Origin: a virus
IMG/VR virus record: IMGVR_UViG_3300027749_000069
Location: 1-64,000 of that record
Direction: 5' to 3' (one strand)
Length of the DNA: 64,000 nucleotides
Within the stretch, counting starts at the first letter, position 1. Each line of letters begins with the position of its first letter. A program made the translations under genes and the position numbers. The notes below the pieces were generated by a model. That model saw only the letters and a program-made list of their open reading frames with translations, did not search any database and had not been told where the DNA came from. Of this stretch, positions 1 through 64,000 are shown one piece after another.

Positions 1-405
1 GATGACAAACTAGATAAGTTTAATCAATACTTTTTAGACATTTTTAACTTAGGAACGGGTAATATGTTACAAAAAAATAATGTATTATCGTGGAACTTAT
101 TTTTTGATTCACCTGAATTAGTTTCAATTCCTGAATGGCAAAATCACGCTGACTATTGGCGTACTTCTATAGGTGCTCATCACGGTTCACCAGGTGGTGA
201 GGGAACAAGTCCAAGATATTTTGATGGAACATATTTTGACACTAAAAATTTCGCCATTAAAGAGGTTATTAAGGAAATTTTAAATCACGTCGTAAAAAAC
301 TCCACATTGAGGAAGGGTTTAATATTACTTGTAGAATATTGTCCTAAAACAATATTTGATATATTTTTAAAGAAGGGTGACCAATCTAAAACAAAAACAA
401 TATGA
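1..405 (+). CDS. Hypothetical protein, 5' end outside window
   Basis: The reading frame is open from base 1, so this is the C-terminal part (134 residues visible) of a gene that starts before the window; an internal ATG at 64 is possible but the codons before it read equally well as coding. The visible part is rich in aromatic residues and has a Gly/His-rich stretch (GAHHGSPGGEG) around residues 58-68. I recognise no family. Its stop overlaps the start of the lipase gene by the ATGA arrangement, so it is the upstream member of the envelope operon. Confidence 0.6.
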   Translation, partial: DDKLDKFNQYFLDIFNLGTGNMLQKNNVLSWNLFFDSPELVSIPEWQNHADYWRTSIGAHHGSPGGEGTSPRYFDGTYFDTKNFAIKEVIKEILNHVVKNSTLRKGLILLVEYCPKTIFDIFLKKGDQSKTKTI

Positions 406-1145
406 CAAAAAACGAAATACTATATAATGTTGGTTTAACTGACAAAGTATACTCAGAACAAAAAGACATTGATTTTAAAGCACAAAGATTAAAATTAATT
501 AAATGGATTGACGATAAAAAAACAGACACACAAGGATTTGTTGCAACAAAAGATAATACAATTTATATTGTATGGAGAGGAAGTTCTTCTAAAAAAGATT
601 TCCAAAACGACGCATCGGTTGATAAAGTTCCTTTTGTTGAAAAAGGTGAAAAAGTCCATATTGGATTTAAAACTTGTTGGGATGCTGTTAAGGATGAAAC
701 ATATAAAGCATTAGATATTGCACTTAAAAACTTGGGTCAAGAACATTCAATTGATAATATTGTTGTTTGCGGTCATAGTTTGGGTGCGGCAGTTTCTACT
801 TTATGTGCTTATGAGATTTATTCAATTTATAAATCAAATAAAATTATATGTTGTACCATCGGTAGTCCAAGAGTAGGTAATAAAGTATTCAAACAGAACT
901 TTGATAAATCACCAATTGAGTCATTAAGAATCGTTCATAATTTAGATGTCGTTACCCGTGCTCCATCAATTGGTTATCATCATGTTAATACAGAATTACG
1001 TATTGATGATGAGGGTAAAATCAAAAAATGGATGATTGATTGGCAAAGAGTTGGTGAGTACATTAAAGCCGTGTTTACTGGTAAAACAGCTAAAGATCAC
1101 ATGACAAATAATTATATAAGTGCATTAAATAAATGGAACCCATAA
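402..1145 (+). CDS. Class 3 lipase-like alpha/beta hydrolase
   Basis: 247 residues. The nucleophile elbow GHSLG (about residues 124-128, Ser126) followed by IGSPRVGN and RIVHNLDVVTRAP (Asp182) and then GYHH (His193/194) is the Ser-Asp-His arrangement of the lipase_3 family (triacylglycerol lipases and phospholipases). No signal peptide is visible, so the enzyme would work in the cytoplasm or be released with the virion or at lysis. Its start overlaps the preceding gene (ATGA) and the next gene begins 1 nt after its stop, so the three are probably co-transcribed. The family call is firm; the substrate is unknown. A role in membrane remodelling or lysis is inference from the envelope-directed neighbours. 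Confidence 0.8.
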   Translation: MTKNEILYNVGLTDKVYSEQKDIDFKAQRLKLIKWIDDKKTDTQGFVATKDNTIYIVWRGSSSKKDFQNDASVDKVPFVEKGEKVHIGFKTCWDAVKDETYKALDIALKNLGQEHSIDNIVVCGHSLGAAVSTLCAYEIYSIYKSNKIICCTIGSPRVGNKVFKQNFDKSPIESLRIVHNLDVVTRAPSIGYHHVNTELRIDDEGKIKKWMIDWQRVGEYIKAVFTGKTAKDHMTNNYISALNKWNP

Positions 1146-1146
1146 T

Positions 1147-1875
1147 ATGAAGTATATAATATTAATTTTAGCCTTTTTTACTATGTGTCTTATGTTTGAT
1201 AAAGTAATGGGGCAAACAATAGGTAAAACAAAGACAGAGTCCTATCAAGCGGACTTTGAAAAGAAAAGAGACATAAGTGCTTACATGGACTACGATGGTC
1301 CTCAAATACCTATTCAAATCCTTAAATGTGGTATATCTGATGAAATGTACGAGATGTACCCTGAATTGAAAGAAAAACGTGTTGGTTTGGGTGTTGCAAA
1401 CATATCTATGGAATACCTTGAAAACCTAAACAGATTCAAATTTACCGAAAGTCAAACCGAGATAAAGAATCGCATGATAAAACAATTTCAGGCATCTCAA
1501 GCTGGCATTTCAGAGAATAAATTAGACGGACGTGGTAAAATCAATTTAGCAAAGTATTTTGTGACTATAGAGTGTTATGACTACTCGGTGTCAGAAGATG
1601 AAACCATCAATTTGAAAGACGGTATTAAAGACAATATGGTGACTCGTATAGGTCTTCAGGTTAGATTTACAGATGCTGAAACAGGTGTCTTGTTTGGTGG
1701 GTCAGGTTTAGGTGAGGCAACTACAAAAAGAGAATTAACTCTTTTATCTGACGCAACAATTGACCCTATTAAGTTCAATCAATCAACAATTAGTATTGCG
1801 ACAAAGAAAGCTTTAGATATTGCATGTGCTAATATCCTTGATAGAATGATTAAAAAAGGTATATTCACAAAATAA
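1147..1875 (+). CDS. Secreted CsgG-like protein
   Basis: 242 residues. Residues 1-23 form a signal peptide ending in MGQ, typical of Bacteroidota exported proteins. The C-terminal half (about 130-235) has the pattern of CsgG-type proteins: a strand-rich block with VTRIGLQVRFTDAETG, a short Gly-rich turn, then a helix ending in ALDIACANILDRM. CsgG is the outer-membrane channel for curli subunits, and related proteins occur widely in Bacteroidota envelopes. There is no lipobox cysteine, so attachment to the outer membrane as in CsgG itself is not shown. Its stop overlaps the FeoA-like start (TAATG). The family call is moderate; the function in a phage is unknown. Confidence 0.5.
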   Translation: MKYIILILAFFTMCLMFDKVMGQTIGKTKTESYQADFEKKRDISAYMDYDGPQIPIQILKCGISDEMYEMYPELKEKRVGLGVANISMEYLENLNRFKFTESQTEIKNRMIKQFQASQAGISENKLDGRGKINLAKYFVTIECYDYSVSEDETINLKDGIKDNMVTRIGLQVRFTDAETGVLFGGSGLGEATTKRELTLLSDATIDPIKFNQSTISIATKKALDIACANILDRMIKKGIFTK

Positions 1876-2108
1876 TGAAATACGAAATAGTGGACGTTCC
1901 ACAAAATAATCCTTGTGAAAATTGTGTACCATGTATGAGATTAAGATTAATGGATATGGGGTTTATACATGGACAAGAAATTGAGATAAGTGATAAAAAA
2001 TTTGGTCTTTATTTGGTAAATATTTTATCCGAGGGAGGACAAATAGATTCAACCATAGGTTTAAGACAAGAAGAATTAGATAGAATATGTTTAAAAGGGG
2101 TTTTATAA
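1875..2108 (+). CDS. FeoA-domain small protein
   Basis: 77 residues. The core RLRLMDMGFIHGQEIEI, then a strand with GLYLVNI, then TIGLRQEELDRI, matches the SH3-like FeoA fold: L..MGF..G..I, a middle strand, and a final ..LR...LD.I. FeoA is a small cytoplasmic partner of the ferrous-iron transporter FeoB; stand-alone FeoA-like domains also act as metal-sensing modules. Cysteines 14, 17 and 20 (CENCVPC) just before the core are an unusual addition and could bind metal. It starts inside the stop of the CsgG-like gene. Its own stop codon lies inside a strong terminator hairpin. Confidence 0.6.
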   Translation: MKYEIVDVPQNNPCENCVPCMRLRLMDMGFIHGQEIEISDKKFGLYLVNILSEGGQIDSTIGLRQEELDRICLKGVL

Positions 2109-2118
2109 CCCCTTTTTT
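2093..2118 (+). terminator. Rho-independent terminator after FeoA-like gene
   Basis: AAAAGGGGTT pairs with AACCCCTTTT around a 4-nt loop and is followed by a T run. The FeoA-like stop codon lies in the hairpin. A TATTTATA promoter octamer follows 2 nt later. Confidence 0.85.
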
Positions 2119-2120
2119 GA

Positions 2121-2128
2121 TATTTATA
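2121..2128 (+). promoter_or_regulatory. Candidate phage late promoter
   Basis: TATTTATA ends 4 nt before the ATG of the PspC-like gene and follows a terminator directly. By T4 late-promoter geometry the transcript would start at the ATG. Confidence 0.55.
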
Positions 2129-2132
2129 CTAT

Positions 2133-2312
2133 ATGAAAAAGTTCAAGAGAGTCCACGACGAAAGTAAAATATTTGGGGTTTGTAGTGGTGTAGGTAACTA
2201 TACAAAAACCGACCCTTTAATATGGAGATTGCTATTTTTCTTTTCCATATTCACACCATTTCCAATAATAACTTGTTATTTATTAACAACAATTTTAACC
2301 AAAATAGTATGA
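2133..2312 (+). CDS. PspC-domain small membrane protein
   Basis: 59 residues. The N-terminal part (VHDESKIFGVCSGVGNYTKTDP) has the PspC signature: a basic start, then GVC.G(V/L)..Y...DP.(I/L).R. Residues about 31-58 form one hydrophobic membrane segment. PspC is a membrane component of the phage-shock envelope-stress response, and single-domain PspC proteins are common in Bacteroidota. The ATG lies 4 nt after a TATTTATA octamer. The stop overlaps the next start (ATGA), so it is coupled to the exported protein downstream. The family call is good; whether it buffers or perturbs the host membrane is unknown. Confidence 0.75.
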   Translation: MKKFKRVHDESKIFGVCSGVGNYTKTDPLIWRLLFFFSIFTPFPIITCYLLTTILTKIV

Positions 2313-3136
2313 AAAAAATTTTATTACTAACATTACTAATCCCAACTCTAATGTTTGGTCAAGTATCAAGTTGGAGACAGACTGGTGGAAGTGTTTCACC
2401 ACAAACAACACAATCAGCACCAAGAGTTCAACCATCTGTACCACAACAACAAAATAATGTGAGTAGCTGGAGAACACAAACTGCACCAATAAGACCAGGC
2501 GATAATTTTCAGGGACAACCTTTAACAAGAAGATATAGATATACGGATATGAATCCTTATGGATTACAATATGGGATATATGGATATTACCAACCTTATC
2601 CTTATATATGGTATGATGATTATGGATGGAGACAAAGAAGTGTAGTTAGAATATATGAAAACGGAAGAAGAGATACTGTTGCATCAACACCTGTATTATT
2701 TTCGGCAGGTATTGGACATACGAATAACAAACAAACCTCATTTTGGGGATTGATTGGTAGTAATAAAGGATATTTTATTATGGACTATGTAATGACTTAC
2801 GCAATAGATCAAAACCAATACTTTCCATATGGTCAAATTAACAATGTTGACTTTCCACTTAGTAAAAACGATTGGAAAAAAGAATCAACTTTCTATGTTG
2901 GTGGTGGTAAAAGAATTGGTAAAATAGGAATACACGGTATGATAGGATTCGGTAATGAAGTTATTAGATGGCAAGGTAAAGATGCTATTGGTGGTATATC
3001 GTTTCCAAAATCAAATTCATCATTTACAACATTTAAAGTTGGTATTATAAAAGATTTTAAATTTGTTACATTAAAAGTAGATGCCGACCCAATAAGAGGA
3101 TACACACAAATATCAATAGGTTTGAATAACAAATAA
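2309..3136 (+). CDS. Exported, probably outer-membrane protein
   Basis: 275 residues from the ATG at 2309, chosen because it overlaps the PspC-like stop and begins a signal peptide (residues 1-18, ending LMFGQ). An upstream in-frame ATG at 2222 would add 29 residues that read as the PspC gene in another frame. After the signal come a Gln/Pro/Ser-rich linker, a Tyr/Trp-rich stretch (YGLQYGIYGYYQPYPYIWYD), then about 170 residues of alternating Gly/aromatic strands resembling an outer-membrane beta-barrel. I recognise no named family. Its stop overlaps the start of the next exported protein. Confidence 0.65.
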   Translation: MKKILLLTLLIPTLMFGQVSSWRQTGGSVSPQTTQSAPRVQPSVPQQQNNVSSWRTQTAPIRPGDNFQGQPLTRRYRYTDMNPYGLQYGIYGYYQPYPYIWYDDYGWRQRSVVRIYENGRRDTVASTPVLFSAGIGHTNNKQTSFWGLIGSNKGYFIMDYVMTYAIDQNQYFPYGQINNVDFPLSKNDWKKESTFYVGGGKRIGKIGIHGMIGFGNEVIRWQGKDAIGGISFPKSNSSFTTFKVGIIKDFKFVTLKVDADPIRGYTQISIGLNNK

Positions 3137-4713
3137 TGAAAAAATATATTATCTCTCTCCTAATATTATTTTTTTGTAGTAAGTCATTCGGACAAACTAT
3201 AACTCAAACATATATTGATCCATGTGATAATAAAGTATATGTTGTTGTAATTCCATTTGGACAAAATCAAACAGTTGCAGTTATTAGAGGTAAATCTAAA
3301 ATAGTTACGTTAGCTGACATGAGTAGTGGTGCGTTCCAAGTTTGGGTTAATAGTATATTCGCAACACCTTGTCCACAAAACGATGCAATAAGATTAGCAC
3401 AGGAAGCGGCGGCAAGAGCTGCCGCAGATGCTGCAGCAAGAGCCGCAGCAGACGCAGCTGCAAAGGCAGCAGCAGATGCCGCTGCGAAAGCAGCATCAGA
3501 CGCGGCGGCAAAAGCCGCATCAGATGCCGCAGCGAAAGCAGCCGCAAGTGCTGCAAGTGGAGCGGCAAGCGGTGCGGCATCATCTGCAGCGAGTGGAGCA
3601 GCATCATCCGCAGCAAGTGGAGCGGCAGCATCCGCGGCGGCGTCAACTCCACCACCAATAAACATTGCACCCCCTCCACCACCACCCGTAGTTGCTGCTC
3701 CCCCACCAACAGCGGCACCACCACCTGCAAGTAGTTCGTCATCCCCACCTCCGGCAAGTGGCGGTTCATCTTCTTCATCAAGTAGTTCATCATCAACAGA
3801 AGCAAAACCTGCTGAGGCAAAACCCGCAGAAACTAAACCTGCTGAAACTAAATCGGATAAACCCGCAGAACAAAAAACCGAAGAAAAGAAAACTGAAGCT
3901 AAAACCGAAGAAAAGAAAGAGGAAACTAAAACCGAAGAAAAGAAATCAGAAGAAAAAAAGACCGAGGAGAAAAAAGAAGAAGCTAAAAAAGAGGAAGAGA
4001 AAAAGAAAGAGGAAGAAAAGAAAAAAGAAGAAGAAAAAAAGAAAAAACAAGAGGTAACAAATCCAACATTGTTAGCGTCAGATATAACTGTTGCTGAAGC
4101 TAGTGTGGGTAAATATTTAGCATCCATATCATTAGGACTAAGTAAATCATCTATGGCTGGTGATGAAAGTTATAGTGGTGGATTGATGATTAATAGTGAT
4201 TTGAGTTCTATTGTTATGACGGGTGGATATACCAAAATGGGAATGACATCTGACGGACAATTAGACGCCATACATTCATATGGAACTGCATTTGCATATT
4301 TGGCAGGTAACTATATGAACTTAATGGGTTATACTTGGATTAAACCAACACCTAAAAAGGGAACATTTGGTTATAACGTTGGTGTCATTAATTTATTTCT
4401 TAAAAACGATAATGGTGGGTTTGATTATAATATGGCAAGTTCTGCAATTGCATTTTGGACCAAACCTTACATCTATTCAAAAAAACTTACAATATCACCT
4501 CAAGTGTTCACGATGTTCTCACCTATCTCTTGGAATAGTGTCACAGGAGCATCGACAGTTAATAGACATATGGGTTTCTTATTAGGAACTGCATTTGATT
4601 ATAAACTTAGTAAACGATTTGGGTTTGCATTTAACTACAAAATAAGTGGTAACACTAAACCAGGTTCCGTATTTTTAAGTAACTTTCAAATAGGTAGTAG
4701 AATGGTATTATAA
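3136..4713 (+). CDS. Exported protein with Ala-rich stalk and C-terminal barrel-like domain
   Basis: 525 residues. Signal peptide 1-20 (ends KSFGQ). A short N-terminal domain (21-85) follows. Next is a long alanine-rich repeat (about 90-170, AAxAAADAAA units), Pro- and Ser-rich linkers (about 172-220) and a Lys/Glu-rich region to about 306. The C-terminal 215 residues are Gly/aromatic strand-rich and resemble an outer-membrane barrel, but the final residues (RMVL) are not a classic terminal Phe. The layout suggests a surface protein with a helical periplasmic or extracellular stalk. It is the last gene of the envelope cluster. No named family is recognised. Confidence 0.65.
   Translation: MKKYIISLLILFFCSKSFGQTITQTYIDPCDNKVYVVVIPFGQNQTVAVIRGKSKIVTLADMSSGAFQVWVNSIFATPCPQNDAIRLAQEAAARAAADAAARAAADAAAKAAADAAAKAASDAAAKAASDAAAKAAASAASGAASGAASSAASGAASSAASGAAASAAASTPPPINIAPPPPPPVVAAPPPTAAPPPASSSSSPPPASGGSSSSSSSSSSTEAKPAEAKPAETKPAETKSDKPAEQKTEEKKTEAKTEEKKEETKTEEKKSEEKKTEEKKEEAKKEEEKKKEEEKKKEEEKKKKQEVTNPTLLASDITVAEASVGKYLASISLGLSKSSMAGDESYSGGLMINSDLSSIVMTGGYTKMGMTSDGQLDAIHSYGTAFAYLAGNYMNLMGYTWIKPTPKKGTFGYNVGVINLFLKNDNGGFDYNMASSAIAFWTKPYIYSKKLTISPQVFTMFSPISWNSVTGASTVNRHMGFLLGTAFDYKLSKRFGFAFNYKISGNTKPGSVFLSNFQIGSRMVL
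3403..4053 (+). repeat. Low-complexity coding repeats (Ala, Pro, Ser, Lys/Glu)
   Basis: Degenerate GCN-rich short repeats encode Ala-Ala-(Lys/Arg/Asp/Ser) units to about 3648, followed by Pro and Ser runs, then AAA/GAA-rich Lys-Glu repeats. Long open frames on the other strand here are artefacts of the composition. Confidence 0.85.
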
Positions 4714-4717
4714 AAAA

Positions 4718-4743
4718 ATCCCCGAAGTGAAAACTCCGAGGAT
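4718..4743 (-). terminator. Terminator between convergent genes
   Basis: Imperfect 10-bp stem (ATCCTCGGAG with CTTCGGGGAT, read on the minus strand), followed on the minus strand by TTTTTTT. It suits the minus-strand gene at 4801-5127. On the plus strand there is no T run. Confidence 0.55.
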
Positions 4744-4800
4744 ATGACAAAAAATAAATGTACCTCTCTCCTGATACTTTACTAATATATTAATTAGATT

Positions 4801-5127
4801 TTAAGAAGTCAATTCTTTATATAAATTATTTATCTCAATACAAGTTTCATAATCCTCAATTTCTTCAAAATGTGGTATTAAATCCCTTTTCAAAATTATA
4901 GATTCTTGTTTATGAAATTTAAACTCAGTATCCCATTCTTCGTTTTTTATTTTTGCTGAAATATAAAAAGTAAGATTCTCTTTACTCGTAGTTTTAAACT
5001 CTTTAAAAATGTTTAAAATTGATTTGTAAATTATTGTTTTATTTTCACTATAAAATTCATCGTAATTTTTATACTTGTCCTTGATTATCAATGACTTAAA
5101 TGGTTCTTCATTTTTATTTTTTTGCAT
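4801..5127 (-). CDS. Hypothetical protein
   Basis: 108 residues, rich in Lys, Glu, Ile and Phe, predicted mixed alpha/beta, with no signal peptide or membrane segment. I recognise no family. It lies downstream of the RNA-repair genes on the same strand but has its own host-type promoter (5168-5198), giving a leader of about 35 nt. That suggests it is expressed separately, perhaps early. A terminator follows at 4718-4743. Confidence 0.6.
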   Translation of the reverse strand: MQKNKNEEPFKSLIIKDKYKNYDEFYSENKTIIYKSILNIFKEFKTTSKENLTFYISAKIKNEEWDTEFKFHKQESIILKRDLIPHFEEIEDYETCIEINNLYKELTS

Positions 5128-5167
5128 TAAATGGTGTTTAGTAAGTTAGTTAATTTAGTTCGTATAT

Positions 5168-5198
5168 CAAAATTACAACATTTTAATAAAACAACAAA
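5168..5198 (-). promoter_or_regulatory. Host-type (Bacteroidota sigma-A) promoter
   Basis: On the minus strand TTTG, 19 nt, TAATTTTG: a full match to the Bacteroidota TTTG-N19-21-TAnnTTTG pattern, about 40 nt before the start at 5127. Confidence 0.6.
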
Positions 5199-5202
5199 AA
5201 AT

Positions 5203-5691
5203 TTATTCGTTATCCATAGATTTATCCCATTTTGCTTTTCTAACCTCTGGAGATAACATTAATGGTTCATCTATTGTATGTTCAATTTTAACACTTATAC
5301 AGGTTTGAGGTAACCTACAATTTTTTAAATAATTGTTAATATATCCCATCATATTGGCACTTCCAATAGGGTTTGCCGAATGGATATAAATTTGAGGTAA
5401 GGGTATTTTTTCATTCATACTTTCAGCAACCAAATATCTACAACAATCCATACCAGTTTTTTCTTCTATGTTGTTATAATCCAACATATAATTATTTTTT
5501 ACATTTGTATAATATTCTATCATGGCACCTTCACCTAAATCATGATCTAAAGATATAACTTCAAAATTACCTAATCCGTGTAATTTAATTGACGCCACAA
5601 ATTCATCATAATTACGGGCAATTATCCAATCTTTAGCTAATGGTGTTCTTACATCATCAAGATATAATCTCAATTTATTATTAATTTTCAT
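5203..5691 (-). CDS. Cyclic-phosphate-processing receiver-domain (cREC-like) protein
   Basis: 162 residues. The protein shows receiver-fold landmarks: LYLDDVRTP (acidic pair Asp12/13), VISLDHDLG (Asp49, His50, Asp51), TGMDCCRYL and IHSANPIGSANM (His103, Ser104, Asn106). This combination, with the His-Ser-x-Asn and DHDLG signatures, is that of the cREC family, predicted to process 2',3'-cyclic phosphates at RNA ends. Its start overlaps the RNA ligase stop by 11 nt, so the two are translationally coupled. That coupling supports a joint role in sealing RNA breaks. The family call rests on motif memory and could not be searched here; an ordinary receiver-like domain is the alternative. Confidence 0.7.
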   Translation of the reverse strand: MKINNKLRLYLDDVRTPLAKDWIIARNYDEFVASIKLHGLGNFEVISLDHDLGEGAMIEYYTNVKNNYMLDYNNIEEKTGMDCCRYLVAESMNEKIPLPQIYIHSANPIGSANMMGYINNYLKNCRLPQTCISVKIEHTIDEPLMLSPEVRKAKWDKSMDNE

Positions 5692-6754
5692 CTTTCTTAA
5701 ATGGTTTTTCGTATTTAGGTTTCATTATTCTCCAAATAATATGTTCATATGGTTTTCCGTCCCACATTGCAAATAATATTGGTCTGTAAAACTTTTCAAC
5801 ATCACATTTTTCTAAATGTAATGCAAAATCTTTTTTTGTTGGCATTGGGTCCACATCTCCATATTTTCCATATCTAAAATAATCATGTATCTTGCCACAA
5901 TGTTCTCCAATTCTGTATTTAGCATATTCAAAAGAACTCACTTGTTGTTTAACCCACTTGTAAAATTCATCAGGTACCCTATCTAAAAATTCATCCATAG
6001 GTTTTCCATCCCTCAATAATTCCCAAATATCTTTGGATGAAAAATTGGTCAATATTTTATGTAATCTTTTATATTCTTCTCCTTTGATTTTCATGCGAAA
6101 ACCATTTTTAAATTTAATTACATATCCTTCTCTATCTTTAGATATTTCTTCTTTAAGTAAGTCATATCCCTCTCCCCATGTTTTGTATGTCATTACTAAT
6201 TCCCAACCACTTTCTTCCATAAAGAATAAAGAACTATCAGGAACTTCATTTCCAGTTTCAGTATGAATGGCACCAATCAAAACTAACTTTTCATCATCAC
6301 CATAATTTACTACTATCCGGTTTTCTTTAAAAATTATTTCAAACAAATATGTGTTGTCTTTTCTTAATGAACTAACATCGTATTTCTTATCTAATATTTC
6401 TTTACCTTTAATTGCCTGTGGTGATGTGAATGATCCACGAGTTGCCAATATCCATTCTCCTTCATAATTAAAAAGAATACCTAATGAACCGTCCATCTTT
6501 TCATAAACAACGTAATTTTCATTTGGTATATCTTCTGGTTTATGTTCTTCGTAATTAAAAAATTTCTTAAATGGTCTTGCCACAATGTCACCTTTAGAAT
6601 TAGTTACTAACCCGCGGCACTGAATAGTTATTTCGTCCCACAATCTTTCATATTGAACACGTGGAGAATAATTCCATATAGTCAAATCTTTCGTAGGATG
6701 TGTTTGTTTATGTAACAGACCATCAGTATAATATTTCTCTAAAATTTCTAACAT
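5681..6754 (-). CDS. rnlA: RNA ligase, T4 Rnl1-like
   Basis: 357 residues from the ATG at 6754. Nucleotidyltransferase motifs are complete: motif I EKMDGS (Lys86, the adenylylated residue), motif III YLFEII (about 136-141), motif IV REGYVIKF (208-215) and motif V MKIKGEEY (221-228). The N-terminal CRGLVTNSKGDIVARPFKKF block is also typical of Rnl1. Start 6754 is preferred over 6802 because it overlaps an upstream stop (TAATG) and matches the Rnl1 N-terminus. The enzyme joins 5'-phosphate to 3'-OH RNA ends; T4 Rnl1 repairs tRNAs cut by host anticodon nucleases. The kinase lies upstream and the cREC-like gene overlaps its end. Confidence 0.85.
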   Translation of the reverse strand: MLEILEKYYTDGLLHKQTHPTKDLTIWNYSPRVQYERLWDEITIQCRGLVTNSKGDIVARPFKKFFNYEEHKPEDIPNENYVVYEKMDGSLGILFNYEGEWILATRGSFTSPQAIKGKEILDKKYDVSSLRKDNTYLFEIIFKENRIVVNYGDDEKLVLIGAIHTETGNEVPDSSLFFMEESGWELVMTYKTWGEGYDLLKEEISKDREGYVIKFKNGFRMKIKGEEYKRLHKILTNFSSKDIWELLRDGKPMDEFLDRVPDEFYKWVKQQVSSFEYAKYRIGEHCGKIHDYFRYGKYGDVDPMPTKKDFALHLEKCDVEKFYRPILFAMWDGKPYEHIIWRIMKPKYEKPFKKDEN

Positions 6755-6945
6755 TATTTTAACGTTTTGTGAAATCCAACATTGTAAGTCCATTTCAACC
6801 AATTAAAAGACAAGTATAATCCACATATTTTATTATCTAATAATTTTCTATGTGATTCAGGATGACACGTATCAAAATAGATATATACAAAAGGTAATGG
6901 GAATACCGACCACTGGTTTTTTAATAAATGAGAATAGAAATTCAT
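6754..6945 (-). CDS. Small hypothetical protein between kinase and ligase
   Basis: 63 residues, rich in Tyr, Trp, Phe, Leu and His, with no recognised domain. The only support is its position: it fills the gap between the kinase and ligase genes on the same strand, and its stop overlaps the preferred ligase start (TAATG). If the ligase instead starts at 6802, this frame overlaps it by 49 nt and would be doubtful. Confidence 0.35.
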   Translation of the reverse strand: MNFYSHLLKNQWSVFPLPFVYIYFDTCHPESHRKLLDNKICGLYLSFNWLKWTYNVGFHKTLK

Positions 6946-6994
6946 ATTTTTTTTGGTTTTAAAGAATTAGTAAACGATTCAATAAATTGACTCA

Positions 6995-7423
6995 TTAAAG
7001 TTTTATTTGAAATCTATTCTTCATTTGTTGGAGTTTATCTTCGGGAACCCCGTGGACATTTTCATTACCATGTCTATTTTCAACAACTACACTATGAACT
7101 CTATAATTGTATCTTTCGGCCATTTTAAAATATTCGTCCATTTCCCATTCTTGAGTAAAAGTATTTGCAACAACTATCTTTGCCTTTTGTTGTCTCATTC
7201 TTTCAGAGCATCTAAATTGACAATAGTTGTGAGCTTCTTTTAATTTAGTAGAATCAAAATTGTATTCACCTTCATTATCTTCAAAAAAATCATCGGCTGA
7301 TAAAACTTCAGGTTCGTCCGTACTTCTAAGTTGTAATATAATTTTTGCTAATGTTGTTTTACCTGAACCAGGTAAACCTCGTAATAATATTAATTCGCCT
7401 TGTACTTCGTTTACATTATCCAT
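6995..7423 (-). CDS. P-loop polynucleotide kinase-like protein
   Basis: 142 residues. Walker A GLPGSGKTT (16-24), LSADDFF (41-47), then NTFTQEWEMDEYFKMA and, near the end, HGVPEDKLQQM. This is the AAA_33 / N4BP2-type kinase pattern related to the kinase domain of T4 polynucleotide kinase, which phosphorylates 5'-OH ends. T4 Pnkp has a second, HAD-type 3'-phosphatase domain; this protein stops after the kinase, so 3'-end processing must come from elsewhere, plausibly the cREC-like protein downstream. It lies upstream of the ligase on the same strand. No promoter is obvious between it and the terminator at 7447-7471. Confidence 0.8.
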   Translation of the reverse strand: MDNVNEVQGELILLRGLPGSGKTTLAKIILQLRSTDEPEVLSADDFFEDNEGEYNFDSTKLKEAHNYCQFRCSERMRQQKAKIVVANTFTQEWEMDEYFKMAERYNYRVHSVVVENRHGNENVHGVPEDKLQQMKNRFQIKL

Positions 7424-7446
7424 AGGGAAGATTTAGGATTAAAAAA

Positions 7447-7471
7447 TTGGGGTCAGTGTGAAACCAACCCC
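7447..7471 (-). terminator. Terminator after lipoprotein gene
   Basis: On the minus strand, GGGGT pairs with ACCCC around a loop of about 13 nt and is followed by AATTTTTT. It separates the lipoprotein gene from the kinase gene, so the RNA-repair genes depend on read-through or an unseen promoter. Confidence 0.6.
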
Positions 7472-7477
7472 GATTTC

Positions 7478-7672
7478 TTATTTTTTAGGTACATCTAGTT
7501 TCACTTCACCACCCGTTGTAGGTGTTGTAGTAGTACTATCAGCAACTACTGCAGTTGTATCTGCAACAGGTGCTACTGTAGAGTCCGTTGTTTTTTTTGC
7601 GGCCGACCCAGAACCACATGCTGTTAGTGTAAGTGCTACACCAAGAGCTAAGATAAATGTTAATTTTTTCAT
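7478..7672 (-). CDS. Small lipoprotein
   Basis: 64 residues. MKKLTFILALGVALTLTAC is a type II signal peptide with lipobox LTAC (Cys19). The mature part is only about 46 residues: a Gly/Ser start, then a Thr/Ala/Val-rich low-complexity region and a charged end. This is the usual look of small Bacteroidota lipoproteins. Gly-Ser-Gly follows Cys19, so the +2 residue gives no inner-membrane retention signal. A near-consensus host-type promoter lies immediately upstream. A role in superinfection exclusion or lysis is possible but only inferred from what phage lipoproteins often do. Confidence 0.75.
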   Translation of the reverse strand: MKKLTFILALGVALTLTACGSGSAAKKTTDSTVAPVADTTAVVADSTTTTPTTGGEVKLDVPKK

Positions 7673-7678
7673 ATATAG

Positions 7679-7710
7679 TAAATATACGAAAGTTTAACGA
7701 TAAAACCAAA
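7679..7710 (-). promoter_or_regulatory. Near-consensus host-type promoter
   Basis: On the minus strand TTTG, 20 nt, TATATTTA (one mismatch to TAnnTTTG), ending 6 nt before the lipoprotein ATG, so the transcript would be nearly leaderless. Confidence 0.5.
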
Positions 7711-7715
7711 TCCAA

Positions 7716-7745
7716 CAAAAAAACCCCAACGAGATGTCGGGGTTT
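7716..7745 (-). terminator. Terminator downstream of ClpC-like gene
   Basis: On the minus strand AAACCCC pairs with GGGGTTT and runs into TTTTTTT. A second small hairpin (GTGGG/CCCAC, about 7757-7772) precedes it. The 7746-7861 stretch otherwise holds nothing I can identify. Confidence 0.75.
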
Positions 7746-7861
7746 AAGGTCTTTCGGTGGGTTCAACCCCACTTAATTTAAGAAACGAAAAGGTAATCGA
7801 CAAAGAGAACCTATAGTTATATAAATATATATAACTTTACTAAAAAATCAACTATTTATGA

Positions 7862-9874
7862 TTATTTTTTAGAAATTAATAATTTTTCGTCTTTATATTT
7901 AAGATTTATTAATTTACCCTCAACAATATTACCTTTTAAAATTTCTTCGCTTAAAAAATCCTCACAAAGATTTTGAATAATTCTTTTAACCGGTCTCGCC
8001 CCGTACTCTTCTTGTGAATTTAATTCAAATACTCTATTGGTAACTGTTTTGTCAAAATTAACTTTATAACCTTTATCTTTTAATCTATTTGACAATCTAT
8101 CAATTTCAAGATCAATAATTTTTTTCAGTGTTTCTTCGTTCAGCGCATTAAATAAAATTATGTCATCAATACGATTTAAAAACTCAGGATTAAAATGTTG
8201 TTTCAACGCTTTTTGTATCATTGTTTTTCTAACCTCATATTTTTGAACTTCGCTTGATGATGTACTAAATCCAACACCACCACCAAATTCAGAAACACGT
8301 TTTGCTCCAATGTTAGATGTCATAATAACCAAACAATTTGTAAAATTAACTTTTCTACCAAATGAATCCGTCAAATGACCTTCATCTAAAATTTGTAATA
8401 ATATGTTAAACACGTCTTTATGTGCCTTCTCAATTTCATCAAATAAAATTACAGAGAAGGGGTTATTTTTAACTTTCTCGGTTAACTGACCTCCTTCATC
8501 ATACCCAACAAAACCTGGAGGAGAACCAATCAATTTTGATACGTTATGTCTATCCATATATTCACTCATATCAACACGAATGATTTTATCTTCATCACCA
8601 AACAAGTATTGTGCTAATGTTTTGGCAAGATAAGTTTTACCTACACCAGTTGAACCTAAGAATATGAATGAACCAATAGGTTTATTCGCGTCTTTAATAC
8701 CTACTCTATTTCTTCTGATTGACCTTGATATTGTAGAAATCGCTTCAGGTTGACCAATAACTTTTTCAGATAACAAATCCTCAAGTTGTAATAACTTTTG
8801 AGTTTCTTTTGCGTCAAGTTTACTAATTGGTACCCCTGTCATTTGAGAAATGATTTCATAAACATTATCAATAGTAATTGGTATCTTATTATCTTTTTGT
8901 TTTTCAGACCATTTATATTTCTCCTCTTCAAGTTTAGTAACTACTTTCTTTTCTTCGTCTCTCAATTTTGCCGCTTGTTCATAATTCTGACTTTTAACAA
9001 CTTGTATTTTTTTCTCTTTGATTTCATCAATTTGAAATTTTAATTTTTCAATTGATTCGGGAATTCTTGTTGATATTCTTTTTTCAGAACCCAATTCATC
9101 TAATACGTCAATTGCCTTATCGGGAAATTGTCTTTCGGTTATGTATCTTCCAGCTAACCTTACAATTACTTCAATTACACCATCCTCGTATGTTACTTTG
9201 TGAAAATCTTGATATGACGTTGTTAGGTTTTTTAAAATTTCAATTGTTTCTAACTCTGTTGGTTCCTTTAGGATTATTTTTTGAAATCTTCTAACGAGCG
9301 CACTGTCTTTTTCAATGTGTTTTTTAAATTCATCAAAAGTTGTTGCACCAATACATTGTATTTCACCTCTTGCTAATGCTGGTTTAAGAATATTTGCGGC
9401 ATCCATAGAACCACTCGCATTTCCTGCACCAACCATGGTATGAAGTTCATCAATAAAAACAATTACGTTCGGTGCTTCAACCAACTCATTTAAAATTGCC
9501 TTAATTCTTTCTTCAAATTGACCACGATATTTTGTTCCAGCAACAAGTGATGTTAAATCCAAAGACATAATTCTTTTATCTAAAAGATTTGTTGGACAAT
9601 CACCTTTGTGAATCATTAACGCAAGTTTCTCAACTAATGCAGATTTACCGACACCAGCGTCACCAACAATAACTGCGTTGTTTTTCTTTTTACGAGATAG
9701 AATTTGTGCAATTCTTTTTACTTCAACGTCCCTACCAACAATAGGGTCAATCTTACCTTCCTCGGCCATCTTAATAAGATCACGAGAGAAGTTATCTAAA
9801 ATTGGGGTGTTAGAACCTTTTCTAACTTTCTTTGGGTTTGTGGTTGGACCATCTTCAAAAAAATCTACTGACAT
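7862..9874 (-). CDS. ClpC/ClpA-type AAA+ unfoldase lacking the N-domain
   Basis: 670 residues from the ATG at 9874 (MSVDFFEDG; an in-frame start at 9910 adds 12 poorly coding residues). First AAA+ module: Walker A GDAGVGKSA (71-79), Walker B VIVFIDE (137-143). A charged coiled middle with a UVR-like stretch (about 285-315). Second AAA+ module: GSTGVGKT (407-414) and VILFDEIEKAH. The VGF loop at 534-536 sits where ClpC docks ClpP. The usual N-terminal Clp repeat domain is absent. No clpP is seen here, so it would work with host ClpP or alone. A host-type promoter drives it, divergent from the Hsp20 gene. Confidence 0.85.
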   Translation of the reverse strand: MSVDFFEDGPTTNPKKVRKGSNTPILDNFSRDLIKMAEEGKIDPIVGRDVEVKRIAQILSRKKKNNAVIVGDAGVGKSALVEKLALMIHKGDCPTNLLDKRIMSLDLTSLVAGTKYRGQFEERIKAILNELVEAPNVIVFIDELHTMVGAGNASGSMDAANILKPALARGEIQCIGATTFDEFKKHIEKDSALVRRFQKIILKEPTELETIEILKNLTTSYQDFHKVTYEDGVIEVIVRLAGRYITERQFPDKAIDVLDELGSEKRISTRIPESIEKLKFQIDEIKEKKIQVVKSQNYEQAAKLRDEEKKVVTKLEEEKYKWSEKQKDNKIPITIDNVYEIISQMTGVPISKLDAKETQKLLQLEDLLSEKVIGQPEAISTISRSIRRNRVGIKDANKPIGSFIFLGSTGVGKTYLAKTLAQYLFGDEDKIIRVDMSEYMDRHNVSKLIGSPPGFVGYDEGGQLTEKVKNNPFSVILFDEIEKAHKDVFNILLQILDEGHLTDSFGRKVNFTNCLVIMTSNIGAKRVSEFGGGVGFSTSSSEVQKYEVRKTMIQKALKQHFNPEFLNRIDDIILFNALNEETLKKIIDLEIDRLSNRLKDKGYKVNFDKTVTNRVFELNSQEEYGARPVKRIIQNLCEDFLSEEILKGNIVEGKLINLKYKDEKLLISKK

Positions 9875-9896
9875 ATGATATAAGTTTAATTCAATA

Positions 9897-9928
9897 CAAA
9901 CATAACACAAATAATACTAAAAAACAAA
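9897..9928 (-). promoter_or_regulatory. Host-type promoter of ClpC-like gene
   Basis: On the minus strand TTTG, 20 nt, TATGTTTG: a full match to the Bacteroidota pattern, 22 nt before the preferred start at 9874. Confidence 0.65.
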
Positions 9929-10028
9929 CGTGAGACAAATTGTCAAAAAGTTTTTAAATATAATGACAAGTTGTCTAAAAACATACGTTGGTAAAATATT
10001 TGTTATTAGAATAAAAAAACATATAACT

Positions 10029-10385
10029 ATGATTACATTATTTAAAGACCCATTTTTTACAGGATTAGATAACAACAGATTCTTATCTACACCTGAAACT
10101 AACATCACTAAAAACGAAACTGAATATAAAGTTTCAATAAGTGTCCCTGGTTTAACCAAAGAGGATATAAAAATTACCACAAAAGAAGGTGTACTAAAGA
10201 TTTCGTATGAAAAAACCGAAGGAGATAAAACACACCATTTTATCGGCGGATTCATCAAATCTTACACTATACCTGACGATGTGAGAGAAAAGGATATCTT
10301 AGGTAAAGTTGAGAACGGAATATTAGAATTGGTTTTACCTATTGACAGGAAAAAATCATTAGAAAGACAAATTTCTTTGAATTAA
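10029..10385 (+). CDS. Small heat-shock protein (Hsp20)
   Basis: 118 residues from the ATG at 10029 (MITLFKDPFF); an in-frame start at 9930 would add a tail overlapping the opposite promoter. The alpha-crystallin domain is clear: YKVSISVPGLTKEDIKI, then VLKISYE, then SYTIPDDV and GILELVLPI near the end. Small heat-shock proteins hold unfolding proteins. T4-like phages of cyanobacteria and others also carry Hsp20. It is divergent from the ClpC-like unfoldase, so the two may form a phage protein-quality module. A weak host-like -7 element (AATATTTG) lies upstream. Confidence 0.85.
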   Translation: MITLFKDPFFTGLDNNRFLSTPETNITKNETEYKVSISVPGLTKEDIKITTKEGVLKISYEKTEGDKTHHFIGGFIKSYTIPDDVREKDILGKVENGILELVLPIDRKKSLERQISLN

Positions 10386-10436
10386 TTTTTTTTTATCAAT
10401 TTTATTTCTTAAATTAGTAATATAAAAATATACACC

Positions 10437-10688
10437 ATGTCAGTAAAAAAAGAAAAAATCAACGGAAAAATGATTTATGCCTCAATTAAATCAACTAGTC
10501 TTAAATCTGCGTCTTACGACACTTTAAAAGAAAACTTACGAGTTTTGTTCAACAGTGGAGTTGCTTATGAGTACCAAAATGTACCATCAACAACATTTAC
10601 TAAGTTTAGATTGGCTAAGTCACAAGGAAAGTTCTTTAATCAGAACATTTCAAACAACTTTACTTATAAAAAAGTAAAAAGTATCTAA
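10437..10688 (+). CDS. KTSC-domain protein, copy 1
   Basis: 83 residues. The pattern STSLKSASYD, LRVLFNSGVAYEYQNVP, F.KFRLAKSQGKFFNQNI fits the KTSC domain, a small beta-rich domain named for Lys-Thr-Ser-Cys-type residues and found in phages and beside RNA-modifying or ligating proteins. Biochemical function is unknown. A strong terminator follows, then a promoter octamer and a second KTSC gene of the same length class, so the two look like a tandem duplication. Confidence 0.7.
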   Translation: MSVKKEKINGKMIYASIKSTSLKSASYDTLKENLRVLFNSGVAYEYQNVPSTTFTKFRLAKSQGKFFNQNISNNFTYKKVKSI

Positions 10689-10696
10689 TTAAATTT

Positions 10697-10726
10697 AAAC
10701 CCCTCTAAATGAGGGGTTTATTTTTT
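10697..10726 (+). terminator. Rho-independent terminator
   Basis: AAACCCCTC pairs perfectly with GAGGGGTTT around a 5-nt loop, followed by A and six Ts. It separates the two KTSC genes. Confidence 0.9.
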
Positions 10727-10728
10727 GA

Positions 10729-10736
10729 TATTTATT
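10729..10736 (+). promoter_or_regulatory. Candidate late promoter
   Basis: TATTTATT, 25 nt before the second KTSC gene and directly after the terminator. Confidence 0.45.
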
Positions 10737-10761
10737 ATCTATAATATATAAACAATATACT

Positions 10762-11007
10762 ATGGGTATCATATCAGAAAAAATTGAGGGTAAACTTATT
10801 ACAGTTACCATCCAATCATCCAACCTTAAAGAATCAACATACAATACAGAAACAGAGGACTTAACCGTCGTTTTTAACAACGGAAGTATTTATGTATACA
10901 ATAAAGTTCCTTGGCAGAAGTTCACCAAATTTAGGTTAGCTGAATCCCACGGAAAATACTTCAACGAGAATATCGCCAAAAGTCATAAGTATACAAAACA
11001 AGGATGA
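10762..11007 (+). CDS. KTSC-domain protein, copy 2
   Basis: 81 residues, a paralogue of the gene just upstream: QSSNLKESTYN, LTVVFNNGSIYVYNKVP, F.KFRLAESHGKYFNENI align with the first copy throughout. The most conserved parts are the V.FN.G..Y.Y..VP strand pair and the FTKFRLA.S.GK.FN helix. Its stop overlaps the start of the nucleotidyltransferase-like gene (ATGA), suggesting coupled expression. Function is unknown. Confidence 0.7.
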   Translation: MGIISEKIEGKLITVTIQSSNLKESTYNTETEDLTVVFNNGSIYVYNKVPWQKFTKFRLAESHGKYFNENIAKSHKYTKQG

Positions 11008-11762
11008 GTTTATTTGAAGAACTAATTGAAGATAAAAAGGGAGATAAGAAAATTATCAAATCTTTTAAATCTAAGGATACCTTATCTAATCAAATTTTTG
11101 AGGAAGATAAAGGTAAATTTATGATGCGTGATGATATTAAAATCGCATTATTAAAAATTTCAGATGACTTTATTGAATCCCTTGGAGTTGAATTTTTCAT
11201 ACATGATATTGTTTTAACTGGTTCATTGGCTAATTACAATTGGTCAAATTTTTCCGATGTTGACCTACATATTGTAATTGATTATAAAGAATCTAAATAC
11301 AATTCTGAAATTCTTAAAGAGTTTTTTGATGCTAAAAAGAACATTTGGAATGAAAAACACAATATTGTAATTAAAGGTTATGATGTTGAATTATACGTAC
11401 AGGACGTCAATGAAGAACATATCTCATCGGGGGTTTATTCAATCTTACATAACAAATGGATTATTGAACCAGAACAAAAGAATCCTAATATTGATGATAG
11501 AATGATTCTTCAAAAGGCGGAAGAATATATGAAGAAAATTGATAATATCATTGGGAAAGGAGAGAAGGGTATGGATGTATTAAATGATATTGAGAAAATC
11601 AGAACTAAGATTAAATCGTTTAGACAAAGTGGATTAGATTCAGGTGGGGAGTACTCATATGAGAATCTAACATTCAAATTATTGAGACGAAACGGATACA
11701 TAGGGAAATTATTAAAACTTAAAATAACACTAACAGATAAAAAATTGTCTGTAGAACAATAA
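11004..11762 (+). CDS. Nucleotidyltransferase-like protein (pol beta superfamily)
   Basis: 252 residues. The stretch IVLTGSLANYNWSNFSDVDL (about 70-90) has the G-S-x(10)-D-x-D signature of the pol beta-type nucleotidyltransferase fold, with Asp pairs for metal binding. A third acidic residue could be in YDVELYVQD (about 127-135). The C-terminal half is helical. Similar proteins occur in many T4-like phages without assigned function; RNA-end addition or protein/antibiotic nucleotidylation are both possible in this fold. It is coupled to the KTSC gene upstream. Confidence 0.65.
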   Translation: MSLFEELIEDKKGDKKIIKSFKSKDTLSNQIFEEDKGKFMMRDDIKIALLKISDDFIESLGVEFFIHDIVLTGSLANYNWSNFSDVDLHIVIDYKESKYNSEILKEFFDAKKNIWNEKHNIVIKGYDVELYVQDVNEEHISSGVYSILHNKWIIEPEQKNPNIDDRMILQKAEEYMKKIDNIIGKGEKGMDVLNDIEKIRTKIKSFRQSGLDSGGEYSYENLTFKLLRRNGYIGKLLKLKITLTDKKLSVEQ

Positions 11763-11791
11763 CTATACCTATTTTTTTCTATATATCTATG

Positions 11792-11799
11792 TATTTATA
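11792..11799 (+). promoter_or_regulatory. Candidate late promoter of head cluster
   Basis: TATTTATA 33 nt before the ATG at 11833, in a 70-bp gap between the nucleotidyltransferase-like gene and the head genes. Confidence 0.5.
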
Positions 11800-11832
11800 G
11801 GATAAGAATAAGTATATCTAACAATTTATAAA

Positions 11833-12801
11833 ATGGCAGAATTAAAACCACTTGGTAGTGAAAAACTTAACTCAGACGAGAAATTAAAAAGAATTCTTGA
11901 GTTAACTTACTACAACAATAATAAGAAATCATCATCTATGAAGGCTGAATTAGTTCAGGAATCAAAAACAGGTGGTGTATATGGTATTGTGAGAGAGAAA
12001 GACGCATACTATGTTAAAAGAGGTTTAAATGAGCAATCACTTGATTACATCGGTGGAATGTTTATGAAAAACAAAAACAAATTTTCATCTTATGGTGATG
12101 CTTTTAAGAGGCTTGAGTTGTTAAAAGGTCAAGACGAATTACAAGAAGCAACAAAGTATGTTTTAAAACAAAACAAACCACAAGAAGAAATGCCAATGCC
12201 GGAACCATCTATGGATGCTCCTGAGGCACCGGTAGACGATATGTCAACTCAACCAGCTCCCGATGCTGCACCAACAGACGGTAGTTCAGTACCTTCAGAA
12301 ACACCTCCAACAGATGGTGGAGATGATATGGGAAAACGTTCAAGTTATATGGCTGAAGCTCAAAAATATGCAGGTAAATTGGGTCAAGAATTAAGAGATT
12401 TACATGATAGAATGGAAAGTGACGATATCAAATACATTTTAAACATGATTATTTCCGCAGTTGATTTAGATAAATTATCTGATGAAGATATTGAAGAAAT
12501 AGGTAAGAAATTCGAAAGAGAAGAAGGTGAAATGGGTTCAGAAGAACCAAGTGCAGAAGTTTCTTCTGAGGAACCGGCTGTAGAGCCTGAAGCTGAAATG
12601 AATGAATATGATGCTATGGGTTCATTAGACGAGTTTGTTAATACACCGATGGATACGGATGAAATTGATTTATCAAAATACTCAATTAAAGAAACAGGTG
12701 ATGAATATAGTGAAGATAATATTCAAGAACTTGATTTAGATGAAATCAAGAACGAAATTAACAGTAGTATTAGTCAAACTTTACACAAATATTTTAAATA
12801 A
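11833..12801 (+). CDS. Acidic hypothetical virion protein
   Basis: 322 residues. N-terminal about 115 residues are basic and mixed, with YGIVREKDAYYVKRGL. Then comes a Pro/Asp/Ser-rich linker (about 120-175), a helical domain (about 180-240), and a very acidic Glu/Ser tail. The last residues (ISQTLHKYFK) form a short helix. I recognise no family. Its position before terminase, tight linkage to three similar acidic/lysine-rich genes, and a late promoter argue for a structural or head-internal protein, but this is inference. Confidence 0.6.
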   Translation: MAELKPLGSEKLNSDEKLKRILELTYYNNNKKSSSMKAELVQESKTGGVYGIVREKDAYYVKRGLNEQSLDYIGGMFMKNKNKFSSYGDAFKRLELLKGQDELQEATKYVLKQNKPQEEMPMPEPSMDAPEAPVDDMSTQPAPDAAPTDGSSVPSETPPTDGGDDMGKRSSYMAEAQKYAGKLGQELRDLHDRMESDDIKYILNMIISAVDLDKLSDEDIEEIGKKFEREEGEMGSEEPSAEVSSEEPAVEPEAEMNEYDAMGSLDEFVNTPMDTDEIDLSKYSIKETGDEYSEDNIQELDLDEIKNEINSSISQTLHKYFK

Positions 12802-13203
12802 ATGCATCTTATATATGTCAATGAAATCGGTTCGGATTACAAAGGTCAAAAACAGTACGAATTCGTATTCAGTGAAAGTACCGAAATTGACATGGGAGAT
12901 TGGTTTGCAATACCTGCATCGTCTATCTCAAGGTCTAAATCACCTGACGTCGAATATGTTGATGTAGTTGGATTATTGAAAGATACAGATTTACAATTAG
13001 AACTTATACAAAACTCCGATTTTTTCGGAGTTATTGATGCCGTAGATGGTGTAATATCATTGGCATGGGAAAAGTTCGATTTTGATAACGAATTTGAAAG
13101 ATTAACATTTAAATTCGGGGAACCAATTGAATCTGTCACAAAAAAATTAAAAAATAGGAATTATAGTTTATTAAACGAAGAAATTAAAATCAAAGAATTA
13201 TGA
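12802..13203 (+). CDS. Hypothetical protein in head cluster
   Basis: 133 residues, acidic, strand-rich (LIYVNEIGSDYKGQKQYEFVFS, VIDAVDGVISLAWEKFDF). It starts directly after the stop of the previous gene and ends overlapping the next start, so it is part of the same late operon. No known domain is recognised. Co-location suggests a virion or assembly role. Confidence 0.6.
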   Translation: MHLIYVNEIGSDYKGQKQYEFVFSESTEIDMGDWFAIPASSISRSKSPDVEYVDVVGLLKDTDLQLELIQNSDFFGVIDAVDGVISLAWEKFDFDNEFERLTFKFGEPIESVTKKLKNRNYSLLNEEIKIKEL

Positions 13204-14378
13204 AAAGAGACGTTATAGTTAGTCAGTTAATTAAAGAAGGATTTTCTGAAAAAACATTGGTTAGATTTAGTGATAAACAACTTTCAGATTTACATGAAAG
13301 AATTGTTATTGATGCTGACAAATTAAAAACAGATCAAAAATTAAAAGATTTGGCAAATGACCCAAATACTGAGGTTGAGGTTGAAGAGGAATTAAAAGGT
13401 GACCAAAAGAAAATAGATAAGAACGACAATGGTAAAATTGATGCTGATGACTTTGCAATTTTAAATAAAGAAAAGAAAGGTGAATCTAAAGAAGATGTAA
13501 ATGAGGCTGATATGGGTTTAACTGTAAAAGGTTTAAAATCAAGTAGTTCATCTGTATTTGGTGGATTACCTAAAAAACCAAGTTCTCCTAAAAAGAAATC
13601 TACTCCTAAGAAAAAGGAAGAAGGTGAAACTGAAGAGGGAGAAGTGGATGAATCATTAAACGGTCTTATGCTTGGTGTAATTAAAGATAAATTAAGTAAA
13701 GATTTAGGTAGAGAACCTGAGGACCATGAAATTGATAAAGCACATGAAGATTTTGTCAATAGTTGGAAGAAAAATAATGAATCAAAAGAAAAAAAGAAAA
13801 AAGGATATGTAGTTTCAAAACGACCTAGTCCAGATTTTAATGGTTACAATAAGAAAAAAGAAAAGAAAGAAGGTGAAGTAGAAGAGGGAGATTATCACAA
13901 TAAAAGAAGTGAAAAGGCATTAGAGAAATCTAAAGAAGATTTCCCACAACTTAAAAACATTAAAAAATGTGATGATTGTGGAAAGGTAGAATCTAAATGT
14001 AAGTGTAAAAAAGAAGATGTTAAAGAAGTAAAAAATTGGGTTAGAGGTTTGGTGGAGAACAAAGAATTTCATAGTTTTACGTCTAAAAACGAAATTATGG
14101 AACTTATCCAAACTAAACTTACCGAGTCAAATACGATGGTTCAACACGGACCTAAAGTTAAAAAAGGGCACAACGGTATTCCTGAGTTTATGTCTTATGA
14201 TGCTATTGTTGATGCGGAACCAAAAACTGCACCATCAAAACCAGCACCATCAACAAAACCTGGTACAAGACCAACTCCAACAAGAAGAGAAGACCCACGA
14301 AAAACTCCTTTTCAACCTGGACCGGGACCAAACCCAAAACCAAAGGCTAAAATCGCAGAAGAAAAAAAAGTTAAGTAA
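13200..14378 (+). CDS. Lys/Glu-rich hypothetical protein with a Cys cluster
   Basis: 392 residues, highly charged. The N-terminus (VIVSQLIKEGFSEKTLVRFS) is an amphipathic helix like those on neighbouring proteins. Near residues 60-85 DKNDNGKIDADDF resembles a single EF-hand-like calcium loop. Around residue 260, CDDCGKVESKCKC could bind zinc. The C-terminus is Pro/Lys-rich. It overlaps the previous gene by 4 nt. The composition and position suggest a scaffold-like or internal head protein, without family evidence. Confidence 0.6.
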   Translation: MKRDVIVSQLIKEGFSEKTLVRFSDKQLSDLHERIVIDADKLKTDQKLKDLANDPNTEVEVEEELKGDQKKIDKNDNGKIDADDFAILNKEKKGESKEDVNEADMGLTVKGLKSSSSSVFGGLPKKPSSPKKKSTPKKKEEGETEEGEVDESLNGLMLGVIKDKLSKDLGREPEDHEIDKAHEDFVNSWKKNNESKEKKKKGYVVSKRPSPDFNGYNKKKEKKEGEVEEGDYHNKRSEKALEKSKEDFPQLKNIKKCDDCGKVESKCKCKKEDVKEVKNWVRGLVENKEFHSFTSKNEIMELIQTKLTESNTMVQHGPKVKKGHNGIPEFMSYDAIVDAEPKTAPSKPAPSTKPGTRPTPTRREDPRKTPFQPGPGPNPKPKAKIAEEKKVK

Positions 14379-14380
14379 TC

Positions 14381-15790
14381 ATGAGGATTTCTAAGAAAAA
14401 ACTCTTATCTTTAATCAAAGAAAATTTGAACGAAATGCCAATGGACTTTGATTCACAAGATAGACCTGACCAAGGAATACAAGATAAATTATCATCGGGA
14501 GAAACTCCGTTGAAGAAGGTACCTTTTCCTGAGACAGGTGATGAACCTAATAAGAACTTCCAAGAACTTTTAGCATCGGAAAGATACAAACAAGTTGTTG
14601 AAAAAATGAGACAATATACTGGTACCAATGCGACAGTAAGTGGTATGCAAGGTATGACTCCATTAATGCAACAAATGATGAGTGCTCACAATCAAATTTT
14701 ATCATTTGAACAAAATCATAGAGGAGAATTAGAATCATTAGCGGTAGATTTAGTTAAAAAAGAATTAGGTATACCAGATGGTTCAGTTCAATTTGATGCT
14801 AAAATCATTGGTATGGGTGAATTTAACCCTGAAGATTTTGGTCACGATGAAGAAGAGGGTGGTGAAGAAGAGGGTGGTGAAGAAGAGGGTGGTGAAGAAG
14901 AAATGAATTTTGGTAATGAAATTGAAATTGTTAATAATTTAGAAGAATTAAATTTAGAGAAAGCAAAAAGAAGATTTATTAACACAATTATACAAGGTGC
15001 TTCTAAGAGAGGTCACTATATGTATCATTATGTTGAAGATAGAGTTAGACAAATAATTGGTAATGATAGAATCATCGGATTGTACGGTATTATGATGTCA
15101 GTAAATGACACATTATATTGGCAATTACCTGATGAAACAATGAAAGCAATGGGACAATCAGGTGCAATTGCAGGTAGAGAAGATGTTGATAGACAAACAG
15201 ACCCACCGACAGTTAAAGCAAGAGCGGTAAACTTTCCAGTTTTAATACATGAATTAATTAAAGGAACATTAGAATTAGTTGCTTTACAAGGTAGAAAAAG
15301 AGATGAAGAAGGTAATGAAGAAGATTTTACAGATGTTGAAGATAGTGAAGATACATTAGAAAAGGAAATGTGGGACTTACGTTTAGGACCTGCAATTTGG
15401 GACAGAATTAGGTCTAAATTTCCTGAAGATGTATTAACGGATGAAACAAAATCAGTTATACAACTAATGGTTTTCCAACATATTTTTAAAAAACCAGCAA
15501 AAGAATTTTTAGTGTTTATGAAAGAAGTCGTTTCTAATTCTGAAAATGGGAACCGTTTAATGGAAACCTTAGTAAGAGCAATTGAAGAGGATATTAACAA
15601 TTACGATTACGAACAGACAATGGCCGAATTTGATGAGGATTTAAATAATGTTTCAGACGAAACCGATAATGACGAATTGAAAGATTTTATATCAGGAATA
15701 CCTGGTATTAGTTTATCTAATGATAATGATGAAGAGGACGACGATGATGACCTCTTTAAAGAGTTGGGTTTAGACAAACCTACGAAATAA
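14381..15790 (+). CDS. Hypothetical protein with EEGGEE repeats
   Basis: 469 residues. It begins with MRISKKKLLSLIKENLNE, a short amphipathic helix of the kind repeated on several proteins here, ending at a LxE motif that fits T4 gp21-type cleavage. A tandem GGEEE repeat lies near 160-180, then a helical domain, and an acidic C-terminus (DEEDDDDD). No known family is recognised. It lies immediately before the terminase gene and is closed by a strong terminator. An internal head protein is plausible. Confidence 0.6.
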   Translation: MRISKKKLLSLIKENLNEMPMDFDSQDRPDQGIQDKLSSGETPLKKVPFPETGDEPNKNFQELLASERYKQVVEKMRQYTGTNATVSGMQGMTPLMQQMMSAHNQILSFEQNHRGELESLAVDLVKKELGIPDGSVQFDAKIIGMGEFNPEDFGHDEEEGGEEEGGEEEGGEEEMNFGNEIEIVNNLEELNLEKAKRRFINTIIQGASKRGHYMYHYVEDRVRQIIGNDRIIGLYGIMMSVNDTLYWQLPDETMKAMGQSGAIAGREDVDRQTDPPTVKARAVNFPVLIHELIKGTLELVALQGRKRDEEGNEEDFTDVEDSEDTLEKEMWDLRLGPAIWDRIRSKFPEDVLTDETKSVIQLMVFQHIFKKPAKEFLVFMKEVVSNSENGNRLMETLVRAIEEDINNYDYEQTMAEFDEDLNNVSDETDNDELKDFISGIPGISLSNDNDEEDDDDDLFKELGLDKPTK

Positions 15791-15793
15791 TAC

Positions 15794-15823
15794 AAAGGTG
15801 GTTTACAATAACCACCTTTTTTT
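15794..15823 (+). terminator. Rho-independent terminator before terminase
   Basis: AAAGGTGGTT pairs with AACCACCTTT around a 6-nt loop, followed by more Ts. The terminase promoter octamer begins 2 nt later. Confidence 0.9.
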
Positions 15824-15824
15824 G

Positions 15825-15832
15825 TATTTATA
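15825..15832 (+). promoter_or_regulatory. Candidate late promoter of terminase gene
   Basis: TATTTATA ending 5 nt before the ATG. By T4 geometry (octamer at -13 to -6) the first transcribed base is the A of ATG. Confidence 0.6.
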
Positions 15833-15837
15833 CATAT

Positions 15838-17613
15838 ATGAATACCAGAGCAGAACAATTAATGGAGTATGCTAAGATTATTAAAGATACCCCATACGCC
15901 CTTAGAACATATCTTCAAACATTTGATAATACACAGAAGAAGTATGTTCCTATGGATTTGTTTGAGGACCAAATTCAATTAATTAACGATTACGAAAATT
16001 ACAACGAAAACATTACAAGAAAGTATAGACAAGCCGGTGTTACTACGGTAACAGCCGCTTGGTTATCCAAAAAATTACAATTAGCAAAACCAGATAATCC
16101 TGAGAGAGTTCTTCTTATTGCAAACAAACGTGATACCGCCGTGGAGATGGCCAATAAGGTTAGACATTTTATAGAACAATGGCCCGAATGGATTAATGTT
16201 GGGTTCTCACCTGATAAAAACTCAGAGAGTAGATTTAGATTAAATAATGGTTGTGAGGTTAAGGCGGTTGCAACATCCGCAGATGCCCTTCGTGGTTATA
16301 CACCTACCATACTTGTATTTGATGAGGCGGCATATATTGAAGCGGGAGATGATTTTTGGGCGGCATCTATGGCGTCCCTATCAACGGGTGGTAAGATTAT
16401 TCTTATCTCCACACCAAATGGTTATGACGCTATCTATTACGGTGTTTACGACCAAGCATTACGCGGAATCAATGATTTCCATATAACCGACTTAAGATGG
16501 TTTAAAGACCCTCGTTATACCAAAGATTTACGTTGGGTTAAGTGTCAGGACATCTGTCACTACATGTTGAATAGAGAACAATATAATGATGATGAAGTTG
16601 TTCTACACGATTTTGATATGAAAGAGTATAATAAACTAATTGAGGATGGTTATAAACCATTTTCATCTTGGTTTGAATCTATGTCTAAGAAATTTAAATA
16701 TGATAGACGTAAAATTGCTCAGGAGTTGGAATGTGATTTCTTAGGTTCAGGTGATGGGGTTATACCTACCGATATCCAAGAGAACATAGCAAAGAATATG
16801 ATTCGTATTCCTAAAGAAAAATACATGCAAGGTACTTTTTGGCAATGGAAAGAACCAATTGAAGGTCATCGTTATATTATGGGTGTAGATGTTAGTAGAG
16901 GGGATAGTGAGGACTTTTCGTCAATTAATATTATTGATTTTGACGATAGAGAACAAGTTGTTGAATATATTGGTAAAATACCTCCAGATGATTTGGCAAA
17001 TATTGCATACAAATGGGGTATCTTATATGATGCGTTTATTGTAATCGATATCACAGGTGGTATGGGAGTTGCAACATCTAGAAAGTTACAAGAAATGAAT
17101 TATAAAAGTTTATTCATTGACGGTATTAATACACAGAACATTTGGGAGTACAATAAAAAGGCTTTAGATAAAATACCAGGGATTAGCTTTAATAATAAAA
17201 GAACTCAAATCGTGGCCGCCTTTGAAGAACAACTTAGAAAAGGATTTTTAGTAAGGTCTAGTAGATTATTAAATGAACTTAATACCTTTGTTTATCTGAA
17301 CGGAAGACCTGACCATATGAAAGGAATGCACGATGACTCAATAATGAGTATGTCTATGGCATTATATGCTGGCGACATTTCATTCAGTCAATTACAGAAA
17401 AGTGATTCAAAAAATAAAGCAATGATAGATTCGTGGGTTATGTCTGAAAGAACTTACGAACCCGCTAAAACTCATTATTCTTATGGTTCATCTTTTGACC
17501 AAATAGGGGCTATGGGTATGGACACTAACGACATTTATCACAAAGACAACCCAACAAACGTACCTAAAGACGCATATAAAGAACATATGTGGTTATTTGG
17601 AAAGAGTAAATAA
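15838..17613 (+). CDS. 17: Terminase large subunit (gp17-like)
   Basis: 591 residues. The ATPase domain has a deviant Walker A, RKYRQAGVTT, in which the usual lysine before TT is valine and a lysine instead lies upstream. Walker B is TILVFDEAAYI, and motif III-like ILISTPNGYD follows. The C-terminal RNase H-like nuclease shows GVDVSRGDSEDFSSI, a middle DITGGMG and a late HDDSIMSMSMAL acidic cluster. It packages and cuts concatemeric DNA at the portal. Length suits T4-type terminases (about 550-610). The ATG sits 5 nt after a late octamer and has no Shine-Dalgarno sequence. Confidence 0.92.
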   Translation: MNTRAEQLMEYAKIIKDTPYALRTYLQTFDNTQKKYVPMDLFEDQIQLINDYENYNENITRKYRQAGVTTVTAAWLSKKLQLAKPDNPERVLLIANKRDTAVEMANKVRHFIEQWPEWINVGFSPDKNSESRFRLNNGCEVKAVATSADALRGYTPTILVFDEAAYIEAGDDFWAASMASLSTGGKIILISTPNGYDAIYYGVYDQALRGINDFHITDLRWFKDPRYTKDLRWVKCQDICHYMLNREQYNDDEVVLHDFDMKEYNKLIEDGYKPFSSWFESMSKKFKYDRRKIAQELECDFLGSGDGVIPTDIQENIAKNMIRIPKEKYMQGTFWQWKEPIEGHRYIMGVDVSRGDSEDFSSINIIDFDDREQVVEYIGKIPPDDLANIAYKWGILYDAFIVIDITGGMGVATSRKLQEMNYKSLFIDGINTQNIWEYNKKALDKIPGISFNNKRTQIVAAFEEQLRKGFLVRSSRLLNELNTFVYLNGRPDHMKGMHDDSIMSMSMALYAGDISFSQLQKSDSKNKAMIDSWVMSERTYEPAKTHYSYGSSFDQIGAMGMDTNDIYHKDNPTNVPKDAYKEHMWLFGKSK

Positions 17614-17655
17614 TATTCCAAATACCAAATATTTAGTTTATATTATAAAGAAAAG

Positions 17656-17663
17656 TATTTATA
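17656..17663 (+). promoter_or_regulatory. Candidate late promoter of portal gene
   Basis: TATTTATA ending 4 nt before the portal ATG; the transcript would start at the start codon. Confidence 0.6.
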
Positions 17664-17667
17664 TAGA

Positions 17668-19494
17668 ATGGCAAATCAAAATCCTACCGTCTTTCAGAAA
17701 CTAACAAGAATGTTTGGTTTTCCGGGTCAAGTTAAAGCTGACCAGGCACCATCATTCAATTTCAACAAAGATGAATTATTAAAAACGGATAGTAGAGAAG
17801 ATTATGAGAAGGCAATGTTACAGGCTCAACAGAGTCAATATATCGCTGACAAATGGACAAAATTAGATCAATCTCTCTATAACCAATCGGTTTATTATGA
17901 ACCGAATAGAATGGCAGCATACTACGACTATGAATCTATGGAGTTTACTCCTGAAGTTTCGGCGGCGTTAGACATATACGCTGAAGAATCAACTACAATG
18001 TCAGAAAAGGGTGAAATCCTTACCATATATTCTGAATCGGATAGAATCAAATCAATACTTGAAGATTTATTCCATACAAAAATGGACATCAATACTAACC
18101 TACAAATGTGGGCTCGTGGTATGTCAAAGTATGGTGATGATTTTGTTTATTTAAAGATAGACCCTGAAAAAGGTATTGTTGGAGTTCAACAATTACCAAA
18201 TATTGAGATTGAAAGAATTGAAGGAGCATCTGCTAAAACATCTGGTCCTCATGATATTAAAGTTCCAACACGTGAATTAAGATTCCAATGGAAGAATAAA
18301 GATTTAGAATTTCAAGCGTGGGAAGTTGCTCACTTTAGATTATTAGGTGACGATAGAAAATTACCATACGGTACTTCTATGTTAGATAAGATTAGAAGAA
18401 TTTGGAAACAACTTTTACTTGCTGAAGATGCTATGTTAATCTATAGAACATCAAGAGCACCTGAAAGACGTGTGTTTAAAATATTTGTTGGTAATATGGA
18501 CGATAAAGATATTGAATCTTACGTACAAAAAGTTGCCAATAAATTTAAACGTAGTCCTATTTCAGATCCACGTAATGGTCAGGTAGATATGAGATATAAC
18601 CAAATGGCGGTTGACCAAGATTATTTTGTTCCTGTTCGTGATGCGTCACAAACAATGCCAATTGAAACTTTACCTGGTGCACAAAACTTAGGTGAAATTG
18701 CGGATATTGAATATATCCAAAAGAAAATGTTGGCAGCACTTCGTATTCCTAAAGCATTTTTAGGATTTGAAGAAGTGGTTGGTGATGGAAAAAATCTTGC
18801 ATTAATGGATATTCGTTTTGCAAGAACAATTAATAAAATACAAAAATCATTAATACAAGAGTTAAATAAAGTTGCATTAATTCATTTATATCTTCTAGGT
18901 ATGGAAGATGAATTGAATAATTTTACTTTATCATTAACTAACCCATCAGCACAGTCTGATTTGTTAAGACTAGAGCAGTGGAAGGAAAAGGTAACACTTT
19001 ACAAAGATGCGACTTCCGACCAGTCTCAAGTTGGTATCTTGCCTGTGTCGCATACATGGGCAAAGAAGAATATTTTAGGATTTAGTGACAGTGAAGTCGT
19101 ACTTGATTTACAACAACAACGTTTAGAAAGAGCTATAGGTTTTGAATTAACTAATACACAGAATATTATTAAACGATCAGGTGTGTTCGATGAGGTTGAT
19201 TCCAAATACGGAATCCCTGAAGAAGAAAGAGAAAAACTTGAAGCCGCAGGAGCCTTAGGTGGTGAAAATCCTGGTGGAGGTGGTATGGATATGGGTGGAG
19301 GTGAATCACCTGAACCAACATCACCGGCAGGCGGAGGAGAACCACCATTAAGTGAATCTAAATCAAAGAAATCAAAGATATTAGGTATGTTAGGTGAAGA
19401 AAAAGAAGATTTTAGTGCACTATTTGATATGAAACGCGCACAACAGAATATTTATGAGATAGAGAATAAATTGAAGGATATTTTAAATGACTAA
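17668..19494 (+). CDS. 20: Portal protein (gp20-like)
   Basis: 608 residues. Recognised from portal blocks: YNQSVYYEPNRMAAYYDYES, FTPEVSAALDIYAEES, the tunnel region RIPKAFLGFEEVVGDGKNLA, and DIRFARTINKIQKSLIQELN. The C-terminal 80 residues are Gly/Pro-rich, then a charged helix (YEIENKLKDIL). It forms the dodecameric ring at the head vertex through which terminase drives DNA and to which the neck attaches. The length is somewhat above T4 gp20 (524) because of the C-terminal extension. A helical gene follows 2 nt later in the same operon. Confidence 0.9.
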   Translation: MANQNPTVFQKLTRMFGFPGQVKADQAPSFNFNKDELLKTDSREDYEKAMLQAQQSQYIADKWTKLDQSLYNQSVYYEPNRMAAYYDYESMEFTPEVSAALDIYAEESTTMSEKGEILTIYSESDRIKSILEDLFHTKMDINTNLQMWARGMSKYGDDFVYLKIDPEKGIVGVQQLPNIEIERIEGASAKTSGPHDIKVPTRELRFQWKNKDLEFQAWEVAHFRLLGDDRKLPYGTSMLDKIRRIWKQLLLAEDAMLIYRTSRAPERRVFKIFVGNMDDKDIESYVQKVANKFKRSPISDPRNGQVDMRYNQMAVDQDYFVPVRDASQTMPIETLPGAQNLGEIADIEYIQKKMLAALRIPKAFLGFEEVVGDGKNLALMDIRFARTINKIQKSLIQELNKVALIHLYLLGMEDELNNFTLSLTNPSAQSDLLRLEQWKEKVTLYKDATSDQSQVGILPVSHTWAKKNILGFSDSEVVLDLQQQRLERAIGFELTNTQNIIKRSGVFDEVDSKYGIPEEEREKLEAAGALGGENPGGGGMDMGGGESPEPTSPAGGGEPPLSESKSKKSKILGMLGEEKEDFSALFDMKRAQQNIYEIENKLKDILND

Positions 19495-19496
19495 AA

Positions 19497-20234
19497 ATGA
19501 ACAAATTCGGATTAATAAAAAGTAAATTATTAACTAAATTAACTGAATCTTATGCTAATGAAAATAAAGCAGAGATTAAAGATATTTTAACTACAATTAA
19601 AGAAAACAAAGATTTTAAAGAAATGTATTTGTTTTATGAAGAAATTGAAAACAAATATATTGACGACAAAGAAACTGCACAGTTATTTGTTGAGGGTGTT
19701 ATTAACATCTTAAAACAACAAATGGGTGAGTTGAGTAATTTCTGCACATCATTAAATAAAATGATTAATGTGGAATCAATCAATGAAAACGAAATATACA
19801 ATTCATTAGACGTTTTAACTGAAAATGATAGTTTATCAAATATTGAAAAGAAAGTAAAAGCGAAAAAGAAATTAGTAGAACATTTAACAACTAAAAAGGA
19901 AATCAAAGAATCTAAAGATTCAACATTAATTCCAAATGAAAATTTATTAAATGCGGTTTTAACAAATAACTTTAATGTTCTTTATTCTAATACATTATCG
20001 GAACAACAAAAAGAAGAGTTAAAGAACATCCTTTCTTTATCTCATGAAGATATATTAACTAAAACAACTGAATTAAAGGAATCTATCATCAATCAAGTAT
20101 CTACACTTATAAGTGAATCAAATGAAACTGATTTATCAACTAAATTAAAGAAGGTAAAAGATGAGGTTAACGAAATGTTCCCATCTAAATTAAATTACTA
20201 CAGATTAACAGAATTAAAAAATGGACTTAATTAA
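19497..20234 (+). CDS. Helical prohead-core candidate
   Basis: 245 residues, almost all predicted helix, rich in Lys, Glu, Asn and Leu. It sits between portal and prohead protease, where T4 has gp67 and gp68 (prohead core proteins), so a core or scaffold role is suggested by position only; no sequence match is visible. The N-terminal KFGLIKSKLLTKLTE helix resembles tags on other proteins here. Its last codons lie in a perfect palindrome shared with the convergent bS21 gene. Confidence 0.55.
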   Translation: MNKFGLIKSKLLTKLTESYANENKAEIKDILTTIKENKDFKEMYLFYEEIENKYIDDKETAQLFVEGVINILKQQMGELSNFCTSLNKMINVESINENEIYNSLDVLTENDSLSNIEKKVKAKKKLVEHLTTKKEIKESKDSTLIPNENLLNAVLTNNFNVLYSNTLSEQQKEELKNILSLSHEDILTKTTELKESIINQVSTLISESNETDLSTKLKKVKDEVNEMFPSKLNYYRLTELKNGLN

Positions 20235-20242
20235 GTCCATTT
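20219..20242. terminator. Bidirectional terminator shared by convergent genes
   Basis: Perfect palindrome ATGGACTTAA/TTAAGTCCAT (20221-20240) with AA/TT flanks, followed by T-rich sequence on both strands. It holds the stop codons of both genes, and both proteins end in NGLN because the palindrome codes the same tail each way. Confidence 0.8.
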
Positions 20243-20418
20243 CTTTTTTGTTGTATATAAACCGCTTTCAATCTTTCAGTTCTTTTTTTAACAGAGGGTT
20301 TTACAAACTCCTGTCTTTCTCTTAATTTTTGAACTTGTTTTGTTTTTTGAACTTTTTGTTTATAAGTTCTTAAAGCAGTTTCAATACTTTTCTCTTTTTG
20401 TAAATCAATTATAATCAT
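20227..20418 (-). CDS. rpsU: Ribosomal protein bS21 homologue
   Basis: 63 residues. Start MIIIDLQKEKSIETALRTYK, then QKVQKTKQVQKLRERQEF and VKPSVKKRTERLKAVYIQ: the bS21 pattern of an N-terminal strand, the IE.ALR..K helix, LR.RQ.F.KPS, and a basic C-terminal helix. Length equals Bacteroidota bS21 (about 64). bS21 sits near the 16S rRNA 3' end; in Flavobacterium it helps hide the anti-Shine-Dalgarno. Phage-borne bS21 is known from metagenomes. It lies alone on the minus strand within the head cluster, under a TATTTATA/TATTTATT element that abuts the ATG, so it is probably a late product. Confidence 0.88.
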   Translation of the reverse strand: MIIIDLQKEKSIETALRTYKQKVQKTKQVQKLRERQEFVKPSVKKRTERLKAVYIQQKRNGLN

Positions 20419-20419
20419 A

Positions 20420-20427
20420 TATAAATA
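20420..20427 (-). promoter_or_regulatory. Candidate late promoter of bS21 gene
   Basis: On the minus strand TATTTATTTATATG: TATTTATT (20424-20431) ends 5 nt before the ATG and an overlapping TATTTATA (20420-20427) ends 1 nt before it. The former has the T4 geometry for a transcript starting at ATG. Confidence 0.5.
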
Positions 20428-20523
20428 AATATATTACAAATATATGAAAGTATTTTTGGAATAATCAAATATTTTATTTATTTTTTATAAAACACCATAA
20501 AATAAAAATAATATGAAATTATA

Positions 20524-20949
20524 ATGAAAATTGGTAAGTATATTCCATTGGGAACATACAATGAAGTAAAAATCGGTTATGGTACTGTAGATTTTAAAAA
20601 TCTGAAAACCATATATCTTAAATTAAATTCGTGGTTACAACCCGAAAACGAAACGGACGACTTTAACCATTTGATTGGAAAATCAAGAAGAAAGGTTAAA
20701 GAAATAATATACAACTTAAAAAGTCCGTATTTTAAAGACCAATCTATTGTTGATTTAGATGTTAGAACTAAAGGAATTAAGTTAGAAAAGAGGTCCTTTA
20801 TGAATTTGGAAGTAACATTATATGTTAACAATCAATTCGATATTAAATCAAAAGATGTTAAATTAATCATTAATGATTTATTCGAACATATTGTAGATGA
20901 GGGGTTATCTGATAAAAAACTATTCAATTTTTACAAAACAAAGAAATAA
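20524..20949 (+). CDS. Hypothetical protein between bS21 and prohead protease
   Basis: 141 residues, mixed alpha/beta with DFKNLKTIYLKLNSWLQP and LEKRSFMNLEVTLYVNN. No signal peptide or known family is seen. It lies upstream of gp21 on the same strand, divergent from bS21. A sequence like a host promoter with one mismatch (TTTG-N20-TATTTTTT) lies about 30-65 nt upstream, but I give it little weight. A head-related role is suggested by position only. Confidence 0.55.
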   Translation: MKIGKYIPLGTYNEVKIGYGTVDFKNLKTIYLKLNSWLQPENETDDFNHLIGKSRRKVKEIIYNLKSPYFKDQSIVDLDVRTKGIKLEKRSFMNLEVTLYVNNQFDIKSKDVKLIINDLFEHIVDEGLSDKKLFNFYKTKK

Positions 20950-20963
20950 GTTAGATATTGATG

Positions 20964-20971
20964 TATTTATA
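20964..20971 (+). promoter_or_regulatory. Candidate late promoter of prohead protease
   Basis: TATTTATA 16 nt before the ATG at 20988. Confidence 0.55.
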
Positions 20972-20987
20972 GTAATAAAAACTATAA

Positions 20988-21671
20988 ATGAAGGTATTAG
21001 GACCAAAAGAAACCGGCAGAGGATTATTAATCGAATACGATGCTGGTCACGTATCTCCAGACGAAAATAAAAAAATAATTTCAGAAATGAAGAACATGGA
21101 CTTCTCACAGGACATGATTCTTTATGCTGTTTTACAAAAATACGACACTCCAAATAAGAATGGAAGGATTTATCCTGAGATGTTACTTAAGAGAGAAAAC
21201 GAGAAATACCAAACAATTATTAAGAAGGGTGGAGCTTTAAATGAGTTAAATCACCCAACATCATCACTTATTGATTTAGATAGAATTTCACATTCAATTC
21301 TAGAGACATGGTGGGATGGTAAAATCCTTATGGGTAAAATTAAATTATTCACTTCTCCAGGTTGGAAGAAGATGGGTATTGTTTCTACCAAAGGAGACCA
21401 AGCTGCGATGTTATTAATGAACGGAGCAACTTTAGGTATATCTTCTCGTGGTGTAGGTTCACTTAAACAAGTTAAAGGTGAGAACATTGTACAAGACGAT
21501 TTTGAATTAGTTTGTTTTGATTTAGTTTCATCTCCATCTACACCTGGGGCATATGTTTTTAGTGACCCATCTGAAAGAGACCAATACCAAGAATCAACAG
21601 TTGAGAAACCCGTAGTCGAGGACAGAATGAAAAAACTAATGGGTAGATTAGATACATTTCTATCTAAATAA
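20988..21671 (+). CDS. 21: Prohead maturation protease (gp21-like)
   Basis: 227 residues, close to T4 gp21 (212). Typical blocks: LQKYDTPNKNGRIYP, LNELNHPTSSLIDL with the catalytic His, and ATLGISSRGVGSL with the nucleophile Ser, followed by DFELVCFDLVSSPSTPGA. This serine protease sits in the prohead core, is activated after assembly, and cuts scaffold, core and the capsid N-terminus, in T4 at [L/I]-x-E sites. It stands directly upstream of the scaffold and capsid genes, in the T4 order 20-21-22-23. Confidence 0.9.
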   Translation: MKVLGPKETGRGLLIEYDAGHVSPDENKKIISEMKNMDFSQDMILYAVLQKYDTPNKNGRIYPEMLLKRENEKYQTIIKKGGALNELNHPTSSLIDLDRISHSILETWWDGKILMGKIKLFTSPGWKKMGIVSTKGDQAAMLLMNGATLGISSRGVGSLKQVKGENIVQDDFELVCFDLVSSPSTPGAYVFSDPSERDQYQESTVEKPVVEDRMKKLMGRLDTFLSK

Positions 21672-21725
21672 TTAATTAATTAGGGGTGGGAATATTGAAA
21701 TAGTCAATTTTTCCAAATTTCCAAG

Positions 21726-21733
21726 TATTTATA
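21726..21733 (+). promoter_or_regulatory. Candidate late promoter of scaffold and capsid genes
   Basis: TATTTATA 26 nt before the scaffold ATG. No octamer lies before gp23, so it probably serves both genes. Confidence 0.6.
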
Positions 21734-21759
21734 AGGTAATAAAACAACAAATTTTACAA

Positions 21760-22998
21760 ATGAGCGAAAAATCTATTTTAGAACAAGCGTTACTTCAAGT
21801 GCAAAACCTTGAAGAAGCTGTTAAGCAAAATGCAAAAGGTATACTTGCTTCAACAATGAAACAAGAACTAAGCGACTTGCTTAAAGAATCATTAGAAGAA
21901 GAGGAGAAGTTAGATCCAATGGGTGAACAACCTGAAGATGAAACTAAACCTGACGAAGAGGAAAAAGATGTAACAACAGATGATGAAGCCGACACCGATG
22001 GTGAAGATGCTGATACTGATGTTGATAATGATGACACAGACCTCGATAATGAACCAAGTAAAGGAATCGATGATTTAGATTCTGAAGCTGGCGACGATGC
22101 CGACACATCTATGGATGATTTAGGTACTGAACCATCTGCAGAAGAAGGAACCGATGACGAAGACGTTATGGACATGACAGGTGCTTCTGATGAAGAAGTT
22201 CTTAAAGTTTTTAAAGCTATGAAACCAGAAGATGGTATTGTAGTTAAGAAAGATGGTAATAACGTTGAATTTGCTAACGGTCAAGATGAGTATATCATCA
22301 AACTTGATAGTGAGGAAACTCCTGAAGTTGATACAGATATGGATACAGATTTAGATACTGATATGGGTTCTGAAATGGACACAGATTTAGATAAAAAAAC
22401 TGACGAAACTTCTGACGATACTGATATGGATGAAACTTTATATGAAATTGAGTTAGGTGAAGAAGAAGACGAAGATGAAGTTAAGGAAGTGGAAGCTTCT
22501 GAAGGTGAATCTAAAGAAGTTGAAGTTGGTGAAGCTGCAAGAACATTGGGTAACGATGTTAGAAAACCAGCCGACCAAGGTAAAAAATATAAAGCAGGTC
22601 GTCATGAAATGAACGAAGAAGTTGAAAAGTTGAAGAAACAAAATTCTGAATACAAGAAAGCTTTAATTCTTTTCAAAGACAAGCTTAATGAAGTTGCCGT
22701 ATTCAACGCAAACTTAGCTTATGCTACTCGTTTATTCACTGAACATTCTACAACAAAACAAGAGAAATTGAATATTTTAAAGAGATTTGATTCTATTTCT
22801 TCTATGAATGAAGCTAAAACTTTATTCAACACAATAAAAACTGAATTAGGTACTAAAACAACTGTAACTGAATCAGTGGCTGAAAAAATCACTAACATGC
22901 CATCAACATCTACTTCTACTGAGGTTTTAGCTGAGTCAAAAGCTTACGAAAATCCACAGTTCAAAAGAATGAAAGATTTGATGACAAAAATAAAATAA
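21760..22998 (+). CDS. 22: Prohead scaffold protein (gp22-like)
   Basis: 412 residues, longer than T4 gp22 (269). The N-terminal helix (SILEQALLQVQNLEEAVKQN) is followed by an extremely acidic Asp/Glu/Thr region with DTD repeats (about 45-265), then a coiled-coil C-terminal part (EEVEKLKKQNSEYKKALILF, later NILKRFDSI) and the ending NPQFKRMKDLMTKIK. The C-terminal third and the position between protease and capsid identify it; the acidic expansion is unusual. It forms the internal core around which gp23 assembles and is then degraded by gp21. Confidence 0.8.
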   Translation: MSEKSILEQALLQVQNLEEAVKQNAKGILASTMKQELSDLLKESLEEEEKLDPMGEQPEDETKPDEEEKDVTTDDEADTDGEDADTDVDNDDTDLDNEPSKGIDDLDSEAGDDADTSMDDLGTEPSAEEGTDDEDVMDMTGASDEEVLKVFKAMKPEDGIVVKKDGNNVEFANGQDEYIIKLDSEETPEVDTDMDTDLDTDMGSEMDTDLDKKTDETSDDTDMDETLYEIELGEEEDEDEVKEVEASEGESKEVEVGEAARTLGNDVRKPADQGKKYKAGRHEMNEEVEKLKKQNSEYKKALILFKDKLNEVAVFNANLAYATRLFTEHSTTKQEKLNILKRFDSISSMNEAKTLFNTIKTELGTKTTVTESVAEKITNMPSTSTSTEVLAESKAYENPQFKRMKDLMTKIK

Positions 22999-23024
22999 AC
23001 TAAAAAAAACAAAATATTTTAAAA

Positions 23025-24749
23025 ATGGGAGCATTATTAGAATCAGGTATGGTTGGTAACATCGGATTAAAACATTTACGTGTTATCAAGGAAGATACCA
23101 TTAAAAAATGGGACGAATTAGGTTTCTTAGAAAACTTAGAAGGTCACCAAAAAGATAATATCGCGCAATTGTATGAAAACCAAGCGTCATATTTGATTAA
23201 CGAAGCGGCTGTGGCAGATTCTTCAGGTTCTTTTGAAACTGTAGTTTTCCCTATTATCCGTCGTGTATTCTCTAAATTATTAGCGAATGACATCGTATCA
23301 GTACAAGCAATGAACTTACCAATTGGTAAATTGTTCTTCTTTGTACCTAAAATCCAAGAAAGAGATAATAGTAATAATCACTATTCTCCTTATGGATACC
23401 CAAGTACAGGTGCTACAACTGATGGTTATAACACAGGTGCTAAGAATCTTTACGATCGTTTCTACGAGAATAGTGATTCTAACAACCAAGGTCTTTTTGA
23501 TTATTCAAAAGGTTCTTTCTCAGTTGAAACCGCTTCAGTTATTGAAATGGTTACATTCAGTGAAGGTGTTGCATCTACAAAAAGTGCAATTGCTACAGGT
23601 GTTACAGTTTCAAATGTAATTTTATCAGTTTCTGGTTTTACAGCAATAGGTGCTGGTAAATTAGCTGGACCTAATGGTCAAGAAATGGACACTGAAGAGT
23701 TCTTAGCTTCTTTACAAGTTACTTGTAGTCAAGTAAAATCTGGTGATTTACCAATCAATATCGTAACTCAAAAGTACGGTAAAGGTATTGTTGAATACGG
23801 TAAGAAAACTGCAGGTGTTACAGGTCAATTCAATGACATTTGTGACGCTAACGGTATCATCTACATTAATGTAGATTTACAATCTTACAGTGCTACTGCA
23901 GGTTTCACTGATTACACTGTTGCTGGATCAACATTAGCGGCTGGTGACTTCGCAGTTACTTACCGTCAATACGCATCTTTAGAATTTGAAGATCAAATCG
24001 GTGAGGTATCTTTTGATTTAGAATCAGTAACAGTTTCTGTAACTGAAAGAAAATTAAGAGCTAGCTGGTCTCCTGAATTGGCTCAAGACGTTAGTGCATT
24101 CCACAACATCGATGCTGAAGCTGAATTAACAGCTTTATTATCTGAGCAAATCGCAGCTGAAGTTGACCGTGAAATCTTACGTGATTTACGTAAAGGTGCA
24201 GCATGGAAAGCTAAATGGGATTACAATGGTTGGAAATACGGAGGAACTGGTGGTGCAACTTTACAAGGTTACACACAAAAAGACTGGAACCAAACTTTAG
24301 TTACTAAAGTTAACCAAATTTCAGCTCAAATCCATAAAACAACCTTAAGAGGTGGTGCAAACTGGGTAGTAGTTTCTTCTGAAGTTTCTGCAGTATTTGA
24401 TGATTTGGAATATTTCCACGTATCAAACGCAGCTCCTGAGCAAGATTCTTACAACATGGGTATTGAAAAAATCGGTTCTTTGGCAGGTCGCTACCAAGTT
24501 TACCGTGATCCTTACTTCCCAGCTAACAAAATCTTGATTGGTCATAAAGGAAAATCTTTATTGGATGCAGGTTATGTATACGCACCATATGTGCCATTAC
24601 AATTGACTCCAACAATGTACAATCCTTTCACAATGACTCCTATCAAAGGTATCATGACTCGTTACGCGAAAAAAATGGTGAATAACAGGTACTTCGGGAT
24701 TATTGATGTACAAGGTATCACAACATTTGATATGAATACATTAAGATAA
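23025..24749 (+). CDS. 23: Major capsid protein (gp23-like)
   Basis: 574 residues. T4-type blocks include IRRVFSKLLANDIVSVQAMN, LPIGKLFFFVPKIQERDN, LEFEDQIGEVSFDLESV, RKLRASWSPELAQDVSAFH and AELTALLSEQIAAEVDREI. HK97-fold major head protein; in T4 the N-terminal 65 residues are removed by gp21, and here MVGNIGLKHLR to WDELGFLENLEG is the corresponding region, with LxE-type sites. Codon use is richer in GCT, GGT and TTC than in neighbours, as in highly expressed genes. It follows the scaffold gene by 26 nt and ends in a strong terminator. Confidence 0.93.
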   Translation: MGALLESGMVGNIGLKHLRVIKEDTIKKWDELGFLENLEGHQKDNIAQLYENQASYLINEAAVADSSGSFETVVFPIIRRVFSKLLANDIVSVQAMNLPIGKLFFFVPKIQERDNSNNHYSPYGYPSTGATTDGYNTGAKNLYDRFYENSDSNNQGLFDYSKGSFSVETASVIEMVTFSEGVASTKSAIATGVTVSNVILSVSGFTAIGAGKLAGPNGQEMDTEEFLASLQVTCSQVKSGDLPINIVTQKYGKGIVEYGKKTAGVTGQFNDICDANGIIYINVDLQSYSATAGFTDYTVAGSTLAAGDFAVTYRQYASLEFEDQIGEVSFDLESVTVSVTERKLRASWSPELAQDVSAFHNIDAEAELTALLSEQIAAEVDREILRDLRKGAAWKAKWDYNGWKYGGTGGATLQGYTQKDWNQTLVTKVNQISAQIHKTTLRGGANWVVVSSEVSAVFDDLEYFHVSNAAPEQDSYNMGIEKIGSLAGRYQVYRDPYFPANKILIGHKGKSLLDAGYVYAPYVPLQLTPTMYNPFTMTPIKGIMTRYAKKMVNNRYFGIIDVQGITTFDMNTLR

Positions 24750-24770
24750 TCTTAGGATTAACATAATGAG

Positions 24771-24805
24771 AAACCCTCGTAGAAATACGGGGGTTTTTTA
24801 TTTTT
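24771..24805 (+). terminator. Terminator after major capsid gene
   Basis: An 11-bp stem (AAACCCTCGTA with TACGGGGGTTT, one G-T pair) closed by a GAAA tetraloop, followed by two T runs. It overlaps the start of the next promoter. Confidence 0.92.
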
Positions 24806-24834
24806 GGTATATTCCAGAATATTACTTATATTTG
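24803..24834 (+). promoter_or_regulatory. Host-type (Bacteroidota sigma-A) promoter
   Basis: TTTG, 20 nt, TATATTTG: a full consensus match ending 5 nt before the ATG at 24840, so the transcript would be leaderless. Confidence 0.65.
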
Positions 24835-24839
24835 CTATT

Positions 24840-25145
24840 ATGTTAGAAATTAACTATGAAATATTAAGATTGGACGTATTGACCAAACTCATTGATGAGA
24901 GGGGAATTTCTTGTAAAAACAAGAAAGATATGATGATTGAACACCTTAAAATGGACGATGAGGGTAAGTATATCCGTGAGACAACCTACGAAAAGGAAGG
25001 AGGTCGGTTTTTGGTGGGTATAGACCTCAAAAATCACACCCAATTGATTCAGATGGGTAAGTTAGTGGAAAAGAAAGAGGCTCACCCTAAAGGTCTCTAT
25101 GCGTCAGATAGGATATATTTCATATCAAATCAAAAATTAATATAA
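24840..25145 (+). CDS. Small hypothetical protein with SAP-like start
   Basis: 101 residues from the ATG at 24840. A TTG at 24804 is in frame, but that stretch is the promoter. The N-terminal LDVLTKLIDERGISCKNKKDMMIEHL resembles the helix-turn-helix pattern of SAP-type nucleic-acid-binding domains (L..L...G....G.K..LI..L), which is suggestive only. The rest is basic and mixed. It has a consensus host promoter, unlike the late head genes around it, so it is probably an early gene placed between late modules. Confidence 0.6.
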   Translation: MLEINYEILRLDVLTKLIDERGISCKNKKDMMIEHLKMDDEGKYIRETTYEKEGGRFLVGIDLKNHTQLIQMGKLVEKKEAHPKGLYASDRIYFISNQKLI

Positions 25146-25898
25146 TTACCAGCTACGGCAACTCCAGTACCTTGGTTTCCAACGTGGACCTGGGTTATCA
25201 CAATTCATACGTGCTCTGAATGATTTGCGTCTTGCAGGGTTGTTTTTCTTAATAACCATTCGTTTACCTTTAGCGGATTTACCACCAAAACCAAAGTTTA
25301 CTTTAACGACTTTACCTTTGTCATTCTTAACATAAACTTTAGATTTCTTTACATCCCCTTGCATGATTTTACCTAATTGAACTTTACGTCCTTGGTATTC
25401 TGCTTCATTTAATAAACCACCGTTATATTCAAAATTGGTGTTTTCAACAGAACCGTCCTCATCTTCGTATATTAATACGGGAGTTTCTTCATTGTATTCA
25501 AATAATCTTTGGAATTGATCTTCCGTTATTTGTATAATTAATTTTTTTTCCATACTCTCATCAAATTTAGTCATTGTTGGTTTATTACCCTTACCTACTT
25601 TTGGGTCTTTCTTTTCGGCTCTTCTTTTTTGTGATGTCATAGCCTTCTTTTCTTTTTTATCATATGAAGATGCAACTTTTGGAGTTTCTTTTGAAACTTT
25701 TTTAGATGGTCTACATTTTGGATATGATTTACCATCCACATCTTTTCTACCACATGGAGGATGTTTACCATCTACTTTTTTACTAACATCTACCCACTTC
25801 TCTTTAAACCATCTGCGTAAATCTTCTTTTAGAACCTCACCAGATTTTATAGATTCTTCAATATATTTTTTATCTTCTTTTGAAACAATTATTTTCAT
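25146..25898 (-). CDS. Basic Cys-containing phage protein, probable virion component
   Basis: 250 residues, strongly basic. Residues about 28-65 (KWVDVSKKVDGKHPPCGRKD then GKSYPKCRPS) match a conserved block found in many marine phage and algal proteins (I recall it as DUF6321-type). Around 118-132 KLIIQITEDQFQRLFE repeats a short tag seen on other proteins here. The C-terminal FRARMNCDNPGPRWKPRYWS block is common in marine T4-like phages. The function of these blocks is not known to me. It is the last gene of a three-gene minus-strand group downstream of the promoter at 27277. Confidence 0.65.
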   Translation of the reverse strand: MKIIVSKEDKKYIEESIKSGEVLKEDLRRWFKEKWVDVSKKVDGKHPPCGRKDVDGKSYPKCRPSKKVSKETPKVASSYDKKEKKAMTSQKRRAEKKDPKVGKGNKPTMTKFDESMEKKLIIQITEDQFQRLFEYNEETPVLIYEDEDGSVENTNFEYNGGLLNEAEYQGRKVQLGKIMQGDVKKSKVYVKNDKGKVVKVNFGFGGKSAKGKRMVIKKNNPARRKSFRARMNCDNPGPRWKPRYWSCRSW

Positions 25899-25899
25899 A

Positions 25900-26661
25900 T
25901 TATAATTTAGTATCTTTTATAAACTTTTTATGTGAATCTTTATATGATTTTTGTGTCTCATCATAAACATCTTTGGTGTATTGCCAATTCCAATATAAGT
26001 CATTATTTGTTTTAAACCCATAAAATTCATGAATTTTCTTTTGTAAATCATTTACATTAGAACCATTAAAATTTTGACCTGTACATATAAAACCTGTCTC
26101 TATATCTTTAACAAGATTTGATTCACCTAATGTCTCGTGTCTATTCTCAATCCAAGTTAATCTTTCAATTAGGTTTTGATAAAACATATTTGTTTGTCCC
26201 CATCTAATTGAACTGAAAAATACAACTGCATCAGATTCAAATAATTCTTTACTTATTTTCCAAAGTTCGTCCTTTGGGTTATTAATACTAGCCCAACATC
26301 TATGGTGTCCACTTGGGTTTTTATCTTTATCTTTTAATTTAGCCTTTAAGACCCCACAACCATTACCGTCCTTCCTTGATACATTACCCTCACAAGGAAC
26401 TATATTTAGTTCAGAAACATCTATTAATGTTGACTTATTACCCAATTCATCCTTAAGATACATCGCAATCATTTTAGATTTTGGTATATCAATATCATTT
26501 TTGTCCCAATTATGTCTATTAGAACAACTTAATAATAAAACTTTTTTCTTATTTTTAAGAACGTCCAATGTCTTTTTTAAAGATTTCCAAGCATCAGATT
26601 GTACCATCTCCTCAGAAATCATCATTTGCTTAATCCTTTGTATGTTCTCTTGTAAGTTCAT
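25900..26661 (-). CDS. Flavodoxin-fold NAD(P)H reductase-like protein
   Basis: 253 residues. The N-terminal MNLQENIQRIKQMMISEE is an amphipathic helix tag. The remainder is flavodoxin-like: strand KKVLLLSCSNRH, helix, LIDVSELNIVPCEGN (the C..GN.....C region of iron-sulfur flavoproteins and FMN reductases), then DELWKISKELFESDAVVFFSSIRWG, the typical AD.V....P..WG block. It probably binds FMN; the substrate is unknown. It abuts DUF-type basic proteins on both sides. If the tag targets proteins to the capsid, this enzyme could be packaged in the virion. Confidence 0.65.
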   Translation of the reverse strand: MNLQENIQRIKQMMISEEMVQSDAWKSLKKTLDVLKNKKKVLLLSCSNRHNWDKNDIDIPKSKMIAMYLKDELGNKSTLIDVSELNIVPCEGNVSRKDGNGCGVLKAKLKDKDKNPSGHHRCWASINNPKDELWKISKELFESDAVVFFSSIRWGQTNMFYQNLIERLTWIENRHETLGESNLVKDIETGFICTGQNFNGSNVNDLQKKIHEFYGFKTNNDLYWNWQYTKDVYDETQKSYKDSHKKFIKDTKL

Positions 26662-27273
26662 CTATTTAGATTTTCTCCAACCACCACCTTTTGATTTATA
26701 ATGTTTTGCGGCCGCACCATTACAATATGCACTTGGACAAACATCATATTTTGACCTCGCCCAAGCTAATGATGACGCCCATAATTTTGGATTTGTTGGT
26801 GTATTTTTACTTTCGTCTATTTCACCATATGACTCATTTTTAGATTCAACACCTTTTTTCTTCATATTGATGGCAATTGCGGATTGTTGAGCAGGACTAC
26901 TTGCTTCACTTACAGGTACACAATTCGGTACCATTTTACCATTTTTCTTCTTACTACCAACTTGTTTGTAACCGTCCCAACACTTCTCGTTAAGTTCTGT
27001 TTCCTCGTTAATATTCTTTTGATCAAAATATCCTCTAATGAAATTAGCCACTTCTTGTACGTCATCCTTAGATGTTGAAATATGGTCACCAGCCCAAGCA
27101 TGTTCACCAGTAACTAAATTAACAAATTGTTCGTGATGTTTATAATGTAAAATGGTTTCAATGTCATTTTTCATTTGAAGTAGGTTACTTAAAACCATAT
27201 ATGTTCCATCGTTAGATGTTTGATTTTCAACTATTTTCTTTAATTGAGCTTCACTGATTATAATTTTCGTCAT
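26662..27273 (-). CDS. Tagged basic phage protein
   Basis: 203 residues from the ATG at 27273 (MTKIIISEAQLKKIVE); an in-frame ATG at 27309 adds 12 residues overlapping the preceding gene and is less likely, as a TATTTATT octamer lies 3 nt before 27273. The middle has GYKQVGSKKKNGKMVPNCVP and the end has SSLAWARSKYDVCPSAYCNG followed by a Lys/Gly-rich tail, both recurrent blocks in T4-like phages of marine bacteria. Function is unknown; virion-internal location is inferred from the tag and neighbours. Confidence 0.65.
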   Translation of the reverse strand: MTKIIISEAQLKKIVENQTSNDGTYMVLSNLLQMKNDIETILHYKHHEQFVNLVTGEHAWAGDHISTSKDDVQEVANFIRGYFDQKNINEETELNEKCWDGYKQVGSKKKNGKMVPNCVPVSEASSPAQQSAIAINMKKKGVESKNESYGEIDESKNTPTNPKLWASSLAWARSKYDVCPSAYCNGAAAKHYKSKGGGWRKSK

Positions 27274-27276
27274 GTT

Positions 27277-27284
27277 AATAAATA
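27277..27284 (-). promoter_or_regulatory. Candidate late promoter (minus strand)
   Basis: On the minus strand TATTTATT, ending 3 nt before the ATG at 27273; almost no leader would be left. Confidence 0.5.
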
Positions 27285-27286
27285 TT

Positions 27287-28675
27287 TTATTTTTCTGATA
27301 CGATTTCAAAATTTATTGATTCTTTGTAGTATATCTCTTCAGTATGGGTTTTTCCTTTAATCTGTAGGAAATACTGTCTTGGTATTAAATAAGAACTATC
27401 TAATTGGAATGAGTTTTCATTCGTTTTATCTAATAACGTCCAATCGTGTACAATTACTTGAGTCGCGCCTTCTTCGATATAAATTCTATAATAAACCTCA
27501 TCTAATAATACTGTTTTAGGTACGTCAATAGATTTAAACGTGACAACTACCTTTCTTATTTCACCACTTATAATTTTTTCATTTTGTTTAATTCCAAAAA
27601 ATTGGATAGCATATCTTTGTAATTCTGTTTGGTTTTCACCAATTGTAAATCCTGCAGTGTATGGTTTTGGAATGAATTTTTGAGTTATTTCACCTGAAAT
27701 TGTATTACCATCTAAAACCACATCTTTCCAATGGTCTGTGAAGAATTTCTTTCCGTCACATTCTGGCGTGGTTATTGTAAATGTAACTTTATAAACACCT
27801 TTTCTAATTAATGTTGTGGTTAAACCTGAAAGACCTGTAATAACACTACCGTTAGAATCAAGTATGTCAACCGTTGGTGTAGAATCTAAATTATAAAAAT
27901 TGGTTCCTTTTGTAACGTATAGATATAAATTCTGTTCTATTTTCTCAACAAAATTATTTCTATTGTCCATTATGGTATCCTCAAAATGAGAGTCAACATA
28001 TGGCTCAAAGAATGTTTGTGTGTATTTGGTAAAAAATGCAACTGATTGGTCCCTATCCGGTGTTAAATATTGATAAACAACGGCGAACGATAATCCTAAA
28101 CCATGATTTGTGTCACCTGAAATAATACCATTTACATAGGGAGTAATATCAAAATCAATGTTTTCATTACCATTATCCATATGTATTTTATTACCTGTAT
28201 ATCCTGAAATAATTGTTGGAGAATCATGAAATACTCCCGCAGTCGGCCATTGATTTAATGTTGTTCTATAAAACCAATTTGACGGCCTTTCATCAAACGT
28301 TCTATTTCCAGTTACAAAGTCATAACCGGAATCAGAGTAATCATACCCTAAACCTTCATCCCAATATTGACCCAAACCGAACACTATTAAATCAAATGAA
28401 CTTGTTCTATCTCTACTAGTAGTTCTATTTAAACCTTTTTGACCCTCGTCACCAAAAATTGTATTTGTTAAATGTAAAGTATGTCTGGTGTTAGAATCTA
28501 CCACTAATTCACCACTATTGACTTTATTTTTTAAATCGGTAAAGTCAACTTTAAATAGAAATTTAGAAAATGCGGAACCATAAAAAATCTCAGTTGTTGG
28601 GTTTTTTGCGGTGTTTACCTGTGAATCCTTTACAATAGTATTATTCTTTTCAAAATAGGAACGGAAATATGACAT
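27287..28675 (-). CDS. Virion structural protein, probably tail or baseplate
   Basis: 462 residues, strand-rich, with many Asp/Asn/Thr turns and Trp/Tyr; two or three Ig-like or jelly-roll-like segments (for example VDILDSNGSVITGLSGLTTT followed by GVYKVTFTI). No signal peptide. It has no named family that I recognise. It lies downstream of the gp5-like gene and shares its strand, so a baseplate-peripheral or connector role is likely. A TATTTATA octamer is 11 nt upstream. Confidence 0.55.
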   Translation of the reverse strand: MSYFRSYFEKNNTIVKDSQVNTAKNPTTEIFYGSAFSKFLFKVDFTDLKNKVNSGELVVDSNTRHTLHLTNTIFGDEGQKGLNRTTSRDRTSSFDLIVFGLGQYWDEGLGYDYSDSGYDFVTGNRTFDERPSNWFYRTTLNQWPTAGVFHDSPTIISGYTGNKIHMDNGNENIDFDITPYVNGIISGDTNHGLGLSFAVVYQYLTPDRDQSVAFFTKYTQTFFEPYVDSHFEDTIMDNRNNFVEKIEQNLYLYVTKGTNFYNLDSTPTVDILDSNGSVITGLSGLTTTLIRKGVYKVTFTITTPECDGKKFFTDHWKDVVLDGNTISGEITQKFIPKPYTAGFTIGENQTELQRYAIQFFGIKQNEKIISGEIRKVVVTFKSIDVPKTVLLDEVYYRIYIEEGATQVIVHDWTLLDKTNENSFQLDSSYLIPRQYFLQIKGKTHTEEIYYKESINFEIVSEK

Positions 28676-28686
28676 CTCTTTTTTAT

Positions 28687-28694
28687 TATAAATA
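28687..28694 (-). promoter_or_regulatory. Candidate late promoter (minus strand)
   Basis: On the minus strand TATTTATA, 11 nt before the start at 28675. Confidence 0.55.
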
Positions 28695-28699
28695 TCAAA

Positions 28700-30211
28700 T
28701 TAATTGGTTCTAATCGACTTGTTCAGCATGTCATTTTCCAAAGTTGATATTTTTTTCATTAAATTAACAAAACTTGGGTCAGTTTGAACTAAAGGTCCCA
28801 TCAAATTATGTTGGTGGCTGGTGATTAATTTAATCATTGATTGAAGTACATCTATTAAAACCTCACCTCTAACTAACGCGTATGTATTAGGTTCAATATC
28901 TTTAATATAATTCTCGTGAGTGGGTTCGTACGTGTCAATTTTGGTGAAATCAATCGGTATATTATATTCGTTAGTGTCCGTTGATATTAAATAAATCTTG
29001 TCAGATTTAACCGCGGCAAATGTTTGTTCAACATTATCCATACTTTCCTCTAAAACGTTCTTTTTAACTACACTAGTTACGGTCGGAGCATCAACACTTG
29101 ATTTTGAGAAAACAATACCTTCCTGAATTTTTTTACCAAAAGTAACATTTGTTAATAGAGTTTTTCTATTAGTTTGTTCATTTACTGATAATGTTTTTTC
29201 ATTTTTAGATTTTTTACAATATCTAAAATAAAATGGATGCATTTCAGTTTCACTATAGATTGGGTTAAAGTAATTTAATCCATCATGATGTAATTTATAA
29301 AGATTCAATCGTATATTAACACATGCTTCTTTTAAATCCGCAGCGGTAAACAAAAGAGTCGGGTCGGTAGATGTCGTCACTCCATTATTAATGTTATATA
29401 AGTTAATTAACGTACAACCGGTAGTTAATTCAACGTCTTCCAATTTTGAATTTGAACTTACAAATTGTGGCCCTGCATTCTTAGTGTCATAAACATAAAA
29501 TTTAATATCAACTCCACCACCTAAAAAATTACTAATATCATACTCAATAAAGTATTTAATTTGTTGGATTTGTAAGTTGCTAGTGATAACATCTTGATTG
29601 TTATATTCTAATTTTTTTGGATATTTTTTTAAATGTATTGTTGATGAATTGTCCGACATTATTGGATGTGTTAATAATGTCTTTTTTTGTGTACTAGTTG
29701 CAAATGATTTACTTAATAATTTACCACCCCTTATATTAACACCGTTTTCGGTAAAAATAACATCAGAACCGTATTTTCCATAAATCCCATAATCGGTTTT
29801 TTTTGCTAATGAACCTTTAGATTTTGGTTTAATGTAATTTCCGTATTTGTCAACGACATCTTCACCATGTTTTGCAGCAATATTGTATGTTGTATTTTCA
29901 AGTTGAGCAGAGTGAGTTTGTCCATTATAATCGTGAACAGTTGTAAATGGACCTGCAATATATTCAAGATTTACAGTATCTTTATCGGTGTCATAATTTA
30001 TTATCTTAACTGATTGACCTTTTTCAGGTATGAAATTTAAATTTGTCGGTAAAAACGGAATTGCAGTAAATAAATCTTTATCGTCCCAAGCATTATAATC
30101 AAAAGCTTTTTCTAACTGACCCGTATATGAACTATACCTAACTGCACGGATACGACCAATACCTTTTGGGTCATTATTATCAATACAAATGGCAATATCA
30201 ATTATTTTCAT
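28700..30211 (-). CDS. Baseplate hub / spike-like protein (gp5-type N-terminus)
   Basis: 503 residues. The N-terminus has DPKGIGRIRAVR, then LFTAIPFLP, PEKGQSVKII and LEYIAGPFT, the G.I.VR..P..G..V.V....Y.G order of the OB-fold in gp5/VgrG-type hub proteins. No lysozyme domain is visible, unlike T4 gp5. Toward the C-terminus, LVRGEVLIDVLQSMIKLITS then HQHN is typical of tail spike and hub proteins. It overlaps the small coiled gene upstream (ATGA). The call is structural with moderate support for hub. Confidence 0.5.
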   Translation of the reverse strand: MKIIDIAICIDNNDPKGIGRIRAVRYSSYTGQLEKAFDYNAWDDKDLFTAIPFLPTNLNFIPEKGQSVKIINYDTDKDTVNLEYIAGPFTTVHDYNGQTHSAQLENTTYNIAAKHGEDVVDKYGNYIKPKSKGSLAKKTDYGIYGKYGSDVIFTENGVNIRGGKLLSKSFATSTQKKTLLTHPIMSDNSSTIHLKKYPKKLEYNNQDVITSNLQIQQIKYFIEYDISNFLGGGVDIKFYVYDTKNAGPQFVSSNSKLEDVELTTGCTLINLYNINNGVTTSTDPTLLFTAADLKEACVNIRLNLYKLHHDGLNYFNPIYSETEMHPFYFRYCKKSKNEKTLSVNEQTNRKTLLTNVTFGKKIQEGIVFSKSSVDAPTVTSVVKKNVLEESMDNVEQTFAAVKSDKIYLISTDTNEYNIPIDFTKIDTYEPTHENYIKDIEPNTYALVRGEVLIDVLQSMIKLITSHQHNLMGPLVQTDPSFVNLMKKISTLENDMLNKSIRTN

Positions 30212-30408
30212 TTCTTAATCCTTTTTTCAATTTCTTTATTAACTTTATTATATGAACTCTCAACACTCTCCATATGTCTTGTTAAATCAATTATTAATTG
30301 TTTTGTCTTTTCAAATTCTTCGTATAATTCATTAACAACGATAAATAAATCTTTATTTGATTTATTTTCGACGTCATACACCACTTCTATAATTTTTTCT
30401 TTTTCCAT
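30208..30408 (-). CDS. Small coiled-coil protein
   Basis: 66 residues, a Glu/Lys-rich heptad-like helix (LFIVVNELYEEFEKTKQLII). The start follows the large upstream gene by 3 nt and the stop overlaps the hub-like gene start, so it is translationally coupled within the baseplate operon. It may be an assembly factor or a small structural subunit; no family is recognised. Confidence 0.6.
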   Translation of the reverse strand: MEKEKIIEVVYDVENKSNKDLFIVVNELYEEFEKTKQLIIDLTRHMESVESSYNKVNKEIEKRIKK

Positions 30409-30411
30409 ATA

Positions 30412-32442
30412 TTATGCTTGTCCTCCATATGACACGATTGCACCAGGTGGTATTGTTAACACATTACCAACAACAGGTAGAACGACTAATTTATTTGCTA
30501 CGTGTGTATATGAATTATTATTTACTTCTTTAGTGTACCCATTAACCGTTGATTTTAAAAACGTTAATAAGTTATTATCTTGACCAAATATTGGTTGGGA
30601 TGCGTTTACACCTCTTTTATCTAATTCTTCTACAATACCGACAATAGTTCTAGTATTACTAAATCCTGGTTTTTTATATGAAAATGCATCAATAACACCA
30701 GGTACTTGGAAATTAGGTCCACCAAATAATGCAGCATCTATTGTTTTGTCAATCACAGTAAATAATGCGTTACAGTTATTAAGCTTTGTGTCCAACAGTC
30801 CACGTAATAAATTTATAATAGAAAGAATATAATCTCTATATTTTTTAATTTTTTCTTTTAATATATTATATGCTGTAATTTTTAAAAATTCAAGTAAATC
30901 TTTTTTAACCAATTTCCAAAACTCACTTATAAATTTCCATAAAATATCCTTAATTATTTTAAAAAATAATTTATGTAATTTTTTCATTATTTCTTTCGCC
31001 AATAAAACAACATTACCACCTGCTGAATTTACATATTTATAAATTATTACAATTGGTAATATATACTTTGGTGATAAAATAGAACCAATTAATGCTTTAG
31101 GTAAGTTTAAAATATAATTGTTTAATAACGATATTTGAAAATTAACTAATGGTATTGTTCCACCGGCTTCTTGATATGATGTTGTTGCGACATTTAAAAA
31201 GACGTCATTTACGGCATCATTTAAATTGTTTTTTGAAAGATACACAAAATCTTCATAGTGTGATGGATTTGATGGTATTGTAAAATTATTACAATCTGTA
31301 AATTTTAAAACTTTATTAAATCTATTTGCTTCATCATCTAAATCAATACCTTCCATATCATCAAAATCAAAGAAAGATTCTATATCATCATCATCTTCAT
31401 TAAATTGATTTTCCACACTTTGGTTTAATCCTTGACTTGGGTTATTACAAACTTTCATCAATTTATTTAGTAATCTATTTAAATCATTCATACCGATATC
31501 AAATAACGGGGGTTCAGATTTATCACCTTTCAAAACCATCATCGTTGCGGTTTTAACCACCGCTGATAAATCTAACTGTTCAATATTACTATAATAATCA
31601 TTAAAAAAACCACCAACAGTAGTACCTGTTTGAGTTGTGGTTGTCATTCCTGTTAATCCAGATAAAGTAAATTCTTGATTTGCTTCACCCCAATTTAAGT
31701 CAAATAGTTTTTTTCCGTCAGATGTTTCAACCGATTGAGGTGTTGTGAAACTACTGTACAATATACGATTCATTTTAATTAAATTCCTTGATGGGTTTTG
31801 TGGTTCATAGACAATTTGACCACTATTACTAGTTGGGTTTACAGTCAAAACATTCATAAAATCAAATTCACCAGGACGTATGAGTAATGTGTCATTCAAG
31901 ATTGGAGTTGATGAACCACAAATACCATCTCCAGCAAAAAGGATATTTTTAACATTATCCATCACAATGTTTTTAGAAGACGTTATTGTTGTATTAATGG
32001 CTTCATGAGCTAAAAAATGTAATCTGTCTTTAGACACAAAGTTTTGTGTCGTAAATTTAGACCCATAAGTTTTTCTAACAGTAAAAGTTGTAGATTTTTT
32101 TTTATTTAAAAAAGTATCAACTAAATCAAGCATTTGACTAAAAATATCAGTTTTTAATTTTCCTTCTATTTTTTTCTTATGTTTAGCTTTTAAATCTGTA
32201 ATTTTTTTCTTTAATTTTCTTTTTGCATCCGCAAGTAATGGACCATCTCCATTAAAATCAATAAAAGAATCTGGAGCATCATTAATTTTTTCGGTAAATT
32301 CCTTAATTGCTTGAATTTTTCCTTTAATTTTATTGATTAATACCTTTATTTTACCTGGACCAGCAGGTTTTAAATTTTCTGCTCTTTCTATTGATTTCTG
32401 TTGAAAAGCTGGGTCCGATAATTTATCGTTTATTGATGACAT
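30412..32442 (-). CDS. Large baseplate/tail structural protein
   Basis: 676 residues. The N-terminal 120 are Lys-rich helices. A strand-rich middle follows (FTTQNFVSKDRLHFLAHEAI, then NILFAGDGICGS). An acidic stretch lies near 355-385, and a strongly hydrophobic/basic helical region at about 455-560 (PIVIIYKYVNSAGGNVVLLA onward) could contact membranes. The C-terminus is strand-rich with Gly. I recognise no family. Its size, the overlapping starts and the hub-like neighbour argue for a baseplate protein; the amphipathic helices would suit a component that meets the host membrane on contraction. Confidence 0.5.
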   Translation of the reverse strand: MSSINDKLSDPAFQQKSIERAENLKPAGPGKIKVLINKIKGKIQAIKEFTEKINDAPDSFIDFNGDGPLLADAKRKLKKKITDLKAKHKKKIEGKLKTDIFSQMLDLVDTFLNKKKSTTFTVRKTYGSKFTTQNFVSKDRLHFLAHEAINTTITSSKNIVMDNVKNILFAGDGICGSSTPILNDTLLIRPGEFDFMNVLTVNPTSNSGQIVYEPQNPSRNLIKMNRILYSSFTTPQSVETSDGKKLFDLNWGEANQEFTLSGLTGMTTTTQTGTTVGGFFNDYYSNIEQLDLSAVVKTATMMVLKGDKSEPPLFDIGMNDLNRLLNKLMKVCNNPSQGLNQSVENQFNEDDDDIESFFDFDDMEGIDLDDEANRFNKVLKFTDCNNFTIPSNPSHYEDFVYLSKNNLNDAVNDVFLNVATTSYQEAGGTIPLVNFQISLLNNYILNLPKALIGSILSPKYILPIVIIYKYVNSAGGNVVLLAKEIMKKLHKLFFKIIKDILWKFISEFWKLVKKDLLEFLKITAYNILKEKIKKYRDYILSIINLLRGLLDTKLNNCNALFTVIDKTIDAALFGGPNFQVPGVIDAFSYKKPGFSNTRTIVGIVEELDKRGVNASQPIFGQDNNLLTFLKSTVNGYTKEVNNNSYTHVANKLVVLPVVGNVLTIPPGAIVSYGGQA

Positions 32443-32819
32443 TATAATGAATAATTACTTGGTTTATTATCTGAACCATCATTTACCAGTTTATCTAATA
32501 ACTCCCTATCTTCATCTGATAATGTAAGTTTACCCATTGGACCACCTCCATTACCACCACCTGTAGTTTGTTTTAATAATAAGCTTTGTAATTTAACTAA
32601 TGAAATTTTCTTTTCAGTACAATCGTTTAATATCTTCTGTTGTTCTTTAATAACAGGACCAATTGTACTCATGTCTTCGGCGTCCTTCATAAATCCCATC
32701 ATTTTTCTCAAAATTTGGGACGCAGTGTTTCTATTCTCAACAACGTCGTTGTAGATTTCCTGCATTAAGGCTAACGCCGAATCAACATCTAAAGTAATAT
32801 TGTTTCTTTGTGTTCTCAT
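32442..32819 (-). CDS. Small helical tail/baseplate gene
   Basis: 125 residues, helical (VDSALALMQEIYNDVVENRN), with a Gly-rich hinge TTGGGNGGGPMG near residue 90 and a short C-terminal helix. Its stop overlaps the next start (TAATG). It is the first gene after a TATTTATT octamer that ends 3 nt before the ATG. It heads the operon of small helical, large structural, coiled and hub-like genes. No family is recognised. Confidence 0.55.
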   Translation of the reverse strand: MRTQRNNITLDVDSALALMQEIYNDVVENRNTASQILRKMMGFMKDAEDMSTIGPVIKEQQKILNDCTEKKISLVKLQSLLLKQTTGGGNGGGPMGKLTLSDEDRELLDKLVNDGSDNKPSNYSL

Positions 32820-32822
32820 ATC

Positions 32823-32830
32823 AATAAATA
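32823..32830 (-). promoter_or_regulatory. Candidate late promoter of baseplate operon
   Basis: On the minus strand TATTTATT, 3 nt before the ATG at 32819, in the 14-bp gap downstream of the sigma-factor gene. Confidence 0.5.
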
Positions 32831-32833
32831 GAT

Positions 32834-33532
32834 TTATTCTAAAAATCCAACCAGAATACCATCATACATCTTTTTAAAACGTTTTAGGGATACTCTAATC
32901 TCTTTTGTGGATAATGAGGTCATTTCTCGTAATGAGAGTAAGATAAGGTTCTTATTGAATTTATTACCGTCACCAACTTGGAATATTTTATCAAAATTGC
33001 TAAAAATCTCTAACAAGGCATATCCCAATTTTTGTTCGTTTTCCGTTAGGTTTTCCTTCTCAATAAAGTTTTCTAAAGAAATGGTTAATTTAATTATAAC
33101 ACTTTGGTAATCAATAATATGTTCGTCAATAACATAAGACAAATCTTTCCTATCTTCAATGTCAGATGATATGTCATCATAAGATACTTGTCTATTCTGT
33201 TCTTTAGTGTCTTTCTGTATCGCCCCCATAAGGTAGTTTTTACAGATAGTACCAAAGTATGAATACGCTTTAGTGTTCTTTGTGTGGTCGAATTTATTAA
33301 TTTTGGTAATTAAAAAAGACATAGTATCAGTGTGAATTTCTTCAAATTCCATATCCTTCCTATATAATTTATATCTCCTAATAATACTCTCAACCATAAT
33401 AACTAATGGTTCTCTTAAGAACTCGTTGAATATTTTGTTTCTTTCATCTTCGTCGGTACTCTCTAGATACTTAACGACGGCTTTTTCTTGATCCTCACCA
33501 AAGTATATTTTTTGGGTTCGTGGTCTCGGCAT
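32834..33532 (-). CDS. 55: Late-transcription sigma factor (gp55-like)
   Basis: 232 residues. The segment EIHTDTMSFLITKINKFDHT, then KAYSYFGTICKNYLMGAI (about 65-115), follows sigma-70 region 2: a core-binding helix, then the -10-recognition helix with aromatic residues. The remainder is helical with a poorly conserved region, as in T4 gp55 (185 residues). There is no canonical region 4, as in gp55. T4 gp55 directs RNA polymerase to TATAAATA late promoters with gp33 and the gp45 clamp; neither partner is visible here. It is the last gene in an operon with two glycosyltransferases. Confidence 0.75.
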   Translation of the reverse strand: MPRPRTQKIYFGEDQEKAVVKYLESTDEDERNKIFNEFLREPLVIMVESIIRRYKLYRKDMEFEEIHTDTMSFLITKINKFDHTKNTKAYSYFGTICKNYLMGAIQKDTKEQNRQVSYDDISSDIEDRKDLSYVIDEHIIDYQSVIIKLTISLENFIEKENLTENEQKLGYALLEIFSNFDKIFQVGDGNKFNKNLILLSLREMTSLSTKEIRVSLKRFKKMYDGILVGFLE

Positions 33533-34312
33533 TTAAACTGTTTCATAATTTACATCTCGTTTATTCTTAAAAAAGAATTCCTTCTTGGCTGTTTCCAACC
33601 AAAATTTAACCTCATTTTCTGACAGTTTTTGTTTTTCATTATTCTTGTAACTCCAAAATAATGAATCTTCTCTTAAATTAACATGTTGATAACCGATTTT
33701 AGGAACTGTCATGACCCTAATACCATTGTGTGTTAATCTTAAAAAGAATTCGTATGCGAATGTTAATTTAATATTTTCTTTTAAACTACCATTATCCTTA
33801 ATAACTTGGGTTCTATATAAACCACCACTTATTTGATAATTTTGAAAATCTAATAATACTTCGTTGTCGATGAACCCTTGCATTTCAGTAAACCCATAAG
33901 CCCAAGCTGATTCATTTGTAAAACTTACAAATTTACCATCAGTATTAATGTCTCTTACAATAGGTAAAAACACATCAACATCTTTATATATTTTCATATA
34001 GTCGTTGGTTGATTTTAACCAAATAGGTTTAAATTCGTCATCAACTTCTAAAATAGTAAACCATTCAGTATCACATTTATCAATACCTAAATTGATTTGT
34101 GAACAAAAATCTGTTTCACCTTTATTAACTACAATTTCAATTTCTAATTTTTCAGAAAGATTCTCTAAATCTTTTTTTAATTTACTTGGACAAACAATTG
34201 ATACTTTAACATCATTGTGAAAGTCCTCAATAGATGATAGTGCGTTATCTAACATAACTTTATAATCGTCATCTAATTTATGTAAAGGTAAAATTACTGT
34301 TATATTTTTCAT
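33533..34312 (-). CDS. GT-A (family 2-like) glycosyltransferase
   Basis: 259 residues. N-terminal strand ITVILPLHKLDDDY, helix, then a second strand VKVSIVCPS and TILEVDDEFKP, with the DxD-type metal site in EVDDE at about 95. A later ISGGLYRTQVI segment resembles the acceptor region of family 2 enzymes. It would transfer a sugar from a nucleotide donor. The acceptor could be phage DNA, virion proteins or host glycans. It abuts the sigma-factor gene and follows a GT-B gene by 1 nt. Confidence 0.7.
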   Translation of the reverse strand: MKNITVILPLHKLDDDYKVMLDNALSSIEDFHNDVKVSIVCPSKLKKDLENLSEKLEIEIVVNKGETDFCSQINLGIDKCDTEWFTILEVDDEFKPIWLKSTNDYMKIYKDVDVFLPIVRDINTDGKFVSFTNESAWAYGFTEMQGFIDNEVLLDFQNYQISGGLYRTQVIKDNGSLKENIKLTFAYEFFLRLTHNGIRVMTVPKIGYQHVNLREDSLFWSYKNNEKQKLSENEVKFWLETAKKEFFFKNKRDVNYETV

Positions 34313-34313
34313 A

Positions 34314-35378
34314 TTATACTGTTTCTTCTTGTTTTAATTTGTCTATTGCTGATTGAATGGATTCATTTCTTTTATTTATTAATGAACCAAATATTGATAG
34401 GATATTATTTTTAGTTATTTCAGTTTCATAAGGTAGTAATGTTTCTTTCATTTTGTCCTTAACTTCATCAGTTAATTCAATACCTTCAATCCAAGCTAAT
34501 ATATATGTACCTAATAATTCAACTAATTTATTACCATCATATGTCCACATACCATTTTCACTTAACCAATCTGGTTCGGTGTCAGGGATTTTACCAACTA
34601 CAGGTACACCACATTTCATAGATTCTAATGGAAATGTACCAAAAGTACTTTCATCGTCAACCCATAATGATACCATACATTCTTTTAGATTTGTTGAAAA
34701 CTCATCATAAGACATTTGAACCATATCTCTAAATGTAATCCAACGCAATTGTGGAAACTTTAAATAAAATTCAGAAATTAATTTTCTATGTACGGCTCTA
34801 TCTCTACAACTAATTGCCACATATGGTTTTAATGGCAATTCAATTGGTTTAAAGTTATCTCCAATAATTGGTGGAATAATATAAACTAAACTTTCAGGAA
34901 AATAATCTAAAATATATCTCTTCGCACTTTCAGTTGTTGTAATAACTTTATCAAATCCATATTCACTATACCTACTTCCAATTGGTAATGTTTCGAACAT
35001 ATACTCTTTTTGTTGTACCAATAAAACTTTAACACATCTAATGTTTGATAATTGTTGTAATGTGTTTCCATAATACTCGGGAACAACTAAAACATCTTCA
35101 ATTTTAATTTCTACTTTATCTTCTTTGATTGATACAACTTCTAATTCACTATATTCTTCACTTAACCAAGAACTAACCCCAACATAGTTTTTATCCTCAA
35201 CTAAAATTTTGGATTTTCTACCGTTTTTATTAAGTGTTAATGCTAAATCGTAAATGTATTTTACCGATGCTCTGGCATTTGTTTTAGTATCATATGTTAA
35301 AAAATATATAACACTTTCATTGTTATTTAATCTACCTAAGGCAGATTCTAATTTTTCTATGTTTTCGTTATTACTCAT
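34314..35378 (-). CDS. GT-B glycosyltransferase
   Basis: 354 residues. Two Rossmann-like halves: N-terminal VIYFLTYDTKTNARASVKYI (about 18-38), and C-terminal YVAISCRDRAVHRKLISEFY and TFGTFPLESMKCGVPVVGKI (about 240-262). The latter is the G..PLE.M.CG.PVV nucleotide-sugar binding block of family 4-type enzymes. Start overlaps the small gene upstream by 8 nt. The substrate is not predictable. Together with the family 2 gene it forms a glycosylation pair in the late sigma operon. Confidence 0.75.
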   Translation of the reverse strand: MSNNENIEKLESALGRLNNNESVIYFLTYDTKTNARASVKYIYDLALTLNKNGRKSKILVEDKNYVGVSSWLSEEYSELEVVSIKEDKVEIKIEDVLVVPEYYGNTLQQLSNIRCVKVLLVQQKEYMFETLPIGSRYSEYGFDKVITTTESAKRYILDYFPESLVYIIPPIIGDNFKPIELPLKPYVAISCRDRAVHRKLISEFYLKFPQLRWITFRDMVQMSYDEFSTNLKECMVSLWVDDESTFGTFPLESMKCGVPVVGKIPDTEPDWLSENGMWTYDGNKLVELLGTYILAWIEGIELTDEVKDKMKETLLPYETEITKNNILSIFGSLINKRNESIQSAIDKLKQEETV

Positions 35379-35652
35379 CGTCTTCTATTAATATTTGGTT
35401 TTTTATTAGTGTATTAAATGCTATTTTAAATGATGTGGTTGTGTTGTTTTGTGCAAATTCACCAAGTTCTTCATCTACTTGTTCAAACTCAGCCAAAACT
35501 CTATCTAAACACATTTTTATAATTTCATACTTGAAAATGTTTACCTCGGTAACATCTTCTCCATCCTCGTCTTTTATATTTTTTCCTGTTCTACATTTGT
35601 CTGTGACTCCGTCAAGGTCAATGTAGTAGGTTTTTCCAAAGATTTCAACCAT
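35371..35652 (-). CDS. Small hypothetical protein
   Basis: 93 residues, acidic, helical in the second half (IIKMCLDRVLAEFEQVDEEL). The N-terminal 26 codons overlap the 3' end of the upstream gene in another frame (35574-35652), a long overlap by local standards. The next ATG is at residue 47, and starting there would remove half the protein. It overlaps the GT-B start by 8 nt. No family is recognised. Confidence 0.5.
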   Translation of the reverse strand: MVEIFGKTYYIDLDGVTDKCRTGKNIKDEDGEDVTEVNIFKYEIIKMCLDRVLAEFEQVDEELGEFAQNNTTTSFKIAFNTLIKNQILIEDDE

Positions 35653-36218
35653 GGTTCTTGTATTTCTGTTAATTTAGTTATTTCTTTTTTATTTGTAAAG
35701 TATTGATTATAAGTCGTGTTGAATTTAATTACAACTTTATCATTTGGACACGAATCAACTATTTTTTTACAATCAGTAATCCAAACATCACACTTGTTCC
35801 AATTTTCATCTAAATTTTCTGTTTTGATAGATTTAATATTATTACCCATAAATCCATTTTTTGACAAGAAGAAAAGAGTTGCAGGTTTTGCTTTACCTAA
35901 TTCATCTAAACCGACTAACGTAAAATTATGTTCTGGATTGTCAAAAATCATTTTATGTAAATCCGTAAATGTGGTAGAATAACTCAATCCAGCATGACCA
36001 AATATTTCAATTGGATATTCAACAAATAAAAAATATTCAAATTCTTCTTGTGATTGAAATTTATAAGAATTTAATAAATTGTCGTTTTGAATTGGTTCCG
36101 TTATGTCGTATTCAAAGACATCTTCACTTTCACTATCTAAATAAGAATCCTTATAATGAAAGTCAAATTTTTGTATTGTGTTTCTTATGACACCGTCTAT
36201 ACTAATAAAAATTTCCAT
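35574..36218 (-). CDS. HAD-like protein with altered active site
   Basis: 214 residues. MEIFISIDGVIRNT looks like HAD motif I (hhhDxDGT/V), but the first Asp is Ser, so a phosphatase reaction by the usual mechanism is unlikely. A later LFFLSKNGFMGNNI and CDVWITDCKKI fit HAD motifs II and III/IV loosely. It could be a non-catalytic HAD-like binding protein or another fold. It is the first gene of the operon that contains the glycosyltransferases and the late sigma factor. Confidence 0.5.
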   Translation of the reverse strand: MEIFISIDGVIRNTIQKFDFHYKDSYLDSESEDVFEYDITEPIQNDNLLNSYKFQSQEEFEYFLFVEYPIEIFGHAGLSYSTTFTDLHKMIFDNPEHNFTLVGLDELGKAKPATLFFLSKNGFMGNNIKSIKTENLDENWNKCDVWITDCKKIVDSCPNDKVVIKFNTTYNQYFTNKKEITKLTEIQEPWLKSLEKPTTLTLTESQTNVEQEKI

Positions 36219-36258
36219 AATAAAAATATAACATATCCATAATCATAAGTAAATAATA

Positions 36259-36290
36259 AACCCACACCATTATAGTAAAGGATGTGGGTT
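36259..36290 (-). terminator. Possible terminator after PhoH-like gene
   Basis: AACCCACATCC pairs with GGTGTGGGTT (10 pairs, one wobble) with an 11-nt loop. Read on the minus strand it is followed only by TATTATTT, so termination is likely but weak. It lies between the sigma operon and the PhoH gene, so it may instead be an attenuator of the downstream operon. Confidence 0.45.
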
Positions 36291-36314
36291 CAATTATATA
36301 ATCTAATAATTATT

Positions 36315-37046
36315 TTAATCGTATCTATTCAATATTTCACCAATGATTGGATTTCGTACAATGTCTTGCATTCCAAATTCAAAAATCCCAATTCCCTTAA
36401 CATCTTGTAATCTCATTTTAGCGTCAAATAAACCAGATTTAGTTTTATCTCTAAATTTATCTGATTGCTCCAAATCACCTGATAAAAAGAATTTGGAGTT
36501 GAATCCAATACGAGTTAATAATAACTTAATCTGTGATGGGGTAGCATTTTGAGCTTCTTCAAATACTAAGATGGTATTATCTACGTTCCAACCTCTCATA
36601 TAAGCGAGTGCTGCAACTTCAATGTAACCTTGGTCTTTTAGTTCTTCACGAGCCTCTTTACCTATAATCTTATTTAATAGGTAATATGACGGATAAATGT
36701 ATGGGTCTAATTTCTCCTCTAAACCCCCTGGAAGTGACCCTAATTTCTCTTCAGCCTCAACTGCGGGTCTAACTATGATAATCTTCTCGTACTTGTTAGA
36801 ATCGTCATATAATAGGTCCACAGCACGTTTCATGGCTATGTAGGACTTACCTACACCTGCTGGACCGAAACATAATGTAATTTGATTTTCTCCAAGAATA
36901 TTCCAATAGATTTCTTGGTTTTTTGTTAAGAACTTTTCTTTAGGACGTTTGATAATTTGTCTAATCCTATCTTTATGTGATATCTTCTTTTCTTCTACTA
37001 ATACGGGTGGGTGGTTGGTTGTTTTGGTTCTTGTTTTATATGCCAA
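36315..37046 (-). CDS. phoH: PhoH-like ATPase
   Basis: 243 residues. Walker A FGPAGVGKSYIA (about 59-70), then VRPAVEAEEKLGSLPGGLEE, AYMRGWNVDNTILVFEEAQN with Walker B, and FFLSGDLEQSDKF with the sensor. These are the PhoH family blocks in order. PhoH is common in marine phages, with a proposed RNA- or phosphate-related role that remains unproven. The start is a TTG at 37046; no upstream ATG is in frame, and the next ATG lies within the domain. A TATTTATA octamer is 32 nt upstream. Confidence 0.85.
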   Translation of the reverse strand: MAYKTRTKTTNHPPVLVEEKKISHKDRIRQIIKRPKEKFLTKNQEIYWNILGENQITLCFGPAGVGKSYIAMKRAVDLLYDDSNKYEKIIIVRPAVEAEEKLGSLPGGLEEKLDPYIYPSYYLLNKIIGKEAREELKDQGYIEVAALAYMRGWNVDNTILVFEEAQNATPSQIKLLLTRIGFNSKFFLSGDLEQSDKFRDKTKSGLFDAKMRLQDVKGIGIFEFGMQDIVRNPIIGEILNRYD

Positions 37047-37078
37047 AATTGATAGTTTTAAAAGTTCTGTTTATTGTT

Positions 37079-37086
37079 TATAAATA
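37079..37086 (-). promoter_or_regulatory. Candidate late promoter of PhoH gene
   Basis: On the minus strand TATTTATA, 32 nt before the TTG start at 37046, in the gap after the dUTPase stop. Confidence 0.5.
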
Positions 37087-37089
37087 TCA

Positions 37090-37743
37090 TCAAACACCGG
37101 TAGATCCAAATCCTCCCTCACCTCTTTCTGTATTAGATAATTCAGGAACTTCAGTCATATATATGGTAGGATAAGGTAATATGATGATTTGAGCTCCTCT
37201 ATCTCCAACTTTGTATTTAATTGAGTCCAAACCATTTGTTTTCTTAAAGGTGGCTTGTAATTCTCCTCTATATCCACTATCAATTACACCAACACAATTT
37301 GATAACATTAAATCTTGGTTTCTAACTGAAGAACGAGGGAATACTAATCCAACATAACCTTGTGGGATTTCCATGGCAATACCAAATCCATAAGAAACAC
37401 TAAATGATGTATTTTCTATTTCTCTTGTAATTGTTAAATCCATTCCAGCATCCCCAACTTTTGAATATGATGGAATTACAGCTTCAGGAACTAATTTTTT
37501 AACTTTAACTAAAGTACCTCCACCCGTCATCGTTGGTTGAGTGTTAATTATATTTTGTCCGGCAACAGGGGTATTAATATTTTTTGAAACTTCGTCATTA
37601 GTAATTTCGCCAGATAATTTATTTAGAACTTCTTCTAACTCACTTAAATAACTCATATCCTGACTTTCATCGGTATCATCATTTAGTGTTTTTTCAATCT
37701 CTTCTAATTTTTTTAAATACTGTTCTATTTCTTCTTTTTCCAT
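37090..37743 (-). CDS. dut: dUTPase with N-terminal extension
   Basis: 217 residues. The C-terminal 140 carry the trimeric dUTPase motifs: SKVGDAGMDL (1), FPRSSVRNQDLMLSN (2), GVIDSGYRGEL (3), the GDRGAQIII block (4), and RGEGGFGSTG (5), which closes over the substrate. The N-terminal 75 residues are an acidic coiled segment not found in the enzyme family. The enzyme cuts dUTP to dUMP, keeping uracil out of phage DNA. It is followed upstream by two small genes on the same strand. Confidence 0.9.
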   Translation of the reverse strand: MEKEEIEQYLKKLEEIEKTLNDDTDESQDMSYLSELEEVLNKLSGEITNDEVSKNINTPVAGQNIINTQPTMTGGGTLVKVKKLVPEAVIPSYSKVGDAGMDLTITREIENTSFSVSYGFGIAMEIPQGYVGLVFPRSSVRNQDLMLSNCVGVIDSGYRGELQATFKKTNGLDSIKYKVGDRGAQIIILPYPTIYMTEVPELSNTERGEGGFGSTGV

Positions 37744-37744
37744 T

Positions 37745-37957
37745 TTATTTTTTCTTTTCTTCCAACCATTTATCTAACGCCTTTATTCTTCTTTTAAGGT
37801 CATCATCTTGGGGTCTTAAACATATTTCTACGAATAAATCTGTTATTCGTATTAACTCTTCTAAAGTAACAGAAACACCAACTGTTGTAACATACTCTAA
37901 AGCCATTTTACTTTGCGATTGACGCATAATTTGTATTTCACGACTATAGAATTCCAT
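37745..37957 (-). CDS. Small hypothetical helical protein
   Basis: 70 residues, helical (LEELIRITDLFVEICLRPQD, then basic DLKRRIKALDKWLEEKKK). It ends 1 nt before the dUTPase start. No family is recognised; similar small helical proteins of this size are common in T4-like early regions, but no function follows. Confidence 0.55.
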   Translation of the reverse strand: MEFYSREIQIMRQSQSKMALEYVTTVGVSVTLEELIRITDLFVEICLRPQDDDLKRRIKALDKWLEEKKK

Positions 37958-37976
37958 ATCAGTTGGTGTTTAATTG

Positions 37977-38213
37977 TTATTTACTTTTGTAATACTCTGG
38001 TGTGTTCTTACTGTCAATGATACACTCAATTGCCATTTTTGCAACTGAAATACTTTCACTTGAACGCGTGTCACCAGCTCTGTATTTTGATGCAACAATG
38101 GTTGCCTCTTCTACTGATTCCGCTTCGATAATGTACTTGTACTTTTTAACACGAGGATTTCCTTCTCTGTCCATTTGTTCGGTCTCATAACCGATTGTAA
38201 CTAAATAATGCAT
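37977..38213 (-). CDS. Small hypothetical protein, DUF4494-like
   Basis: 78 residues. Y.V...Y....DREGNPRVKKYKYIIEAESVEEATIVA resembles the Bacteroidota DUF4494 pattern (a strand, a charged loop naming a modified product, then A.S..EA). The match is by eye and weak. It is a cytoplasmic small protein of unknown function, between a glycosyltransferase and the dUTPase group. Confidence 0.5.
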   Translation of the reverse strand: MHYLVTIGYETEQMDREGNPRVKKYKYIIEAESVEEATIVASKYRAGDTRSSESISVAKMAIECIIDSKNTPEYYKSK

Positions 38214-38219
38214 GTTGTT

Positions 38220-39440
38220 TTATTTTATTATTGATTTAAAAAATTCTACTCTATCTTGACAAACTTTTTTTAATGAGTATTTGTCTTTTACTGTTTCATA
38301 TAAACGATTACCTAAATCTTCAATCATATTTGGATTTTCAACTAAACGTTTCATATGTTTTGCCCAATCCTTATGATTTCTTCTTGGGTTAACTAATAAT
38401 GCGTTACCGTTATCATTAAACTTACCGTCGTTAATTGCTGAAATTAAATCTAATGTATATGGGTCAGTTTCACTTGCAATAATTGCTTTCTTATGAAATC
38501 CCGCTTCAATAACTTTTAATTGTGATTTGTTAGCATTAAATTGAGATTCAACTAACGGCGCTAAAGATACATCAAATGTGTTATAATTTGATGCATATGT
38601 TTTAATATCCTTTGTCCATCTTCTTCTATACGGTTCGTTCACATCATCATACGGTGTATCAACAAATGTATTTAAAAAACTTTTATATTGAGGACTTAAT
38701 ACTTTATAATCTTCAGTAAAGAATTTTTCATACTTATACCAAACAGTTTCCGTTGGTTGAATTGAACGTTGTCTTTGTTTTCCTTCTTGGTCAATTTCAG
38801 TCACAGTACCTCTTAAGTCAAACCCACATAACACAAATTGTACTTTATCTTTGAAACTGTTATGTGTTGAAGAAATACCATTTGACATTAATTCAATATC
38901 AGATAAATGTGAAGAACCTCCTAACCAACCAAATCTAATTTTATCTGATTTAATTGGTTCTCTTTTAAATTGAGGTTCATCTTCATTAACCGCATTTGGA
39001 AAAATTTCAATATTTTTTACATTTAATCTATCTTTAATTGTTTTTGCAAAAATTGAAGTTGTTGTTGTGACATAATCCACCACTTTTAACATCTCCATTT
39101 TCATTTCACCAATTTTAGAATTTTTAATCTGATGATACATTGGGTGTCTTTGATCTACAAACCATAAATCATCAATATCCATAATAACTTTAATTCCTTT
39201 TGATTGTAACCACTTAATCCTATTAATATTATCGTCGTGATTTGTTTGGTGTATGAAAGTGTGGAATACGACGATATCGTAATTTAAAAAATACTCATCA
39301 TTATTATCTGCATTATATGAGATATCCACGTGAACATCATCCGAATGATTATCACCAATGAATTGGTAAGGGTCCATCATTCTAAACTTACCTACACCAT
39401 GTTTATCCGAGGGGATTGCTAAAATTCTAATTTTTGACAT
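38220..39440 (-). CDS. GT-B glycosyltransferase-like protein
   Basis: 406 residues. The N-terminal half contains IVVFHTFIHQTNHDDNINRI and IKVIMDIDDLWF, typical of phage GT-B proteins. The C-terminal half has IRFGWLGGSSHLSDIELM, FDVSLAPLVESQFNANKSQL and KVIEAGFHKKAIIASE, the E..... K..E......I.S. donor-binding region. It probably uses a nucleotide sugar. It is the third glycosyltransferase in 6 kb but lies in a separate unit. Donor and acceptor cannot be told from the sequence. Confidence 0.7.
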   Translation of the reverse strand: MSKIRILAIPSDKHGVGKFRMMDPYQFIGDNHSDDVHVDISYNADNNDEYFLNYDIVVFHTFIHQTNHDDNINRIKWLQSKGIKVIMDIDDLWFVDQRHPMYHQIKNSKIGEMKMEMLKVVDYVTTTTSIFAKTIKDRLNVKNIEIFPNAVNEDEPQFKREPIKSDKIRFGWLGGSSHLSDIELMSNGISSTHNSFKDKVQFVLCGFDLRGTVTEIDQEGKQRQRSIQPTETVWYKYEKFFTEDYKVLSPQYKSFLNTFVDTPYDDVNEPYRRRWTKDIKTYASNYNTFDVSLAPLVESQFNANKSQLKVIEAGFHKKAIIASETDPYTLDLISAINDGKFNDNGNALLVNPRRNHKDWAKHMKRLVENPNMIEDLGNRLYETVKDKYSLKKVCQDRVEFFKSIIK

Positions 39441-39491
39441 TAATTACTATTATATGTCTATAATATAACAAATAAAAATGAAAAAACAAAA

Positions 39492-40064
39492 TTACTTCGC
39501 TTTATTTACTCCTGTGATTTTACCTTTGAATATGGAATCACCTACCTTTAATACTAAATTTTCGTTAATTGATGCAGTGGTTGATGCTGATAATATTTGA
39601 TTTAACTTTTCATCCATTACTTTACGAACTGTATTTTCAATAAGTGTGGCAATTGCCCCCATATCAATATTACTATTGTATTGTACTACTTGTTTTTGTT
39701 GTGGTTGTTTTTTACCAACACCTTCTTGTTCCATTAATCTTTTGGCACCTTTTAAGAAATCCATATCAAGTGTATCATTTAAAGATATTTGTTGAATTGG
39801 ATTCTCAATCATTGCTTTTTTAATTGCATCAGGTAATTTAGAATTTTGTATTTTATCAACAGATGGCATTCCCATTTGTTTTGTTGAAGATTGTTGTGGT
39901 AAATCTTGATTATTCATTAAATCTTCTGGACTTGACCTTAACATTTCTTCATTTACATGACCTCTTTCATAGTTTCCTCCATCTACTTTATTCATTACTT
40001 TTTTAGCATTAACTAATTTTTGCATTAAATCGTTAGATGATATTGTTCCTTTTCCTTGTGACAT
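39492..40064 (-). CDS. Hypothetical virion-type protein
   Basis: 190 residues. A Gln/Asn/Pro-rich N-terminal region (MNNQDLPQQSSTKQM), a helix TLIENTVRKVMDEKL, and a C-terminal strand-rich ending ENLVLKVGDSIFKGKITGV that could be a small barrel. The start is 3 nt after a TATTTATT octamer. No family is recognised. It heads the minus-strand group on the far side of 40098-42501, whose proteins look like virion-internal components. Confidence 0.55.
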   Translation of the reverse strand: MSQGKGTISSNDLMQKLVNAKKVMNKVDGGNYERGHVNEEMLRSSPEDLMNNQDLPQQSSTKQMGMPSVDKIQNSKLPDAIKKAMIENPIQQISLNDTLDMDFLKGAKRLMEQEGVGKKQPQQKQVVQYNSNIDMGAIATLIENTVRKVMDEKLNQILSASTTASINENLVLKVGDSIFKGKITGVNKAK

Positions 40065-40067
40065 ACT

Positions 40068-40075
40068 AATAAATA
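40068..40075 (-). promoter_or_regulatory. Candidate late promoter (minus strand)
   Basis: On the minus strand TATTTATT, 3 nt before the ATG at 40064. Confidence 0.5.
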
Positions 40076-40097
40076 TTTTATTTAAATATAATATTTT

Positions 40098-40844
40098 TTA
40101 TGAAAACATTAAACGCTTAATGTTTTTAATACTTTCTTGAAGTTTTTTATTTTCATCCTCTTCTGGATTAACTTCAGGTTTTTCCTGTGGTTTTGGTTGA
40201 GGAAGTTCTTGTGTTTTAGGTTCTTCGGGAGTTGGTTCTTTTGGTGTTATTGGTGTCTTTGTTGGTTTTGTTTGTGGTGTCGGTTGTGGTAATTCTGTTG
40301 GTGTAGGTTCCGTAGGTTCAGTAGGTTTAACTTCAGGCTCAACTGGTTGAGGTTCTGTAGGTTGTGGTTGAACTGGTTTAGGTGTTGGTTTAGTAACTGT
40401 AGGTTTAACAATCCTTGGTTTTTTAACTTCAGGTTTATTTGTCCAATCAGCAGTTACATAAGTAACACTCATAGATTTATCATCACCTTCTTTATAGTCG
40501 GGTCTTTTTTGGTCAAACTTACTATCACTAATTTTTAAATTACTCATACGACCAACCATAAAGGTTCTCCAACCTGTTTTATCAAATCCTTTTTTGGATA
40601 CTGATGGTGGTTGAACATACGCACGAACAACTAAATTACCTTTTTTATTTAAACCTAATGCAACTGCTTCAGCATCAATTCTATTACCTGGCTTAACACT
40701 GGTTTTTTCTGGTTTTCTTGGACCACTATAGAAAAAAGATATTTTATTCCTATTTTTAATTGCATCAACAATAGGTTTTGTTTTAGTTGTCTTTAATATA
40801 TTTTGTTCTTCAATAACATTGAAGAATGTTTGATTAAAATTCAT
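40098..40844 (-). CDS. WYL-like domain protein with Pro-rich arm and C-terminal tag
   Basis: 248 residues. Residues about 22-135 (IVDAIKNRNKISFFYSG, later GWRTFMVGRMSNLKI) follow the WYL-like pattern: helix, I.F.Y, a variable strand set, then GWR.F...R...L. A Pro/Thr/Glu repeat (PTPTELPQPTP type) spans about 150-230. It ends with KLQESIKNIKRLMFS, a helical tag also found on neighbouring proteins. WYL domains bind ligands or nucleic acids in regulators; here the arm and tag suggest a virion protein. The stop of the preceding gene overlaps its start. Confidence 0.5.
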   Translation of the reverse strand: MNFNQTFFNVIEEQNILKTTKTKPIVDAIKNRNKISFFYSGPRKPEKTSVKPGNRIDAEAVALGLNKKGNLVVRAYVQPPSVSKKGFDKTGWRTFMVGRMSNLKISDSKFDQKRPDYKEGDDKSMSVTYVTADWTNKPEVKKPRIVKPTVTKPTPKPVQPQPTEPQPVEPEVKPTEPTEPTPTELPQPTPQTKPTKTPITPKEPTPEEPKTQELPQPKPQEKPEVNPEEDENKKLQESIKNIKRLMFS

Positions 40845-41239
40845 TATTGGAAATCAGGGTATTTGTTGGATTCACCAAATTTATTTTTATTAATAACTTG
40901 TATTCTTGTATTAATATCTGTTAATGAACCAACTTGTCCATTGTCACCTTTTTGACCCTTACCAAATTCATCACCATCTGACATTGCATCTGGATTTGTA
41001 ATACCATATCCATTTTCATTACTATATCTATTGGTTGCCATAATTTGAATTCTTGTATTAATATCGGTTAAAGAACCGACAGTACCTGTATCACCAACTT
41101 GTCCTTTACCTAATTCATCTCCATCGGAAAGTGCATCTTTACTTGTGATACCATAACCATTTTTTTCTGAATATCTATTAATAACAACTTCTTGTGTTCT
41201 TAATTTTTCAGCGATAACTTCTAATTGTGTCTTTGCCAT
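40844..41239 (-). CDS. Protein with two 44-residue tandem repeats
   Basis: 131 residues. A 20-residue helix, then two copies of about 44 residues: NRYSEKNGYGITSKDALSDG and NRYSNENGYGITNPDAMSDG, each followed by DELGKGQ-type and VGSLTDINTRIQ segments. The Gly/Asp turns (GDTGTVG) recall short collagen-like or bead-like strands. No family is recognised. It overlaps the WYL-like gene (41-nt-free coupling at 40844) and belongs to the putative virion group. The GKGQxG motif also occurs in the gene at 41728-42501. Confidence 0.6.
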   Translation of the reverse strand: MAKTQLEVIAEKLRTQEVVINRYSEKNGYGITSKDALSDGDELGKGQVGDTGTVGSLTDINTRIQIMATNRYSNENGYGITNPDAMSDGDEFGKGQKGDNGQVGSLTDINTRIQVINKNKFGESNKYPDFQ

Positions 41240-41240
41240 A

Positions 41241-41735
41241 TTATAACATTAATTTTTTTATTCTTTGTAATTGTTCAAACAAACCAGATAATTTAATACT
41301 TGATATTGAAGATTTATGTGAATTACTTTTCATCATATTCAATGGAGGTAAGAAATCTGGTTTCTTTGAATGTTTTTTCAAATGACTATTTTTTCTTTCT
41401 CCAGTTATCCCACCAATATCATCAGCCTGTTTTCTTCCGTCTTTTCTATTACTCACCATATCTCTTTCACCTTGTAGGTATTGTTTAGACCATCTGTCCA
41501 TTAACTCACCACCAGCCAAGTCATACCTAACTCTATCACCAATTTTATCAATATTTTGTAAGTCATGTATAATTCTTTTTAACTGTCCGTATTTAACTTT
41601 TTTGTCTATTAAAAGTTTCTTGGCTCTTTGTACACCATGAACATGTGTTCCGTTAAGACCAACGATTGTATGGTTAATCTTATCTAAAATGTTCTGCGGT
41701 ATATCAAATATCCTATGTTTTAAATCCTTATTCAT
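41241..41735 (-). CDS. Hypothetical protein with C-terminal helix tag
   Basis: 164 residues, basic, helical N-terminal half (KINHTIVGLNGTHVHGVQRA) with a His-rich patch, and a linker rich in Lys/Ser. The end LFEQLQRIKKLML resembles the tag at the C-terminus of the WYL-like protein and the N-terminus of the flavoprotein. Its start overlaps the upstream gene by 8 nt. Function is unknown; internal head protein suggested by tag and neighbours. Confidence 0.55.
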   Translation of the reverse strand: MNKDLKHRIFDIPQNILDKINHTIVGLNGTHVHGVQRAKKLLIDKKVKYGQLKRIIHDLQNIDKIGDRVRYDLAGGELMDRWSKQYLQGERDMVSNRKDGRKQADDIGGITGERKNSHLKKHSKKPDFLPPLNMMKSNSHKSSISSIKLSGLFEQLQRIKKLML

Positions 41736-42501
41736 TATCTTTTTTAATATAATTAATTACATCGTCAGCTGTTAAACCGTGACTATCCATACTATTTTTT
41801 AATGAATTAAGTTGTCTTTTAATAATTGGATGTATTTCTTTTGGTTCAACTTCTTCCTTTTCTTTTTCTAAAACATCATTATCTTTACTTCTACCTTTAA
41901 GAATACTCTCAATATACTCTTCCATATACTTTTTTGGGTTCTCAACTAATCTAACTTTATCGTCTGGTAGATTCTTATCATAACCCATTTGATCCATTCT
42001 ATCTTCAGCTTCTTCACTATCTAAACCTAAATCTTTCTCAAAATACTCTTCTGCCTCTTCATAATCCGCATCATTTCCCATAGTTGCTTCAAATCCGAGA
42101 GCATCTTTCATTGCAATTTCAATTAGTTCTCCTTTGGTTAATTTACCCTCACCCCAAAACTTCGTGTAGTTTTGAACCTTAGTCATACCATAATTACCCA
42201 TTTGACCTTTTCCTGTTTTAACCACTTCATCACTTGTTGAATCGGAACTAACACCTCTTGTGTTTAAATCTGATGGTTTTTTACTTGTTAAAAAATTACC
42301 TTCTTTATCTACAATTTCATCAACTTCCTCTTCCTTTTCTACTTTATCAGGTATTTTACTATAATCTGTTTTATCAGAAAACTCTTTGGCCCATTTGGAC
42401 CACTTCTTATTTTTACCCCCTTTGGCTTTTGCATAGAAGAATCTTTGTTGTGCTTTTGACGCAAATTTCTCTTCAATTACCTGTTTTATAAAATTATTCA
42501 T
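41728..42501 (-). CDS. Hypothetical virion-associated protein
   Basis: 257 residues. The N-terminal helix (MNNFIKQVIEEKFASKAQQR) leads into RFFYAKAKGGKNKKWSKWAK, a block shared by many phage proteins of unknown role. Residues about 75-105 carry SDEVVKTGKGQMGNYG, like the repeats in the 40844-41239 protein. The C-terminal half is acidic and helical. It is the first gene of the group, with a TATTTATA octamer 15 nt upstream. Confidence 0.6.
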   Translation of the reverse strand: MNNFIKQVIEEKFASKAQQRFFYAKAKGGKNKKWSKWAKEFSDKTDYSKIPDKVEKEEEVDEIVDKEGNFLTSKKPSDLNTRGVSSDSTSDEVVKTGKGQMGNYGMTKVQNYTKFWGEGKLTKGELIEIAMKDALGFEATMGNDADYEEAEEYFEKDLGLDSEEAEDRMDQMGYDKNLPDDKVRLVENPKKYMEEYIESILKGRSKDNDVLEKEKEEVEPKEIHPIIKRQLNSLKNSMDSHGLTADDVINYIKKDNE

Positions 42502-42516
42502 CTAAATGGACTTTTA

Positions 42517-42524
42517 TATAAATA
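42517..42524 (-). promoter_or_regulatory. Candidate late promoter, divergent (minus)
   Basis: On the minus strand TATTTATA, 15 nt before the start at 42501. A plus-strand octamer lies 17 nt away, so this is a divergent late promoter pair. Confidence 0.55.
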
Positions 42525-42541
42525 TCAAATGTTATGAAAGA

Positions 42542-42549
42542 TATTTATA
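42542..42549 (+). promoter_or_regulatory. Candidate late promoter, divergent (plus)
   Basis: TATTTATA, 5 nt before the ATG at 42555. It decides between the two in-frame ATGs (42534 and 42555). Confidence 0.6.
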
Positions 42550-42554
42550 TAAAC

Positions 42555-43748
42555 ATGGCTAATCAGAATATTTTAAGATTTTACGGTTCCAAACTCGATT
42601 TAAAGGTAGATTATTCCGAATTATATGACTTTGAACTATCAAAAGTTCAAATGGATTATAATGAAGAGGTCCTAAATTTTGATAGAGAAATAACATATAC
42701 AGGATTAACAATAGATTCTTCTTGTTTAACAGGACTAACTTCACCTTGGGAAGTAGAGGTAAATAAACCATACACTGGCGGTACCTGTGATTTTACTGTT
42801 CGTAGAAGAACAGAGAAGGGTTGGACATTAGATTTGGTTTTTGATAGATTAGTGACTGGTACGACATTTTACTATTTAGGAATTAAAGATGATTTAGCTA
42901 ATGGGAATTACGCGGATAATAATTTAACATTTTCATTTACCAATAATAAAAAAATAAAATGGGAATCTTACCATTATTCGGGGTCGTGTAATCCAGATAG
43001 CGGGTACACGGAGTCATATTACACATTAACAGGTAATACTCCTGAATTGTGTGCGAATGGAATATATGACGATTTTAATATTACAATCACATTTGATAGA
43101 TACACATATCTTTATGATTGTGAGATTGAGAATGAGGGAGGATTTAATGATTTAATATTAGGTCCACATGCGGTTAGTTATACTGATGAATTATGGGCAC
43201 CGACGACTGGTGACACAGGTAGTTTCTTTTCTGGTTCATTTTTAGGACATTCAACACAAATCACCACAGGTTATACAATGGTTACTGGGTCGTTAAATTG
43301 GATTACTGGTGACACCAAATATAGTTATGTTGAGGAATTAAATAAGAAATGGGCGGGTGAGAAACAAAAGAGATTAGGAACACTTAAAATTTATCATAAC
43401 GGTAAAAGAATATATAAATTAGAAAACTTTGAAGAAATAATACCATCATTAAGAAAATCTACAAATTCAATTGTTCAGATTTTTGGTAGTAATGGTCTTA
43501 ATGGTATATTGAAACAAGTTAAGTATTTTGAAGAACCATTAGATTTTGTTCATGTTAATCATCATTATTTAACATCAATTAAACCAAATTATTCAATATA
43601 TGGTTGTTCGGATGTTTTACCAAGCCCAACACCTACACCAACACCGAGTATAACTCCAACTAAAACACCGACACCAACTAATACTGTTACACCAACAGGA
43701 ACACCTACAAACACTCCAACACCAACTAATACACCAACACCAACTTAA
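42555..43748 (+). CDS. Fibre-like virion protein with Pro-Thr-rich tail
   Basis: 397 residues from the ATG at 42555; an in-frame ATG at 42534 lies upstream of the late octamer and would be outside the transcript. The body is strand-rich with many Gly/Thr/Tyr turns. Residues about 275-350 (LGTLKIYHNGKRIYKLENFE and RKSTNSIVQIF) look like a LamG/lectin-type jelly roll. The C-terminal 40 residues are PTPTP/TNTPTPT repeats, mucin-like. Likely a tail fibre or head/tail decoration that contacts cell surface glycans; this is inference from composition. Confidence 0.55.
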   Translation: MANQNILRFYGSKLDLKVDYSELYDFELSKVQMDYNEEVLNFDREITYTGLTIDSSCLTGLTSPWEVEVNKPYTGGTCDFTVRRRTEKGWTLDLVFDRLVTGTTFYYLGIKDDLANGNYADNNLTFSFTNNKKIKWESYHYSGSCNPDSGYTESYYTLTGNTPELCANGIYDDFNITITFDRYTYLYDCEIENEGGFNDLILGPHAVSYTDELWAPTTGDTGSFFSGSFLGHSTQITTGYTMVTGSLNWITGDTKYSYVEELNKKWAGEKQKRLGTLKIYHNGKRIYKLENFEEIIPSLRKSTNSIVQIFGSNGLNGILKQVKYFEEPLDFVHVNHHYLTSIKPNYSIYGCSDVLPSPTPTPTPSITPTKTPTPTNTVTPTGTPTNTPTPTNTPTPT

Positions 43749-43750
43749 AC

Positions 43751-43758
43751 TATTTATA
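43751..43758 (+). promoter_or_regulatory. Candidate late promoter
   Basis: TATTTATA 4 nt before the ATG at 43763, directly after the preceding stop. Confidence 0.55.
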
Positions 43759-43762
43759 ACAT

Positions 43763-44116
43763 ATGGAATTCTTTATAAGACAAGGGGCATCTGACCCAAT
43801 ATTAAAAATGAGGATGATTGACGACGGTAAAAACGATAAATCATCATTTAATGATTTATTGGAAAATGCAACAATCACATTTGAAATGTTTGATGTTAAT
43901 ACCGGCGAACCCGTGTTATTAAATGAAACTTGTAATATTACAACAAGAACAAAACTATATAACCAAACGACTGACGAATATTATATCGTTTTCAGATTCA
44001 CTGAACAACAGACATCTGAAATAGGTAAATTTGAAGGAAAGGTAAACGTGTCGTTTGATAATGGTAATAAACTTATATTACCCGTTAAGGAAAAACTTTA
44101 CATTAATATTTTTTAA
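43763..44116 (+). CDS. Small Ig-like virion protein
   Basis: 117 residues, strand-rich (ATITFEMFDVNTGEPVLLNE and YYIVFRFTEQQTSEIGKFEG), with an immunoglobulin-like order of strands. There is no signal peptide. No named family is recognised. It lies between two fibre-like genes and has its own late octamer, so it is probably a minor fibre or baseplate accessory protein. Confidence 0.55.
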   Translation: MEFFIRQGASDPILKMRMIDDGKNDKSSFNDLLENATITFEMFDVNTGEPVLLNETCNITTRTKLYNQTTDEYYIVFRFTEQQTSEIGKFEGKVNVSFDNGNKLILPVKEKLYINIF

Positions 44117-44142
44117 TTCGATTCCATTTGTAGATTTTATAC

Positions 44143-44150
44143 TATTTATA
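44143..44150 (+). promoter_or_regulatory. Candidate late promoter of adhesin gene
   Basis: TATTTATA 15 nt before the ATG at 44166. Confidence 0.55.
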
Positions 44151-44165
44151 AGAAACAAAAAATAG

Positions 44166-45266
44166 ATGTCACAACCAAGTACAAATCATTTTAAATTCGG
44201 AGCTTCCGGAATAAGTTCAGCCACAAGAGGTGGCTTCAGCGTTGGAGTAAAGGGGGGTGCCGATTATGGCCCAACCTCATCAACAGGTTTTTGGAACGGA
44301 GTAACACCACCAATAGGTGGATACACCATTTACGTAGATAAAATGTCACAAGGTCCTAGTATTCACGTTGCATATAACGATGCTCAATGTATCGGTATGT
44401 TATTAGCAATGGGTGCTACAGGCAGTACGATAGGAGATGTGGTGGCTTGGGTTGGAACACAGTCAAATATGGCAATTTTAAGTGCCGATTTAACTCTTGG
44501 TGATTTACCAGGTGCTCCAGTAACTTATACTATAGGTCAAGCAGCCTTAGGTGGTATAATCGCTTATATTGATGGTGGTGGTTCTACAGGTACATCAGGA
44601 TTAGTTGCTACAGTTGCAGATGTTTCTTCAGGTAATGCAGCATGGGGATGTATTGGAACGGCGATATCGGGTGCAGATGGTACCGCTATAGGAACTGGAA
44701 ATCAAAATACAATAGATATAATGGCTGGATGTGCTACCGCAGGAATTGCAGCTAGAATTTGTGGAGATTTAACACAAAGTGGATATTCTGATTGGTATTT
44801 ACCAAGTAAAGATGAGTTAAATGCATTATATACAAACAAAGCTTCTATTGGAGGTTTTGCGAATGACGCCTATTGGTCTTCTACGGAATATCACATTGCA
44901 TCTGCAGCATATTACCAAGATTTCAGTAATGGTTTTGTAACTGCAACACCTAAGAACTCTGATTTATATGTACGTGCAGTGAGAAGCTTTGGAGGTGGAG
45001 GTGGTTTACAATATTATTATTTAGCAAATTTTGGAAGTACTCCAGATTCTGCGGCATGTGCTAGCACTAACGGATTAACAAATGTAACATTTGATACGGG
45101 TGATATAGGAACCGCAGGATACATTTACGCTGATAATATGACAACATTAAGTGGTGGTATATATTGGGTATTTGATAATGTATCAAGAAAAGTTAGAGGA
45201 GCATCATATAGTGGATCTCCAAATAACTACATGAACTTTTATGGTTCATATACAACACCTTGTTAA
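44166..45266 (+). CDS. Adhesin with DUF1566 (C-type-lectin-like) domain
   Basis: 366 residues. N-terminal Gly/Ser-rich region (KFGASGISSATRGGFSVGVK) attaches to the tail, presumably. Around residues 115-280 the order GGIIAYIDGGG, WYLPSKDELNALYT, DAYWSSTEY, YYQDFSNG and VRAVRSF is the DUF1566 pattern, a C-type-lectin-related fold used by phage receptor-binding proteins and by retroelement-diversified proteins. A Gly linker (GGGGG) then leads to a second strand-rich domain. Host receptor binding is a reasonable inference. Confidence 0.7.
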   Translation: MSQPSTNHFKFGASGISSATRGGFSVGVKGGADYGPTSSTGFWNGVTPPIGGYTIYVDKMSQGPSIHVAYNDAQCIGMLLAMGATGSTIGDVVAWVGTQSNMAILSADLTLGDLPGAPVTYTIGQAALGGIIAYIDGGGSTGTSGLVATVADVSSGNAAWGCIGTAISGADGTAIGTGNQNTIDIMAGCATAGIAARICGDLTQSGYSDWYLPSKDELNALYTNKASIGGFANDAYWSSTEYHIASAAYYQDFSNGFVTATPKNSDLYVRAVRSFGGGGGLQYYYLANFGSTPDSAACASTNGLTNVTFDTGDIGTAGYIYADNMTTLSGGIYWVFDNVSRKVRGASYSGSPNNYMNFYGSYTTPC

Positions 45267-45289
45267 TATAACAAAAACAAATAATTCAC

Positions 45290-45320
45290 AAGGAGGACCT
45301 AAAAAGTCCTCCTTTTTTTT
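45290..45320 (+). terminator. Rho-independent terminator after adhesin gene
   Basis: AAGGAGGAC pairs with GTCCTCCTT around a 7-nt loop, followed by a run of Ts. Confidence 0.92.
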
Positions 45321-45340
45321 ATTACCAATTTTTTTACTTA

Positions 45341-45348
45341 TATTTATT
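45341..45348 (+). promoter_or_regulatory. Possible promoter of DNA polymerase gene
   Basis: TATTTATT, 65 nt before the polymerase ATG; there is no better promoter in the gap. The long leader leaves room for the hairpin at 45367-45381. Confidence 0.35.
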
Positions 45349-45366
45349 ATTGTAAACAAGGCAAAC

Positions 45367-45381
45367 TGTGATTTAATCACA
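45367..45381 (+). promoter_or_regulatory. Palindromic operator or leader hairpin before DNA polymerase
   Basis: TGTGATTTAATCACA is a perfect palindrome around one base, 32 nt before the polymerase ATG. As DNA it could be an operator; as RNA it forms a short stem with an AU loop, as T4 gene 43 has a hairpin operator bound by its own product. No protein partner is shown. Confidence 0.45.
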
Positions 45382-45413
45382 AGCTAATACGTCACATTAA
45401 AAAAATATAAAAC

Positions 45414-48311
45414 ATGAAAGAGGTTATCTCTCAGGAAGTTATTGAAGGCTTCCTAAATGGTGGAGACGACGAAATGTATATCGTCGGAGTTGAATACGAC
45501 TACCCAACCAATACAATTTGGAAAATTATCCAAGACCCAATTGAAGGAAAAATTATTAAATCTGATACATTTACACCGTTTATATGGGTGGGTGATTTAA
45601 CAGGATTAAATTTCTATAACAACTCAAAAGCCATGCAGAAAAAACGTATGGGTGAGTTTGGTATTTTAATTGAAAAGTTAGACACGCACGGCAACGAACG
45701 TTTAGAAAATGGTATGACCCATATCGTTAAAAGTATTAAATCATATACGGATTTAGTTTCATTCTTTAGAATGGGTGGATTGAATCCATGGGATGAAAAA
45801 GTAAGACATCATTTTACTGTATTAAACCCTGTTGAACAATATCTTATACAAAAGAAAAAAAGATTATTTAAAGGTATTGATGAATATAGTGGAGTTAATA
45901 GATTTGTATTTGATATTGAGACCACAGGTCTTGATCCTGAAACTTGTGTTATCATATTGATTGGGGTTAAAGATAACCGTGGTATGAATGAAACAATTGC
46001 AGCATTTGGTGAAGACGGAGAAAAGAAATGTATTGAAAGATTTTTCAAATATATTAAAGATTTAAAACCAACCATTGTTGCGGGTTATAACTCTGCATTC
46101 TTTGACTGGCCGTTTATATTAAAACGTGCAGAAATACTTGGTGTTGACGTTAATGGTCTTACACAAATATTCACAACACAAGGAATGAAAGAGAAGGAAG
46201 GAATGTTAAAACTTGCAAACGAAATTGAACCATATAAACAACACGTTATATGGGGTTTCAATATTATTGATATCGCACATTCAGTAAGACGTGCTCAGGC
46301 AATCAATTCTGAAATTAAAAGTTGGGGATTGAAATATATTACAACATATTTGGAGAAAGAAAAACCTAATCGGGTTTATGTGGATGGTGCAAAGATTTCC
46401 AAAATATATCTTGATAACGAAAGTTATTATGTAAATCCAAAGACAGGAAATTATAAACAAATTGGAGAACCTGGTACAGAAAATTTAACACAGAAATATC
46501 CTGGTAAATTTGAGATATGGACAGGAAGAAAAATTGTAGAACAATATCTTGATGATGACTTGTACGAGACCATGGTTGTGGATGATTCATTTTCTCAATC
46601 AACATTCTTATTATCAAAACTCGTACCTACCACGTATGAAAGAATTGCAACAATGGGAACTGCAACACTATGGAAAATTATTATGTTAGCATGGTCTTAT
46701 GAAAACAATTTAGCAATACCAGCTAAAGATGAGAAACGTGCAATCACTGGTGGATTATCAAGATTATTAAATGTGGGATATTCAAAGAATATTGTTAAGT
46801 TTGACTATGCATCACTCTATCCATCTATTCAACTTGTATATGATGTGTTTCCTGATTGTGATGTGATGGGTGTACAAAAATCAATGTTAAAATATTTCCG
46901 TGATATTCGTATCAAATATAAATTACTTGCGGGCGAATTAAAAAATAGTGATCCAGTTCTTGCTGAAATGTATGATAGAAAACAATTACCAATTAAGATT
47001 TTTATCAACGCATATTTCGGTAGTTTATCCGCACCTCACGTATTCCCTTGGGGAGATATGAATATGGGTGAAACCATTACCTGTGTTGGTCGTCAGTGTT
47101 TAAGAATGATGATTATGTTTTATATGAAGAAAGGTTATAAACCTCTTGTAATGGACACGGATGGTGTGAACTTTGAAACACCATTGAATATTGATGATAC
47201 GGTTTATGTTGGTAAAGGATTGAATGAAATGGTTACGTTAGGAAAAGAATATAAAGGTATTGAAGCAGATACTGCAGAGTTCAATGATATCTTTATGAGA
47301 AATGAAATGGGTTTAGATATTGATTATGTTGCGCCAGCTTGTATTAATGTTTCTCGTAAGAACTATATCATTAAAATGATGAAGAAAGGAAAAGAGAAAA
47401 TTAAATTAACAGGTAATACAATCAAATCAAAAAAATTACAAACATATATCGTAGAGTTTTTAGATGAAGGATTAAAGTATTTGTTAAATGGTGACGGATT
47501 ATCTTTTGTGGAATTATATTATGAATTTGTAAGTAAAATTTATAATAAAGAAATTCCATTATCTAAAATTGCAAATAAAGCTCGTGTTAAACAATCTATT
47601 AATGATTATAGAAAGTATGTTCAAAAGACAACTAAAGCTGGTTCATTAATGTCTCGTCAAGCACATATGGAATTAATTATGAGGAGTGATTATCCTGCAG
47701 GTTTAGGAGATACAATTTATTATGTTAACAATGGTGTTAAGAAATCATCAGGAGATGTTCAGAAAGTTAGTAGACCTAGTAAGAAAGTTTTAGAAGAATA
47801 TCTTACAAAAAATGGTACACCAATGCCTGAAGATTATATCGAAGTGAACTGTTATATGATTGATGAAAAAGAAATATTAAATAATCCTGATTTAAAAGGT
47901 GATTATAATGTTCCTCGTTATCTTAATAATTTTAATAAACGTGTTGAACCATTGTTAGTTGTATTTCATCCATCAATTAGAGAAGATATATTAATTGAAT
48001 CACCTGACCAAAGACAATTCTTTACAAAATTACAATGTGAATTAGTTAATGGGTTTCCATTGAAAGAAGAAGGTCAAGATAAATTAGATGAGGTAATGAC
48101 ATTATCTGACAGTGAAGTATTATTTTGGAATCGTGTGGGGAGAGACCCTTACTTTATGTATGTGGAAAATAGTTTAGAACTTGCTGACCCATTTTGGGTT
48201 GACCACAATAGAAAAGTAATTTCGTTTCAAGAACAAAGTACTAAATCCAATGAAGAGGAGATTATTGAAACTAATGGTAACGATTATGCATTACACGCAA
48301 TAGAAAGTTAG
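45414..48311 (+). CDS. 43: Family B DNA polymerase (gp43-like)
   Basis: 965 residues (T4 gp43 is 898). 3'-5' exonuclease: FDIETTG (Asp167, Glu169), AGYNSAFFDWPF, and YETMVVDDSF. Polymerase: FDYASLYPSIQ (about 463-473), KIFINAYFGSLSA with the conserved Lys, and VMDTDG (Asp581, Asp583) at the third motif, where the usual residue after DTD is Ser. It replicates the phage genome. It is the only replication enzyme here apart from the helicase. The gene follows a terminator and has a palindromic leader. Confidence 0.93.
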   Translation: MKEVISQEVIEGFLNGGDDEMYIVGVEYDYPTNTIWKIIQDPIEGKIIKSDTFTPFIWVGDLTGLNFYNNSKAMQKKRMGEFGILIEKLDTHGNERLENGMTHIVKSIKSYTDLVSFFRMGGLNPWDEKVRHHFTVLNPVEQYLIQKKKRLFKGIDEYSGVNRFVFDIETTGLDPETCVIILIGVKDNRGMNETIAAFGEDGEKKCIERFFKYIKDLKPTIVAGYNSAFFDWPFILKRAEILGVDVNGLTQIFTTQGMKEKEGMLKLANEIEPYKQHVIWGFNIIDIAHSVRRAQAINSEIKSWGLKYITTYLEKEKPNRVYVDGAKISKIYLDNESYYVNPKTGNYKQIGEPGTENLTQKYPGKFEIWTGRKIVEQYLDDDLYETMVVDDSFSQSTFLLSKLVPTTYERIATMGTATLWKIIMLAWSYENNLAIPAKDEKRAITGGLSRLLNVGYSKNIVKFDYASLYPSIQLVYDVFPDCDVMGVQKSMLKYFRDIRIKYKLLAGELKNSDPVLAEMYDRKQLPIKIFINAYFGSLSAPHVFPWGDMNMGETITCVGRQCLRMMIMFYMKKGYKPLVMDTDGVNFETPLNIDDTVYVGKGLNEMVTLGKEYKGIEADTAEFNDIFMRNEMGLDIDYVAPACINVSRKNYIIKMMKKGKEKIKLTGNTIKSKKLQTYIVEFLDEGLKYLLNGDGLSFVELYYEFVSKIYNKEIPLSKIANKARVKQSINDYRKYVQKTTKAGSLMSRQAHMELIMRSDYPAGLGDTIYYVNNGVKKSSGDVQKVSRPSKKVLEEYLTKNGTPMPEDYIEVNCYMIDEKEILNNPDLKGDYNVPRYLNNFNKRVEPLLVVFHPSIREDILIESPDQRQFFTKLQCELVNGFPLKEEGQDKLDEVMTLSDSEVLFWNRVGRDPYFMYVENSLELADPFWVDHNRKVISFQEQSTKSNEEEIIETNGNDYALHAIES

Positions 48312-49423
48312 ATAATATTAATAGGTGCGGGCATTGCTCTAAACTTAAGAGATTTGTTTAGATTCTCTGCCTCACCAGCTTTTCTTTCAAGAATTTTATC
48401 AGGACGTAATCTTTCTAATCTTGCCATAAGTTCTTCAATTAACTTAGATTTTTCATCTTTACCTTCAGTAATTAATGAACTGTAATCTAATTTAATCGTA
48501 CTATCAGGAACTTGTAAATCACCTGAAAACTTACCCCATATACGACCTAAACCTTCTTTAGAATAACCTATTAGATATTTTCTAACCCAATTCTGTGAAG
48601 GTTTATTTAAACTACCCCATGTTAATTCTTCCGTCATAACATCGGATGGTAATTTAATAACATCTTTATTATTCTTTAAACAGGTGTCTCTATCCATAGT
48701 ATCGTAGTACCAATACCAAACTTTATAATTATTTTTAGCAATAGAACCAAAATCAAACTTACCACCCGGTACATTATAAAGGTGTACCAATTTCTTACCT
48801 TCAGGACCCGCGGTAATTTTATAAGTTAAATCACCACCAATCATTCTACTCTTAAAGTTTCTATCTTGCATTCTCAATAATAGGTCAAAACCCGGTGTCA
48901 TAAAATATGAACCAGCGGTTCCAACCTGAGCATACCCACCCACTCCACCGAAACCAACACCACCAAGTGCACCAAAACCACCTAAAAATGGATCTACTAT
49001 TGAGTCATTTAAAGTTGCACGTGTGAAGTATAATAATTCGTTAATTTCACGACCAGCAGGAATTTCATATACTTGTTGACCTTGTGAAACCGTAAAATAG
49101 TCCTTTTTCAATTCACTTGTTCCACCAGCCTGTAAACCTACAATTTTGGAATATGAGTGAGTATATTGAGTTTCGTAATCTAAACTTCTTGTTGTGAAAG
49201 CTCTTGAAAGGGATTGTGTATCTAAATCAAGACCCGCTAAAGCTGACCATTGAGATTCAATTAACCAATCACTAACGTATTGTTCGTATTCTGATAGAGA
49301 TAACTCTAAAAAGGTATCCATTTGTTCCTGTGTAAGTTCAATTCCACGAACTGGCATCCCCAAAAGGTGGAAAACCTGGGTATATAATTTATCTCTTTCT
49401 TCCGGTGTAATAATAGTGGCCAT
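48308..49423 (-). CDS. Neck protein, gp13-like
   Basis: 371 residues. The start resembles gp13: YTQVFHLLGMPVRGIELTQE, then a helix with LSEYEQYVSDWL. Blocks further on include YFTVSQGQQVYEIPAG and VWYWYYDTMDRD, which I associate with neck proteins of T4-like phages. In T4, gp13 sits at the neck between portal and tail and joins head to tail. The gene lies opposite and just behind the polymerase, and has a TATTTATA octamer 15 nt upstream. The identification is moderate. Confidence 0.5.
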   Translation of the reverse strand: MATIITPEERDKLYTQVFHLLGMPVRGIELTQEQMDTFLELSLSEYEQYVSDWLIESQWSALAGLDLDTQSLSRAFTTRSLDYETQYTHSYSKIVGLQAGGTSELKKDYFTVSQGQQVYEIPAGREINELLYFTRATLNDSIVDPFLGGFGALGGVGFGGVGGYAQVGTAGSYFMTPGFDLLLRMQDRNFKSRMIGGDLTYKITAGPEGKKLVHLYNVPGGKFDFGSIAKNNYKVWYWYYDTMDRDTCLKNNKDVIKLPSDVMTEELTWGSLNKPSQNWVRKYLIGYSKEGLGRIWGKFSGDLQVPDSTIKLDYSSLITEGKDEKSKLIEELMARLERLRPDKILERKAGEAENLNKSLKFRAMPAPINII

Positions 49424-49425
49424 AA

Positions 49426-49457
49426 TTTGGTATATTCTTATAAATATCTTATATTTG
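49426..49457 (+). promoter_or_regulatory. Host-type promoter
   Basis: TTTG, 20 nt, TATATTTG, a full match to the Bacteroidota pattern, ending 4 nt before the ATG at 49462. It overlaps the divergent late octamer at 49439-49446. Confidence 0.65.
49439..49446 (-). promoter_or_regulatory. Candidate late promoter of neck gene
   Basis: On the minus strand TATTTATA, 15 nt before the neck gene start at 49423. It lies within the host-type promoter of the divergent gene, so early and late polymerases could not use both at once. Confidence 0.55.
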
Positions 49458-49461
49458 GGTT

Positions 49462-50322
49462 ATGGTAAAAGAACTATATTATACAGAGGATCAAACAAAG
49501 GATTTTAATGTTATTATTTCAATGAGTGAAGTTAAAAGGTTAATAATTCGTGAATTGGGTGAAATAGCTCAAAGTAAATGGGAACCTTTAGGTAGATGGG
49601 GGAAGGGTGAGATTAAAGGTCGTCAGGTTTGGGGAGTTATGGACTCTAAAAAAAATGGTGAACTATATTGGTCACATTTTAATAGGTTAAACACAAACAG
49701 AACAGGATTAACTCATTTAAGAAATAAAATAAATGAACTTTTAATATTAAACGGACAACCAGAGAGAATAATTTTCAAAGAAGATTTTCATTTAGATTTT
49801 AATTATACCTATAATACGGTTAAAAGAATGTTAAGGTTTACCAAACAATATAGAGATATTCTATTTGATGAAGAAGGTGAATTTTATAAAGAATTAATTA
49901 GGTTGATGGTCGATACTTGGGATAGAGGTAAAGTTCATACTCAACATTTTATTGATAACTATAGAAGGTTAATACCTGAATCAACGGGTATTGAACATAA
50001 TGATGATAAACCAGGTGATGTAAATGATATGTTAGATGGTATTGATTGTACTGTTCTATTTGATAATAGAAAACGTAATTTACAAATTAAAGGAGTTACA
50101 AAATGTGAATTAAGAAACGATGGTCATTATTATGTTAATGTTAGTATGGTTTTAGAAAAATATCGTAAAGTTAACGCCTTCGTATTTTATCCATCAAATG
50201 AAGAATATGTTTATATGTTTAAAAATAATATAGATAAAATAATTTCACTTGTTGAAAATGGAACGTCGGTGTTTAAATTTTCATCCGAATTATTTATTAA
50301 AAAAGTAAGTAAAAATGACTAG
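49462..50322 (+). CDS. Possible PD-(D/E)XK-type nuclease
   Basis: 286 residues. Around 190-215 the order MLDGIDCTVLFDNRKRNLQI then KGV resembles the D......(E/Q)xK core of the restriction-endonuclease fold, with Gln in place of Glu as in some members. It is preceded by a helical N-terminal half with FNVIISMSEVKRLIIREL. The metal-binding acid is present (Asp194 region), but with only one strand pair visible the call is tentative. It starts from a consensus host promoter, so is probably early, and overlaps the next small gene by 8 nt. Confidence 0.45.
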   Translation: MVKELYYTEDQTKDFNVIISMSEVKRLIIRELGEIAQSKWEPLGRWGKGEIKGRQVWGVMDSKKNGELYWSHFNRLNTNRTGLTHLRNKINELLILNGQPERIIFKEDFHLDFNYTYNTVKRMLRFTKQYRDILFDEEGEFYKELIRLMVDTWDRGKVHTQHFIDNYRRLIPESTGIEHNDDKPGDVNDMLDGIDCTVLFDNRKRNLQIKGVTKCELRNDGHYYVNVSMVLEKYRKVNAFVFYPSNEEYVYMFKNNIDKIISLVENGTSVFKFSSELFIKKVSKND

Positions 50323-50515
50323 TACATTATTAGATTTATTTGAAACTGCGGGTAAGAACAATTTTGAATTTAACTACAAAACAGGTGAAGGTGAAAACGT
50401 TCTAACTTTGGATTTGGAAAATAAAATAGTAACTTTAATAATAGGTGACCCTGAACGTAAAGATTTAGAACTAACTTTAAGAGACGCAATAATAACGATT
50501 AAAGGAGGCTCTTAA
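50315..50515 (+). CDS. Small acidic protein
   Basis: 66 residues, strand-rich (NVLTLDLENKIVTLIIGD), ending in a helix-free strand IITIKGGS. It begins inside the previous gene's end (8-nt overlap) and its 3' end overlaps the convergent helicase gene by 17 nt. No family is recognised. It may work with the possible nuclease. Confidence 0.5.
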   Translation: MTSTLLDLFETAGKNNFEFNYKTGEGENVLTLDLENKIVTLIIGDPERKDLELTLRDAIITIKGGS

Positions 50516-52250
50516 GTAAATCCTTACTGAATGATTCAGAGTATTCTCCGTCACCCATAACTTGGTCTATAATTCCTTTTTTCTTTTGTAATATATTATA
50601 GATAATTTTCTCAACTGTATTCTCAAACACGGGATAATAAACTAATACACTATTCTGTTGTCCGTAACGATACGCTCTATCTTCCGCTTGACTATGATGT
50701 GCAGGTACAAATGATAAATCATTCATTACAACAACTTCTCCCGCTGTTAATGTAATACCAACACCACCAGCAATAATATTTGAGATAAATATTTTTACCT
50801 TATCTTCATTTTGAAATCTATCAACACTCTCTTGTTTCTTTTCTTTAGACATACTACCATTTAATATTACGGAGTTCTTTTTGTATTTCTCATGTAACAT
50901 ATCTAATGACATTGTAAAATTCGTAAACACAATAACTTTCTTTCCTTGGTCTAAACATTTATCTATAATCTCACAAGTATATGGAATTTTTTCGTAAGCA
51001 ATAAGTTGTCTAATTTTCATTAAACGATTTAAGGTAACACTAATAGTTTCGTTGTCTTTTTTATCATTACTAATTCTTGTAAACTCCTCCAATTCCTCGT
51101 CGTACATCTTACTTGTAAGTTCCACAAACACAGGTGTAACAATTTTTTCAGGTAAATCTAAAATATCAGTTTTCATTCTACGAAGAACATATGATTTAGT
51201 TCTTTCTCTCAATTCATCTAAATTACTTGCTCCACTTGTATTCCACACTTTTCTATTACCGACGGTAAATTGATAACCTTTACAATATCTACGAACATAT
51301 GATTGCCAATTTAATGTTAAAGGTGAATCAACAATCTTTAATAAATTAAAATAATTAATTGGTCTTGATGTCATTGGTGTTCCTGTTAACAACCAAACTT
51401 TAGGTATTGTTTCCAATACATCATTTAATAAACGAGTTCTATTCGCTGTTGCGTTTGAAACATAATGTGCTTCATCCACGATTGCCAAATCAAACTTTTC
51501 ATTTACCAATAATTTATAATCATCACTATCTTCACTTTTTTCTGTGGTGTGATAATTTTTTAATATATCATAATTGATAATATAATAATCAAAAGTAGAA
51601 CCCCATTTACGACCTTCAACTATTAATACTTTTCTATCTGTATAATTTTTAATCTCTCTATCCCAATTTATTTTAAGAGACGCGGGACAAACAATTAAAA
51701 CTTTCTTTGCACCACTCTCCATAGACGCGATAACCGCTGCCGTCGTTTTTCCGAGACCCATATCATCGGCCAATATAAACTTATTGTTCGCTAATAATTT
51801 CTCAATAGCAACCTTCTGGTGTTCCATAGGAGGACGATTATCATATGGACTATAATCAATTACACGATTTAACTTTTTCTCGTCTTGAACAATTGCGGAC
51901 TTTGGTAACCACATTGCACTCATTTGGTCACTATCTAAAACTTTACCCCATATATGAAACGCTTTATCAGATTCACACAACAATTTTTCACACCAAATTT
52001 TTTCAGGGGGAACGGGTAATAACCTTTCTTCCATAATTTTTTCTCCAAATGTGGAAACCAAATTAATATATTTTCGTGCAACCTTTGGACTCAATTCGTA
52101 ATATTTCATTACATATTCAGCTTGGGGTCTTGTTAACTTAAAATTTTTAACCTCATCTATCTTTCTTTTCCAATCCAATAATTGGTTATTGGAACCTTCG
52201 TAAGTTAATAATATAGTTCTCGCTTCAATCTCGGGAATTTTTATCTCCAT
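50499..52250 (-). CDS. SNF2-type superfamily 2 helicase
   Basis: 583 residues. N-terminal about 120 residues precede the motor. Motif I LADDMGLGKTTAA, Ia VLIVCPASL, II VDEAHY (DEAH), III WLLTGTPM, IV-V region VIFTNFTMSLDMLH and IIAGGVGITLTAG, VI ARAYRYGQQ as in QAEDRAYRYGQQNSV. This is the SNF2 order, close to SMARCAL1/HARP-like fork remodellers. T4's UvsW does the comparable job of fork regression and R-loop removal but is a different branch. It is convergent with a small gene, with no obvious promoter. Confidence 0.85.
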   Translation of the reverse strand: MEIKIPEIEARTILLTYEGSNNQLLDWKRKIDEVKNFKLTRPQAEYVMKYYELSPKVARKYINLVSTFGEKIMEERLLPVPPEKIWCEKLLCESDKAFHIWGKVLDSDQMSAMWLPKSAIVQDEKKLNRVIDYSPYDNRPPMEHQKVAIEKLLANNKFILADDMGLGKTTAAVIASMESGAKKVLIVCPASLKINWDREIKNYTDRKVLIVEGRKWGSTFDYYIINYDILKNYHTTEKSEDSDDYKLLVNEKFDLAIVDEAHYVSNATANRTRLLNDVLETIPKVWLLTGTPMTSRPINYFNLLKIVDSPLTLNWQSYVRRYCKGYQFTVGNRKVWNTSGASNLDELRERTKSYVLRRMKTDILDLPEKIVTPVFVELTSKMYDEELEEFTRISNDKKDNETISVTLNRLMKIRQLIAYEKIPYTCEIIDKCLDQGKKVIVFTNFTMSLDMLHEKYKKNSVILNGSMSKEKKQESVDRFQNEDKVKIFISNIIAGGVGITLTAGEVVVMNDLSFVPAHHSQAEDRAYRYGQQNSVLVYYPVFENTVEKIIYNILQKKKGIIDQVMGDGEYSESFSKDLLKSLL

Positions 52251-52291
52251 ATAATATATATAATATAACTAAATAGAATGAAAGATTAAAC

Positions 52292-52299
52292 TATTTATA
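52292..52299 (+). promoter_or_regulatory. Candidate late promoter of tail cluster
   Basis: TATTTATA ending 5 nt before the ATG at 52305, so the transcript would start at the A of ATG. Confidence 0.6.
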
Positions 52300-52304
52300 A
52301 GGAT

Positions 52305-52817
52305 ATGAATAATAAACTACCTATTACGAGAATGTCCAAATTCCTTTCTCAGGATGACTTTGATTTAAATATTCAAATGGGTCAGGAATACCTTCATGGT
52401 GATTTGGGGATAAAATTGGTGCTATATCGTGTTGATAAACAAAAAACAGAAAACGACGATGTTTACGCTGAAGTTGGGGTAGATGAAATTAAATACTTCC
52501 CACCAATTGAGTTTTACGCGTTGGTTAAAATAGAGGAACCAAAGAACAGTTCATATAAAGGTGGACTATTAAGATACAACGAACCGGGTAATATGACATT
52601 ATCGGTTTATATAAAACATTTGGAAGAATTAAAGGTTGACATAAAATACGGAGATTTCATTGGATATCCAGAATCTGAAACAAGAACAAGATATTATAAC
52701 GTTTCAAATGATGGAAAAGTAACATCAGATAATAAACATAATATGTTTGGATACAAACCATATTATAGAAACATTGTATGTACAGCAGTACAAGACAATA
52801 CATTTAGAGGAGTATAA
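52305..52817 (+). CDS. Neck/tail structural protein, possibly gp14-like
   Basis: 170 residues. Blocks YLHGDLGIKLVLYRVDKQKT, YFPPIEFYALVKI and LRYNEPGNMTLSVYIKHLEE, then HNMFGYKPYYRN look familiar from tail-adjacent genes in T4-like phages, but I cannot name the family with confidence. It precedes the gp15-like gene by 1 nt. Position between neck and sheath gene suggests a gp14 or similar head-tail connector. The late octamer abuts the start. Confidence 0.45.
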   Translation: MNNKLPITRMSKFLSQDDFDLNIQMGQEYLHGDLGIKLVLYRVDKQKTENDDVYAEVGVDEIKYFPPIEFYALVKIEEPKNSSYKGGLLRYNEPGNMTLSVYIKHLEELKVDIKYGDFIGYPESETRTRYYNVSNDGKVTSDNKHNMFGYKPYYRNIVCTAVQDNTFRGV

Positions 52818-52818
52818 C

Positions 52819-54096
52819 ATGGGAATACCTAAAAGAAAAACAAATATTGAAATCTATAAAGGAAATGAACTCACTAAAAGGAGACAGGAACTTTTGGATA
52901 ATATTACCAAATCAGATACAAATCTTCCTGATTCTATATTACATGATGATTTGGATAGAGGTATGTTAGATTATGTTACGAAAACATTTAAGGTTGTAAC
53001 TGACGGTAAACAAATCCCAATTATTGATAAGATATTAACAATACAAAGGTGGGGTGAGTTTATGCAGAATTGGTCATTTACCGACGACGACGGGAATATG
53101 CAACTTCCATTTATTGCAACCATTAGAAAACCCGACGTTCAATTTGGAACAAATCCATCGGTTCAAAGAACAATACCTGACAGATATCAAGTTTATTACG
53201 CTTCAGTTCCGAATTGGAATGGTTCACAATTGGGTGCGGACATTTACACAATACCACAACCTATCCCTGTGGATATTACATATGACGTAACAATTATATG
53301 TAATAAATTTAGAGATTTAAACAAGTTTAATAAAATCATATTACGTCACTTTGCGTCAAGACAAGATTACACAACGATTAAAGGACATTATATTCCTATT
53401 GTTCTTGATAAGATTGAAGATAATAGTCCAATTGAAACAATTGACGGACGTAGATTTTACGTTCAAAATTATCAATTTACAATGTTGGGTTATTTGATTG
53501 ATAGTGAGGAGTTCCAAGTAAAACCCGCAATTAACAGATTATTTACCATGTTTGAGTTTATAAAAGATAATCCCAAATTTAATATTAATAAAGTTGTTAA
53601 CACTAATGAAATAATACAAACTGTAAACTTAGTTGGAGACGGACTTCAAAGTGTGTTTGACGTAGGGGAAAGTATTGGTACATTATTTGGAGTTTATATA
53701 AATGATGTATTACAAACAAAGAATGTAAATTATTTACATATTGCTTACACCTCAAAAATAGAATTTGTCAACCCATATATTCCAACGGCAGGAAGTAAAA
53801 TTACTATTGTTTATTACAAAAGTAAGAATAGTAGAATAGTTGGGACATCAGGTAGAATTTTTAGTTTTGTTAGAGAAGAATTTCAATATACTGGAACCGA
53901 ACCTTTATTTAATGGTGATATTAATAGACCCATGTTTGATACAAATCAAATGATTAATAGTGTAATTACTGTTGAGATTAACGGATTGGCAGAACAAGAA
54001 GGTATTGGGTTTATAGTTTCAGATGATAGTTCATTCATTATATTATCAGATAAACCGTCCCTAAATTCAAACATATCAGTAGGGTATTTGTATTAA
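52819..54096 (+). CDS. Tail sheath stabiliser, gp15-like, with extra C-terminal domain
   Basis: 425 residues from the ATG at 52819; an in-frame ATG at 52747 lies inside the previous gene and is rejected. The first 255 residues follow the gp15 pattern: VDITYDVTIICNKFRDLNKF, then HFASRQDYTTIKGHYIPIVL and RRFYVQNYQFTMLGYLID. T4 gp15 (272 residues) caps the tail and joins it to the neck. The remaining 170 residues, from FEFIKDN, form a separate strand-rich domain repeated as the whole of the next protein. The gp15 assignment is moderate. Confidence 0.5.
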   Translation: MGIPKRKTNIEIYKGNELTKRRQELLDNITKSDTNLPDSILHDDLDRGMLDYVTKTFKVVTDGKQIPIIDKILTIQRWGEFMQNWSFTDDDGNMQLPFIATIRKPDVQFGTNPSVQRTIPDRYQVYYASVPNWNGSQLGADIYTIPQPIPVDITYDVTIICNKFRDLNKFNKIILRHFASRQDYTTIKGHYIPIVLDKIEDNSPIETIDGRRFYVQNYQFTMLGYLIDSEEFQVKPAINRLFTMFEFIKDNPKFNINKVVNTNEIIQTVNLVGDGLQSVFDVGESIGTLFGVYINDVLQTKNVNYLHIAYTSKIEFVNPYIPTAGSKITIVYYKSKNSRIVGTSGRIFSFVREEFQYTGTEPLFNGDINRPMFDTNQMINSVITVEINGLAEQEGIGFIVSDDSSFIILSDKPSLNSNISVGYLY

Positions 54097-54106
54097 ACCA
54101 TAATCT

Positions 54107-54610
54107 ATGTACGAATTTATAAAAGATAATGTAGTTTCAAGTCAGAGTCAAAATATGGCGGTTAATATAGTAACGGTCAGTTTTATCGCGGACGGAATAC
54201 AAACTAAATTTAGTGTTGGAACTAACATCGGAACCTTATTTTCAGTTTCAATGAACGGTATAGGTCAAATAAGAGATTTAAATTTTACATTTATAAACTA
54301 CACAAGTACAATTACATTTTTTACTCCACCTATAAAGAACTCAATAATAACGGTACAATTTTATAAAGGAACCAATAGTGTAATTTTAGACAACAAGGGT
54401 AAATTATTACAATTTGAAAAAGAAGAGTTTATTTATACTAACTCAAGAGTGTTTAATTTAAGTAATTCAATCAATAGTTTGATAACCGTAGAAACCAATG
54501 GTTTGGCTGAAGAAGATTTAATTGGCTTTGATATTACAGGAGATAAAGAAATCACATATAATAATAACCCTATAGTGGGTTCAAAAATAAGTATATCTTA
54601 TTTATACTAA
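54107..54610 (+). CDS. Tandem paralogue of the gp15-like C-terminal domain
   Basis: 167 residues. It begins MYEFIKDN and ends NGLAEEDLIGFDI, then SYLY; the same landmarks (MFEFIKDN, SIGTLFGVYINDV, NGLAEQEGIGFIV, VGYLY) end the preceding protein. Thus a stand-alone copy of that C-terminal domain follows it after 10 nt. The two share perhaps 40 percent by eye; the divergence shows that the duplication is old. It probably forms a second copy in the tail-neck assembly. The 3' end overlaps the convergent small gene by 4 nt. Confidence 0.65.
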   Translation: MYEFIKDNVVSSQSQNMAVNIVTVSFIADGIQTKFSVGTNIGTLFSVSMNGIGQIRDLNFTFINYTSTITFFTPPIKNSIITVQFYKGTNSVILDNKGKLLQFEKEEFIYTNSRVFNLSNSINSLITVETNGLAEEDLIGFDITGDKEITYNNNPIVGSKISISYLY

Positions 54611-54765
54611 TCGTCCCCATAAATGTCTTTCTTTTTAGGTTTACAAAGTTCTTCAATATGTTTTTCAAGTACTTTATAAATTTTTAATCCATTTTTATCA
54701 CAATAATTTTTTAACATTTCGTGGTGTTTCTCACCTATTTTGACATTTTTTTGTTTGTTTTCCAT
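54607..54765 (-). CDS. Small ribbon-helix-helix-like protein
   Basis: 52 residues, a gene too short for simple open-frame lists. It starts MENKQKNVKIGEKHHEMLKN and continues to YKVLEKHIEEL. The pattern of a short strand (NVKI), a helix with E.H..LK.YC, a G turn and a second helix with I.KVLE..I.EL is the ribbon-helix-helix layout of CopG/Arc repressors. Convergent with 54107-54610 (overlap 3 nt). It fills most of the gap to the sheath gene. A DNA-binding regulator is likely; the target is unknown. Confidence 0.6.
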   Translation of the reverse strand: MENKQKNVKIGEKHHEMLKNYCDKNGLKIYKVLEKHIEELCKPKKKDIYGDD

Positions 54766-54835
54766 ATAAAAGATAATTAAAGATAAATAACTATCTTTTT
54801 AAGAAAAGTTCGGAAATCTTTGGTGAAAACAAAGA

Positions 54836-54843
54836 TATTTATA
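54836..54843 (+). promoter_or_regulatory. Candidate late promoter of tail sheath gene
   Basis: TATTTATA 37 nt before the sheath ATG. The leader lacks a Shine-Dalgarno sequence. Confidence 0.55.
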
Positions 54844-54880
54844 AGATAAGTAATAAAACAATTTAACCAAACAACAATCG

Positions 54881-57301
54881 ATGGCAAATTCAAACAGAGT
54901 ATTCGTTTCTCCAGGTGTTTATACATCAGAGAAGGATCTAACATTCGTAGCACAAAGTATAGGTGTTACAACATTGGGATTAGTGGGAGAAACCTTAAAA
55001 GGTCCAGCTAATGAACCAATATTAATTTCAAATTTTGACGAATTTAAAACATATTTCGGAGGAACATCACCAGAAAAAGATGGTAATGGTAATCCAAAAT
55101 ATGAATTAGGTTATGTCGCAAAATCTTATTTACAAGAGTCAAATCAATTATTTGTAACAAGAGTATTAGGAAAGACAGGTTATAAAGCAGGTAAAACATT
55201 CGGTATTAAAACATTAGGTACAGATGCGGATATTGTAGTGGTAGCATTAAGATCAAGAGGACATTATTCAGGAGAAACTTTAGTATTTGAAGTTACTGGA
55301 AATACATCCTTCGTTCTTAGTGGTGCAACATTAACAACTAATCCATTATCTGAATTTGATATTCATGTTACAGGTGCAACAGGTGGATCTAAAGTTTTTA
55401 CTTGTAGTTTAGACGTTACATCACCAAAATATATAACTAAAGTTTTAGGAACAAGTCCATATGATAAAGATAGAAGTGATGTTCCTTTATATGTTCACGA
55501 AGTATATCCAAACTTAACTAAAAATTTATATCACCAAGGTATGATTAGTGGTTTAAGTTTTACTGAAGTATATAACGCTGAAAATGACAATTTTTCAAAT
55601 CCTTGGGATACACCAATGTCTCCTACTGTAGTTTCTGAAGTCCGCGGTGGTAAAGTTGATGATTTATTTGATGTTATTACAATTTCCGACGGTGACGCAG
55701 CAAATCAGGAAGTTAAAATTACAATTCAAAATATTAATATTGAAACAGGTGAATTTGATATATTAGTTAGAGATTTTAATGATTCGGACGAAAATATGGT
55801 TGTTTTGGAAAAGTTCTCAAGATGTTCAATGAATCCAGATGTTGCGGGATATGTGGCAAGAAAAGTAGGAACATCAAATGGTGAATATACTTTGAATTCT
55901 AAATATATTATGTTAAGTATGGACTCTAACGCACCATCAAATGCATTCCCTGCAGGATTTAAAGGTTTTAAAAATGCAGTATTATCAGGGTCAACAAAAT
56001 TAGGTAATGTTCTTTATAAAACTAATTATTTTGATTCAGGTGAAACAATCTATGGTACAACAACAAGTAACGGTGACAAATATAGAAAAACATCTTTAGG
56101 TTTATCTTCAGATAGTAATTTTAGTTTTGACGCAGATTTGTTCAAATATAAAGGTTCAGGAACATTGAATAGTACTGATGGATTTCACTTATCAACTAAT
56201 GCATCTTCAATTACAGGTACAACATATCAAACAACGGGTTATGATTTGGAAGGTCAAACAGACGCCGCTAACAACAAATTAACCAATATTAATTACCGTA
56301 AATTTACATTTGCAGTATGTGGTGGTTTTGATGGTTGGGATATCTACAGACAAGTAAGAACATATGGTGATGGTTATATATTTGGAAAATTAATATATAT
56401 TTCAGGTCTTACAACAAATGGTGGATTATTTGATACCGCATCAGGAAACTCTGATTATTACGCGTATTTAGAAGGTATTAATACGTATGCTAATCCTGAA
56501 GCTATAGATATTAACGTATTTGCAACTCCAGGTATTAACTTCTACGACCATAGTTCATTAACAACTCAAGCAATTGACATGATTGAAACCGATAGAGCCG
56601 ATTCAATTTATATCATCGGAGCCCCAAATGAAACTATTGCTTCTAATGTTATTGACGATTTAGACGGTATTGCGGTTGATTCTAACTACTCTGCAACATA
56701 TTGGCCTTGGATTCAAGTAAGAGATACAGATAACGCAACTCAATTATTCATCCCACCAACAGGTGAGGTTGTTAAGAATATTGCTTTAACTGACAACGTA
56801 TCTTATCCTTGGTTTGCAGTTGCGGGTTATAGTAGAGGTTTAGTAAACGCAATCAAAGCTCAAAAGAAACTTACTCTTGACGAAAGAGATGAGTTATATA
56901 AAGCAAGAATCAACCCAATTGCAACATTCTCTGATACAGGTACCATTATATGGGGTAACAAAACGTTACAAGTTAGAGAGTCAGCTTTAGATAGAATCAA
57001 CGTAAGAAGATTATTATTAAGAGCAAGAAAATTGATATCTGCAGTCGCTGTAAGGTTATTATTTGAACAAAATGACGACCAAGTAAGACAAGAATTCTTA
57101 AGATTGGTAAACCCTATCTTGGAATCAATTAAGAAAGAAAGAGGTTTATATGACTTCCGTGTAAGTGTATCTAATGACCCAGAGGACATCGATGCTAACA
57201 CATTAAGAGGTAAGATTTACATCAAACCAACTCGTTCTTTAGAATTCATTGATTTGGAATTTGTAATCACTCCAACAGGAGCTTCATTTGAAAATATCTA
57301 A
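54881..57301 (+). CDS. 18: Tail sheath protein (gp18-like)
   Basis: 806 residues (T4 gp18 is 659). N-terminal SPGVYTSEKDLTFVAQS and GVTTLGLVGETLKGPANEPI, then FDEFKTYFGG, are standard for contractile sheaths. The C-terminal part has WGNKTLQVRESALDRINVRR, LLRARKLISAVAVRLLFEQN and a final strand domain FIDLEFVITPTG, the conserved core. The middle (about 230-480) holds large insertions forming outer domains. The sheath contracts to drive the tube into the cell. Codon use is rich in strongly expressed codons. Confidence 0.92.
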   Translation: MANSNRVFVSPGVYTSEKDLTFVAQSIGVTTLGLVGETLKGPANEPILISNFDEFKTYFGGTSPEKDGNGNPKYELGYVAKSYLQESNQLFVTRVLGKTGYKAGKTFGIKTLGTDADIVVVALRSRGHYSGETLVFEVTGNTSFVLSGATLTTNPLSEFDIHVTGATGGSKVFTCSLDVTSPKYITKVLGTSPYDKDRSDVPLYVHEVYPNLTKNLYHQGMISGLSFTEVYNAENDNFSNPWDTPMSPTVVSEVRGGKVDDLFDVITISDGDAANQEVKITIQNINIETGEFDILVRDFNDSDENMVVLEKFSRCSMNPDVAGYVARKVGTSNGEYTLNSKYIMLSMDSNAPSNAFPAGFKGFKNAVLSGSTKLGNVLYKTNYFDSGETIYGTTTSNGDKYRKTSLGLSSDSNFSFDADLFKYKGSGTLNSTDGFHLSTNASSITGTTYQTTGYDLEGQTDAANNKLTNINYRKFTFAVCGGFDGWDIYRQVRTYGDGYIFGKLIYISGLTTNGGLFDTASGNSDYYAYLEGINTYANPEAIDINVFATPGINFYDHSSLTTQAIDMIETDRADSIYIIGAPNETIASNVIDDLDGIAVDSNYSATYWPWIQVRDTDNATQLFIPPTGEVVKNIALTDNVSYPWFAVAGYSRGLVNAIKAQKKLTLDERDELYKARINPIATFSDTGTIIWGNKTLQVRESALDRINVRRLLLRARKLISAVAVRLLFEQNDDQVRQEFLRLVNPILESIKKERGLYDFRVSVSNDPEDIDANTLRGKIYIKPTRSLEFIDLEFVITPTGASFENI

Positions 57302-57327
57302 TCTAAAAGGAGATATATAAAAATAAG

Positions 57328-57355
57328 AAGAGTATCAGAAATGGTACTCTTTTTT
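57328..57355 (+). terminator. Terminator after sheath gene
   Basis: AAGAGTA pairs with TACTCTT around a loop containing CAGAAATGG, followed by Ts. Confidence 0.8.
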
Positions 57356-57413
57356 AATGCTCCACGTAGAACCATATTATATAACAATTATACTATTATA
57401 TTATACCCAGAAT

Positions 57414-57489
57414 ACTGGAACTAGATATACTAGTATTTATTATTGAAATATTAAATTATTAAAGGAGAGTATTAAACTGGAACTAGATA
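57414..57489 (+). repeat. 14-bp direct repeat in sheath-tube intergenic region
   Basis: ACTGGAACTAGATA occurs at 57414-57427 and 57476-57489. The 57302-57625 gap holds this repeat, the terminator, a purine-rich AAAGGAGAG, and the tube promoter; I see no gene in it. Confidence 0.6.
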
Positions 57490-57580
57490 CTGGAGCCTGT
57501 AAAAAACTACGAAAAATAATTGACATAAACAAGTATTTCCAATAAAAAACTTAAAATAAAATTATTTTCCAATATAGATA

Positions 57581-57588
57581 TATTTATA
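57581..57588 (+). promoter_or_regulatory. Candidate late promoter of tail tube gene
   Basis: TATTTATA 37 nt before the tube ATG, the same spacing as for the sheath gene. Confidence 0.55.
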
Positions 57589-57625
57589 AGAAAGTAAATA
57601 ACTTAAAAACTTTAACAAATACAAT

Positions 57626-58114
57626 ATGGCAGATTTATTAATGAAAATGCCGGTTCCTTACGAACCGAAAAGAAAAAATAGATTTATCCTAAGATTCCCA
57701 TCATCTTTAGGAATAAATGAGTGGTATGTATTCTCCACAGCGAGACCATCTGCTAAAATTAAATCAGTTGAGATTCCTTTCTTGAACACAAAAACTTATG
57801 TTGCTGGTCAATTTGAGTGGGAAGAGATTAAAGTTCAATTTAAAGACCCAATTGGTCCTTCTGCTTCTCAAGCACTTATGGAATGGTTCCGTTTACATGC
57901 GGAGTCAGTTACAGGTCGTATGGGATATGCTGCAGGGTATAAAAAAGACATTGAATTGGAGATGTTAGACCCAACGGGAGTTGTAGTTGAAAAATGGATT
58001 TTACAAGGTTGTTTCTTAACAAGTTTAAACTTTGGTGATTTAGATTACTCAAGAGATGATTTAGCAACAATCGACGCTTCATTAAGAATGGACCGTTGTA
58101 TCCAAGTTTATTAA
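57626..58114 (+). CDS. 19: Tail tube protein (gp19-like)
   Basis: 162 residues, equal to T4 gp19 (163). MADLLMKMPVPYEPKRKNRF, then FSTARPSAKIKSVEIPFLNT, VQFKDPIGPSASQALMEWF and ILQGCFLTSLNFGDLDYSRD are the tube-protein blocks. It stacks into the inner tube that carries DNA and guides sheath assembly. It is flanked by its own promoter and a strong terminator, so it can be made in large amounts. Confidence 0.92.
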   Translation: MADLLMKMPVPYEPKRKNRFILRFPSSLGINEWYVFSTARPSAKIKSVEIPFLNTKTYVAGQFEWEEIKVQFKDPIGPSASQALMEWFRLHAESVTGRMGYAAGYKKDIELEMLDPTGVVVEKWILQGCFLTSLNFGDLDYSRDDLATIDASLRMDRCIQVY

Positions 58115-58135
58115 TATAATAATTTTTCATATGAG

Positions 58136-58170
58136 AAACCGATATACCAGAAATGGGTATCGGTTTTTTT
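58136..58170 (+). terminator. Terminator after tube gene
   Basis: AAACCGATATACC pairs with GGGTATCGGTTT (one bulge) around an AGAAAT loop, followed by a run of Ts. Confidence 0.88.
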
Positions 58171-58215
58171 ATTTAAAAACTTTACTTTCTAATAGTTATA
58201 GTATAAACTTATATT

Positions 58216-58965
58216 ATGGACGAAACAAGAATAGACCCAACAATCGCATACGATGTGGTGGAATTACCAACTAAAGGTATCCATTATAAAAATAAAAATA
58301 AATCAGTTAGAGTTGCATACCTAACCGCAAGTGACGAAAACATTCTATCATCACCAAGTTTAATTGGTTCTGGTTTAGTTATAGATGAATTACTAAAAAG
58401 AAAAATATTAGATAAATCATTATCTATTGATGAAATCGTTGAAGAGGATAGACAAGCAATTCTTATATTTTTAAGAAATACTGCTTTTGGTACCGAATAT
58501 AAAATAGAAGTCACTGACCCAAAAACAAATGAAACATTTACAGCCGATATTGATTTAAGTGAAATTAAAGTAAAAGATTTTACATTAGAAGAAGATTCTA
58601 ATGGTGAATATAAGTACTTTATGGAAAAAAGTAAAATTGATATTTCATTTACTTTTTTAACATTAAAACAAGAAAAAGAAATTGATGAAATTAAAAAAAG
58701 TTGGAATGGTAATGGGGTTGCTCCAATTGTAACCAAACAACTTGAAATGATGATTAAGTCAGTTAATGGAAATAGAGATTTAATGAATATTAGAAATTTA
58801 ATTGAAACCTTACCAATTAAGGATTCACAAAGTTTTAGAAAATTCATTAACCAAGTTAAACCGGGGTTGGATCTAACCCAAAATGTTACAACCCCGTCCG
58901 GAGAGACAATCCAAGTTGAAATTGGATTCGGGGTAGAATTTTTTCGTCCTTTCTATGGATTATAA
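58216..58965 (+). CDS. Baseplate hub/assembly protein, gp26-like
   Basis: 249 residues. VELPTKGIHYKNKNKSVRVA, YLTASDENILSSPSLIGSG, RQAILIFLRNTAFGTEYKIE and a TLKQEKEI block match the T4 gp26 family (T4_baseplate), also seen as tail-assembly chaperones in related phages. The end GVEFFRPFYGL overlaps a small frame (58955-59098), as chaperone pairs often do. It acts during tail assembly, before or with the tape-measure protein whose gene follows. Confidence 0.65.
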   Translation: MDETRIDPTIAYDVVELPTKGIHYKNKNKSVRVAYLTASDENILSSPSLIGSGLVIDELLKRKILDKSLSIDEIVEEDRQAILIFLRNTAFGTEYKIEVTDPKTNETFTADIDLSEIKVKDFTLEEDSNGEYKYFMEKSKIDISFTFLTLKQEKEIDEIKKSWNGNGVAPIVTKQLEMMIKSVNGNRDLMNIRNLIETLPIKDSQSFRKFINQVKPGLDLTQNVTTPSGETIQVEIGFGVEFFRPFYGL

Positions 58966-59098
58966 AAAAGGACAATTAGACGAAATTTTATTTTTAGTTA
59001 AAAGAGGGTTCTCTTATGGGGATATTCTTTCTATGCCTGTGTACATTAGAAGATATTATATTAATTATATGATAGAGAAAGAGACTGAAAATAATTAA
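58955..59098 (+). CDS. Small overlapping partner of gp26-like gene
   Basis: 47 residues (MDYKKGQLDEILFLVKRGFS, then YGDILSMPVYIRRYYINYMI). It starts 11 nt before the stop of the gp26-like gene in the +1 frame with its own ATG. It could be a separate, coupled gene or the downstream part of a frameshifted chaperone, as with lambda gpG/gpGT. A run of As (TATAAAAAAGG) lies at the overlap. The G..SY.DI..MP...R.YYI pattern looks conserved in phage tail genes, so it is probably real. Confidence 0.55.
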   Translation: MDYKKGQLDEILFLVKRGFSYGDILSMPVYIRRYYINYMIEKETENN

Positions 59099-59104
59099 TT
59101 AGTC

Positions 59105-59112
59105 TATTTATA
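59105..59112 (+). promoter_or_regulatory. Candidate late promoter
   Basis: TATTTATA ending 3 nt before the ATG at 59116. Confidence 0.55.
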
Positions 59113-59115
59113 TGT

Positions 59116-61035
59116 ATGAACGAACAATTACTGAAACATGCTAAAAATGGTGATAGGAATGCCTTTAAAGTTGCGTTTAATACATTAAATAAAGGAGCAA
59201 AAGAAAATGATTGGATAATTGGTTTTAATGCCGCTCAAGCAGAACTTAAAAATGGAGCTTCATCAGGTGTAAGTTCAAACACAGGTGGTGGATTATTAGG
59301 AGATTCAAAAAGTACAGGTTTTGTTGAAATGGCGTTAGGTAAAGTTAATGATGCTACTAAATTTTTAGCGACACAATCACAAAGATTATTTGCGTCTGGA
59401 TTAGGAAAAGACGATGGAAATGACACAACCGCAAATAAGATATTTGAAATGGTTCAAGAGGGTGGATTAAACCCAATTAAATTAATGAAAACGGCCATCT
59501 CAGATATGTGGGGTGCTGGTCTTGACCAAATAAAATCTGAATCTGTATTATTATCTGATGTTAATACTAAAACAGGAATTAGTGGTCAATTATCTGAAAC
59601 TTTAAGAAAAGACATGATTGCAGCTTCAGTTGAAGCAAAAAGATATGGTTTTGACCTTTCTAATATTGGTGACATGTACACCACGTTAGTAAAAGATTCA
59701 GGTAAATTTGCGTTAATTAATGAAGACACAATTAAAAGTGCGGTTCCTGTTGCCGCCGCATTAAACATGTCATTGGCCGAATTAGCTGGTTCTATTGGTG
59801 AATTTGAAAAGGTAGGTTTAGGAGCAGATAAAACAACCCAATCATTAGGAGATGCAACAACAAGACTAATATCGTTAGGGTTAAGTGCTCAAAAAGTAAC
59901 TACCGCAATGCGTGATAATATCGGTAAGTTAAATGAATATGGGTTTAAAAATGGTGTAAAAGGGTTAGAAGATATGTCCAAAAAGGCGGTTGAATTTAGG
60001 ATGAGTATGGAGGAATCTTTTAAAATTGCCGAAAAGGTTATGAATCCTGAAAATGCTATTGATATGGTTGCAAATTTACAAGTATTAGGTGGTGCAATTG
60101 GTGATTTTAACGACCCACTTAAATTAATGTATATGGCAACAAATAACGTAGAAGGATTACAAGACGCGTTAATTGGTGCCTCAAGTTCATTAGCCACATA
60201 CAATCAAGAACAAGGTAGATTTGAAATTACTGGAATTAACTTAAGAAGAGGTAAAGCTATGGCGGATGCTATGGGAATATCTTATCAAGAATTAAGTAAA
60301 GGTGCAATTGCTGCCGCAGAAAGATCATCTGCAGCTAGTGCAATAATGTCTCGTGGTTTAAAATTAGATGACAAACAAACAGAATTTTTAACAAATATAT
60401 CAAGAATGCAAGGGGGTGAAATGAAAATTGTAATCCCTAAATCTTTAGCTTCAGAACTAAATGGTGCAACTGAAATCTCATTAGATAAAATGACTGATAG
60501 TCAAGCTAAAGTATTATTGGCAAATCAAAAGGCTTTTGAGTCTATGGATGTTAAGAATATTGCAATGTCACAACTTACCGAAACACAACAAATGTCAAGG
60601 GGTATAGATGTAATTGCATCATATTATAAAATAATAGGTGCTAGAGCTGTTGAGGCGGCGTTAAGGGCAGGTGGTGGTAAACAATATGATGAACTTAATA
60701 AAGCAATTGCAACTTTTAAAATAGGTGACGTAAATAAAACAGCGGAAGATATCGCAACTGCTACGGCAAATAAAGTAACATCGGTTAAAACGGGCATATC
60801 AACAGGAATTGAATCTGTAAAAGCAATGATTGGATTGGACACAAAAACACCTCCACCTCCACCACCATATATTGCAGCAAACAAGATAGATATAACACAC
60901 ACTCATAAATATGAAGCGACTTCAGGGTATATGGACGCTTTTAATAGGGAAAATGTTAAAAACCCAACATTAGTCGGTAGTTGGACGGAAAGAAATGTAA
61001 ATGAATATACGAACCCTAAAGTTATAACAAAATAG
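59116..61035 (+). CDS. Tape-measure-like tail protein
   Basis: 639 residues, helical, rich in Ala, Gly, Lys and Ser with few Cys or Trp. There are repeated helical segments such as MSLAELAGSIGEFEKVGLGA and TRLISLGLSAQKVTTAMRDN and a C-terminal Ala-rich helix before PPPPPP and a strand-like tail. This composition and place (after chaperone-type genes) match tape-measure proteins (T4 gp29). No transmembrane segment is obvious. The stop is TAG. A short length for a T4-type tail suggests that other proteins share length control; the call is moderate. Confidence 0.5.
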   Translation: MNEQLLKHAKNGDRNAFKVAFNTLNKGAKENDWIIGFNAAQAELKNGASSGVSSNTGGGLLGDSKSTGFVEMALGKVNDATKFLATQSQRLFASGLGKDDGNDTTANKIFEMVQEGGLNPIKLMKTAISDMWGAGLDQIKSESVLLSDVNTKTGISGQLSETLRKDMIAASVEAKRYGFDLSNIGDMYTTLVKDSGKFALINEDTIKSAVPVAAALNMSLAELAGSIGEFEKVGLGADKTTQSLGDATTRLISLGLSAQKVTTAMRDNIGKLNEYGFKNGVKGLEDMSKKAVEFRMSMEESFKIAEKVMNPENAIDMVANLQVLGGAIGDFNDPLKLMYMATNNVEGLQDALIGASSSLATYNQEQGRFEITGINLRRGKAMADAMGISYQELSKGAIAAAERSSAASAIMSRGLKLDDKQTEFLTNISRMQGGEMKIVIPKSLASELNGATEISLDKMTDSQAKVLLANQKAFESMDVKNIAMSQLTETQQMSRGIDVIASYYKIIGARAVEAALRAGGGKQYDELNKAIATFKIGDVNKTAEDIATATANKVTSVKTGISTGIESVKAMIGLDTKTPPPPPPYIAANKIDITHTHKYEATSGYMDAFNRENVKNPTLVGSWTERNVNEYTNPKVITK

Positions 61036-61044
61036 TATTAAACC

Positions 61045-61052
61045 TATTTATA
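61045..61052 (+). promoter_or_regulatory. Candidate late promoter
   Basis: TATTTATA 12 nt before the ATG at 61065. Confidence 0.55.
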
Positions 61053-61064
61053 ATAAAATAAAAA

Positions 61065-64000
61065 ATGCCGAGTTATTTAGATTTTAATACAACAAAACAG
61101 TTTAGAGACCACATATTAGGTAAGACCTTACAACAACCTAATGGACCCCAAACGTTTACAAATAGTTCATATCCTGAACAGAATCTAAGTAATACACCTA
61201 ATTTATTACAAGGTCAGGTAGATACAAATAGATATGGTGATTTGACAATACCTAAGAACTCTAATATCTACAAACCAGATGATTATTTTATTAGTGATGT
61301 TATTAACACATTACCTAGGTCGGCCGATTTAAAATTATACCCAAGTTTTGTTCAAACTGACTTAAGTTTATTTGGTATTATTAGTAATTCAAATTACGAA
61401 ACTGAATCTGAATTAGTTAAGTTTGCCACAAGTTTAATTAAAAATGACCCACAAGGACCTGTTTATAGTAGAATTACTCAAAATGTAGAAAAAAATACAT
61501 TAGGTCGTGTGAGAATTATGGATGCTCTTAATGGTAACACAACTACCGCCGTTAATATATTAACAGGCAGAGAACCATTAATTGAATCAAATTATACTAT
61601 TACAGTTGATAATACATTAAGTATACCAGGTCAAGCGGTTGATTTTCTAAAAACTGTTTCAGGTATACAATTACCCTTTAGTCAAATACCAGGGGATTAT
61701 TTAAGTAACCCAAGAAACCCGATAAACTATAGACCACAAGCGTCATCACAATTAGGTGCATTATATCAAGACGTAACCGGTGTATTAGGGTCTTTAATAG
61801 GAATACAAAGACGACCATTGCTAGATAGAAAACCATCTGACCTTTTGATTGAACATATGGGAAGCGGTCAAAAAAACAGGTTATATGACCTATTATCCTA
61901 TTCAACATATGCACCAAATTATACCACAACCGCAAGGTCACAAAACACGTCTAAAATTTTTAATTTTGTTGATAAGGTTGCACAAGGTATAAAAAATATT
62001 TTAGGTGTTGAGGCACCTGCAGGAACTGCTTATATTGGAGATGATAGAGGAAATGATGTAAAATATGCAATGAATGATTTTAATGATAGACCCGTAAGGA
62101 GTAACTATTATTTAACATTAATGTTTGATGAGGTGTCGGCAAAATTATTTCATACAAATAAAAATATTACTGAAGGTGGATCAATTGGAGGTAAGTTATC
62201 ATGGATTAGTAAGAACTCAAAAAATAAATTAGGGGTTAATAACAATAGTTGGCAGACAGAAGCGTCACTATTTACTGAAAGTTTATCAACTAAAAATAAA
62301 TTTAGAGGAGATTCAATTTTAGGAATAACTCAAGAATTATTAGATTCAATGCCTTCAGATGGGGGCGCTGCACGTTCACATGTTGCAAATGTTATTGATC
62401 AAACAAGTAGAGTATTCCAAGATGGTGATACTAGAATATCAAGAGGTTCTGCGGTTAAGTATACCGATAAATTTACTGGTGAAGAAAGTGGGATTGAATA
62501 TGCGAGAGTTTGGACAAAGGATAGACCATACATGACAAATTTTGACACAATGCCGTTGTCAACTAATCAAAAGGATATTAATACTGGAAAGTATAAAAAA
62601 TCAGGAAGAAAATATAGAAGAGGTAATATAAGACAATTTGAATCAAGTGTATTAAATGACACATGGAATTTAAATATGGCACCAATGTCCAATGGTAAAA
62701 AATCATTTGATAACTCAACAAATATTGTAGAAAAAGACAAAGGTCTTGGTGATTTTTACGCAAAGAAATACATGTTCTCAATTGAGAACTTGGCATGGAA
62801 AACTTCTAATTTATCTGGATTTCAAGTAAGTGATTTACCAGCATGTGAAAAAGGAAATAATGGTGGTAGAGTTATGTGGTTCCCTCCATACGACTTAAAG
62901 ATGAGCGAACAAAACAATGCAAATTGGGAAAAGAACTCATTTATTGGAAGACCTGAACCAGTGTACACATATCAAAATACAGAAAGAACAGGTCAAGTTT
63001 CATTTAAAGTTGTTGTTGACCATCCGAGTATTATGAATTTATTGGTTAGAGAACATTTTAAAGGAATGTCAGATGAAGAATCTGATAACTATATAAACGC
63101 ATTTTTTGCTGGCGTACAAGACGTTGATTTTTATTCTTTAATACAAACATATACAACTCTAGACCAAAATGATAGAGATTTAATTCAACAATACCTAAGT
63201 GCTGGAGTTGAAAAACAAACAATTGAAAGAATTAAATATACTACCGTACCATTACCTAATGACGCTAATACTGACGTAAATAAAAATGAACCTGTTAATT
63301 ATGACACAAATAACATATTCTACTTCGAAAATGCTGAACCACCTGTTAATGGAAATAATTTAACACAATCTCCCTATTATTATAGTAATTATTATACACA
63401 ATATAATGTAAAGCAATCGACATACATTACCAATTTAACATCCGCGATGAATAGTGCATTGTCTAATGCTGATAAAATTTTATTAATAGGTGACACAGGA
63501 TCAACATCAAACCCAAGTGTTATTTCAGGACAAACTAATCAAATAACAACTGCATTTAGCGGGTTAACTACAAATTTTGAGGCATTAAATAAACAAATAC
63601 TTGATTTAAAAACGGCATTATCTGGAAAAACAGTTATTTCAGACACAAAAATAACAATATATACATCAACATCAGAAGCGGGAGATAATGATAAGAATTT
63701 CTACTTAGGAATAAGAAGGGCACATTCATTAATGCAACACATTTGGAATGAATTAGGACCATTTAAATATACGTGGTTTACTGAAAAGGAATTGGCAACA
63801 TATGCTAAAAATGGTTTACCATTAAATACAAAAACAATCACTATAAAATATAAAGATATTGGATATGAATTAGATGGTAATATTATATTTGATATAGGAA
63901 CAATAGGTGAAAATAGTACATCACTGAATGGAACTAGTGTTGATTGTACAAAAGTATTTACTAACACCAATTTAAAAATATATTCCCCAACGGCGTTTTA
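61065..64000 (+). CDS. Large baseplate/tail protein, 3' end outside window
   Basis: 978 residues visible; no stop occurs before the window ends. It starts MPSYLDFNTTKQFRDHILGK. Middle blocks include VRSNYYLTLMFDEVSAKLF, RVMWFPPYDLKMSEQNNANW, then FIGRPEPVYTYQNTERTGQV and FKVVVDHPSIMNLLVREHF. A later segment FYLGIRRAHSLMQHIWNEL resembles the helix of OmpA-like peptidoglycan-binding domains. I associate such proteins with the baseplate region of phages from Bacteroidota, possibly binding cell wall. Its late octamer and place after the tape-measure gene agree. Confidence 0.6.
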   Translation, partial: MPSYLDFNTTKQFRDHILGKTLQQPNGPQTFTNSSYPEQNLSNTPNLLQGQVDTNRYGDLTIPKNSNIYKPDDYFISDVINTLPRSADLKLYPSFVQTDLSLFGIISNSNYETESELVKFATSLIKNDPQGPVYSRITQNVEKNTLGRVRIMDALNGNTTTAVNILTGREPLIESNYTITVDNTLSIPGQAVDFLKTVSGIQLPFSQIPGDYLSNPRNPINYRPQASSQLGALYQDVTGVLGSLIGIQRRPLLDRKPSDLLIEHMGSGQKNRLYDLLSYSTYAPNYTTTARSQNTSKIFNFVDKVAQGIKNILGVEAPAGTAYIGDDRGNDVKYAMNDFNDRPVRSNYYLTLMFDEVSAKLFHTNKNITEGGSIGGKLSWISKNSKNKLGVNNNSWQTEASLFTESLSTKNKFRGDSILGITQELLDSMPSDGGAARSHVANVIDQTSRVFQDGDTRISRGSAVKYTDKFTGEESGIEYARVWTKDRPYMTNFDTMPLSTNQKDINTGKYKKSGRKYRRGNIRQFESSVLNDTWNLNMAPMSNGKKSFDNSTNIVEKDKGLGDFYAKKYMFSIENLAWKTSNLSGFQVSDLPACEKGNNGGRVMWFPPYDLKMSEQNNANWEKNSFIGRPEPVYTYQNTERTGQVSFKVVVDHPSIMNLLVREHFKGMSDEESDNYINAFFAGVQDVDFYSLIQTYTTLDQNDRDLIQQYLSAGVEKQTIERIKYTTVPLPNDANTDVNKNEPVNYDTNNIFYFENAEPPVNGNNLTQSPYYYSNYYTQYNVKQSTYITNLTSAMNSALSNADKILLIGDTGSTSNPSVISGQTNQITTAFSGLTTNFEALNKQILDLKTALSGKTVISDTKITIYTSTSEAGDNDKNFYLGIRRAHSLMQHIWNELGPFKYTWFTEKELATYAKNGLPLNTKTITIKYKDIGYELDGNIIFDIGTIGENSTSLNGTSVDCTKVFTNTNLKIYSPTAF

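Follow-up and report, generated by a model that had tools for sequence, protein, structure and literature searches.

Why should a T4-type phage carry, side by side, a row of genes whose products appear to be destined for the envelope of its host? The question is raised by the left end of the DNA analysed here, a window of 64,000 nucleotides that covers positions 1-64000 of a virus record 94,382 bases long. A preliminary description listed six open reading frames (ORFs) on the plus strand between positions 402 and 4713, encoding a lipase, CsgG-like, FeoA-like and PspC-like proteins and two exported proteins (here g5 and g6), and suggested that the set may alter the host surface, for example to exclude other phages or to aid release. 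The six ORFs exist as described (Table 1), and all are under purifying selection (dN/dS 0.05-0.50), indicating that none is a decaying passenger. An exported core, a modelled outer-membrane barrel, and adhesins encoded by relatives support the view of an envelope-directed set that may alter the host surface. The reading that is examined below, and to which we assign a probability just short of even, is that these genes belong to a module for late, phage-directed remodelling of the infected Bacteroidota cell surface that helps progeny to spread.

Phage Origin and Export Signals

Genes for a terminase, portal, major head, tail sheath, and T4-type baseplate are encoded on the contig that bears the cluster, upholding its assignment to a T4-type phage. 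The lipase gene recurs on 62 viral-contig stretches and the CsgG-like gene on 238. Host DNA at the left end, which the preliminary description named as one of two findings that would refute its reading, is rejected since the same genes are found on many viral contigs, with about 120 distinct viral loci related to the cluster; the cluster is phage DNA. A contig scan of 84,980 cellular genomes recovered the CsgG-like family on two contigs only, both from metagenome-assembled genomes (MAGs), and no cellular source for the family was found in this set. One of these contigs, from a Bacteroidetes MAG, also encodes a major head protein of T4 type and so counts as a binned phage. The second is short and comes from a Flavobacterium MAG. 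The only deposited and cultured phage that carries the CsgG-like gene is Flavobacterium phage immuto.

Sec signal peptides ending in GQ are encoded by three of the six genes, as had been noted, and only by these (1147-1875, 2309-3136, and 3136-4713). A rough scan of the 70 ORFs in the window, which skipped the g5 signal because the ORF caller had chosen an earlier start, recovered one other export signal, that of a small lipoprotein (7478-7672), and the unusual concentration of envelope genes is thus not attributable to chance. The GQ ending itself is the Bacteroidetes Q-rule, under which cleavage by signal peptidase I exposes a glutamine at the new N terminus (PMC5837995); phages of Porphyromonas gingivalis obey it as well (PMC10367356). 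The ending is the mark of a Bacteroidota host and sets no special class of proteins apart.

Gene Arrangement and Presumptive Late Expression

The cluster had been taken to start at 402, but an open ORF overlaps the start of the lipase gene by four bases (402-405) and runs off the start of the contig, and relatives carry a longer upstream array. The window holds the right-hand part of a larger plus-strand array. The joining of the genes by overlapping start and stop codons applies, apart from this upstream overlap, at 1875, 2309-2312, and 3136, but not between feoA and pspC, which are parted by an intrinsic-terminator-like hairpin and a probable late promoter.

Table 1. Features at the left end of the window (positions in the window).
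Feature	Position	Strand	Remarks
Truncated ORF, 3' part	1..405	+	Cut by contig end; 351-357 aa at full length in relatives
Lipase_3 class-3 lipase	402..1145	+	Pfam
CsgG-like protein, CsgG/PelC-fold, periplasmic	1147..1875	+	Fixed core gene
FeoA-domain protein, 77 aa	1875..2108	+	Pfam; optional
Intrinsic-terminator-like hairpin	2093..2116	+	Overlaps feoA stop; kept in several relatives
TATTTATA, presumptive late promoter element	2121..2128	+	Just upstream of pspC
PspC-domain membrane protein, 59 aa	2133..2312	+	Pfam; optional
g5, 275 aa	2309..3136	+	Optional
g6	3136..4713	+	Fixed core gene
g6 N-terminal domain, residues 22-75	3199..3360	+	Part common to immuto gp018
g6 12-stranded beta-barrel, residues 311-525	4066..4710	+	Structure model
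Hairpin with U-run, terminator-like	4718..4743	-	Between convergent genes

The promoter element TATTTATA reads as the T4 late element TATAAATA on the opposite strand. In the virus record it shows an enrichment of about 21-fold upstream of ORFs, and copies precede structural genes that include those for terminase, portal, and sheath; this position makes it a presumptive late promoter. Among relatives, whose sequences are related so that the counts are not independent, it precedes pspC in 5 of 7 cases, g5 in 19 of 38, the gene before the lipase in 5 of 8, and csgG in 15 of 72, against a background of 1.5%; the hairpin and TATTTATA recur together in several of them. Because the copy at 2121-2128 follows the hairpin at 2093-2116, PspC-g5-g6 looks like a late unit of its own.

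The labels given to the lipase, FeoA, and PspC genes stand, with matches above the Pfam cut-offs (Lipase_3, 5.6e-27; FeoA, 1.6e-5; PspC, 1e-13), and that of the CsgG-like gene holds at the level of fold but not of sequence. The lipase has no signal peptide and is therefore not visibly exported; relatives carry its gene on either side of the CsgG-like gene. For g5, Pfam, PHROG, and NCBIfam yielded nothing useful. It has a signal peptide of the Q-rule type and contains the (V)SxWR motif twice, and its C-terminal domain is beta-rich and, by inspection, 8-strand barrel-like. Among the 72 loci of the window's own clade, 17 carry the lipase, 11 FeoA, 8 PspC, and 40 g5, and none of these genes occurs in any of 41 loci of the clade that includes immuto. 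What had been presented as one six-gene unit thus consists of a fixed pair, the CsgG-like gene and g6, and of optional insertions (lipase, FeoA, PspC, and g5).

A Core Module in Two Phage Clades

The fixed pair is tied to genes that lie off the window's contig. A search in related phages, as the preliminary description had advised, recovered a core comprising an adhesin (c6), c4, the CsgG-like gene, and g6 in two phage clades whose CsgG-like proteins share about 51% identity. When only loci with flanks long enough to judge are counted, g6 lies downstream of the CsgG-like gene in 96/96 (62/62 and 34/34), c6 lies upstream of it in 77/80 (40/43 and 37/37), and c4 in 74/80 (39/43 and 35/37). The order in the window clade is c6, a g6-related barrel of 297 aa, two lipoproteins, c4, c3, small transmembrane (TM) proteins, the lipase where present, CsgG-like, then FeoA, PspC, and g5 where present, and g6. 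The immuto clade has, in order, one or more adhesins, c4, CsgG-like, g6, and a 150-aa exported protein. Homology of g6b to g6 is direct (2.2e-8); counts from the profiles of c8, c40, and iterated g6b were left out, since iteration had rendered these profiles mixed. The c6 protein is secreted and has 640-770 aa in the window clade, and c4 is an inner-membrane protein of about 105 aa with one TM segment and a tail that ends in Trp. Neither gene is found in the window's own 94,382-base record, which ends before them, and their presence in this phage is predicted from its relatives.

The CsgG-Like Protein and the g6 Barrel

The CsgG-like protein has no match in Pfam, PHROG, NCBIfam, or among PDB sequences. 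Its AlphaFold model, built from a 60-sequence alignment (pLDDT 77), has CsgG as the top Foldseek match (E 3.4e-7, probability 1.0, TM-score about 0.45-0.50) and PelC as the next. The signal peptide ends in MGQ and has no lipobox Cys; by a simple rule, 103 of 113 homologs have a signal peptide of the Q type. The region corresponding to the first membrane hairpin of CsgG is strongly charged (EDETINLKDGIKDN), and the monomer model contains a single, highly charged hairpin at about residues 145-169 and no second hairpin before the last helix. PF03783 found no match in the window record, five relatives, or immuto, although positive controls matched. Given the missing lipobox and membrane hairpins and the absence of a PF03783 match, we conclude that it is a CsgG/PelC-fold periplasmic protein and probably not itself a pore, be it of the curli type or another. 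Strict membership in the curli system was also considered and is rejected on the PF03783 result; among the cluster and neighbor proteins scanned, Pfam gave no Csg-type matches, whether to CsgE/CsgF or to CsgA/B, and no curlin-like repeats were seen.

The model of g6 comprises a signal peptide, a small alpha/beta N-domain, an Ala-rich helix that would form a stalk, a disordered linker rich in Ser, Lys, and Glu, a short plug-like helix, and a confidently modelled outer-membrane barrel of 12 strands (pLDDT mostly 80-90). The best Foldseek matches are NanC, FapF, KdgM, and autotransporter barrels, and with TM-scores of about 0.5-0.7 the barrel match is generic. FapF of Pseudomonas, a secretion channel for amyloid, is a barrel of 12 strands that holds a plug and sits on a coiled coil in the periplasm (PMC5557850); g6 resembles it in its 12-strand barrel, its plug helix, a helical stalk on the periplasmic side, and a linker that is disordered. 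It differs from FapF in its extra N-domain, in showing no sequence homology in a profile search of the PDB, and in the lack of fapA-E-like companion genes among the proteins scanned. The first Foldseek match for g6 is NanC and not FapF, an observation that, like the generic barrel match and the pLDDT of only 77 for the CsgG-like model, speaks against the reading of surface remodelling.

The appearance of NanC/KdgM-type oligosaccharide porins among the best structural matches, together with the FeoA and PspC domains, would agree with a transport aid, in which the barrel, acting with FeoA, PspC, and the lipase, helps nutrient uptake or tolerance of envelope stress. We consider this improbable, given that FeoA, PspC, and the lipase are optional and that the stalk, the N-domain, and the CsgG-type partner are not features of porins.

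Adhesins of the Core

The c6-like proteins of both clades are rich in recognizable domains: of 30 examined, 21 have Cohesin, 16 Por_Secre_tail (E<=0.01), 9 Lectin_C, and 3 Dockerin_1 (best match 2.2e-4). In immuto, gp013 has a C-type lectin domain (Lectin_C, 3e-15), and gp015 combines Cohesin (5.9e-9) with Por_Secre_tail (2.4e-8, over the cut-off). The C-terminal sorting domain of type IX secretion is thus present in c6-like proteins of relatives, immuto gp015 included. No relevant report on phage-encoded cohesin or type IX cargo was found in the literature. Phage particles can bear lectin and Ig-like domains, and, with the late-type promoter, this would suit a structural role of the lectin-bearing proteins as decoration of the virion. 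Such a role is very improbable, however, as Sec and type IX signals direct proteins out of the cytoplasm, the site of virion assembly.

Lysis and Superinfection Exclusion

The idea that the cluster aids release could be cast as a lysis system in which c3, c12/c13, and c8 are holin-like, c4 acts as an inner-membrane, spanin-like protein, and the CsgG-fold protein and g6 breach the outer membrane. The late-type promoter, the several small membrane proteins encoded between c4 and csgG, and a comparable hypothesis for CsgGF of methylophage Melnitz (PMC9004378) argue in its favor. Neither c4 nor the small TM proteins have a match in Pfam or PHROG, however, and the latter match no holin or spanin family. 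A holin and an endolysin were not found together: there was no holin match, and the endolysin, where found, is distant, the gene for a glucosaminidase-type enzyme being separated from the module by about 6 kb in immuto and by some 40-50 kb in two relatives. Searches with Phage_lysozyme and GH108 gave no endolysin near the cluster, the GH108 control likewise giving no match. Moreover, lysis has no need of the lectin and cohesin adhesins that accompany the core. Some help in release is conceivable, but no recognizable endolysin adjoins the module, and a lysis system of this kind appears unlikely.

Exclusion of other phages, the second role that had been suggested, would require surface receptors to be hidden or altered against adsorption or injection. 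Surface lectins, barrels, and lipoproteins would change receptors, and the exported DNA/RNA nucleases (Endonuclease_NS) that immuto-type loci also encode could cut incoming DNA. Superinfection exclusion is, however, normally an early function, which fits poorly with the presumptive late promoter and makes early action less likely; exclusion as a whole we judge to be unlikely. Both a classical lysis cassette and early phage exclusion are less supported than late surface remodelling.

A Possible Route to a Remodelled Surface

Export, late timing, and surface adhesion are what the core genes have in common, and an assembly that spans the envelope and modifies the surface fits best. In late surface remodelling, the module proteins would be exported through the host Sec system late in infection, and a trans-envelope assembly could form from c4, g6, and the CsgG-fold protein, the last possibly arranged in a ring as PelC is. 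The g6 barrel, gated by its plug helix and reached via the periplasmic stalk, would then export or anchor surface material, and the lectin/cohesin adhesins, which in many relatives bear a tag for type IX secretion by the host, would coat the infected cell. A sticky, rebuilt surface may aid spread: it could, for instance, draw uninfected hosts together where a cell is lysing, or prevent the loss of progeny on debris. It should be noted that adhesins tagged for type IX secretion would need no phage channel, a point against this main reading. In a more speculative extension, whose probability we put well below even, a trans-envelope assembly found only in phages, made up of the CsgG/PelC-fold protein, the FapF-like plugged barrel, and an inner-membrane anchor, would act with host type IX secretion to build a cohesin/lectin scaffold on infected Bacteroidota cells, a virus-encoded surface organelle unlike any known in cells.

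Relation to Known Systems and Significance

Curli (type VIII) genes, including csgG, csgF, and csgA/B, have been described in pelagiphages and methylophage Melnitz (PMC7029224; PMC9004378; PMC9599517), and a T4-like virus attributed to marine Bacteroidetes also has curli-type genes (PMC7198788). The present module resembles these in being phage-borne, in part on T4-type phages, and in placing a CsgG-fold protein beside exported adhesion proteins. It differs in that its CsgG-like protein has no PF03783 match, no lipobox, and, in the model, no membrane hairpins, and in that this protein is accompanied by a 12-strand barrel and by proteins of the cohesin/lectin type instead of CsgF or CsgA/B. The PelC-PelB pair of polysaccharide export likewise joins a hairpin-free CsgG-fold periplasmic protein to an outer-membrane barrel; however, PelC is a lipoprotein and PelB a 16-strand barrel (PMC12141448), and no polysaccharide synthase was seen in the present module. 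The set gp013-gp018 of immuto has the same core (lectin, cohesin with a type IX signal, c4, a CsgG-like protein of 51% identity, and a g6-type protein) and differs from the window in lacking the lipase, FeoA, PspC, and g5, in the splitting of the adhesin into three genes, and in a g6-type barrel that has diverged beyond profile detection.

Phage-borne CsgG genes and curli clusters are thus already known. What seems new is the combination of a CsgG-fold protein that is seemingly not a pore with a FapF-like barrel and cohesin/lectin adhesins, with no csgF or csgA, and a gene set of Bacteroidota viruses for exported envelope proteins has hardly been described so far. The marine-phage curli genes posed the puzzle of why lytic phages bear envelope and adhesion machinery, and this module would be a second, unrelated-looking phage answer to it; with immuto and its host in culture, the question is directly testable. 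The findings also suggest that phages make use of type IX secretion in their hosts and that common freshwater viruses encode adhesins that have gone unannotated.

Probable gene exchange and presumptive transcription signals at the module

Silent sites of feoA are nearly identical between the window and the related viral locus L017 (pS 0.02), whereas those of the neighbouring genes differ more widely (pS 0.2-0.55), a disparity that points to recent exchange of the gene. Copies of the octamer TATTTATA, the presumptive late promoter in this phage group, occur in the window at 2121-2128, 15825, 17656, 54836, 59105, and 61045, among other positions, with structural genes downstream. Besides the module proteins, the 64-aa lipoprotein is the sole further exported protein detected in the window.

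Features of the window and of related viral loci (L144, Flavobacterium phage immuto; L117)
Feature	Position	Strand	Remark
feoA	window 1875-2108		
cyclic-phosphate processing receiver domain protein (cREC_REC, PF20274)	window 5203-5691	-	adjoins RNA ligase gene
lipoprotein, 64 aa	window 7478-7672	-	
phage-encoded Clp-type ATPase (ATP-dependent protease)	window 7862-9910	-	phrog_4871
exported DNA/RNA non-specific endonuclease (Endonuclease_NS)	L144:8208-8786		adjoins module
lectin and cohesin proteins	L144:8800-11695		
exported 150-aa protein	L144:14227-14682		downstream of g6
exported DNA/RNA non-specific endonuclease (Endonuclease_NS)	L117:12521-13156		adjoins module

Exported proteins of related loci

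One of the immuto lectin/cohesin proteins, annotated just as lectin/cohesin-domain proteins, carries a type IX secretion signal. The exported 150-aa protein of immuto and its equivalents in immuto-type loci (genes of 149-151 aa) resemble, as judged by eye, the C-terminal half of the CsgG-like protein. The module-adjoining Endonuclease_NS proteins could cleave incoming DNA in the periplasm.
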